Source of the DNA: a virus
DNA: 30,137 bases
IMG/VR virus record: IMGVR_UViG_3300042547_000703
Location: 1 to 30,137 of that record
Direction: 5' to 3' (one strand)
The translations under genes and the position numbers were made by a program. The notes under the pieces were generated by a model. That model saw nothing but the letters and a program-made list of their open reading frames with translations. It was not told where the DNA came from and did not search any database. Shown here piece by piece: positions 1 to 30,137 of this stretch (the stretch's first letter is position 1; each line of letters opens with the position of its first letter).

Positions 1-681
1 ATTTATAGTTGTAATGCCAGATACTCTGAACTGTGAAATTGTACATGCTGCAGAAGCATTAGATGTAACTGGAGGTGCAGATACATTAACAGTTGGAGTT
101 ATTTTATATCCTAATCCTGGATTTACTATGTTAACGGAAGTAATTGTATATCCAGCCCCAACAACTGGAGTCAATACTGCTTGAGTTCCGGGGATATAAA
201 TGGGAGGAAGAGTTATTCCTGGGGGAAGTTCATCTATATTTTCATATTCAGGGGAATTGTAAAATATTTCGTCAACTATAAGATTGCCAGGAAAAACTTC
301 TCTTCCAAATGAATCAGTATATGAAATTGTTTCGTAATGGTGGATATCATTATAAGCATCTTCGGATCCATACTTCTCTAACATATATTTGTTAAAAGAA
401 TCCAAATTTAGAGGCCATTGATCTTGTACATTAATAATATTATTACATGTCAAAATAACCCAATCTAGTTCTGGATCTCCATAAAGTCTTTCTGCAATTT
501 GTTCAGGTCTTTCATCTTGTGTGATGATATAATATTCAAATGCAGATACTACAGAACCAATGTCCTCTCTAATTTTAGCTCTCTTAAAGAAGTTTTTAAC
601 AATAGAAGTTTCATCATTTGAAACTAAATTCTTTGTTCTGTTTAATATTTGTAAATTTGGTAGTTCTCTAAAGTATGCCAT
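1..681 (-). CDS. 53: Baseplate wedge protein gp53 (C-terminus cut by window edge)
   Basis: T4 gp53 joins the baseplate wedges to one another and to the hub. The frame is open for 227 codons from ATG at 681 to the left edge, so the C-terminus is missing. Residues 60-90 carry the gp53 signature: an AERLYGDPELDWVI segment followed by NNIINVQDQWPL, a LysM-like stretch known from this family. Residues 175-200 hold two Gly-x-Gly-Tyr units (VGAGYT and PGLGYKITP), which also occur in the gp5-like and fibre proteins of this window. It is the last visible gene of the leftward late operon and starts one base after the gp48 stop. T4 gp53 is about 196 residues, so this copy is longer, apparently by the added GxGY repeat tail. 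The identification is by motif and position and is fairly secure. Confidence 0.85.
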   Translation of the reverse strand, partial: MAYFRELPNLQILNRTKNLVSNDETSIVKNFFKRAKIREDIGSVVSAFEYYIITQDERPEQIAERLYGDPELDWVILTCNNIINVQDQWPLNLDSFNKYMLEKYGSEDAYNDIHHYETISYTDSFGREVFPGNLIVDEIFYNSPEYENIDELPPGITLPPIYIPGTQAVLTPVVGAGYTITSVNIVNPGLGYKITPTVNVSAPPVTSNASAACTISQFRVSGITTIN

Positions 682-682
682 C

Positions 683-2173
683 TTAGTACCCCACTGAGTT
701 ATTACTTATTGGAGATAGATCAGTTCTTCCTTCCATAATCAAAGAATTACCATTCGCATCAAATCCTTGATAATCAGTATCGTAGATTGGCTCCAATTCG
801 TCAAAAGACATACTGATAATAGTTGAAACTGGTTGACCCCTATCATAAGCCGCCCATAACCCATCTGGAGTGTAATTACAACTAAATGAAGTCAATGCAC
901 AAGTTTTAAATTTATTTACAGCATCAATAGGTTTATTTGCACTTCTGTATTCTAATTTAAAAACATTTGGAGTACCTAAAAAGAATGATGCTGCACCAGC
1001 TTTTCCTCTCATCTTTTTGGCTGCCATTCCTTGTTTAAAAAATCTAATAATTCTTCTAATCGTTTTTGCTTCTTCTGCACTTCTTGGTGATAATCTATAA
1101 GTAAAATTAAATTTTCTTAAGGTTGGTGACTGAAATAATAATTCAAGATTTGAGTTAGGGACAATTCCAGCACCCCTTGCAAGAATTGATTCTGCTTCCA
1201 CACCCAAACCTTGGAATTTTAGTATTTTTGATATTCCTTCAGTACCCAATAATGCTGTTAATTCTGGTCCAGCAGCTCCATTTCTAATTAATTCTAATAA
1301 ATTTCCCCCTAACATAGCTTTTCCTGCTAGATTTTCAGCTCCAGGAAGAAGCATACCAGCAGCAGCCCCAGCTAAGGCCTGTGCTCCTCCTTTTGCTATT
1401 TTATCTGATGTCTGTGCAGCAAGTGCGGCAGAAAGATTACCCATTGCATCATCACCCCAGACAACGCTGTTATTATCAGAAATACTATTAGGCATAGGTA
1501 AGAATACAGTTCCGAGAGTGGATTCTAAAGGGCCTATAGGAGAACCTTGTTGAAGTCCATTTAATAAAGTTGAAACTGCACCTGCTGTTCCTCCAAATAT
1601 TGCTGATGCTTTTGTTGGTATATAACGAAATTGGGAAATAACAAAAGTATCTTGTTGATTTGTCATCAAATCCAGAGGATATTTCATTGTTCCACCAAAT
1701 ACCTCTCTTTCATTACCTACACCAAAATTATTTCCATTTACTGCTAGATTTTTATAAAATTCCTCAGTGTTTAATAGAAATGCTGCAGTATTCTCAATTC
1801 CATTTGCAGCAGTTCTTCCAGAAGTTCCAGATACAGCTTGTTGAGGGGTGACTGATGTTTGTCCTGGTTGGCCTGTCGTAAAGTTTTGGGAAGCCCATTG
1901 TCCTAATTTTGCTCCAGAATTTACTCCACCAATACTATTATAAGCTGCTTGAACCGATGCGATTGTTTGTTGATGAAGTTGAGTTTGCTCACCACTACTA
2001 AATCCTAACTGTGATGCTGAAGAATTCCATCTTCCATCTTGATAAATGGGTTTTGTTCCTGGAGGTGCATTTTGTTGAATGATTTGAGCACCACCAGTGT
2101 TTGGATCGTATTGTAAATTATACGCTACTCCATTTTTTGTAGTTAATGGTGTTTTAATGTTTGAATATGACAC
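683..2173 (-). CDS. 48: Baseplate tail tube cap protein gp48
   Basis: gp48 caps the baseplate hub, and together with gp54 it primes tail tube polymerisation. This 496-residue protein has the family's C-terminal tube-like part: an LLFQSPTLRKFNFTYRLSPRS block, a helix rich in R and K (EEAKTIRRIIRFFKQGM), FKLEYRS, and the closing ISMSFDELEPIYDTDY motif typical of gp48 and gp54. The middle (about residues 255-300) is Ala/Gly-rich and hydrophobic. It is longer than T4 gp48 (364 residues), with an added Gln/Asn/Gly-rich N-terminal part of about 120 residues. It starts directly after the upstream stop at 2174 and ends one base before the gp53 start, so translation is probably coupled. The assignment to gp48 rather than another tube-like protein relies on the C-terminal motif and on the adjacent gp53. 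Confidence 0.8.
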   Translation of the reverse strand: MSYSNIKTPLTTKNGVAYNLQYDPNTGGAQIIQQNAPPGTKPIYQDGRWNSSASQLGFSSGEQTQLHQQTIASVQAAYNSIGGVNSGAKLGQWASQNFTTGQPGQTSVTPQQAVSGTSGRTAANGIENTAAFLLNTEEFYKNLAVNGNNFGVGNEREVFGGTMKYPLDLMTNQQDTFVISQFRYIPTKASAIFGGTAGAVSTLLNGLQQGSPIGPLESTLGTVFLPMPNSISDNNSVVWGDDAMGNLSAALAAQTSDKIAKGGAQALAGAAAGMLLPGAENLAGKAMLGGNLLELIRNGAAGPELTALLGTEGISKILKFQGLGVEAESILARGAGIVPNSNLELLFQSPTLRKFNFTYRLSPRSAEEAKTIRRIIRFFKQGMAAKKMRGKAGAASFFLGTPNVFKLEYRSANKPIDAVNKFKTCALTSFSCNYTPDGLWAAYDRGQPVSTIISMSFDELEPIYDTDYQGFDANGNSLIMEGRTDLSPISNNSVGY

Positions 2174-2704
2174 TTAGGGTTTACTCCAGGCCTTATGGTT
2201 GGGAAAGGGTTGACCTCTCATATCAACAAATTTCTCAGTTGGTAATAATGCAACGGAGGGCCAATCTTTTTCGGGAACTCTTAAAAATCCTCCACCAACT
2301 CCAGAAAAAAAGTAACGATGAATAGTATTACGAGGTACACCTACGGTACTGCCACTATTTATTAGGCCTTTTGCAATTCCTTCACGATATTGTCTTCCAA
2401 CATAATGAAGATTAATTCCTATGAAATAATTTTGATTATAATTAACTTCTGTAATATACGCGAGTGGTTGTCTATCAAAAAATGATAATTTGGGAGTATT
2501 TGCACCATAAATGAAGAAATACATTCTTCCAACTTCAATTCCCCCAGTATCTTGAAGATTAATATCAAATTGATCAAGTTCTCCTAAGTATTGTCTGAGT
2601 TGACCTGAGAACCAATCTCCACTTTTGTTTTTCCTTCCTGCTTGTTTTAGAAGATCATATCCAAAACCTTTACCATCAATATAAGGTTCATCTCTCCAAG
2701 TCAT
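2174..2704 (-). CDS. Conserved virion-associated protein of T4-like marine phages, function unknown
   Basis: This 176-residue protein lies between gp4 and gp48. I recognise its pattern as recurring in marine T4-like phages but cannot assign a tested function. The visible core is GRMYFFIYGANTPKLSFFDR followed by PLAYITEV, a segment ending NYFIGINLHYVGRQYREG, and a C-terminal hydrophobic RYFFSGVGGGFLRVP. No membrane segment, signal peptide or catalytic triad is evident. Its ATG overlaps the gp4 stop by four bases (ATGA arrangement), so it is co-translated with gp4. The operon mixes head-completion and baseplate genes, so a structural or assembly role is likely. DNA-end protection (gp2) is a less likely alternative because the protein is much shorter than gp2. 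Confidence 0.6.
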   Translation of the reverse strand: MTWRDEPYIDGKGFGYDLLKQAGRKNKSGDWFSGQLRQYLGELDQFDINLQDTGGIEVGRMYFFIYGANTPKLSFFDRQPLAYITEVNYNQNYFIGINLHYVGRQYREGIAKGLINSGSTVGVPRNTIHRYFFSGVGGGFLRVPEKDWPSVALLPTEKFVDMRGQPFPNHKAWSKP

Positions 2705-3144
2705 ATTCCTAAGTCCTCCTCAGTCATGATTCGGAATTCATAATTACGATCTGCACAATATTCTCTTGCTGCTTTCCACTTTGCTTGATTCTTAACCCAA
2801 GTTTGTACTTTATATGCCCATGCCTTTGTTCGTCTTTTAGGATTTTGTTCTGGCATCTCTACTTCTTTTTTGGGTTTGATTTCTATAACAACAGTTCGTG
2901 TATTTCCGTTCTTATCCTTATACTTCACAAAGAAATCTGGAAAGTATCTATGAACTTTATTGTCTAAAGGATTTTTATAAGGAATCCAGAATTCTTCTGA
3001 CTGCCACTGGTTTACATTCTCATTTAGATCACAATACCTCATAAATTTTCTCTCCCACAAAGAACGATAAACGATATTTGTGGGATCGCCTCTGTATTTT
3101 TTGGGGTTTTCTGGACTGTATTTTCCCTTATAGCTCATATACAT
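2701..3144 (-). CDS. 4: Head completion protein gp4 (T4 gp50/65)
   Basis: gp4 is needed to finish DNA-filled heads before tail joining and has a nuclease-like fold. The protein (147 residues, T4 homologue about 150) begins with the family pattern SYKGKYSPENPKKYRGD and continues with YRSLWERKFMRYCD. Then come an FPDFFVKYKD strand and VVIEIKPKKE, which is the D...ExK spacing of the PD-(D/E)xK nuclease superfamily. ATG 3144 is chosen because AAGG lies 8 bases upstream; a second in-frame ATG at 3138 would give a start closer to T4 gp4 but a poorer spacing. It is the first gene after the leftward late promoter at 3163-3170, leaving a leader of only about a dozen bases. Confidence 0.88.
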   Translation of the reverse strand: MYMSYKGKYSPENPKKYRGDPTNIVYRSLWERKFMRYCDLNENVNQWQSEEFWIPYKNPLDNKVHRYFPDFFVKYKDKNGNTRTVVIEIKPKKEVEMPEQNPKRRTKAWAYKVQTWVKNQAKWKAAREYCADRNYEFRIMTEEDLGI

Positions 3145-3162
3145 ACTATAGACCTTAAAAAA

Positions 3163-3170
3163 TATTTATA
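3163..3170 (-). promoter_or_regulatory. T4-type late promoter (TATAAATA) for the gp4-gp48-gp53 operon
   Basis: On the minus strand the octamer reads TATAAATA, identical to the T4 late -10 consensus recognised by the gp55-type sigma factor. It sits about 19 bases upstream of the gp4 ATG, followed by an AAGG ribosome site. On the plus strand the same bases lie immediately before the gp54 ATG at 3172, so the promoter occupies the leader of the opposite gene. Confidence 0.75.
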
Positions 3171-3171
3171 G

Positions 3172-4143
3172 ATGGCTGAACCATTTAGGCCTGATTATCC
3201 TGCAAATCAATATAGAGTAGATCCAATCTATGCAAGGATGACTCTGCCTAGAAATACAAATGATGATCGGTCTGCTCTTCCTAGTGTAAGAGAATTATTT
3301 GGTGAGTTATCTGTTACAAGTCAATTTAAAGTTAGTCTATTTCTTGGAGATACTTATCCTGATAAAAATGCCGACTCAGATATAAATGCTTGGTTAATTA
3401 CTTCAGGAGTTTTGGGAGGACTTTTACCAAATAGTGGATCATATTTGAGTGGACTTCGTTATGAATTCATGTGTAATGAAACCGCTCTTCCAGGAGTGTC
3501 TTTATCAATGGCAGAAGAAACTGGAAGTAGACAAGGTATTGTAGAAAGATTTCCTGTCAGAAGAGATTTTCCAGAAATTACTATGACATTTTATGTGGAT
3601 GCAGAATATGGAATTATTCGTTTATTTGAAGAATGGATGAATTTTATTAATCCTTTATACAATACTAAGGGTAGATTAGGAAGAGCAAATCCTAGAGGTG
3701 GTGTTGGCCAATTCGGAGAGGATCAATTTTTTAGATTTAGATATCCAAACACATATAAAAGAGATATAGCGATTACAAAATTTGAAAGAGATGTATTTGT
3801 GAATCCAAATACCAGAGATGTAACAAGAACTCCTTCTATGTTGACCTATAAATTTATTAATGCATTTCCCACAAATTTGACTGCATTACCTGTAACTTAT
3901 GAAGGTAGTACGATTACAAAAACAACCGTAAGTTTTAACTATGATCGATATGTAATATTAAATCATTTTGGCACAGGTTCAAATCAATATATAAATGAAC
4001 CTGTAAGTGAAGATGGTCAAACAATTTCTCTTGCAACTCCTACCGTTTCTTGGACGGGAAATAATACAAATACTGCTTTTGCAAATCCAACATTTGGAGT
4101 TAACTCAGGAATTGATGTTTCTCCCGAATTTAAACCGTTCTAA
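3172..4143 (+). CDS. 54: Baseplate tail tube initiator gp54
   Basis: gp54 sits on the baseplate next to gp48 and starts polymerisation of the gp19 tube. The length, 323 residues, matches T4 gp54 (320). The central part shows the tail-tube-type fold shared with gp19: a GLRYEFMCNETALPG strand, VERFPVRRDFPEITMTFYVD, then EYGIIRLFEEWMNFINPL, and late strands ending TTVSFNYDRY. The N-terminal 40 residues and the Asn/Thr-rich last 60 residues look like extensions. No Shine-Dalgarno sequence is visible before the ATG; the leader is A/T-only and overlaps the opposing late promoter. It opens the rightward tail operon and is divergent to gp4. A gp19 tube paralogue is the main alternative, but length and neighbours favour gp54. 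Confidence 0.75.
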   Translation: MAEPFRPDYPANQYRVDPIYARMTLPRNTNDDRSALPSVRELFGELSVTSQFKVSLFLGDTYPDKNADSDINAWLITSGVLGGLLPNSGSYLSGLRYEFMCNETALPGVSLSMAEETGSRQGIVERFPVRRDFPEITMTFYVDAEYGIIRLFEEWMNFINPLYNTKGRLGRANPRGGVGQFGEDQFFRFRYPNTYKRDIAITKFERDVFVNPNTRDVTRTPSMLTYKFINAFPTNLTALPVTYEGSTITKTTVSFNYDRYVILNHFGTGSNQYINEPVSEDGQTISLATPTVSWTGNNTNTAFANPTFGVNSGIDVSPEFKPF

Positions 4144-4146
4144 ATA
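4140..4146 (+). promoter_or_regulatory. Possible late promoter (CTAAATA) before gp26
   Basis: CTAAATAAA overlaps the gp54 stop codon and lies 25 bases before the gp26 ATG, the distance expected for a T4-type late promoter. It is a one-base variant of the ATAAATA core. In A+T-rich DNA such matches also arise by chance. Confidence 0.4.
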
Positions 4147-4170
4147 AATTTAACTGATTACATAATTGAT

Positions 4171-4899
4171 ATGCCATTACCAAAAATTGCGACTCCAACT
4201 TATGAACTTGAGTTACCATCTACAGGAAAAACAATAAAGTACAGACCATTTTTAGTTAAAGAAGAGAAAGTTTTAATTTTAGCTTTAGAAAGTCAAGATG
4301 TAAAACAAATCACTCTTGCTATTAAATCTGTTCTAAAAGATTGCATTCTCACAAAAGGAATTAAAGTAGAAGAATTGCCTTCTTTTGATATTGAATATAT
4401 TTTCCTAAATGTTCGTGGAAAATCAGTAGGTGAAGCTATTGATCTTGTAGTAACTTGTTCCGATGACGGAACTACGGAAGTTCCCGTAAAAGTTTATGTA
4501 GATGAAGTTAAGGTACAAAAAGATCCAGATCACACGACAGAAATTAGAGTTGATGATCACATTGTAATTAAAATGAAGTATCCATCTTTGGATCAATTTA
4601 TCAAGAACAATTTTGATTTTACGACTCAAGAATCTGTATCAACTATTGAAAAGTCATTTGATATTATTTCTTCTTGTATTGAATCAATCTTTACTGAAGA
4701 AGAAGCTTGGGCTGCTGCAGATGTAACTAAGAAGGAATTGATTGAGTTTATTGAAAGTATGAATGCTGATCAATTTAAAAAGATTGAAAAATTCTTTGAG
4801 ACAATGCCCAAACTGTCTCACACTTTTACGGTCGTAAACCCAAATACCAAAGTTGAGAACGAAGTAACTCTGGAGGGTCTTACAAGTTTTTTCGGCTAA
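4171..4899 (+). CDS. 26: Baseplate hub assembly protein gp26 (tape-measure chaperone type)
   Basis: The T4 gp26 family acts in hub assembly and corresponds in gene position to tail-assembly chaperones. The 242-residue protein (T4 gp26 is 208) has the family opening, PLPKIATPTYELELPSTGK followed by YRPFLVKEEKVLILALES, with an acidic helical centre and a C-terminal helix around FIESMNADQFKKIEKFFETMP. It ends in LTSFFG. The codons for the two Phe residues form a T TTT TTC slippery heptamer (4887-4893) three bases before the stop. A -1 slip there enters the frame of the following 61-residue ORF without a stop, giving a 305-residue fusion. It sits just upstream of the probable tape measure, as lambda G/GT does. 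Confidence 0.82.
   Translation: MPLPKIATPTYELELPSTGKTIKYRPFLVKEEKVLILALESQDVKQITLAIKSVLKDCILTKGIKVEELPSFDIEYIFLNVRGKSVGEAIDLVVTCSDDGTTEVPVKVYVDEVKVQKDPDHTTEIRVDDHIVIKMKYPSLDQFIKNNFDFTTQESVSTIEKSFDIISSCIESIFTEEEAWAAADVTKKELIEFIESMNADQFKKIEKFFETMPKLSHTFTVVNPNTKVENEVTLEGLTSFFG
4887..4893 (+). promoter_or_regulatory. Putative -1 programmed ribosomal frameshift site (T TTT TTC)
   Basis: In the gp26 frame the codons read agt-ttt-ttc-ggc-taa, so the bases fit X XXY YYZ with X=Y=T and Z=C. After a -1 slip the next codons are cgg-cta-att-atg, which continue into the downstream 61-residue frame. Downstream, 4914-4925 (GATCTTGAGTCA) can pair with 4972-4982 (TGACTGAGATC), two five-pair helices that might stimulate slippage, although the 20-base spacer is longer than usual. 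Confidence 0.65.
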
Positions 4900-4901
4900 T
4901 T

Positions 4902-5087
4902 ATGGCTCATATTGATCTTGAGTCATATTTCCGTATTAACTTCGCTCTCATGCAGTTCCATAAATACTCTTTGACTGAGATCGAAAACATGATGCCTTGG
5001 GAAAGAGACATTTATCTCACCCTGTTGAAGATTCATATAGAAGAAGAAAACCTAAAGGCACAACAGGCAGCAAACCGTGGCAATTAG
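4902..5087 (+). CDS. gp51-like small hub assembly protein, or frameshift extension of gp26
   Basis: These 61 residues (AHIDLESYFRINFALMQFHK..., then LTEIENMMPWERDIYLTLL and an Glu/Gln-rich tail) resemble the C-terminal extensions made by frameshifting in phage tail chaperones such as P2 E' and lambda T: a short helical unit with an EIENMMPWER motif. It has its own ATG two bases after the gp26 stop but no good ribosome site, and it lies in the -1 frame relative to gp26, reachable through the slippery site at 4887-4893. Its last 11 bases overlap the GTG start of the tape-measure candidate. It may be made only as a gp26 fusion, only free, or both; sequence alone cannot decide. Confidence 0.7.
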   Translation: MAHIDLESYFRINFALMQFHKYSLTEIENMMPWERDIYLTLLKIHIEEENLKAQQAANRGN

Positions 5088-6819
5088 TTCCCCACTTAAT
5101 CCATCTACTATTGCAAGAGAAAGATCCACGACGGCTGAAGCTGCACAAAATTTTATAACTGGTGGATCTCCTCTTGGCGAAGGAGTTGTTGCCAGTGCCG
5201 CAAATAAAATTGTAGGATTTCAAAGAGGTGCTGCTGGAGTTGCTGCAAGACCACCAGATCTTCAAGGAATTATTCAAACATTATCGACAAGTATTCTAAA
5301 CAATGTAGAGAATAGAGTACAATCAATAAATCAAAATGTAACTCAGATAGTTAATAAAAGTATAGGTGGATTAGAACAAGACTATAAAGACCGATTGGGT
5401 AAGATTGATGCAGCTAAACCAAGTTCAATCTTACAAAATTTCTTAAATTTATACAAAGAAGCTCTTGGTTATATTCAATTCTTAGGAAACAGAAAAAATA
5501 TAAGAACTCTTGGTGATAACCTAAAATCTTTACAAAATGTATTTACTGAAACTTTCAATATTGCAAAATTAATTCGTCAAACTATTATAAAAATAGTCAA
5601 ACAACTTTCCAATTTACCTGCAGCAACTGGTGGTGGTGCTGGAATAAATTTAGATCTTGATATTCCTGGCGGAAGTCTCAGAAGAGGCCCTCTGAGTGGA
5701 ATTGGTAGAATGATAAGACGCAGGCCTGGTATGGTGTTGGGTGGTGCTGCTTTAGCTGGCGGATTAGGTACTCAGGTTGTGAGTGGAATGATGGATATTG
5801 GTGGAGATGTGCAAGCCGCTCCAATGTCAGAAGGTACAATACCAACTTCTTTATTGGATAGATTTAATAGTATTTTAGATAGATTTTCTACAGCAATAAA
5901 TGCATTTAATACTAAAAAACCTAGACCCACAACTGCTTCGGGTGGAGCATCTCCAGCTCCAACGAAAGAAGGTGAAAAAGGAGCTCCAGGAACTCCAGGA
6001 GCTCCAGGAGCTCCTGCAGATTTTTCTGGATCTGCAAACGCAGAAAAATCATTTAATTATTTTATAAGTCAAGGATATAGTAAAGAACAGGCTGCAGGAA
6101 TTGTTGGAAATCTAATGCAAGAAAATCGTGCATTAGATCCAAATGTTGCTAATGCTATTGGTCATAAAGGAATTGCTCAATGGGATCCAAAGATAAGATA
6201 CCCAGCACTTGTTAAATTCTCCAAAGAAAGAGGATTAGATCCTAATACTTTAGAAGCACAACTTCAATATTTTGAACATGAAATGGTTACAGGAAGTGGA
6301 GGTTTGTCCAAAAAAAGATTTTTAGCAGAAGCTAAAACAGTTGAACAATCTGCAGTTTTGATGAGGAAAGGATTCTTCAGACCAGGCGAATCTGAAGCCA
6401 TGGATGCAAATAGAATTAAATTTGGACAACAAGTTTTGTCAACATATGGAGGAGTTGCAAAACAAGGGAAACCTGGAGTTGAAGGAAAATCAGGAGAAAA
6501 AGGAACTCCAGGAAAACCCGGTGTTTCTACAACACAATTAACAACATCCAAAGTTGAACCTGCACCTACTCCAGCTGCAACTCAACAACAAATTGCACAA
6601 ACAGTGTCACAACCTCCAGTTCAACAGACATCACAAATTACTGTTGCTCCAATGAATATGGCGAGCCCCCAAACACAGTCTACAAAGGTAGGAGACAATG
6701 CTATACCACCACCAGCTATGAGTAAAGGTGGTATAAGTGTTCCATTTTTATCTTCATCTAATAATGATAATTTCCTTACATTATATTCAAGAATTGTATA
6801 TAACATTGTAGACGGATAA
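5077..6819 (+). CDS. Tape-measure/baseplate hub protein with internal phage lysozyme domain
   Basis: The position after the gp26 chaperone pair and the length of 580 residues (T4 tape measure gp29 is 590) make this the best tape-measure candidate. Residues 1-200 are helical with hydrophobic heptads (NVENRVQSINQNVTQIVNKS); about 215-245 is a Gly/Ala-rich hydrophobic stretch. A phage tail lysozyme domain spans about 319-460: AEKSFNYFISQGYSKEQAAG, NLMQEN with the likely catalytic Glu349, then HKGIAQWD. Collagen-like Gly-X-Y runs flank it on both sides (about 299-313 and 464-482) and probably act as flexible linkers. The C-terminal 100 residues are Gln/Thr/Pro-rich. The start is GTG at 5077, overlapping the previous ORF by 11 bases. 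It is possibly a separate hub lysozyme, with the next gene as tape measure. Confidence 0.7.
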   Translation: MAISSPLNPSTIARERSTTAEAAQNFITGGSPLGEGVVASAANKIVGFQRGAAGVAARPPDLQGIIQTLSTSILNNVENRVQSINQNVTQIVNKSIGGLEQDYKDRLGKIDAAKPSSILQNFLNLYKEALGYIQFLGNRKNIRTLGDNLKSLQNVFTETFNIAKLIRQTIIKIVKQLSNLPAATGGGAGINLDLDIPGGSLRRGPLSGIGRMIRRRPGMVLGGAALAGGLGTQVVSGMMDIGGDVQAAPMSEGTIPTSLLDRFNSILDRFSTAINAFNTKKPRPTTASGGASPAPTKEGEKGAPGTPGAPGAPADFSGSANAEKSFNYFISQGYSKEQAAGIVGNLMQENRALDPNVANAIGHKGIAQWDPKIRYPALVKFSKERGLDPNTLEAQLQYFEHEMVTGSGGLSKKRFLAEAKTVEQSAVLMRKGFFRPGESEAMDANRIKFGQQVLSTYGGVAKQGKPGVEGKSGEKGTPGKPGVSTTQLTTSKVEPAPTPAATQQQIAQTVSQPPVQQTSQITVAPMNMASPQTQSTKVGDNAIPPPAMSKGGISVPFLSSSNNDNFLTLYSRIVYNIVDG

Positions 6820-6823
6820 TATC

Positions 6824-8707
6824 ATGGCTGCACCTAAAAAAGAAACTACTTTAAGTTCTCCCTTGATATCTGCTTTCAATAATATTGTAAGCATTAATAG
6901 ATCTAAGTCTGCAATGAGATCCACTCAAACTTCATATAATGAATTTTTGAAATTCATGAGTGTGGAAGTTAAAAATTTAGAAACAATAAAACTTCCAGAT
7001 GAGAAAAAAGTTAAAAAATTATCAAATATTAATGTTGCATCCACATTTGGATCTGCAGGAAGTCTACTTTCTAATTTAGCAAATGGTACTCTTGATGCTG
7101 CTGGGTTAGTAGGAAACTTTTTTGGAGGTGGTGGTAGAAAAAATCCAAAAGCCGGAAAAGTAGCCCAGAGGGGAACTAGAATAAAAATTCCAGGAGTTAG
7201 AGGACTTCCAATTTTATCTGCGGCTCTTGCTGGACTAGATTTTGCACAAGGAGTTGCTGGTGGAGAATCAGTTGGAAAAGCAGGTGCTGGTGCTGTTGGA
7301 TCTGCTGCAGGGGCAGCTGCAGGTGCTGCTGGTGGTGCTTTAGCTGGAACTGCTCTCGCTGGAATGATTGGTCAAACTCTTATACCAGTTCCTGGACTAG
7401 GTTTTGTTATAGGTGGAGCAATCGGATCATTTGCTGGAGGTTATTTAGCTGATAGAGCATATGAAGCGGCAACTGGAGAAGGTAAAGTAAAGGAAAAAAC
7501 AAAAGCACGACTTAAGGAACAAGAACAAAAACAAAAAATTGAAGCTGCTTCTCTTACGACATTAACATTTCCACAAGTTTTGGATAAATTTGAAAGTGTC
7601 GTTATAAAGTTTGAAAGATCAGTTTTACTTGGAACTTTTGGTTCAACTGACTCATCTAATGATACACAATCAAAAGAAATGGGTGGTGAAGTTTTAGAAA
7701 ATGATGATTATGGTGATAGGGATACAAGTGGAAGTACTCTTCAAGGAACTATGCAAGACCTTGAAGCTTCTGGGGGATCTTTACCCAGTTCTAAGTTGGG
7801 ATCTAAGTATGGAATGAGATTTCATCCTATCTTGCGTCGTAATAAAATGCACATGGGAAATGATTATCCCATGCCGACTGGAACTCCAGTCAGTGTAATT
7901 CAACCTGGCACGGTTGCAAATGCAGGGTTCGTTAACAATGGATATGGGAATCAAGTAAAAGTTGATCATCCTGGTGGTGTAAGCAGCTTTTATGCTCACT
8001 TAGACTCGGTAAATGTTCAAGCTGGGCAACAAATAAGTCCAGGCACTGTGATTGGCAAAGTTGGCAGTACTGGACAATCAACAGGTCCACATTTGCATTT
8101 TGAAGTAGATGTGAATGGAAAAACAACTGATCCAAATCCTCATCAAGATAAAATTTTTAGATTTGGTGGAAATGTTAAGGTTAAATCATCCGTCAAACAA
8201 CAACAAAACTTAGCTGGACAGGATGTACAGACTCAACAACAAAACAAATCTCAGATAAGTCAACAAGAATTATCCAAAATGCCAACAAATCAGTTAAAGG
8301 GAATGTTTGATTCTACAGTAACTGGCCTTACAACTCCTGCAGTGGTTAAAGCTACAGAACAAGCAAGAACCAAAGGAAAAGAATCTGGGTTATCTGGAGA
8401 AACTCTAGATAGAGAAGTTATGATAGCAGGTATCAGGGCTAAAAATGCAGAATCTCAAGTTATGGGAATGTCACAACAACTAGTAGTACCTCAACAATTA
8501 GAACAATATCCAGACTATAATACACCACAGAATAGTGTCACAATTATTCCAATGATGATGGGTGGTGGTGGAGGATCCCAACAAAGACCAATGGTAATTT
8601 CTTCTGGAGGAGGTGGAGGAACGACTATTATGCCTCCAGTTCCACAAGGACAAGTGTTAAATAGTTTGTTTAACACTATGTTATTGACTAACTTATCGGG
8701 AACATAA
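6824..8707 (+). CDS. Baseplate hub/tail protein with M23 metallopeptidase domain
   Basis: This 627-residue protein carries a lysostaphin-type M23 endopeptidase domain at about 324-437, which cuts peptide cross-links in peptidoglycan. The zinc-site motifs are visible: HMGND (His343, Asp347), a YAHLDS segment, and HLHFE (His423, His425), within the usual G.RFHP...GTPV...G.VIG..G.TG...GPHLHFE framework. Residues about 155-210 form an Ala/Gly zipper-like hydrophobic region that could insert in a membrane. The C-terminal 190 residues are Gln-rich and then Gly-rich. It starts four bases after the preceding gene, which carries the lysozyme domain, so the two hub proteins supply glycan- and peptide-cutting activities in tandem. 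Its size is also compatible with a tape-measure role. Confidence 0.75.
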   Translation: MAAPKKETTLSSPLISAFNNIVSINRSKSAMRSTQTSYNEFLKFMSVEVKNLETIKLPDEKKVKKLSNINVASTFGSAGSLLSNLANGTLDAAGLVGNFFGGGGRKNPKAGKVAQRGTRIKIPGVRGLPILSAALAGLDFAQGVAGGESVGKAGAGAVGSAAGAAAGAAGGALAGTALAGMIGQTLIPVPGLGFVIGGAIGSFAGGYLADRAYEAATGEGKVKEKTKARLKEQEQKQKIEAASLTTLTFPQVLDKFESVVIKFERSVLLGTFGSTDSSNDTQSKEMGGEVLENDDYGDRDTSGSTLQGTMQDLEASGGSLPSSKLGSKYGMRFHPILRRNKMHMGNDYPMPTGTPVSVIQPGTVANAGFVNNGYGNQVKVDHPGGVSSFYAHLDSVNVQAGQQISPGTVIGKVGSTGQSTGPHLHFEVDVNGKTTDPNPHQDKIFRFGGNVKVKSSVKQQQNLAGQDVQTQQQNKSQISQQELSKMPTNQLKGMFDSTVTGLTTPAVVKATEQARTKGKESGLSGETLDREVMIAGIRAKNAESQVMGMSQQLVVPQQLEQYPDYNTPQNSVTIIPMMMGGGGGSQQRPMVISSGGGGGTTIMPPVPQGQVLNSLFNTMLLTNLSGT

Positions 8708-8708
8708 T

Positions 8709-10007
8709 ATGTCAAATGCAGTAACACTTTTAAAATTTAATTCCGTTGAGATTCAATCTTTAGAGAATAATAATAAAATTGACTTAACTAATTCTATTGT
8801 TTTTTGTGATTATTTTGAAGATATTTTATCTCCATGCGTGATGATGACCATTCAAGTTGCTGCAACATATTCAATCTATAATGGTTTGCCAATTCGTGGC
8901 GGTGAAAAAGTAGAATTAGATATTGAAACTTACAGTGGAAACTTCAAGTTGATTGGTGATTATGCAATGTATGTTTATAAGGTAAGTTCAATCGTTGCAG
9001 ACGGAACAAAAGAATATTTTACATTACATTTATGTTCTAGAGAAGGTCTTACCAATGAAACTGCAAGAGTGCAGAAAAAATATGAGAAAAAACCAATTAA
9101 TGAACATGTGGAGGCCATACTTAAAGATGTTTTAAAAACTAAGAAGTATAAGTCCAAAAATATAGAAAAAACTTCAAATTCTTATAGTTTTATTGGTACA
9201 CTTAAGAAACCATTTCATATTCTAACTTGGTTAGGGCCTAAAGGTGTTCCATCAACATCATCCTCAGGAAATAGTGGCAAAACTGCGAAGGGAGTTGCAG
9301 GTTTTGTTTTTTATGAAACTAAAGATGGATTCAATTTTAGAAGTATTGATAGTCTAGTTTCTTCAATAGAATCTCAAAATGCAAGTACATCAAAAGAAGC
9401 TATTCCACAATACAAATATGATCCAGGAATTACACAATCTAACGATGTTGCTAATAATTTTAATATAATTAATTACAACTTTGAAAAAAATACTGATTTA
9501 ATGAAATCTTTGAGAGTTGGTATGTATGCAAATATTACTTATTTTTATGATCTTTATAAAAATAAGATTGATGGAATCACTTACAGTATAAACTCTGAAA
9601 TTAAATCAAAACTTGGAGGTTCTAAAATTCCATATCCAAAAGACTTTGGTAACAGACCATCTAGAATTCTTTTCAGATCTTCAGATGTAGGAATGTTAGA
9701 TGCAGAAGGGACAACAGAAGATTCTGGTAGAGATAATACGGACATGGCCAAATCATTCTCTCGTTATAATTTGTTGTTCACACAAGCACTAAATATGATA
9801 GTACCGATGAATATTAATTTAAAAGCGGGAACTATAATTTATGCACAATTTGCAAAAGTTGATGCATCCCAATCTGGTGAGGTTGACTCGGAACAAAGTG
9901 GTAATTATTTAATTAAAGAAGTAAGACATCACTTTGAAGGTGGTCAAATGATTTCATCATTAAAACTCATTAGAGACTCCTACGGCTTATATGGAGCAAA
10001 ACAATGA
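8709..10007 (+). CDS. gp27-like baseplate hub protein
   Basis: T4 gp27 (391 residues) forms the trimeric torus of the hub that holds the gp5 spike. This 432-residue protein fits by place, just upstream of gp5, and by content. The first 140 residues are beta-rich with the hub-domain sequence NSIVFCDYFEDILSPCVMMT, GGEKVELDIET and an LHLCSREGLTNE segment, followed by a Lys-rich helix (HVEAILKDVLKTKKYKSK). A middle region contains FHILTWLG and GFVFYETKDGFNFRS, which resemble hub domains that repeat the fold. The C-terminal part ends in the strand SGNYLIKEVRHHFEGGQMISSLKLIRDSYG, the usual last strand pair of these hub proteins. It starts one base after the M23 gene's stop, and its stop overlaps the CP12-like start (ATGA). 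Confidence 0.7.
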   Translation: MSNAVTLLKFNSVEIQSLENNNKIDLTNSIVFCDYFEDILSPCVMMTIQVAATYSIYNGLPIRGGEKVELDIETYSGNFKLIGDYAMYVYKVSSIVADGTKEYFTLHLCSREGLTNETARVQKKYEKKPINEHVEAILKDVLKTKKYKSKNIEKTSNSYSFIGTLKKPFHILTWLGPKGVPSTSSSGNSGKTAKGVAGFVFYETKDGFNFRSIDSLVSSIESQNASTSKEAIPQYKYDPGITQSNDVANNFNIINYNFEKNTDLMKSLRVGMYANITYFYDLYKNKIDGITYSINSEIKSKLGGSKIPYPKDFGNRPSRILFRSSDVGMLDAEGTTEDSGRDNTDMAKSFSRYNLLFTQALNMIVPMNINLKAGTIIYAQFAKVDASQSGEVDSEQSGNYLIKEVRHHFEGGQMISSLKLIRDSYGLYGAKQ

Positions 10008-10216
10008 ACAACATAGACGAACACATTGCAAAAGATAAGGAAATTCTTGACAATCCTGTGACTTCTCCACAGGCAAGAAGACATACTCAAGAAGAACTTG
10101 AGGCTTTGGAAGCTTATAAAGTAAATCATCCAGACGATGATCATGACCCAACACCATTAGAACTCTACTGTGACACACATCCTGGTGCAGCAGAGTGTAA
10201 AATTTACGAAGACTGA
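10004..10216 (+). CDS. cp12: CP12-like small protein within the baseplate operon
   Basis: Cyanobacterial CP12 is a small disordered protein that binds GAPDH and PRK and shuts down the Calvin cycle in the dark. This 70-residue protein ends in TPLELYCDTHPGAAECKIYED, close to the CP12 C-terminal consensus YCDxNPxxxECRVYDD, with the redox Cys pair kept (Cys56 and Cys65, eight residues apart). The N-terminal part (NIDEHIAKDKE... and a helix at EELEALEAY) fits the CP12 layout, but the N-terminal Cys pair is absent and the AWD_VEEL core is only partly kept. It lies between the gp27-like gene (4-base overlap) and gp5 (1-base overlap), so it would be expressed late, with virion proteins. It could be a metabolic protein or a CP12 tail recruited as a baseplate part. 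Confidence 0.65.
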   Translation: MNNIDEHIAKDKEILDNPVTSPQARRHTQEELEALEAYKVNHPDDDHDPTPLELYCDTHPGAAECKIYED

Positions 10217-12441
10217 TGATTGATGAAGCTCTTTTAAAATCTAACTTTTTAGGCAGAGACGGCTTTATTTGGTGGGTCGGTCAAGTTGCCGACCCCAAAC
10301 ATTGGCGTAATGATAAAACACGCATTGATAATGGTGAGGAAGCATGGGGATATAGATGTAAAGTAAGAATTATTGGTTATCATAGTTTCGATAGAAATGA
10401 ATTAAAAGATGAAGATTTGCCCTGGGCTCATGTCTTAACTAGTGCTTCAGATGGAGCTCCAGCGCAAGGAGGTTTTGGTAAATTACCATTACTTGTTGGT
10501 GGTGAGTCTGTAGTTGGATTCTTCTTAGATGGAGAGGAAGCCCAACAACCCGTAGTAATGGGATGTTTTCATAGAAGTCCAGTTGTAGAAAATATAGACA
10601 ATCCACAACCATTTGAACCTTTTACTGGAAGTAAAGGACCATTTGCATCTGGACCACAAGCAACCAGAAATAAAGCTCAAGATGATGGTACAGCAAAAGA
10701 AGTAGATGAGAATCTTGGACCTGGATCTCAATTTGAAATGTTTTCAAATGCAAAATTTGGTACAGATTCAACAGGTAGTTTGGATTTAGATCCAGGATTT
10801 TCACCATTAACAACAGATACGAGTAATCAAGCTGGTGCAAGTTTTGGAGCACCAAACATTCCGCAAGATCAACTATTTTATGGTGATAAAGCTGAGGCAG
10901 GATTTTTAAAAACAGTAAAAGACCTTGGACCAGTCAAGGGTGAAAATGGTTGCGGAAATGATATTTTATCTCAGATAACAACTGCTTTACAAACATTTAT
11001 TCAAACAATCAATAGTTTTGAAAAGACCGCTTTAGGTTTTATAGATCCCGTTAGAAATGTTGTAGTAGATGTACAACAGTTAGTTAGATCTGTAGCAAGA
11101 CTTGTTGCATCCATTATGAAATTTGTGATTAATGGAATGAGAGATAATATTTTTAAATTAGTTGGAAAACTATTTAAACTTCTAGGAATTACAATTCCAT
11201 CACCACAACAATTACCTATTTCAGAAGCTGCAAAAAATATATTAAACATCATCTTCTGTCTTTTTGAAAAATTATTTGGGCCTTTGATGGATTTTATTAT
11301 GGGTCTATTGAATGGTCTCATAGGTAAGAGTCCAAATATACCCAGATGTGCAGTTGAAGAAATAACTGGTTCATTAGTCAATAAACTTGCTGATATGATA
11401 GATGGGGCTTTATCCACTGTTTTATCTGGTCTTGATTGGTTAGCCAATGGAATTAGTTCTATTGCATCGACTTTAACTGGTGGATTAAATATGATCTCTC
11501 AGATTCTAAGTTTTCTAAGTTGCGATTCATTAGCTTGTCAGACTACAAGTTCTTGGGATCCTCTTGCAGGAGCATCTTTCCCATCATTGGATAGTTGGAA
11601 AGGTGTTCTTGCAAATATGGATATTCTAAATTCGTTAGGAACTCCAGACTTTTCTTTAGGTTATCTATCTGCATTTGGATCTTCAGATACACCATTTAGG
11701 GATTGTAGAAAGAAAATTGTAAATCCACAGACACAAGAAGATCTTACTCCAATGCCAATAGGAGTTAAATTCTATAAATGTATTCCACCAGAAGTAACCA
11801 TATATGGAAATGGTGTAGGCGCAAGAGCAAAAGCAGTTATATCTGAAGTCGATGGATCTATTGTAACATTTTTATTATGTGATCCCGGTAAAGGATACAC
11901 ATATCCACCCGAAATTAAAATTGTTGATAACTCTAATTACGGTAAAGGGGCCCAAGTAAAAACCAAAGTTGTAGATGGAAAAATTACATCCATTTATATT
12001 GTTAATCCTGGTCAAGGATATTGTCAGACTAATTTAACAGAAGAAACTTCTCCTGTTGGAGTAGGATCCACATCAGAATCCACTAAACAATTACCATGTA
12101 TAGATGTTGGTGATCGTAGACTATCAAACAGTGTAGTTGGAATCAATACCAGTCTTGTCATAGAAAGACCTGGATTGGGATATACTTCTGGTGATACAAT
12201 TCAGGTTGGAAATTGTTTATACCAACCAGTTCTTACTGCTAATGGATCAATTATTGATTTCAAGTCTAATGGAACCTGCAAACAAACTTTTAAGACCACT
12301 CCAGTTGTTAGCATAAATACAAAGACGGGTGAAGGAGCTGTAATTTATCCAGTTCTACAATTTGTTCCACAATTCATTGCAGACAATCCCGATTTGAATG
12401 TTGGAATAGGTTCAGTTGTAAATGTAGTAGATTGTGTGTAA
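10216..12441 (+). CDS. 5: Baseplate hub/spike protein gp5, N-terminal OB fold, no visible lysozyme domain
   Basis: In T4, gp5 forms the central spike with an OB fold, a lysozyme domain and a beta-helix. Here residues 1-115 show the gp5 OB fold: CKVRIIGYHSFDRNELKDEDLPWAHV, then a VGGESVVGFFLDGEEAQQPVVMGCF segment. No T4-lysozyme-like catalytic pattern is seen in the rest. Residues about 240-430 are helical with long hydrophobic stretches. From about 500 there are Cys residues and repeated Gly-Tyr units (GKGYTYPP near 559, GQGYC near 600, GLGYT near 653), probably beta-structured appendages. At 741 residues it is longer than T4 gp5 (575). The spike beta-helix seems to be encoded separately by the next gene. 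Its ATG overlaps the CP12-like stop by one base. Confidence 0.75.
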   Translation: MIDEALLKSNFLGRDGFIWWVGQVADPKHWRNDKTRIDNGEEAWGYRCKVRIIGYHSFDRNELKDEDLPWAHVLTSASDGAPAQGGFGKLPLLVGGESVVGFFLDGEEAQQPVVMGCFHRSPVVENIDNPQPFEPFTGSKGPFASGPQATRNKAQDDGTAKEVDENLGPGSQFEMFSNAKFGTDSTGSLDLDPGFSPLTTDTSNQAGASFGAPNIPQDQLFYGDKAEAGFLKTVKDLGPVKGENGCGNDILSQITTALQTFIQTINSFEKTALGFIDPVRNVVVDVQQLVRSVARLVASIMKFVINGMRDNIFKLVGKLFKLLGITIPSPQQLPISEAAKNILNIIFCLFEKLFGPLMDFIMGLLNGLIGKSPNIPRCAVEEITGSLVNKLADMIDGALSTVLSGLDWLANGISSIASTLTGGLNMISQILSFLSCDSLACQTTSSWDPLAGASFPSLDSWKGVLANMDILNSLGTPDFSLGYLSAFGSSDTPFRDCRKKIVNPQTQEDLTPMPIGVKFYKCIPPEVTIYGNGVGARAKAVISEVDGSIVTFLLCDPGKGYTYPPEIKIVDNSNYGKGAQVKTKVVDGKITSIYIVNPGQGYCQTNLTEETSPVGVGSTSESTKQLPCIDVGDRRLSNSVVGINTSLVIERPGLGYTSGDTIQVGNCLYQPVLTANGSIIDFKSNGTCKQTFKTTPVVSINTKTGEGAVIYPVLQFVPQFIADNPDLNVGIGSVVNVVDCV

Positions 12442-12444
12442 CCC

Positions 12445-12999
12445 ATGACAGATCAACCAAAAGAGTATTACGAAAAGAAACCAGGATTTGTAGTAAAATC
12501 TGGTACAAAACAAGATGTAAGTGGAAAAACAATAGATTATGCAGTTTATACTGATAATGCTCAAGGATTTGAATTTACTACAGATGGAAATCATACCCAA
12601 ATATCTAACAAAACATCTTATGATATTTCTGGTATAGAAGGCACCGATAAAGTGCCAGCAAAAGTTATAAGAGCTAAAAAAGGTGATATTATCATCGAAG
12701 CAATGGATGGTGATATAATATTGAGAGGAAAAAATATTAGAGTTGTTGCACTAGATGGTGCTGGTGAAGTAACAGTAGTTTCTGGAAAACATTTTGCTGT
12801 TAACGCTCCAGTACAAAGTATGAAAGGTGGGACATCCAACACGGTAATGACTAACAGTGCGTCAGTTGGAGCTCAATCAACTGATACAACTGGAAACATG
12901 CAAAATACCCAAAACTCTGGTGTGGAAAAATCCCAATCTTCCATATTATCTCAGTTAATGGGTATTGTTACAAAATTCCAGAAATGGTTAGATGAATGA
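12445..12999 (+). CDS. Spike-like beta-structured protein, probable detached gp5 C-terminal part
   Basis: This 184-residue protein has a centre (about 70-120) of short alternating strands: KKGDIIIEAMDGDIILRGKN, then an IRVVALDGAGEVTVVSGKHF segment. This resembles the intertwined beta-helix repeats of gp5/gpV-type spikes, where GDI/DGDI turns alternate with hydrophobic strands. The C-terminal third is low-complexity Ser/Thr/Asn/Gln and ends in a short amphipathic helix. It begins four bases after the gp5 stop, which supports a split spike. An independent baseplate protein is the alternative. No catalytic motif is visible. Confidence 0.55.
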   Translation: MTDQPKEYYEKKPGFVVKSGTKQDVSGKTIDYAVYTDNAQGFEFTTDGNHTQISNKTSYDISGIEGTDKVPAKVIRAKKGDIIIEAMDGDIILRGKNIRVVALDGAGEVTVVSGKHFAVNAPVQSMKGGTSNTVMTNSASVGAQSTDTTGNMQNTQNSGVEKSQSSILSQLMGIVTKFQKWLDE

Positions 13000-13000
13000 T

Positions 13001-13009
13001 AGGAGGTGA
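13001..13009 (+). promoter_or_regulatory. Unusually strong Shine-Dalgarno site (AGGAGGTGA)
   Basis: The nine bases are fully complementary to the 16S rRNA anti-Shine-Dalgarno end, and the GGAGG core lies six bases before ATG 13013. Most other genes in this window have weak or no such site, so the 13013 product is probably translated at high level. Confidence 0.8.
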
Positions 13010-13012
13010 AAT

Positions 13013-13882
13013 ATGCCTGCAGAACCCGTAAAATATATTGGTGATAAACTTGTAGTAGGTCAAATAGATTATTCATTCTTACCTGCAGTTCCCGCTATAC
13101 CTGGATCTACTGTATTAAATGGTCCTGTTTGGATTGGTGCTGGTGGACCGCCAGTACCTGTTGCAAACTGTATGATTGGTCCTGGACTTCATCCAATCAC
13201 CCTGCAGGTCACGGGAGTATCAAATATTTTTGGAGTAGTCAATAGAGCAGCAGTTTCTAATGTCAGTGGATTAACTTCAAAAATAGGAGTAACTCTTAGA
13301 AATGCTTTAAGTTTAACAAATGGAATTAATATAAAAAATTCTTTAAACGAAGGTAGTGCAATCAATAATTTTAAGTTGGTAAATGTAGATACTGTACTTA
13401 ATTCTCCGTTAATTAATTGCGAATCTTTAAATTTTTCTACTAAAATATTTGGTGCGGATATTGACTGCGCTTCAATAAGAGCAACATTTGGAGCTTTTTC
13501 ATCTGTAGCTGCTCCATTTAAACAATTTAATATTCCACACCCAACAAAAGAGAACATGAGACTCGTTCATGTTTCTTTAGAGGGTCCAGAAGCTGGTGTT
13601 TATTATCGTGGTAGATTAACCGATTCCAATATCATTCAACTTCCAGATTATTGGAGAGGATTAGTTGACTCTGAAACAATTACAGTTCATTTAACTCCAT
13701 GCGGATGTTTCCAAGAATTATATTATGAAATTGGTAATTGGGGATCTGAAATCAAGGTAATAAATAATTCTGGTGGTAAAATTGATTGTAGTTATATTAT
13801 TCATGCAGAAAGAAAAGATATTGAAAAAATAGTTGTAGAACAACCAGTAGAAGAAAATAAAATTTATCCAGAAATTAATTAA
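13013..13882 (+). CDS. Virion structural protein with marine-phage C-terminal domain
   Basis: This 289-residue protein, probably abundant given its perfect ribosome site, has a Pro/Gly/Val-rich N-terminus and a middle region of Asn/Ser/Val strands. The C-terminal domain (about 165-265) is recognisable from many marine phage tail and fibre proteins: FNIPHPTKENMRLVHVSLEG, PEAGVYYRGRL, IIQLPDYWRGLVD, then TITVHLTPCGCFQELYY. That domain often ends fibre-like proteins, and its function is unknown to me. It lies in the tail operon after the spike genes. A role in baseplate-proximal fibres or virion decoration is inference only. Confidence 0.6.
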   Translation: MPAEPVKYIGDKLVVGQIDYSFLPAVPAIPGSTVLNGPVWIGAGGPPVPVANCMIGPGLHPITLQVTGVSNIFGVVNRAAVSNVSGLTSKIGVTLRNALSLTNGINIKNSLNEGSAINNFKLVNVDTVLNSPLINCESLNFSTKIFGADIDCASIRATFGAFSSVAAPFKQFNIPHPTKENMRLVHVSLEGPEAGVYYRGRLTDSNIIQLPDYWRGLVDSETITVHLTPCGCFQELYYEIGNWGSEIKVINNSGGKIDCSYIIHAERKDIEKIVVEQPVEENKIYPEIN

Positions 13883-13887
13883 TTATT

Positions 13888-15633
13888 ATGACAATAGGAA
13901 CTGTTGGAGTCGGAACTACAAGTATCCCAAAAACAAGTGATGATGAAAATTCTCTTATTAAGAGTACTTTAGGGTTAACTCGTGGAGAAATAAGTTCCAA
14001 AGGAATTATCAAGTCTTTAAAAGAAGATAGAGAGTCGAAAATAAAACAAAGAGATGCTACAAAAGATTTGTTATTATTAACTGATGTAACTATTGATGGC
14101 TACGATAAACTTATCGTAAACATGGATAAACCATTACCAGATTTACTTGCAGACATAAACGAAAAAATAACATCAGTAAAAACTGCTTATGATTCAAGAA
14201 TTGCTGTTAATTGTTTAAGCGACTTAAAATGGATTAAAATTGCTGAGGAGATAAGAAGAGTCACTTTTTGGGGAACTGGAACAAGCGGTAAAGGTGGTGT
14301 TGGACTTGCTCTATCTATCACATATCAAACTTGGCAAGTTAAAAAAGATCCAGACCAATACAGACAGATTAACTATTATGGTGCAAAATATTATAGAAGA
14401 CCCCACAATAGAGACTATGGTGCAAATTTAATTAAAGAAATTGAAAATGCTTCTGTTGGTATTGGAAGTACTTATATTGTTGTTTTTGGTGATTTAAATA
14501 CCTCATTACTTAACTTAAGAATAAATGACACAATTACTGATAGTCTTGAAAATCCAACGGTATTTCAAGTAGGTAATTTACCAGAAATAGTTGGTTTTGG
14601 TTCTACTGGAATTGTCGGACCTTCAACAACATTTACTGGAAATTTATCAATAGGATCAACAATATTACTGCACACTGGAGTTGGAGTTGTTACGGTTGGT
14701 ATTAGTACTGGAGATCGGATTATTAGAGTTGGAGTTACTTCCTCCGACACTGTAGTAGTTGGGTTTGGTACAACCTCAACTGAAATTGAAATCATAGATG
14801 ATGAGGGAGATCCAGGTATTACAACTGCTACAGTAAATACTATAATTTTAAGCAAACCTGCTGTTGCTACTACTAGTTTAGGAGAATTTACCGTTGGTAT
14901 TACTACAATTTATCCAACAATTTTTATCAGTACAACTACTCCAACACAAGTAGATAATGGAAGATTTATAGTTATCCGACCTGATGAAGATGTTACGGAT
15001 AATTTTAATCCAATTTTAAATGGATCAAGTCCAGTAGAAATATCACTACTTAAAAATAGTAATAAATTGGGATATGGACATACATTACAAATAATTAATA
15101 ATGGATCACCAGATACTACAGCTCAGTGGAGAGATGTTATTGATCCAGAACCTAGTATAGGAGCTGGATTTGCGCCATATTATGTCGGTGCTGCTAGTTG
15201 GCCTGTACAATTAGTACCAACTTATGCATATTCTGGTATTGGAGCAACTATTAGAACAATTGTTGGATATACAACTGTTTATAGACCTGAAGGTTATACA
15301 GTAGTTATTGGGTTAGGATTAACTACACCTCAACCAGTTTTAAGTACTACAAGTGCAAAACCACCAGGAGCTCCAAATGATTCTACATGTACTAATACAT
15401 ACACGGCTAACATTACTGCAGCAGAAACTCAACTAGGAATCACATCTGCAAGTGTTTTACCAAAACTTAATTATTATACAAATGCTTCAGATACTCTTCG
15501 TGATGTAAGAGATGAAAAAGAATCAAGGGCCTTTTCCCTACAAAGGGGAATAGGATTCCTCACTCAAGAGATAAACACTTTAAAAACTCAAATTGATATT
15601 TTAGAATCTGTAGACTTTACTGAATTTGAGTGA
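13888..15633 (+). CDS. Putative virion structural protein, unidentified
   Basis: I do not recognise a named family for these 581 residues. Residues 1-110 are helical and Lys/Asp-rich (LKEDRESKIKQRDATKD). A segment near 140-185 contains YQTWQVKKDPDQYRQINYYG and RRPHNRDYG. From about 190 to 400 the protein is a dense series of Val/Ile/Thr/Gly strands with repeated GVGVVTVGISTG-type phrases, typical of beta-structured virion proteins. The C-terminal 90 residues return to helix, with ETQLGITSASVLPKLNYYTN and a coiled-coil-like end. As the last gene of the tail operon, it ends in a stop that forms the first bases of the promoter box at 15631. Confidence 0.5.
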   Translation: MTIGTVGVGTTSIPKTSDDENSLIKSTLGLTRGEISSKGIIKSLKEDRESKIKQRDATKDLLLLTDVTIDGYDKLIVNMDKPLPDLLADINEKITSVKTAYDSRIAVNCLSDLKWIKIAEEIRRVTFWGTGTSGKGGVGLALSITYQTWQVKKDPDQYRQINYYGAKYYRRPHNRDYGANLIKEIENASVGIGSTYIVVFGDLNTSLLNLRINDTITDSLENPTVFQVGNLPEIVGFGSTGIVGPSTTFTGNLSIGSTILLHTGVGVVTVGISTGDRIIRVGVTSSDTVVVGFGTTSTEIEIIDDEGDPGITTATVNTIILSKPAVATTSLGEFTVGITTIYPTIFISTTTPTQVDNGRFIVIRPDEDVTDNFNPILNGSSPVEISLLKNSNKLGYGHTLQIINNGSPDTTAQWRDVIDPEPSIGAGFAPYYVGAASWPVQLVPTYAYSGIGATIRTIVGYTTVYRPEGYTVVIGLGLTTPQPVLSTTSAKPPGAPNDSTCTNTYTANITAAETQLGITSASVLPKLNYYTNASDTLRDVRDEKESRAFSLQRGIGFLTQEINTLKTQIDILESVDFTEFE

Positions 15634-15688
15634 CACTTGAAGAACTGTCACAGACCCCATTGACAGCCCCTTCATTTCTTGGTATGAT
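15631..15688 (+). promoter_or_regulatory. Sigma70-type promoter with upstream repeated 22-bp box, copy 1
   Basis: -35 TTGACA at 15660-15665 and -10 TATGAT at 15683-15688 are separated by exactly 17 bases. The box at 15631-15652 (TGACACTT...AACTGTCACA) begins in the stop codon of the preceding gene and contains a TGACA/TGTCA dyad. Three more copies of the box occur at 27173, 27692 and 28788, each 51 bases before a -10; here the distance is 52. It would drive the small genes and tRNAs that follow. Confidence 0.75.
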
Positions 15689-15714
15689 AAGGTCGTTCTC
15701 CCAACCACCCCTAC

Positions 15715-15891
15715 ATGCAAGTTGATCGTGAAACCCTGCAAGAACTTCGTGAATTTCAAGAAGACTGTGCATCCCATTTTGTTGATGAATATTTCCCGAT
15801 GAGTGGTGAACTCTATTGGACTATGGTAGAATGTCTTGCAACTGCAAAACTCGCAGAACTGCGTGGTGAGGTGGTCGCAGATGAAGTATAA
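15715..15891 (+). CDS. Small hypothetical protein (58 aa)
   Basis: This is a short ORF from ATG 15715, 26 bases after the -10 element of the promoter, so it is the first gene of that transcript. The product is acidic and helical, starting MQVDRETLQELREFQED and continuing through a Tyr/Trp-containing centre (GELYWTMVECLATAK) to a Glu/Val tail. No domain is recognised. Its stop overlaps the ATG of the next small gene by 11 bases, an arrangement typical of co-translated phage early genes. The coding call rests on promoter position, start context and overlap rather than on homology. Confidence 0.6.
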   Translation: MQVDRETLQELREFQEDCASHFVDEYFPMSGELYWTMVECLATAKLAELRGEVVADEV

Positions 15892-16030
15892 GGTCCAATA
15901 CCTTAAACCCAAGAAAAAGGGCCTTGCCAAACACGAAGCAGTGTTCTACAATATAGAAGACGCAATGAGGTGGGAGTCTTATGTTAAGACCGAACTCAAT
16001 GTTCAAAACCTAGAGATTGTACCAATCTAG
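15881..16030 (+). CDS. Small conserved cyanophage protein (49 aa)
   Basis: The 49-residue product is basic and compact: MKYKVQYLKPKKKGLAKHEA, then FYNIEDAMRWESYVK and a final strand LEIVPI. The YLKPKKKG...IEDAMxWE pattern is one I associate with small conserved cyanophage proteins of unknown role. ATG 15881 is preferred over the in-frame ATG 15836, because the longer form adds a Cys/Gln/Asn-rich stretch encoded inside the previous gene, while a GAGG motif precedes 15881. It overlaps the preceding ORF by 11 bases and is followed directly by the next gene. Confidence 0.6.
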   Translation: MKYKVQYLKPKKKGLAKHEAVFYNIEDAMRWESYVKTELNVQNLEIVPI

Positions 16031-16031
16031 T

Positions 16032-16241
16032 ATGAATCCTTACAAAATCAGTTACAAAAATCTTTACGAAACTGTAGTAAAAACAACTCCAGAAAATGTT
16101 CGTGAAGCTAATGAAGGACTATTTCATGCAAAGATGACTTTACCTGCTGCAGCAAAACACTGCGGAATGACTCAAAAAGAAATGAAGTTGACATTCTTTG
16201 AGTACTTGAAGTATAATCCTAAAACCTACAAAATCGAGTAG
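16032..16241 (+). CDS. Small conserved cyanophage protein (69 aa), possible HTH
   Basis: ATG 16032 gives MNPYKISYKNLYETVVKTTP and a helical body ending YLKYNPKTYKIE; an upstream in-frame ATG at 16017 would overlap the preceding gene and add five unlikely residues. The stretch TLPAAAKHCGMTQKEMKLTFFEYL reads like a short helix-turn-helix (AAAKHCGM as first helix, TQKEMKLTFFEYL as second), so DNA binding is possible but unproven. It lies one base after the previous stop and eight bases before the tRNA-Ile gene. Confidence 0.6.
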   Translation: MNPYKISYKNLYETVVKTTPENVREANEGLFHAKMTLPAAAKHCGMTQKEMKLTFFEYLKYNPKTYKIE

Positions 16242-16249
16242 GTTTTCAT

Positions 16250-16321
16250 GGGACTGTCGCCTATAGGTTAAGGCCCACTGCTTATAACGGTGTGAACTGA
16301 GTTCAAGTCTCAGCAGTCCTA
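16250..16321 (+). tRNA. tRNA-Ile (anticodon UAU)
   Basis: A complete 72-base cloverleaf can be drawn. The acceptor is GGGACTG with CAGTCCT (first pair G-U), the D stem GCCT/AGGC, and the anticodon stem CACTG/CGGTG with loop CTTATAA (anticodon TAT at 16283-16285). The T stem is CTGAG/CTCAG with loop TTCAAGT, and the discriminator is A. CCA is not encoded. The anticodon reads AUA codons, which are common in this A+T-rich genome. Bacteria usually read AUA with a lysidine-modified CAU tRNA, so a UAU anticodon avoids that modification. Confidence 0.85.
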
Positions 16322-16332
16322 CCTAAAAACAT

Positions 16333-16416
16333 GGGGCGGTGGTGGAATCGGTAGACACACCAGACTTAAAATCTGTTGGGCTTATGCCCGTGGGAGTTCA
16401 AGTCTCCCTCGCCCTA
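16333..16416 (+). tRNA. tRNA-Leu (anticodon UAA)
   Basis: An 84-base type II tRNA. The acceptor is GGGGCGG with TCGCCCT, the D arm contains GGAATCGGTAGACAC, the anticodon loop is CTTAAAA (anticodon TAA), the long variable arm is GGGCTTATGCCC, and the T arm is GGGAG TTCAAGT CTCCC. It reads UUA/UUG, matching the strong TTA use in the window. As in the neighbouring tRNA-Ile, the first acceptor pair is G-U and CCA is not encoded. Confidence 0.93.
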
Positions 16417-16419
16417 CCT

Positions 16420-16427
16420 TATAAATA
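16420..16427 (+). promoter_or_regulatory. T4-type late promoter (TATAAATA) before cpeT
   Basis: An exact TATAAATA octamer ends 19 bases before the cpeT ATG, the same spacing as the gp4 promoter at 3163-3170. An AAGG ribosome site follows. It implies late expression of cpeT in addition to any read-through from the promoter at 15660-15688. Confidence 0.65.
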
Positions 16428-16446
16428 AGTCAAAATATCAACAAGG

Positions 16447-16929
16447 ATGACACTAAAATCAAAATTTATCTCTTATTTTGAAGGGTACTTCGACAACCAA
16501 AGTCAGGCATTTCATATGCCTAGAGAGTTTGCTCTCATTGAAGTGAATCACAGAAAAATTTCTGAGAATAAATTCACTGTGAGTCAAAAATATGTTAGTG
16601 ATGAAAATCCTTACAGAGAATCAATTATTGAAATCACCGAAAAGGATGAAAAAATTATCCTAAAATCATATAAACAAGAAGATAAAACACATACATATCT
16701 TTCAGGATGTGATGTAGAATTTACTTATGATGAACAAAAAGATGAATTTCATGGACAGAATACTTGTAATGAGTGTTTTGTAAAAAAAGGAGAAAAAAAC
16801 ACTTATTTGGTAACAGAAGCTATTTTAGGAAATAACTATTACAATGTGATAGATAAAGGAATGGATCCAGAAACAAATGAACAACTCTGGGGTTCTTATC
16901 ACGGAATGTTCCAATTCGATAGAAAATAA
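16447..16929 (+). CDS. cpeT: CpeT-like phycobiliprotein lyase
   Basis: CpeT/CpcT proteins attach or deliver phycobilin chromophores to phycobiliproteins, and a cyanophage version is a known auxiliary gene. The 160-residue product shows the family from end to end. The opening is FISYFEGYFDNQSQAFHMPREF, condensed here as FEGYFDNQSQA. The central part has VSQKYVSDENPYRESI and LKSYKQED, then CDVEFTYDEQKDEFHGQNTC. The strongly conserved close is VIDKGMDPETNEQLWGSYHG followed by MFQFDR. It is shorter than host CpeT (about 200 residues), as phage copies are. The ATG has AAGG just upstream and a TATAAATA motif 20 bases before it. It sits between tRNA-Leu and tRNA-Thr. Confidence 0.93.
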   Translation: MTLKSKFISYFEGYFDNQSQAFHMPREFALIEVNHRKISENKFTVSQKYVSDENPYRESIIEITEKDEKIILKSYKQEDKTHTYLSGCDVEFTYDEQKDEFHGQNTCNECFVKKGEKNTYLVTEAILGNNYYNVIDKGMDPETNEQLWGSYHGMFQFDRK

Positions 16930-16942
16930 TCGAATTTTTTAC

Positions 16943-17014
16943 GCCCTTGTAGCTCAGTGGTAGAGCAACGGTTTTGTAAACCGTTGGTCGCTGGTTCAAA
17001 TCCAGTCGGGGGCT
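16943..17014 (+). tRNA. tRNA-Thr (anticodon UGU)
   Basis: A 72-base cloverleaf with acceptor GCCCTTG/CGGGGGC, D stem GCTC/GAGC, and anticodon stem ACGGT/ACCGT with loop TTTGTAA (anticodon TGT). The variable loop is TGGTC, the T arm GCTGG TTCAAAT CCAGT, and the discriminator T. It reads ACA, a favoured Thr codon in these genes. It starts 13 bases after the cpeT stop. Confidence 0.92.
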
Positions 17015-17032
17015 TCGAATTTAAATCTTAAA

Positions 17033-17197
17033 ATGATCATAAATCTCTGGCATAATGAAACTATGGATCAATGGAGGTGGACACTCACAGATCCACAAAC
17101 AATGGATCAACATGCTGGTGGTCAAAAAGATTTGCGTGGGGCTATGCATGATGTAGCAAATACGGTAGAATATATCATGAAACACAAACAAAAGTAA
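17033..17197 (+). CDS. Small conserved cyanophage protein (54 aa)
   Basis: ATG 17033 opens a 54-residue ORF rich in Trp and Met: MIINLWHNETMDQWRWTLTD, then QKDLRGAMHDVANTVEYIM and a basic end. The LWHNxxMDxWRWTLTDP start and DLRxAMxDVANTVEYI end are patterns I associate with many cyanophage genomes, function unknown. It follows tRNA-Thr by 18 bases and precedes the Mom-like gene by 13. The shape (two strands, then an amphipathic helix) suggests a small globular protein. Confidence 0.65.
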   Translation: MIINLWHNETMDQWRWTLTDPQTMDQHAGGQKDLRGAMHDVANTVEYIMKHKQK

Positions 17198-17210
17198 GTA
17201 ATTATACTCA

Positions 17211-17822
17211 GTGAAAAGTGATTTTTACATAGATAAAGTTAGTAAAGATGAAATTAAAGATCTTCTTTATACTCATCATTACTTAAAAGACGAATCTAAA
17301 GACTTTAAATCTGGGTACAATTATGGGCTTTTCAGACATACTGAGTGGGAATGTCCCCTTAGAATTGGCAGGTGTCTTGGCGCTTGCGTTTTTACTGGTC
17401 TCCCAGTACCAGAAATAGCTGTAGGTGCATTTGGTCTCCAAAGAGATCAACAAGAGGGTTTATTTGAACTTTCTCGTTTATGCATAGATCCAGAAGTTCA
17501 GAAAGAAGAATATAATATTACTTCATGGTTCGTTAGTCGTTGCATTAAGAGGTTTAGGAAAGATGCCACAGTTTCTGCTATTCTTAGTTACGCTGACTCT
17601 GATCACCACGCTGGAACTATATACAGAGCTTGCAATTTTCAATACTACGGTCTAACTGATCCGAAGAAAGACTTTTACTATTCTGATGGCACAAAACACT
17701 CACGAGGAAGTGTAAAAGGTGTAGAAGGAGAGTGGAGAGATAGAAGTAGAAAACATAGATATTTAATGGTATTTGATAAAAATTTAAATGATAAACTTTG
17801 TTGGGAAAAACAATGTTGGTGA
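17211..17822 (+). CDS. Mom/GNAT-like acyltransferase, possible DNA modification protein
   Basis: Phage Mu Mom is a GNAT-fold enzyme that adds a carbamoylmethyl group to adenine in DNA and blocks restriction. This 203-residue protein resembles that family: IKDLLYTHHYLKDES near the start, GRCLGACVFTGLPVPE, the ELSRLCIDPE strand with its following acyl-CoA-binding helix (NITSWFVSRCIKRFRKD), and ILSYADSDHHAGTIYRACNF with YYGLTD after it, where the SYAD...H.G.IYxAxNFxYxG pattern is diagnostic. The C-terminal 40 residues are rich in Arg/Lys, consistent with nucleic acid contact. The start is GTG 17211. It overlaps the next gene by 35 bases. A GNAT acting on a protein or small molecule is the alternative. 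Confidence 0.65.
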   Translation: MKSDFYIDKVSKDEIKDLLYTHHYLKDESKDFKSGYNYGLFRHTEWECPLRIGRCLGACVFTGLPVPEIAVGAFGLQRDQQEGLFELSRLCIDPEVQKEEYNITSWFVSRCIKRFRKDATVSAILSYADSDHHAGTIYRACNFQYYGLTDPKKDFYYSDGTKHSRGSVKGVEGEWRDRSRKHRYLMVFDKNLNDKLCWEKQCW

Positions 17823-18633
17823 AGTAAAAAATGTTTTTAGTAAACATTTTAGAGATTTTTTGATTGAAGATTGTCAAAAACAACTTAAGTTTAATACAAT
17901 AAAACAATACTTTGTAAATCTCTATGATGTTACTAATCGTTTGCATCTATCAAATTGCATCATAGATTGTCACGGACTAAACATCTGCGAAGAAACAAAA
18001 ATAAAAAAAGATTGGGACTTTCCCTATTCTATTAAACAATGGAACATATTTTGTTTAAAAATGCAAAATATTATGTTCAAATATTGCGATCAGTATAATC
18101 TTGATAAATCTCAATTATCCCCACATTCTTGTTGGGTAGAAAGATCCAACATCAGTAGTAATGATTCTGTAAATGTAATACTAGATGATACTGATACATT
18201 GCTTAATTCTATCTGTGATGTCGATAAATTGACCCACTATAGGATAATTTATTTTTTAAAGTCTCCAAGTCCAGAATTTGGACTTACCATAGTCAATGGA
18301 GACAAAAAATTAACTATTTCTGGGGAAGAAAATTCTCTATATGTAATACCATCAACTCCTACGGACAATTATTATTGTTATACATCATTTCCTACGGATA
18401 ATGAAGAACAATTTATCTTAATGTTTAATTGGTACTTACATCCTAAAGAATCTTCAGAAAACCCTGCATGGGTATTTCCCAATAAGTATAATTTTGAGGT
18501 GTTTAAGACATATATTAAAGATAATATGAACACATTCATATCATCAAGTTTTTCGCAAAAAATACTTTATAAACATTATCTCCTAATGTTTCAAAAAGAA
18601 TTAAAAGAAAGACTTGCCTCTAAAGAAGTTTAA
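17788..18633 (+). CDS. Unidentified protein (281 aa), possible degenerate jelly-roll
   Basis: I do not recognise this gene. It starts at ATG 17788, 35 bases inside the Mom-like gene; no closer in-frame ATG exists before the middle of the protein. The N-terminal half is helical and Lys/Cys-rich. The second half alternates strands: THYRIIYFLKSPSPEFGLTI, LTISGEENSLYVIPSTP, then FILMFNWYLHPKE. That order (YFLK strand, a LYVIPS strand, a final xMFNWYLHP strand) resembles the double-stranded beta-helix of 2-oxoglutarate/iron oxygenases common in cyanophages, but the HxD...H metal site is not evident. An inactive or divergent member is possible. The C-terminal end is helical and basic. Confidence 0.5.
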   Translation: MINFVGKNNVGEVKNVFSKHFRDFLIEDCQKQLKFNTIKQYFVNLYDVTNRLHLSNCIIDCHGLNICEETKIKKDWDFPYSIKQWNIFCLKMQNIMFKYCDQYNLDKSQLSPHSCWVERSNISSNDSVNVILDDTDTLLNSICDVDKLTHYRIIYFLKSPSPEFGLTIVNGDKKLTISGEENSLYVIPSTPTDNYYCYTSFPTDNEEQFILMFNWYLHPKESSENPAWVFPNKYNFEVFKTYIKDNMNTFISSSFSQKILYKHYLLMFQKELKERLASKEV

Positions 18634-18695
18634 TGATAATATAGTTCTTGGTGGTACTAAGACACCAGCGACAAAATCCCTTCCGTGTGAACTTT

Positions 18696-18722
18696 AAAAC
18701 CTCCCCATCTGGGAGGTTTTTT
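18696..18722 (+). terminator. Rho-independent terminator before the fibre gene
   Basis: AAAACCTCCC (18696-18705) pairs perfectly with GGGAGGTTTT (18711-18720) around the loop CATCT and is followed by more T. It ends the transcript of the tRNA/cpeT/Mom-like region 75 bases after the 281-residue gene. The symmetric A and T runs would let it work in both directions. Confidence 0.92.
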
Positions 18723-18727
18723 AGTGT

Positions 18728-18734
18728 CTAAATA
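18728..18734 (+). promoter_or_regulatory. Probable late promoter (CTAAATA) of the fibre gene
   Basis: CTAAATATAAA lies directly after the terminator and 35 bases before the fibre ATG. It is a one-base variant of ATAAATA. A promoter is needed here because the terminator cuts off upstream transcription. Confidence 0.55.
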
Positions 18735-18769
18735 TAAAAAGAATAGATTTGTCGCTGTAGGATAGCAAA

Positions 18770-21700
18770 ATGCCCCTAAGTAGATTAGAGAATTTTTTAA
18801 AGAATGCAGAAGGTAATATCCTTTATGTAAACCCTTCAGACTTTGACGCTACTGATAGTATTGAGAATAGAGGTAACTCACTCACAAGACCATTCAGAAC
18901 TATTCAGAGAGCGGTAATTGAAGCAGCAAGATTTTCATATGTAGTAGGAAGAAATAACGATAAAATTGACTCAACAACTATTCTAGTTTATCCAGGTGTT
19001 CACTATATTGATAACAGACCTGGACATTCAATTACAAATCAAGGTGGAACTGCACAATTTAAAAGATATGTAAATGGTAATTGGACTACTACAGGGGCAA
19101 CTTTAACAGAATTTACAGAACAATCAAATTTTGATATTTTTGATGAAGACAATGATTTACACAAATATAATTCTGTCCACGGTGGTGTAATTCTACCAAG
19201 AGGTACTTCGATTGTTGGTTTGGATCTTAGAAAAACCAAGATTCGTCCATTATATGTACCAGATCCACAAAATGATAATGTAGAATCTTCATCTGTTTTT
19301 AAAGTAACTGGTACTTGTTATTTCACATCATTTACTCTTTTTGATGCAGATCCACAAAGAGCTGCTTACAAAGACTCAACTGGAAGAAAAGTTGTTCCAA
19401 ACTTTTCTCACCACAAATTAACTGCATTTGAATATGCTGATGGCGTAAATGAAGCTTTCTTAGGAGCAGAACCATCTGGTCTTACAGACCTTGAGATGTA
19501 TTATTACAAAGTAACTTATGCTTATGGTGATACTTCTGGTAGGGGTATTCCAAACTATCCCGTAAACAATGTTTCAGACTTTGAACCTTCTGTAGATGAA
19601 TTTAGAATTGTTGGAGATCTTCGTGCAGATCCTATTGGTATTACAAGTATCAAAGCAGGAAATGGGCTTGTACCAACAACCACCATTACAGTAAAAACAT
19701 TAACGCCGCATAATTTATACAAAGATACTCCAGTTCTTGTTAGTGGTATTACAACTAGTGTCGATGAATATAACGGATCATTCCTAGTCAGTGATATACT
19801 TAGTGATACCGAATTCCAATATGTCACTACATCAACTCCGGTAATAGCTTTACCATCATCTGCACAGATTCTTAATGCAAGAACAATCGTAGAATCTGAT
19901 AGTGTTTCTTCAGCTTCTCCATATATTTTCTCATGTACATTGAGATCTGTTTATGGTATGAACGGTCTTCATGCTGATGGATCTAAAGCTACTGGATTCA
20001 AGTCCATGTTGACTGCCCAGTTTACAGGAATTTCTCTACAAAAAGATGATAACGCTTTCATTCTCTATGATCCTTCCACTGGCATTTACAATGATAATTT
20101 AACTGTAAGTGAGTCACAAAAACCTCTACATACCAATTCTAGAGCGATCTATAAACCCGATTGGGAAAACACACACATGAAGTGTAGCAATAATGCTATC
20201 ATTCAGTGTGTTTCTATTTTCGCTATTGGTTATGCAAAACATTTCGTTGCTGAATCTGGTGGCGACCAATCAATTACAAACTCAAACTCTAACTTTGGTG
20301 CAGTATCTTTAGAATCTGTTGGATTTAGACCAGAATCATTTGATAGAGATGATGTTGGTTACATTACTCATGTTATTCCACCTAGAGAATTAATTTTCAG
20401 AGAAACTAATGTAACTTGGTTGCCATTAGATGTATCTAAAATTATTTCAGCTGCAACTACTGCTCGTCTTTATCTTGCTGGATATGAAAGTAAGACTGTT
20501 CCACCCCCTTCTCAAATTGACTCCTATAGAATAGGTGCTAAAGAAGGAGAAGAACTTAACTTAAACATTATTCTAGGAGCGCAACAAAGTAACTTCAAGG
20601 CTCCAATCTTAATGACACAACCAAGTGGAATTGGAACCTCATCCAAAAAAACTTTTGTTGTTGGTAGAGCTTCAGGAATTAACAGTATTACTTCAAATAT
20701 TTTAACTCTGACATCAAACCACACACTTTATAATGGTGAAAAAGTAAGAGTTATAAGTGATAACGGAGATCTTCCAGAAAACATATCTGCAGACAAAGTT
20801 TACTATGCCTATACTGCTGGATTAAGTGCAAATCAGATTAAATTATCATCAACACTTAATGATTCTAGTTCTGGAAACACTATCACAGGAATTACAAATG
20901 GTGGAGGAAGATTAGAACTAATTAGTTTCGTTTCGGATAAATCTCCAGGAGAAGTTGGACACCCAATACAGTATGATGATACTCAAAAACAGTGGTATGT
21001 TCAATCTTCTCCAATTTCTATACAAAATACAATATATGATGGTATTGTAGGTATCGGAACAACTTTACTAGGAAATCAAACTGGATCTACATTTATTACT
21101 AGAAGAGTCGATAATAGAGGTTTGGATGATAGACTTTATAAACTGCGTTATGTTATTCCAAAAGAATTTGTAAATGCTCGTCCACCAACCGATGGATTTG
21201 TTCTTCAGGAATCAAAGACAACTGGAATTACAAGCGTATCGTATCTAACATCTTCGTTATCCGATACAATTCAGTTGAGAAATCCAAAAATTATTACAAA
21301 AGCTTCTTATGCTGGTGGAAATGCAAACATAAAGACTGAGTTGCCACACAATCTCCAAGTAGGAGATACGGTAAAAATATCTAATGTAGTAAGCTCAAAT
21401 GATGCAGTAGAGTCCTATAATGGATCTTTTGTAGTTCAAACAATATCAACTCCTAGAGAGTTTTCTGTAACAGGATTTAGTTCAGATCCAGGAACATTTT
21501 TAAATCAAGTAAACCAAAGATCTACTCAACAACAAGTTGAAGCTCTACCAACCATTCAAAAAGAAAAGTCAAGAGATACCGTATTCATCTATAGAAGCAC
21601 GGAGATTAAACCTCTCATTCCTGGAGCTGGTGGTCAAGATGGTATCTACAACCTTACTGTTTTATCAGGTACTATAAGTCCAAATAAATCAATTGGATTT

Positions 21701-24700
21701 GGTCTAAGTGAAAGAAACTTCAATCAAGATGTAAAAAATCTTTATCCACAAATTGATAGAGACAACTACAATTCAGACCCATTCCCGACCGTAAGTTATG
21801 CTGAATTATCACCTCTTGCTGTTGTTAGAACAAGCGATAAGAAGAACTCTATAACCAAAGAAGCCTTAAACTACTTCTTTGAAAATAGTAGAGTTGGATA
21901 TGCAATTACTGGAGCAGTTGTTACTGGTACTGGTAACACTACCATTACTATTTTTACAGACATTGATCATAACTTAAACTCAGTAAAATCTGTAACACTA
22001 CTCAATTCTGGAGCAGGATACAATAATAACGCTGGGGTCACAAGTACCATTTATTCTTCAGAGTTACTCAATGCATCTTTACCTGGTAAAAATGCTGCTG
22101 CAAAAGTAGTAGTTTCTGCAGCAAACACAATTTCTTCTGTAGAAATTGTTGATGGTGGTAGTGCATATGCTATCGGAAATACGATGTCAATATCTCCAGA
22201 TCCCGCTGGAGCTCCAACAAGTTATGCTTTTGTCCAAGTCTCATCAATTAACAATAATATTGGTGATTCTTTAGAAGTGAGTGGTTTTATGGAACCCTCT
22301 ATGAATGGAACATTTAAGATTGTTGATATTCCTTCGTCTAGAAGTGTTTCCGTATTAGTTGAGGAGGGTGTGCCTTCAGCAACCTTCAGAACTAGAAATG
22401 ATGATAGATTGCCGATTGCATACTTAGCTGCAAAAGGTGTTGGTATAACCACAATTACACATAATAAAGCTGCTGGTATTGCAACAGTTATTTGTACAGA
22501 AGGTCATGGTTTACTTTCTGGAAATTCATTCAAACTTGTAGGAATTGGTAATACATATTTCTCCAAGAAATTCATTGTTAATGAAACACTAGGAATTACA
22601 TCCTTCTCATTCTATTCAGGAATCACCACTGTTACTCAAACTTGGAATTTGACTGGAGTAACTGTTCAAAAATCTACCATATCTGCAAATGGAAGAGCTT
22701 TAGGTTTAGGTGAAGAAAATCTTGGGGGAAGAGGAAGTTTCTTATATGTTGGAGTAACAACAACACTTGCAAATCCAATTACATCTACAGACACATCAAT
22801 CGTTCTAACAAGTGCAGACGGATTTAAGAAAGGAGATTATATCACCATAAATGCAGAAATTCTTCGTCTTGTAAGTGATGCTGCATCAAATGTATTTTCT
22901 GTTATAAGAGGTCAGTTTTCAACTACTTCTTCTTCAAATGATGCTGGCGCAGTAGTCAGAAAGATTCGTGTTCTCCCAATGGAGATTCGTAGACCTTCTA
23001 TTCTTCGTGCATCTGGACACACATTTGAATATCTTGGTTATGGTCCTGGTAACTACTCAACGGGTCTACCTGTAAAACAAGATCGTATCTTAAGTAATGA
23101 AGAAGTCTTGGTTTCTCAAGCAAGAGAACAAGATGGTGGTACTGTTGTTTATACTGGTATGAACGACAGAGGTGAATTCTACTCTGGTGCAACTAAAATT
23201 AATGGTGCTACTGGTGAAGAAGAGACTATTGATGCTCCCGTAGTCACATTCTTTGGAGATGAAGGTGAGAGTATTGAAAGAAGAAATAGTGGTGTTTTTG
23301 ATGACTTAGTTGTTAAAGAAAGACTCACAGTTGAGGGTGGAGAAAACAACAATCAAACATCACAATTCTATGGTCCAGTAAACTTCACACAAAAACTAAC
23401 AAGCACTGCTGATGCTGGACTAGAAACAAGAGATCTCTACATTAAAGGTGTTGCATCTCAACCAAAACTCCTTACTGTTGGTATTGCAACTCCAACTGAG
23501 GCTAAGAGAGCTGGTGACATTTCATTCCTGGCAACTCCAGATCCAGGTGGATATATTGGACATGTTTATGCTGATGGTGATTGGCGTCGTTGGGGAATGA
23601 TTTCCCAAGATAAAGATAGAGATTTCTTAAAATTAGATCAAATTGCTATTGGATCTAGTTCGGGTATCTACAACTTCAGTGATGCTCTTGAAGTTAATGG
23701 AACAATAAAAGTCAAGAACCTCTATGTAGGTGGTGCTGTTACATTTGCTGGTGCTCAGGCAATTGGTAATGCTGCTTTTGATGTCATTGATTTAAACAAA
23801 ACTATTGTCTTTGCTGGAGTTGGAACAAATTATACAATTCAAACTACAAATGCAAATACAATTGCACAGTTCCAAAACTTAGAAATTACTGGAACTGCTG
23901 CAACATTTACAACTGCAAGAGTAACATTTGGAGAGTCATTTAATTCAACTTTCAGTGGAGTATCGACTGTTGCGGGAACTTTAGTTGTTAATAACTTAGT
24001 TGCAAACACTGGAGTTATCACAGCAGCAAATATGATTGTCAACAATCTAAATGCTGGAAGACTCTCAGTATCCACAGAGGCCTACATTCAATCTGGTATC
24101 ATAACTGCAATTCGTACTCAGTACATTGGTGGTCTTGGAAATGCTGGAATTGGTCAAACAGTTGGTTCAATAATGCTCAATGTTGGCATTATTACATCAC
24201 TGACTGGTACAGCTTGCACAATCACGACAATTAATGGTACGGATGCATTTATTACAGGAGTTAGAGCTAATACAGCTTTATCAACTCCTCTCGCTGCAAT
24301 TAACACTGGTATTATTACAAACTTTAAGAGTACCACTGCAACTGCCACAAACTTATATGCAAATGTTGGTGTCGTAACTACACTTATTGTTCCATCTAAT
24401 GGTTATGGAGGTGCTGTTGGTGATGGGTGGTTTGGTTCTCCAATTTCTTATGTAAACACTGGATTTACAACTAATGCAGTTGTTACTACTTACATGAGTT
24501 CACCAACTGCTTACATTAACAGTGGTATTATTACAACTCTGGATGGAAATCCATCTGGCCCAACTGGTGGAACTCTTAGATATCTTAATGGTCAGTTTGG
24601 TGGAAGTTTGTGGTTAAGTGGAAGTTCCTCTGGACAAGGCATTTTTGCTAATGCTGGTATCATCACAAACTTTGGACAATCTAACAAATTGACATTAATT

Positions 24701-25339
24701 CATTGTGGTGATGGTGCAACAGGAAATCCAGTTGGTGTTGTTACTGCTGCTCTATTCAGATCTGCTGTTCCTACTGGAACTGCTCCAATTACTGTAGTAT
24801 CCACAACAGTATGTACCAACCTAAACGCCGATCGTCTAGACGGAAGAGATGGTACTGGATACCTCAGAGGAGTAAACGATGTATGGCAGAGTAGTGATGA
24901 GGGAAATCAAAGACTTTACTTTGCAAATGCTGGTAGATCCTACTATAAATCACCAAATGGACATGAGTTTAGAAAAAATAATGATACTGCTACATTTACC
25001 ATAGACGATAGTGGTAATGCTACTGCTGCTGGTGAAGTAACTGCAAACTCTGATGAAAGAATTAAAACTAACATCAAGACTATTGAAAATGCTCTAGATA
25101 AAGTTACTCAACTTCGTGGTGTTGAATACGATCGTACAGACATTGAAGCTCATCAAATCGGTGTAATTGCACAGGAAGTAGAAAAAGTTCTTCCAGAAGT
25201 TGTTCATGACAATGAAAATGGATTAAAATCAGTTGCTTATGGAAACTTAGTTGCGGTTCTAATTGAATCCATCAAAGAACTTAAAGGCGAAATTTCCGAA
25301 CTTCGTGCAGAACTGGACGAACTAAAAGGTAATAAATAA
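18770..25339 (+). CDS. Giant tail fibre/structural protein with C-terminal S74 endosialidase-type chaperone
   Basis: This 2189-residue protein is the largest here. The N-terminus (SRLENFLKNAEGNILYVNPS, then SLTRPFRTIQRAVIEAARFS and ILVYPGVHY) is the start of the long cyanophage structural proteins with pectin-lyase-like beta-helix features. The body is strand-rich, with a GAGYNNN unit near 1081 and a GDWRRWGMISQDKDRDF segment near 1605. Between about 1745 and 1970 eight copies of an xNxGIITxx motif recur. The last 96 residues form an S74 peptidase/chaperone domain: Ser2094 in NSDERIKTNI, then IGVIAQEVEKVLPEVV and a coiled coil (SIKELKGEISELRAELDELK). Known S74 domains trimerise the fibre and then cut themselves off at the Ser, here between Asn2093 and Ser2094. 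It is probably involved in host recognition. Confidence 0.85.
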   Translation: MPLSRLENFLKNAEGNILYVNPSDFDATDSIENRGNSLTRPFRTIQRAVIEAARFSYVVGRNNDKIDSTTILVYPGVHYIDNRPGHSITNQGGTAQFKRYVNGNWTTTGATLTEFTEQSNFDIFDEDNDLHKYNSVHGGVILPRGTSIVGLDLRKTKIRPLYVPDPQNDNVESSSVFKVTGTCYFTSFTLFDADPQRAAYKDSTGRKVVPNFSHHKLTAFEYADGVNEAFLGAEPSGLTDLEMYYYKVTYAYGDTSGRGIPNYPVNNVSDFEPSVDEFRIVGDLRADPIGITSIKAGNGLVPTTTITVKTLTPHNLYKDTPVLVSGITTSVDEYNGSFLVSDILSDTEFQYVTTSTPVIALPSSAQILNARTIVESDSVSSASPYIFSCTLRSVYGMNGLHADGSKATGFKSMLTAQFTGISLQKDDNAFILYDPSTGIYNDNLTVSESQKPLHTNSRAIYKPDWENTHMKCSNNAIIQCVSIFAIGYAKHFVAESGGDQSITNSNSNFGAVSLESVGFRPESFDRDDVGYITHVIPPRELIFRETNVTWLPLDVSKIISAATTARLYLAGYESKTVPPPSQIDSYRIGAKEGEELNLNIILGAQQSNFKAPILMTQPSGIGTSSKKTFVVGRASGINSITSNILTLTSNHTLYNGEKVRVISDNGDLPENISADKVYYAYTAGLSANQIKLSSTLNDSSSGNTITGITNGGGRLELISFVSDKSPGEVGHPIQYDDTQKQWYVQSSPISIQNTIYDGIVGIGTTLLGNQTGSTFITRRVDNRGLDDRLYKLRYVIPKEFVNARPPTDGFVLQESKTTGITSVSYLTSSLSDTIQLRNPKIITKASYAGGNANIKTELPHNLQVGDTVKISNVVSSNDAVESYNGSFVVQTISTPREFSVTGFSSDPGTFLNQVNQRSTQQQVEALPTIQKEKSRDTVFIYRSTEIKPLIPGAGGQDGIYNLTVLSGTISPNKSIGFGLSERNFNQDVKNLYPQIDRDNYNSDPFPTVSYAELSPLAVVRTSDKKNSITKEALNYFFENSRVGYAITGAVVTGTGNTTITIFTDIDHNLNSVKSVTLLNSGAGYNNNAGVTSTIYSSELLNASLPGKNAAAKVVVSAANTISSVEIVDGGSAYAIGNTMSISPDPAGAPTSYAFVQVSSINNNIGDSLEVSGFMEPSMNGTFKIVDIPSSRSVSVLVEEGVPSATFRTRNDDRLPIAYLAAKGVGITTITHNKAAGIATVICTEGHGLLSGNSFKLVGIGNTYFSKKFIVNETLGITSFSFYSGITTVTQTWNLTGVTVQKSTISANGRALGLGEENLGGRGSFLYVGVTTTLANPITSTDTSIVLTSADGFKKGDYITINAEILRLVSDAASNVFSVIRGQFSTTSSSNDAGAVVRKIRVLPMEIRRPSILRASGHTFEYLGYGPGNYSTGLPVKQDRILSNEEVLVSQAREQDGGTVVYTGMNDRGEFYSGATKINGATGEEETIDAPVVTFFGDEGESIERRNSGVFDDLVVKERLTVEGGENNNQTSQFYGPVNFTQKLTSTADAGLETRDLYIKGVASQPKLLTVGIATPTEAKRAGDISFLATPDPGGYIGHVYADGDWRRWGMISQDKDRDFLKLDQIAIGSSSGIYNFSDALEVNGTIKVKNLYVGGAVTFAGAQAIGNAAFDVIDLNKTIVFAGVGTNYTIQTTNANTIAQFQNLEITGTAATFTTARVTFGESFNSTFSGVSTVAGTLVVNNLVANTGVITAANMIVNNLNAGRLSVSTEAYIQSGIITAIRTQYIGGLGNAGIGQTVGSIMLNVGIITSLTGTACTITTINGTDAFITGVRANTALSTPLAAINTGIITNFKSTTATATNLYANVGVVTTLIVPSNGYGGAVGDGWFGSPISYVNTGFTTNAVVTTYMSSPTAYINSGIITTLDGNPSGPTGGTLRYLNGQFGGSLWLSGSSSGQGIFANAGIITNFGQSNKLTLIHCGDGATGNPVGVVTAALFRSAVPTGTAPITVVSTTVCTNLNADRLDGRDGTGYLRGVNDVWQSSDEGNQRLYFANAGRSYYKSPNGHEFRKNNDTATFTIDDSGNATAAGEVTANSDERIKTNIKTIENALDKVTQLRGVEYDRTDIEAHQIGVIAQEVEKVLPEVVHDNENGLKSVAYGNLVAVLIESIKELKGEISELRAELDELKGNK
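25332..25338 (+). promoter_or_regulatory. Possible late promoter (ATAAATA) at the end of the fibre gene
   Basis: ATAAATAAA overlaps the fibre stop codon and lies 30 bases before the small ORF at 25369. The motif fits the late core and the spacing, but Asn-Lys-stop codons (aat-aaa-taa) create it easily. Confidence 0.4.
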
Positions 25340-25368
25340 ATCGTTAGAGTTAATTAACTTTGAAATTT

Positions 25369-25533
25369 ATGGATGAAAAAATCGCTGCATATGCAAAAGA
25401 ATTGACTGAAAAATCAGAACAAATTCGTGAAGAACTCATTGAACATGAGAGACAGTTTAATATTAAAAAAGAAGAATTCTTTAAAATTCAAGGAGCTCTA
25501 GAAGCTATTCAACAAATGGCTTCTGATTCTTGA
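25369..25533 (+). CDS. Small coiled-coil protein (54 aa)
   Basis: ATG 25369 opens a 54-codon ORF encoding an almost wholly helical, charged product: AYAKELTEKSEQIREELIEH, then a Lys/Glu/Phe-rich middle (KKEEFFKIQGALEAIQQM). The heptad spacing suggests a coiled coil. It lies between the fibre gene and a terminator at 25563, so it is the last gene of that transcription unit. Small coiled-coil partners next to fibre genes can be assembly chaperones, but nothing here proves that. An ATAAATA motif 30 bases upstream may express it separately. Confidence 0.6.
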   Translation: MDEKIAAYAKELTEKSEQIREELIEHERQFNIKKEEFFKIQGALEAIQQMASDS

Positions 25534-25562
25534 ACCCTTACAGAGTTATTATAAAGATATTC

Positions 25563-25597
25563 AAGGGGCTTTGTCAATCTTGACAATTCCCTTTTTT
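25563..25597 (+). terminator. Rho-independent terminator after the fibre unit
   Basis: AAGGG and TTGTCAA on the left pair with TTGACAA and CCCTT on the right, with a small internal loop and a two-base hairpin loop. A run of six T follows. It lies 30 bases after the small coiled-coil gene and separates the late fibre unit from the following small-gene region. Confidence 0.82.
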
Positions 25598-25626
25598 AGT
25601 TTATAGATATAGTATTTGTTTTTAGA

Positions 25627-25902
25627 ATGACTGATCCTACTCCAGATTTTATAGATCCCAAACAATATCCAGATTTTTGGGAACAGATGAAAAACTTTAA
25701 AGAGTTTGCGGCTTCTGTTGGCCAAAATGTTGTTGAAGGAAATGGAGTTTTGGTTTCTGAAGAAAAAAGAATAAAAAGAGAACAAACCTGTCAAGATTGT
25801 TCTCAATTCAATAGAGATAGTAAAAGATGTTATCTTTGTGGGTGTTACATGGAAGTCAAGTGGAAATTTAAAGCTTCAGAGTGCCCGATGTCTTTGTGGT
25901 AA
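25627..25902 (+). CDS. Small zinc-ribbon-like protein (91 aa)
   Basis: The first 60 residues are acidic and aromatic (DPTPDFIDPKQYPDFWEQMK, KEFAASVGQNV). The C-terminal 40 residues hold six Cys: CQDCSQF, then CYLCGCYMEVK and SECPMSLW. The CxxC...CxxCxC...C arrangement is that of a small zinc ribbon seen in many cyanophage hypothetical proteins. The metal-binding part probably mediates protein or nucleic acid contact; no enzyme motif is seen. It begins 30 bases after the terminator. No clear promoter was found just upstream, and the start has no strong ribosome site. Confidence 0.65.
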   Translation: MTDPTPDFIDPKQYPDFWEQMKNFKEFAASVGQNVVEGNGVLVSEEKRIKREQTCQDCSQFNRDSKRCYLCGCYMEVKWKFKASECPMSLW

Positions 25903-25905
25903 CCC

Positions 25906-25934
25906 TTGACAAACACCTAAATACCTGTTATCGT
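25906..25934 (+). promoter_or_regulatory. Sigma70-type promoter for the exported small protein
   Basis: TTGACA at 25906-25911 and TATCGT at 25929-25934 are separated by 17 bases, with a consensus -35 and a 4/6 -10. It starts four bases after the zinc-ribbon stop and lies 21 bases before ATG 25956. A CTAAATA sequence (25917-25923) in the spacer could also act as a late promoter. Confidence 0.65.
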
Positions 25935-25955
25935 GGCGTCAAACACCTCAAACTC

Positions 25956-26345
25956 ATGAAGAAACTTCTTCTACTTCCACTAGTTGCATCCCTGTTTTCA
26001 GTGCCAGTACAGGCTCAACAGGTAAATGATTATCAGATCTGCACAAAGTATCGTGAGGTTTATAATCCTGGTTACTATGATAGGTATGGTAATTATGTAC
26101 AAGGAAATGTTTCTACTCAGTCATACCAAGTCCCTTGTGGAGCTGGACCCATCAATTATCAGTCACGCGGAACTGTCTATGGTGGGAACAATTATTATGG
26201 TCGCGGTTATTGTAATCCTACGCAGAGCGCACTAGGCGCACTTCTGGGAGGCGGTGTGGGTGCTGCACTATCTAGAGGTGATGGAAGATGGTGGGCGGTG
26301 CCTGTGGGTGCGGCCGTGGGTGGTGCGATGTTTGGATGTAATTAA
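25956..26345 (+). CDS. Exported protein with signal peptide and glycine-zipper segment (129 aa)
   Basis: ATG 25956 is chosen over a longer frame beginning at 25881, because it starts a clear signal peptide: MKKLLLLPLVASLF followed by VPVQAQQ, with the cleavage site probably after the AQA. The mature part has Cys, Tyr, Gly and Asn-rich sequence (YNPGYYDRYGNYVQGN). It closes with a glycine zipper (SALGALLGGGVGAALSRGDG, then VPVGAAVGGAMFGCN), as in bacterial outer-membrane glycine-zipper lipoproteins, but there is no lipobox. It would be placed in the host periplasm or outer membrane. It has its own sigma70 promoter. The G+C-richer zipper part contrasts with the neighbouring A+T-rich genes and may reflect host origin. 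Its role is unknown; superinfection exclusion is one possibility. Confidence 0.7.
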   Translation: MKKLLLLPLVASLFSVPVQAQQVNDYQICTKYREVYNPGYYDRYGNYVQGNVSTQSYQVPCGAGPINYQSRGTVYGGNNYYGRGYCNPTQSALGALLGGGVGAALSRGDGRWWAVPVGAAVGGAMFGCN

Positions 26346-26346
26346 A

Positions 26347-26353
26347 ATAAATA
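26347..26353 (+). promoter_or_regulatory. Possible late-type promoter motif (ATAAATA)
   Basis: AAATAAATAAC lies just after the glycine-zipper gene stop and 18 bases before ATG 26372. It matches the late core, but the sequence is simple and chance occurrence is likely. Confidence 0.35.
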
Positions 26354-26371
26354 ACTAAAAAGACAAGTGCA

Positions 26372-26581
26372 ATGAAAACATTTCAACAATTTATAGAACA
26401 GATTGAACTTGCACAACAACAAAAGGAACTTGCGACTAAAAAAAGTATTGCGAATACCAAAGCAAGTGCTGTTGCTGGTATGAGACATCGTAGACATGTT
26501 CATGGAGAATTGTCTCACATGGCAGATTATGAACGCCAACACAGACAACAAGTAGAGAAAAAATACACACCTTTTACATGA
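26372..26581 (+). CDS. Small His/Gln-rich basic protein (69 aa)
   Basis: The product is helical and charged: MKTFQQFIEQIELAQQQKEL, followed by a basic histidine-rich middle (MRHRRHVHGELSHM) and a DYERQHRQQVEKKYTPF tail. The start 'MKTFQQFIEQ' is like the short N-terminal tags seen on many cyanophage virion-associated proteins. The many His and Arg residues suggest nucleic acid or metal contact. It follows the glycine-zipper gene by 26 bases. No known domain is recognised. Confidence 0.6.
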   Translation: MKTFQQFIEQIELAQQQKELATKKSIANTKASAVAGMRHRRHVHGELSHMADYERQHRQQVEKKYTPFT

Positions 26582-26587
26582 TTTTGA

Positions 26588-26878
26588 ATGAAACCAATTA
26601 AATTTTTTCAAGTTGCCAGATGGCGTTATCGTGAAGACTTTGGACACGAATGGTATGTTCAATTCTTCTTTACCGACCGTTGGGCACTTCTCCAAACATC
26701 TGTAAGTTGGAATGATTACCCATCTTGGCCCTATATTCAAATCACTTCTGGTAGTAACGGTCTTTTGGGTATTTTGTTCTGGGCATATAAGTTTGGACTT
26801 GACATTGACTTTTGTAGTCGTACTTGGAACTGGGATTATCTGGAGAAAATGAATGAAGACGAAACTGAACTGGTTTGA
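26588..26878 (+). CDS. Small aromatic-rich conserved protein (96 aa)
   Basis: The product is very rich in Trp, Phe and Tyr: FQVARWRYREDFGHEWYVQF, then SWNDYPSWPYIQITSGSNGL and LFWAYKFGLDIDF. The W.V.F....P..P..Q...GS..GLLG.LF...FG.D.DF pattern occurs in small cyanophage early proteins whose function is unknown to me. The gene at 27770 appears to be a distant paralogue, sharing the WQF/VQF, GL.(I)LF and FG(V/L)D positions. Its last 26 bases overlap the next gene's start. Confidence 0.65.
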   Translation: MKPIKFFQVARWRYREDFGHEWYVQFFFTDRWALLQTSVSWNDYPSWPYIQITSGSNGLLGILFWAYKFGLDIDFCSRTWNWDYLEKMNEDETELV

Positions 26879-27218
26879 GTATTACTTCGGTCACTGTTTC
26901 CAGACTGGTTGGAGAGAAGTCTGGAACAACTTCAAGATGTGGAGAGACCTTATTAGTGGAAACTATGAGAGTTATGCTCTACTAAAACAGGATGATCCTT
27001 TTCAAGAGTGTTATGAATGGTTCTGGACTTCTATCAATCTTGATGAAACATATCCCAAAGAGTTTCTAGAATACCTGATGGAGATGTGTGATAGAATTGA
27101 TCGTGGTGAAGAAAAGTTAATTCCAATGGATGAAGATTTTTTTGATAGAATCAAAGAACTTATTGATGATGAGGACACTTCAGAAACTGGCACACCCGAA
27201 GAGACAGAAGAAACCTGA
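26853..27218 (+). CDS. Small acidic protein (121 aa)
   Basis: The N-terminal part is aromatic and basic (MKTKLNWFEYYFGHCFQTGW, REVWNNFKMW), the middle is helical (YPKEFLEYLMEMCDRIDRGE), and the C-terminal 20 residues are almost entirely Asp, Glu, Thr, Ser and Gly. No domain is recognised. The DNA coding the acidic tail (27173-27194) is also a copy of the 22-bp promoter box, so the tail may be shaped by the promoter rather than by protein function. It overlaps the previous gene by 26 bases. Confidence 0.65.
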   Translation: MKTKLNWFEYYFGHCFQTGWREVWNNFKMWRDLISGNYESYALLKQDDPFQECYEWFWTSINLDETYPKEFLEYLMEMCDRIDRGEEKLIPMDEDFFDRIKELIDDEDTSETGTPEETEET

Positions 27219-27229
27219 TGTGGTATGAT
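27173..27229 (+). promoter_or_regulatory. Sigma70-type promoter with repeated 22-bp box, copy 2 (inside a coding end)
   Basis: The box at 27173-27194 (GGACACTT...AACTGGCACA) begins 51 bases before -10 TATGAT (27224-27229). A -35 of GAGACA (27201-27206) has 17-base spacing. A perfect 7-bp inverted repeat, GATGTGG/CCACATC (27217-27223 and 27232-27238), encloses the -10 and could be an operator. It would drive the gene at 27253. Confidence 0.7.
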
Positions 27230-27252
27230 GGCCACATCAAAACAGAAATCTC

Positions 27253-27438
27253 ATGAAACCCAAAATCTATCACATACTTGATATTGCAGTTGAGGAAGGT
27301 GTCAAACGGGGATGGTATCGTGCCCATAAACATGTAGAGAATCCTTCTGAAGAAAGTATCAAAGAAGCTATTGAGGATGCAGTGATGTCTGCAATTCATG
27401 AATACTTTACATTTGATGAGTCGGAGTATTATTCATGA
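27253..27438 (+). CDS. Small conserved cyanophage protein (61 aa)
   Basis: The product, KPKIYHILDIAVEEGVKRGW then YRAHKHVENPSEESIKEAIE and an AIHEYFTFDE end, follows a pattern (IxxILDxAVExGxxRGWxRAHKH...P....I..AIEDxVxxxIxEYF) that I recognise as common in cyanophage early regions, with no known function. It is helical and acidic. It is the first gene after the promoter at 27201-27229, with a 24-base leader. Its stop overlaps the next start (ATGA at 27435). Confidence 0.7.
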   Translation: MKPKIYHILDIAVEEGVKRGWYRAHKHVENPSEESIKEAIEDAVMSAIHEYFTFDESEYYS

Positions 27439-27692
27439 GATTTCGTAAGATTGAATTTCGTTTCAGTAAATACAACAACAAGTATGAACTCGTTAGGTGG
27501 TATGAAGACATTCCAGGAAAAGAAATTTGTTATGTGATTGCTTTCTTTGATAAAGACAAAGAGGGTTATGATATGAGAACCATTGGTGATAGGTTCTTTG
27601 AGGATAAAGATGCTTGGGTTGTTGGTAAGTATGCTTTGGAGTTTCTAAATGCTATCTTTCAGATTGAGCAAGATGAAGAGGAACTGAAATAG
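27435..27692 (+). CDS. Small conserved cyanophage protein (85 aa)
   Basis: The product begins FRKIEFRFSKYNNKYELVRW and continues with strands (EICYVIAFFDKD, DMRTIGDRFFED) and a C-terminal helix (WVVGKYALEFLNAIFQIEQ). The small alpha/beta shape and the RKIEFR.SK.NNK.EL.RW start look conserved in cyanophages, but no function is known to me. It is translationally coupled to the previous gene through a four-base overlap. Its stop codon supplies the first base of the promoter box at 27692. Confidence 0.65.
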   Translation: MRFRKIEFRFSKYNNKYELVRWYEDIPGKEICYVIAFFDKDKEGYDMRTIGDRFFEDKDAWVVGKYALEFLNAIFQIEQDEEELK

Positions 27693-27748
27693 GACACTTG
27701 AAGAACTGGCACAGGGCATCTCCACAGGTGCCCTTTTTGCCTTATAAT
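27692..27748 (+). promoter_or_regulatory. Sigma70-type promoter with repeated 22-bp box, copy 3
   Basis: The box at 27692-27713 (GGACACTT...AACTGGCACA) begins 51 bases before a perfect -10 TATAAT at 27743-27748. The -35 is weak (TCCACA at 27721-27726, 16-base spacing). The CCACAG just there is at the same distance from the -10 as in the copy at 28788. A terminator hairpin fills the space between box and -10. Confidence 0.75.
27713..27738 (+). terminator. Rho-independent terminator nested in a promoter
   Basis: AGGGCATC (27713-27720) pairs with GGTGCCCT (27727-27734) with one G-U pair around TCCACA, followed by a run of T. It stops the transcript of the two preceding small genes, and its DNA is at the same time the -35 region of the next promoter. 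Confidence 0.75.
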
Positions 27749-27769
27749 GACTTCATAAGAAACAAACCG

Positions 27770-28027
27770 ATGAAACTCTTTCAATACGATAAAAAAGTTT
27801 GGGATGATGGTGATACTGACTACACTTGGCAGTTTGGTATCATCAACAATAAAACATTACTCTGGGTTCATTATGAAAATCCCAGTCGTTTAGTTTTTAG
27901 TGATGGTGGATTACATATCCTATTTTCATTCTTTACTAATTCTTTATTTGGAGTAGATTTTCAAGTTGGTAAGATTGGTTTGAGTTTCAACTTTTTCACA
28001 GAATACTTTGATGGGTGGAGTGACTGA
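27770..28027 (+). CDS. Small aromatic-rich protein (85 aa), possible paralogue of the 26588 gene
   Basis: ATG 27770 is used because it lies 22 bases after TATAAT; the in-frame ATG at 27698 would be upstream of the promoter and within the terminator. The product is KLFQYDKKVWDDGDTDYTWQF, then LLWVHYENPSRLVFSDGGLH and LFGVDFQVGKIGLSFNFF. It shares spaced positions with the protein at 26588 (FQ near the start, WQF/VQF, LLW/LLQ, GL..LF, FGVD/FGLD), so the two may be diverged duplicates. No domain is known. The stop shares its last base with the next start. Confidence 0.6.
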   Translation: MKLFQYDKKVWDDGDTDYTWQFGIINNKTLLWVHYENPSRLVFSDGGLHILFSFFTNSLFGVDFQVGKIGLSFNFFTEYFDGWSD

Positions 28028-28221
28028 TGTTCAACTTCAAAGAGGACTGGGAAGAACCAACCAAAAAAGCAATTCAAAAAATGTTGTCTTATAAGGGATA
28101 CATTCCATCCAAAGACCTCAACGAGTATCAGTATCAAACCTATCTTCAAGTAGCATCACCATACGAACTGGAAAAAGACATTATCACCGAAGCAACGATG
28201 CTTAAAGTAAATGATGAATAA
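28027..28221 (+). CDS. Small hypothetical protein (64 aa)
   Basis: The product is FNFKEDWEEPTKKAIQKMLS, a YKGYIPSKDLNEYQYQTYLQ middle and an acidic helical end. It has no recognised motif. It begins at the last base of the previous stop (TGATG overlap), and its end overlaps the next start by 11 bases, so the genes from 27770 to 28800 form one tightly packed unit. The coding call rests on overlap and composition consistent with neighbouring genes. Confidence 0.6.
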   Translation: MFNFKEDWEEPTKKAIQKMLSYKGYIPSKDLNEYQYQTYLQVASPYELEKDIITEATMLKVNDE

Positions 28222-28453
28222 GGACGCATACTATGACTGGATTGATGAAAATGATTCCTATCCAGAACATTCTCATAAGTGGATAGTGGGACTTTATAAC
28301 AAATATGAAGGTGTAGAGGGACTTCATAGATACTTTGGTCCATTTGAAGACAAACTTCAGGCAAAAGAGTTCGCAGCAAATTACAGAGAAAAATATACAA
28401 AACCTGGATTTATTTCAAGTATAAGAGTGTTTCCATTGTGTGAGGTATTATGA
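28211..28453 (+). CDS. Small hypothetical protein (80 aa)
   Basis: Two ATG codons in tandem (28211 and 28214) can start this ORF; either is possible. The product has KDAYYDWIDENDSYPEHSHK, then IVGLYNKYEGVEGLHRYFGP and a QAKEFAANYREKY helix. The strand-strand-FGPF-turn-helix layout (RYFGPFEDKLQAKEFA) is like small proteins that display an alpha/beta hairpin, and the next gene has a similar HTPKRFGQLMQAKEAI segment. Its function is unknown. It overlaps both neighbours. Confidence 0.6.
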   Translation: MMNKDAYYDWIDENDSYPEHSHKWIVGLYNKYEGVEGLHRYFGPFEDKLQAKEFAANYREKYTKPGFISSIRVFPLCEVL

Positions 28454-28650
28454 AAGTTTATGATTACCGAATTGAAGAGAGATTTGATTTTGATGAAATG
28501 ACCCACTATTTTGTCATTCAAAAATATAGTGTTGCTCAAAACGAATATGTTCTTCACACACCTAAAAGATTTGGACAACTTATGCAAGCAAAAGAGGCAA
28601 TTAGGATGTTAAGGAGATACAAACAACCAATTTATCATTATGTGGAGTGA
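28450..28650 (+). CDS. Small hypothetical protein (66 aa)
   Basis: The product, KVYDYRIEERFDFDEMTHYF then VIQKYSVAQNEYVLHTPKRF and a basic helix (QAKEAIRMLRRYKQP), has two or three strands and a helix. The PKRFGQLMQAKEA turn-helix is similar to GPFEDKLQAKEFA in the preceding gene, so the two may be tandem duplicates that have diverged. It starts in an ATGA overlap with the previous gene and lies three bases before the next ATG. Confidence 0.6.
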   Translation: MKVYDYRIEERFDFDEMTHYFVIQKYSVAQNEYVLHTPKRFGQLMQAKEAIRMLRRYKQPIYHYVE

Positions 28651-28653
28651 GAA

Positions 28654-28800
28654 ATGGATAAAGTAACTCGCGTAGAAGTGATTGACCAAGATGGAAGGTC
28701 TTATGTAAATTGGGACGACGACAATAAGGTAGAGTTGTCTTTTCAGGATGACGGAAGAACTCTCAAAGTTTTTATTAGTAATCGGGAGGACACTCTATAA
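28654..28800 (+). CDS. Small acidic protein (48 aa)
   Basis: ATG 28654, three bases after the preceding stop, opens a 48-codon ORF: MDKVTRVEVIDQDGRSYVNW, an Asp-rich turn, then VELSFQDDGRTLKVFISN and REDTL. The alternating strands suggest a small beta sheet. The GTGGAGTGAG sequence upstream includes a GGAG ribosome site 11 bases before the ATG. The last codons and stop lie inside the promoter box at 28788, so the C-terminus REDTL is encoded by the box. Confidence 0.55.
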   Translation: MDKVTRVEVIDQDGRSYVNWDDDNKVELSFQDDGRTLKVFISNREDTL

Positions 28801-28844
28801 ACTGGCACAAGACCTCACCACAGACCCTGTGAGTGCCCTATAAT
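28788..28844 (+). promoter_or_regulatory. Sigma70-type promoter with repeated 22-bp box, copy 4
   Basis: The box at 28788-28809 (GGACACTC...AACTGGCACA) begins 51 bases before -10 TATAAT (28839-28844). CCACAG at 28818-28823 takes the -35 place, as in the copy at 27692. GGCA/TGCC and CTCAC/GTGAG can pair to make a bulged hairpin between box and -10. The downstream sequence ATACTCTCATACACA recurs at the promoter at 29149. Confidence 0.75.
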
Positions 28845-28869
28845 ACTCTCATACACAAAGGAACTCCAA

Positions 28870-29148
28870 ATGCTTGATGCCTTTACTGATTATCCTATTG
28901 AATCCTATGGTGATGCTGAGGGAGCACCTATTCGTAAGGCAAAAATCCTGACTTATGATAGGAATAAGTATTGTGATGTGCTTGTCTATCAAGTAGATGA
29001 ACATGGAGATTTACGAGGAACTGTTGTTAATTTCAAGCAGTTTTATCTTTATAAGAATGAAGCACGACTTGATGATGGAATTCAATTTACTGATGAAGAA
29101 CTGAAAACTCTTCCTTGGACTAAAGTGAGTTATCCTCATTCTATTTGA
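28870..29148 (+). CDS. Small hypothetical protein (92 aa)
   Basis: The product begins LDAFTDYPIESYGDAEGAPI, then RKAKILTYDRNKYCDVLVYQ and VDEHGDLRGTVVNFKQFYLY with a final helix (TDEELKTLPWTKV). It is beta-rich, small and acidic. It has the look of the conserved cyanophage early proteins but no known function. It has its own promoter (TATAAT at 28839, 25 bases upstream) and an AAGGA ribosome site. The stop is directly followed by the next -10 element. Confidence 0.65.
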   Translation: MLDAFTDYPIESYGDAEGAPIRKAKILTYDRNKYCDVLVYQVDEHGDLRGTVVNFKQFYLYKNEARLDDGIQFTDEELKTLPWTKVSYPHSI

Positions 29149-29167
29149 TATAATACTCTCATACACA
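29149..29167 (+). promoter_or_regulatory. Sigma70-like -10 and leader (TATAATACTCTCATACACA)
   Basis: These 19 bases are identical to those at 28839-28857, TATAAT included, and lie just before the gene at 29178. The 22-bp box is not present upstream and no -35 is evident, so this is a duplicated core promoter without the upstream element. The T of TATAAT is the base after the previous stop codon. Confidence 0.65.
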
Positions 29168-29177
29168 CAGACACCTG

Positions 29178-29519
29178 ATGACTGAACTTACTCCTGAAGC
29201 ACAAAAAGTATGGAATGCTTTTCTTGACCACTCGGAGTGGGAGGTAACAGATTCTGAAGTTCTTGGAATTGCTGCTGCTCTCCGTGCTGCTATTGATATT
29301 GTAGTTCCTGAAGAAGCAGAAGCACCGAAGGCACAGTTTGATTGTCCTCCTCGTAAGTTGTATAACTTTGGAAAAAAGGAAGAAAAATGGGGATATGAGC
29401 ATTCGGATTATATGAGGAGGCAGTTTGAGCAAGACAAACTGGATATTCGTTGGGAACAACGACAACAAACCCGTGCTTTGATGCTTGCTATTGTCGTTGA
29501 ACTTGAGAACCTGAAATGA
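29178..29519 (+). CDS. Small conserved protein (113 aa) with IAAALRAA motif
   Basis: The product is TELTPEAQKVWNAFLDHSEW, then LGIAAALRAAIDIVVPEEAE and a final MLAIVVELENL. This spaced pattern (TPEAQxVxxAF...IAAALRAAxDxVVP...LLAIxxELE) is one I recall in many small cyanophage and cyanobacterial proteins of unknown function. Between the two halves there is a Lys/Glu/Arg-rich insert of about 50 residues (PPRKLYNFGKKEEKWGYEHS and on). The truncated gene at 29943 has the same two-part outline without the insert. It is coupled to the next gene by an ATGA overlap. Confidence 0.65.
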   Translation: MTELTPEAQKVWNAFLDHSEWEVTDSEVLGIAAALRAAIDIVVPEEAEAPKAQFDCPPRKLYNFGKKEEKWGYEHSDYMRRQFEQDKLDIRWEQRQQTRALMLAIVVELENLK

Positions 29520-29740
29520 CTAACCAAGAACGAGCAGAAGAACTCTTAAAAGTTATTTGTAAAAGTGAAGCACACAATACTGCTTGGATGCTTCAAGAAG
29601 TTCTTCAACATCTTCGTAAGCAACTATCAGGAACCAATAAGATTGATTTTACTGATGAACTGGATGTGATGTTTAATGCTGGATGGGATGAATGTCTCAA
29701 AGAGATTGATGCTATTTGTGATGAGTTGGAGTTGCTATGA
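29516..29740 (+). CDS. Small hypothetical protein (74 aa)
   Basis: This is an acidic all-helical product: TNQERAEELLKVICKSEAHN, then TAWMLQEVLQHLRKQLSGTN and ELDVMFNAGWDECLKEIDAI. No known domain is recognised. Four-base ATGA overlaps join it to both neighbours, so it is the second gene of a coupled group that begins at 29178. The reading frame has the same codon style as its neighbours. Confidence 0.65.
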   Translation: MTNQERAEELLKVICKSEAHNTAWMLQEVLQHLRKQLSGTNKIDFTDELDVMFNAGWDECLKEIDAICDELELL

Positions 29741-29946
29741 CGAATAATGAAGAAATCATCAAACTTGCTAACACCTATGGGTTTGATAGACACATATGTA
29801 AAACAACACACGACATTTACTGGGAATGTGATGAAAAAGACTTCTTGAAGTTTGCCCAAAAAATCTATCAAATGGGTTATGATGATGGTTGCTACGAAAC
29901 ATCTTATTCCACTGGATACACTGGACTTTTTGGAGAACCACAATGA
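29737..29946 (+). CDS. Small hypothetical protein (69 aa)
   Basis: The product, TNNEEIIKLANTYGFDRHIC then TTHDIYWECDEKDFLKFAQK and IYQMGYDDGCYETSYS, ends in a Gly/Tyr-rich tail. The DFLxFAQxIYQMGYDDG segment is a pattern seen in several small cyanophage proteins, which usually end a helical region. Its function is unknown. The protein begins with MTN, as do its two neighbours, in four-base overlaps. Confidence 0.65.
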   Translation: MTNNEEIIKLANTYGFDRHICKTTHDIYWECDEKDFLKFAQKIYQMGYDDGCYETSYSTGYTGLFGEPQ

Positions 29947-30137
29947 CTAACACCGCATATCAAATCTGGGAAACATTCAAAGCAGAACTTACACAACCAA
30001 CAACAGATGATATGAAAGAAGCATTAGCATCTTCTATTCGTGTGATTTCTTCTCTCATTTATAGAGATGGAGTTCTTGCAAATGAACCTTGGCTTACTCA
30101 TACTGCTCAAGAACTAAATGAAATTGCTGATGATGTG
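29943..30137 (+). CDS. Small conserved protein, IAxAL-type (C-terminus cut by window edge)
   Basis: 65 codons are visible before the right edge: TNTAYQIWETFKAELTQPTT, then MKEALASSIRVISSLIYRDG, and HTAQELNEIADDV at the cut. The outline (A..IW..F, ALASSIRxxxxLI, ELNEIADxV) matches the gene at 29178 with its IAAALRAAxxxVV and LAIxxELE, so the two are probably paralogues. ATG 29943 overlaps the previous stop in an ATGA arrangement. The protein is incomplete here. Confidence 0.65.
   Translation, partial: MTNTAYQIWETFKAELTQPTTDDMKEALASSIRVISSLIYRDGVLANEPWLTHTAQELNEIADDV

Follow-up and report, generated by a model that had tools for sequence, protein, structure and literature searches.

In phage lambda, a −1 slip on the heptamer G_GGA_AAG yields the tail assembly chaperones gpG and gpGT. 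Their relatives were reportedly surveyed by Xu, Hendrix and Duda in 2004. A further −1 shift is that of E. coli dnaX, in which the heptamer A_AAA_AAG is accompanied by a Shine-Dalgarno (SD)-like stimulator about 10 nt upstream and by a downstream stem-loop. Frameshifting of tail chaperones is well known, and the lambda gene gives a short product and a minority C-terminally extended product, neither of which is found in the virion (PMC5009743).

The gp26/gp51 locus analysed here is proposed to share with lambda both this pair of products and the position of the slip, near the 3′ end of the chaperone gene and just upstream of the tape measure. It differs from lambda in its heptamer (T_TTT_TTC), in the presence of an SD-like element at a fixed spacing, in a first product of greater size (PF12322, ~240 aa) with no recognisable sequence homology, and in belonging to T4-like myoviruses. 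With dnaX it has in common the upstream SD-like stimulator, a homopolymeric heptamer and a downstream stem-loop; however, the shift shortens the dnaX product, whereas here it would extend the product, and the stem is clade-specific.

In T4-like phages gp26 and gp51 are usually treated as separate genes, as the earlier note on this DNA stated without a citation. In T4, the contractile phage that has been studied best, gp51 has been described as an essential protein of unknown function; assembly requires it, yet the particle does not contain it (PMC3004832). Cyanophage gp51 was described by Sullivan et al. 2010 as short, with only ~20% of the normal length and without the first ~200 residues, and they recorded no gp51 in Aeh1 (PMC3037559).

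A probable slip site at the gp26/gp51 junction

The window, i.e. the whole stretch of 30,137 nt that was analysed, is a 30-kb genome fragment of a T4-like phage, and in a similarity search phages of Synechococcus and Prochlorococcus proved to have gp26 and gp51 similar to those encoded here. The features considered below are as follows.

4171–4899, + strand: gp26, zero-frame product of 242 aa, G-like short form with PF12322 (Pfam E 3.4e-71; phrog_150 E 8e-78; AlphaFold2 model pLDDT 88)
4872–4877, + strand: Shine-Dalgarno-like GGAGGG, proposed 5′ stimulator, the GGAGG ending 10 nt before the heptamer
4887–4893, + strand: slippery heptamer T_TTT_TTC, putative −1 shift site (kept in 303 of 305 distinct junctions; wobble bases fixed in 76 sequences)
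4893–5087, + strand: −1 extension (RLI plus 61 residues), T-like C-terminal module, open in −1 (phrog_634 E 1.5e-26; C-terminal part of phrog_150; homology to the C-terminus of T4 gp51)
4897–4899, + strand: zero-frame stop TAA of gp26 (0, 3, 6, 9 or 24 nt from the heptamer in relatives)
4901–4909, + strand: 5′ arm of a 9-bp stem, containing the gp51 ATG and starting 7 nt after the heptamer
4902–5087, + strand: gp51 as conventionally annotated from its ATG, the same module as the −1 extension
4919–4927, + strand: 3′ arm of the 9-bp stem, pairing with 4901–4909
5077–6819, + strand: next gene, with a GTG start, an 11-nt overlap with gp51 and a phage lysozyme domain; tape-measure candidate and presumed client (Pfam Phage_lysozyme2; match to the tape-measure family phrog_9570, E 8e-19, by way of the lysozyme part)

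The gp26 ORF (4171–4899) ends in AGT TTT TTC GGC TAA (4885–4899). As the earlier note had claimed, a perfect T_TTT_TTC (4887–4893) lies three bases before the stop at 4897–4899, in the phase needed for a tandem −1 slip, and the −1 frame continues without a stop into the next ORF, up to 5087. This frame is in fact stop-free from 4857 to 5087, overlaps gp26 by 43 nt and contains the 61-codon ORF of gp51; read after the slip, it gives FF-RLI-MAHIDLESYF.... A programmed −1 site calls for a canonical X_XXY_YYZ heptamer, in zero-frame phase and ahead of the stop, and for a −1 frame that is open across it; the junction offers both. The predicted gp26-51 fusion comprises 241+3+61 = 305 residues, and its predicted junction peptide, in the version of the window, is ...SFFR / LIMAHIDLESYFR. 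A G/GT-type chaperone system should also supply a short and a long form with a common N-terminal domain, which is the case both by frame analysis here and in the form of two genes in T4.

We conclude, with a probability of about 0.92, that gp26-51 is made by a lambda G/GT-type chaperone −1 frameshift on T_TTT_TTC, which has been replaced in T4 by duplication and fusion; that slipping occurs, how often it does, what the stimulators do, the binding to the tape measure and the direction of change are all inferred. Very probably, ribosomes slip back by one base at the end of gp26 and produce the short and the long form from one gene, an inference made without expression data. In the mechanism we propose, a minority of ribosomes would slip on 4887–4893, the two tRNA-Phe on the ribosome pairing anew in the −1 frame. 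The slip would be assisted by base pairing between the 16S rRNA anti-SD and GGAGGG 10 nt upstream and, in the clade of the window, by the 9-bp stem 7 nt downstream. Non-shifting ribosomes would make gp26 (242 aa, G-like) and shifting ones gp26-51 (305 aa, GT-like). The two would together serve as tail assembly chaperones for the tape-measure protein encoded directly downstream, neither being part of the virion. The short form may act many times, while the long form would be the minority that recruits tube subunits, the last step being drawn by analogy with lambda. In T4 and its close kin, the gene would have been duplicated, the gp26 copy giving the short form only and gp51, a zero-frame fusion, the long form only.

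This reading rests on what was observed here, namely sequence conservation, missing gp51 starts, paralogy, distribution and fold resemblance. Counted against it are the lack of expression data, the weakness of T_TTT_TTC by E. coli standards, two related phages without the heptamer, the in-frame ATG kept in 169 of 307 relatives, the restriction of the downstream stem to one clade and a fold score slightly too low to be trusted by itself. T_TTT_TTC is not known to rank with the strongest E. coli −1 heptamers. U_UUU_UUU and U_UUU_UUA are much less shift-prone than A_AAA_AAG in E. coli (PMC5009743).

Loci were gathered from IMG/VR and isolate phages by protein similarity to gp26 or gp51, without use of the motif, and 408 loci with separate gp26 and gp51 gave 305 distinct junctions. 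The sequences are related to one another, so that the 303 cases do not count as independent; a set of 124 representatives shows differences of more than 20%. The gp51 module lies in the −1 frame in 304 of the 305 junctions, and 303 combine this with an in-phase heptamer T_TTT_TT[C/T/A] (TTTTTTC in 262, TTTTTTT in 40, TTTTTTA in 1). The heptamer and the open −1 frame extend from Kyanoviridae to phages of Pelagibacter, Pseudomonas, Sinorhizobium, Stenotrophomonas, Agrobacterium, Vibrio and Aeromonas. An alignment of the junction across related phages had been set beforehand as the test that could refute the frameshift, and it did not do so. On these counts, and with 116 of 307 junctions lacking any gp51 start (see below), the sequence evidence supports the claim that a −1 frameshift operates in this T4-like phage, the slip and the fusion protein remaining inferences.

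The exceptions are few. In one metagenomic contig (L125, 1312–1495), gp26 is split by an earlier indel, through either a sequencing error or gene decay, and the junction still reads AGT TTT TTC ACT TGA followed by the −1 frame. Only Pseudomonas phage Cygsa01 (L430), one of the 305 distinct junctions, truly lacks the heptamer, as does its sister in the tree, Vibrio phage K364. Both (L430 3309–3482 and L170 3723–3905, respectively) have lost the heptamer and show a TAATG stop-start overlap of gp26 and gp51, probably a third solution by coupled translation.

Selection on a slip site should go beyond its coding role, and this was found to be so. Among 76 diverse sequences, just two of the 226 wobble columns of gp26 are invariant, both within the heptamer (the best of the remaining columns reach 88%, and the median is 49%). 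Elsewhere in these gp26 proteins, only 10 of 322 Phe-Phe pairs are slippery. The residue before Phe-Phe varies among Ser, Asp, Asn, Ala, Thr, Gly, His and Arg, yet the third base of its codon is T throughout, against an expected 61%. As judged from these comparisons, the conservation of the heptamer is not due to chance and is not explained by protein conservation. Since the distance between heptamer and stop varies (0, 3, 6, 9, 24 nt), it is the heptamer and not the gp26 tail that is kept. In Pelagibacter phage Mosig (L163 3732) and about 30 other junctions, the zero frame runs 24 nt past the heptamer, giving a short form with a different tail at an unchanged slip site.

No literature linking gp26/gp51 of T4-like phages with frameshifting was found in the sources available, which left subscription journals and preprints mostly uncovered; an earlier report is not excluded. 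As far as these sources show, this kind of event has precedents; what is new is the carrier family, the link of the signal to an SD-like element, and the switch between a frameshift and a duplicated gene. The reading also gives a function that can be tested to two core genes of phages that rank among the most abundant in the sea.

Two genes in T4-type phages and one in the others

In T4, gp26 and gp51, known as hub assembly chaperone and catalyst, stand back to back; gp26 has 208 aa and lies on the minus strand, gp51 has 249 aa and lies on the plus strand. They are paralogues, as each matches PF12322 from end to end (E 8.8e-64 for gp26, 3.9e-52 for gp51). The 61-residue cyanophage module is present in frame in T4 gp51 as well (phrog_634 E 1.2e-23; phrog_150 positions 13–280 of 282). 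Cyanophage gp51 is therefore the C-terminal module and not a truncated gp51, since T4 gp51 consists of PF12322 plus the same module; the part missing from cyanophage gp51 would be supplied by gp26 through the inferred frameshift. Thus T4 shares with the window the domain and the module, but differs in having two divergently transcribed genes, a zero-frame fusion and no slip site.

The distribution of the two arrangements was then compared. Zero-frame fusions occur only in phages with a separate short copy, i.e. T4, 44RR, Ac42, the RB49-like kvi, JK32 and 50AhydR13PP. T4 has two PF12322 genes, and 13 other phages searched whole have one each. The slip site is absent from the two-gene T4-type phages and present in nearly all one-gene phages, including other Straboviridae (AsFcp_4, 65.2, XZ1). 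The unrooted tree separates the short from the fused copies, each kind making up a single group, and every bootstrap tree agrees with this. This sequence-based picture fits a single duplication at the base of the T4-type lineage, and frameshifting appears the likelier ancestral state in view of its wide distribution, with the reservation that the tree is unrooted. We think it likely that the PF12322 −1 frameshift is ancestral in T4-like phages and that one duplication took place in the T4/RB49/44RR/Acinetobacter lineage, after which gp26 lost the slip site and gp51 fused the frames; gp26 and gp51 would then be the G and GT of T4, with their ratio set by two genes. The frameshift reading would give T4 a G/GT pair and provide an example of a frameshift replaced by gene duplication.

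The gp26 fold and the downstream genes

The AlphaFold2 model of gp26, a confident one by its pLDDT of 88, was compared with known structures. Structural re-alignment of residues 1–95 ranked 3fgx (RBSTP2171, Z 7.9), the HK97 tail assembly chaperone 2ob9 (Z 7.9) and YqbN (3klu, Z 7.3) as the top three, the next match reaching 5.0. Only 2ob9 is labelled a phage tail assembly chaperone by the tool; 3fgx and 3klu are likewise regarded as such chaperones. These proteins resemble the first ~95 residues of gp26 in fold, at 4–10% identity and with chains of 96–119 residues; gp26 has a further ~150. The top Z, 7.9, falls slightly short of 8, the value usually required for trust, and the Foldseek E was 1.7; Foldseek searches against the PDB gave nothing significant for either gp26 or T4-type gp51, and a sequence search for solved relatives of gp26 gave nothing relevant. 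VIA-align listed no tail chaperone for the T4-type gp51 model, which does not exclude a chaperone. Citrobacter phage Moon has a 545-aa protein that bears the name 'Tape measure chaperone' and whose match to this model is weak (TM 0.35, rank 36).

In the gene following gp26/gp51, the tape-measure PHROG match runs through the lysozyme domain, and its tape-measure identity is inferred. Two successive large genes with different peptidoglycan hydrolase domains lie here in the window, 5077–6819 (phage lysozyme) and 6824–8707 (M23 peptidase). The tail of phage S-CREM2 measures 418 nm (PMC10665884). Its two genes after gp26/gp51 (L432 29484–34181 and 34185–38555) encode 1565 and 1456 residues, compared with 580 and 627 in the window. 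Both are 2.3–2.7 times longer in S-CREM2. At about 1.5 Å per residue, the sum of the two proteins, and neither alone, approaches the 418-nm tail, which suggests a tape measure split over two proteins.

It has to be considered whether the frameshift is real and its products are nevertheless baseplate-hub assembly factors, unrelated to lambda G/GT and without any action on the tape measure. The classification of T4 gp26/gp51 as hub assembly chaperones favours this, and according to some work gp26 is itself located in the hub (PMC3004832). The fold match of gp26 residues 1–95, with the HK97 chaperone and two similar proteins at ranks 1–3, speaks against it. So does the position of the gene, since the tape-measure-like genes that immediately follow are far longer in S-CREM2 with its 418-nm tail. 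Moreover, the two roles overlap, the T4 hub itself including the tail-length protein gp29. The virion proteome of S-CREM2 lists ORFs 201, 203, 204 and 208–213 but not 206 and 207 (PMC10665884). ORFs 206/207 are gp26/gp51, and their absence from the list, which also counts against this reading, is no proof of absence from the virion. A role confined to the hub is accordingly unlikely in our judgement. The data fit gp26 and gp26-51 being G/GT-type chaperones acting on the tape measure, with tape-measure binding and a set ratio of short to long form inferred; the earlier note's analogy with lambda G/GT is strengthened by the fold match of gp26 and by the short and long paralogues of T4.

Proposed stimulatory elements and the unlikely separate synthesis of gp51

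Stimulatory elements are a further mark of programmed frameshifting, and they were present in the sequence, the SD-like element being widespread and the stem confined to the clade of the window. An SD-like 4-mer is located 8–16 nt 5′ of the heptamer in 278 of 307 relatives, compared with 5.7% of gp26 control windows, with a peak at 8–10 nt. GGAGGG at 4872–4877 had been missed by the earlier note. Downstream, the 60 nt after the heptamer fold with a mean z of −1.63 against dinucleotide shuffles, compared with −0.55 for controls (p 7e-13). The 9-bp stem is paired in 89.8% of cells in 49 relatives, and one of its pairs changes from GU to UG/UA in 15 sequences, giving a covariation score that was reached by 0 of 500 shuffles. 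RNAalifold returned no consensus structure in 49 relatives, and a universal downstream RNA structure was rejected, the stems being clade-specific; a small hairpin of the GGUCC-AUAU-GGACC type is clade-specific in the same way.

The earlier note had suggested that a weak pairing of 4914–4925 with 4972–4982 could help. Such a pairing exists (−10.7 kcal/mol as a duplex in the window), but it is poorly kept, with a mean of −4.8 kcal/mol in 54 close relatives versus −8.7 for the proximal stem, and the two are mutually exclusive. The suggestion needs to be changed: as stimulators, the SD-like element upstream and the proximal stem are to be preferred to the distal pairing, their action being inferred; the stem is a probable clade-level enhancer and not a defining part of the signal.

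A separate gp51 gene, translated from the ATG at 4902 by coupling or re-initiation, would make the T-run incidental, its bases being fixed by Ser-Phe-Phe. An in-frame ATG does precede the gp51 core in 169 of 307 relatives, the window included, and the TAATG overlaps of Cygsa01 and K364, which lack the heptamer, are what such an arrangement would look like. However, 116 of the 307 junctions, and 61 of the 124 representatives that are below 80% identity, have no ATG, GTG or TTG in the −1 frame between the upstream stop and the conserved core. Where the in-frame ATG exists, an SD-like 4-mer stands 4–14 nt upstream in only 1 of 167 cases. The conventional ATG of the window sits inside the 9-bp stem. 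Besides, the protein-neutral wobble bases are invariant only at the slip site, and the residue before Phe-Phe varies while its third base does not. We hold a purely separate gp51 to be very improbable; some separate gp51 could still be made alongside the frameshift product in the 169 relatives keeping the ATG. RNA polymerase slippage on the T-run can be practically dismissed, for although one extra U would give the same frame and a fusion mRNA without ribosomal frameshifting, the run of exactly 6 T in 267 of 307 relatives (7 in 27, 8 in 13) is too short for bacterial transcriptional slippage, which normally needs more than 6, it ends at a codon-phased C in most, and a fixed-spacing SD-like element is irrelevant to a polymerase.

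The −1 frameshift on T_TTT_TTC would also account for the published oddities of gp51. IMG/VR contig L350, which we infer to be Aeh1, reads GAT TTT TTC GAC TGA followed by the −1 module, with no start codon before the core. The short cyanophage gp51 and the 'missing' gp51 of Aeh1 would be explained in that the missing residues are gp26 and the module lacks a start. On this reading, several public genomes have gp51 annotated wrongly or not at all, the cause in the cases read being a frame without a start codon ahead of the core or an overlap of the module. In P-SSM7, whose gp51 lacks a start codon ahead of the core, gp51 is annotated from a start far inside the module, and in S-PRM1 it was left out of the annotation. 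Records with truncated or unannotated gp51 (L174 2801–2896, L175, L428 and L167, as well as ACG-2014i, S-CAM4, ACG-2014d and VH7D) need a joined CDS.
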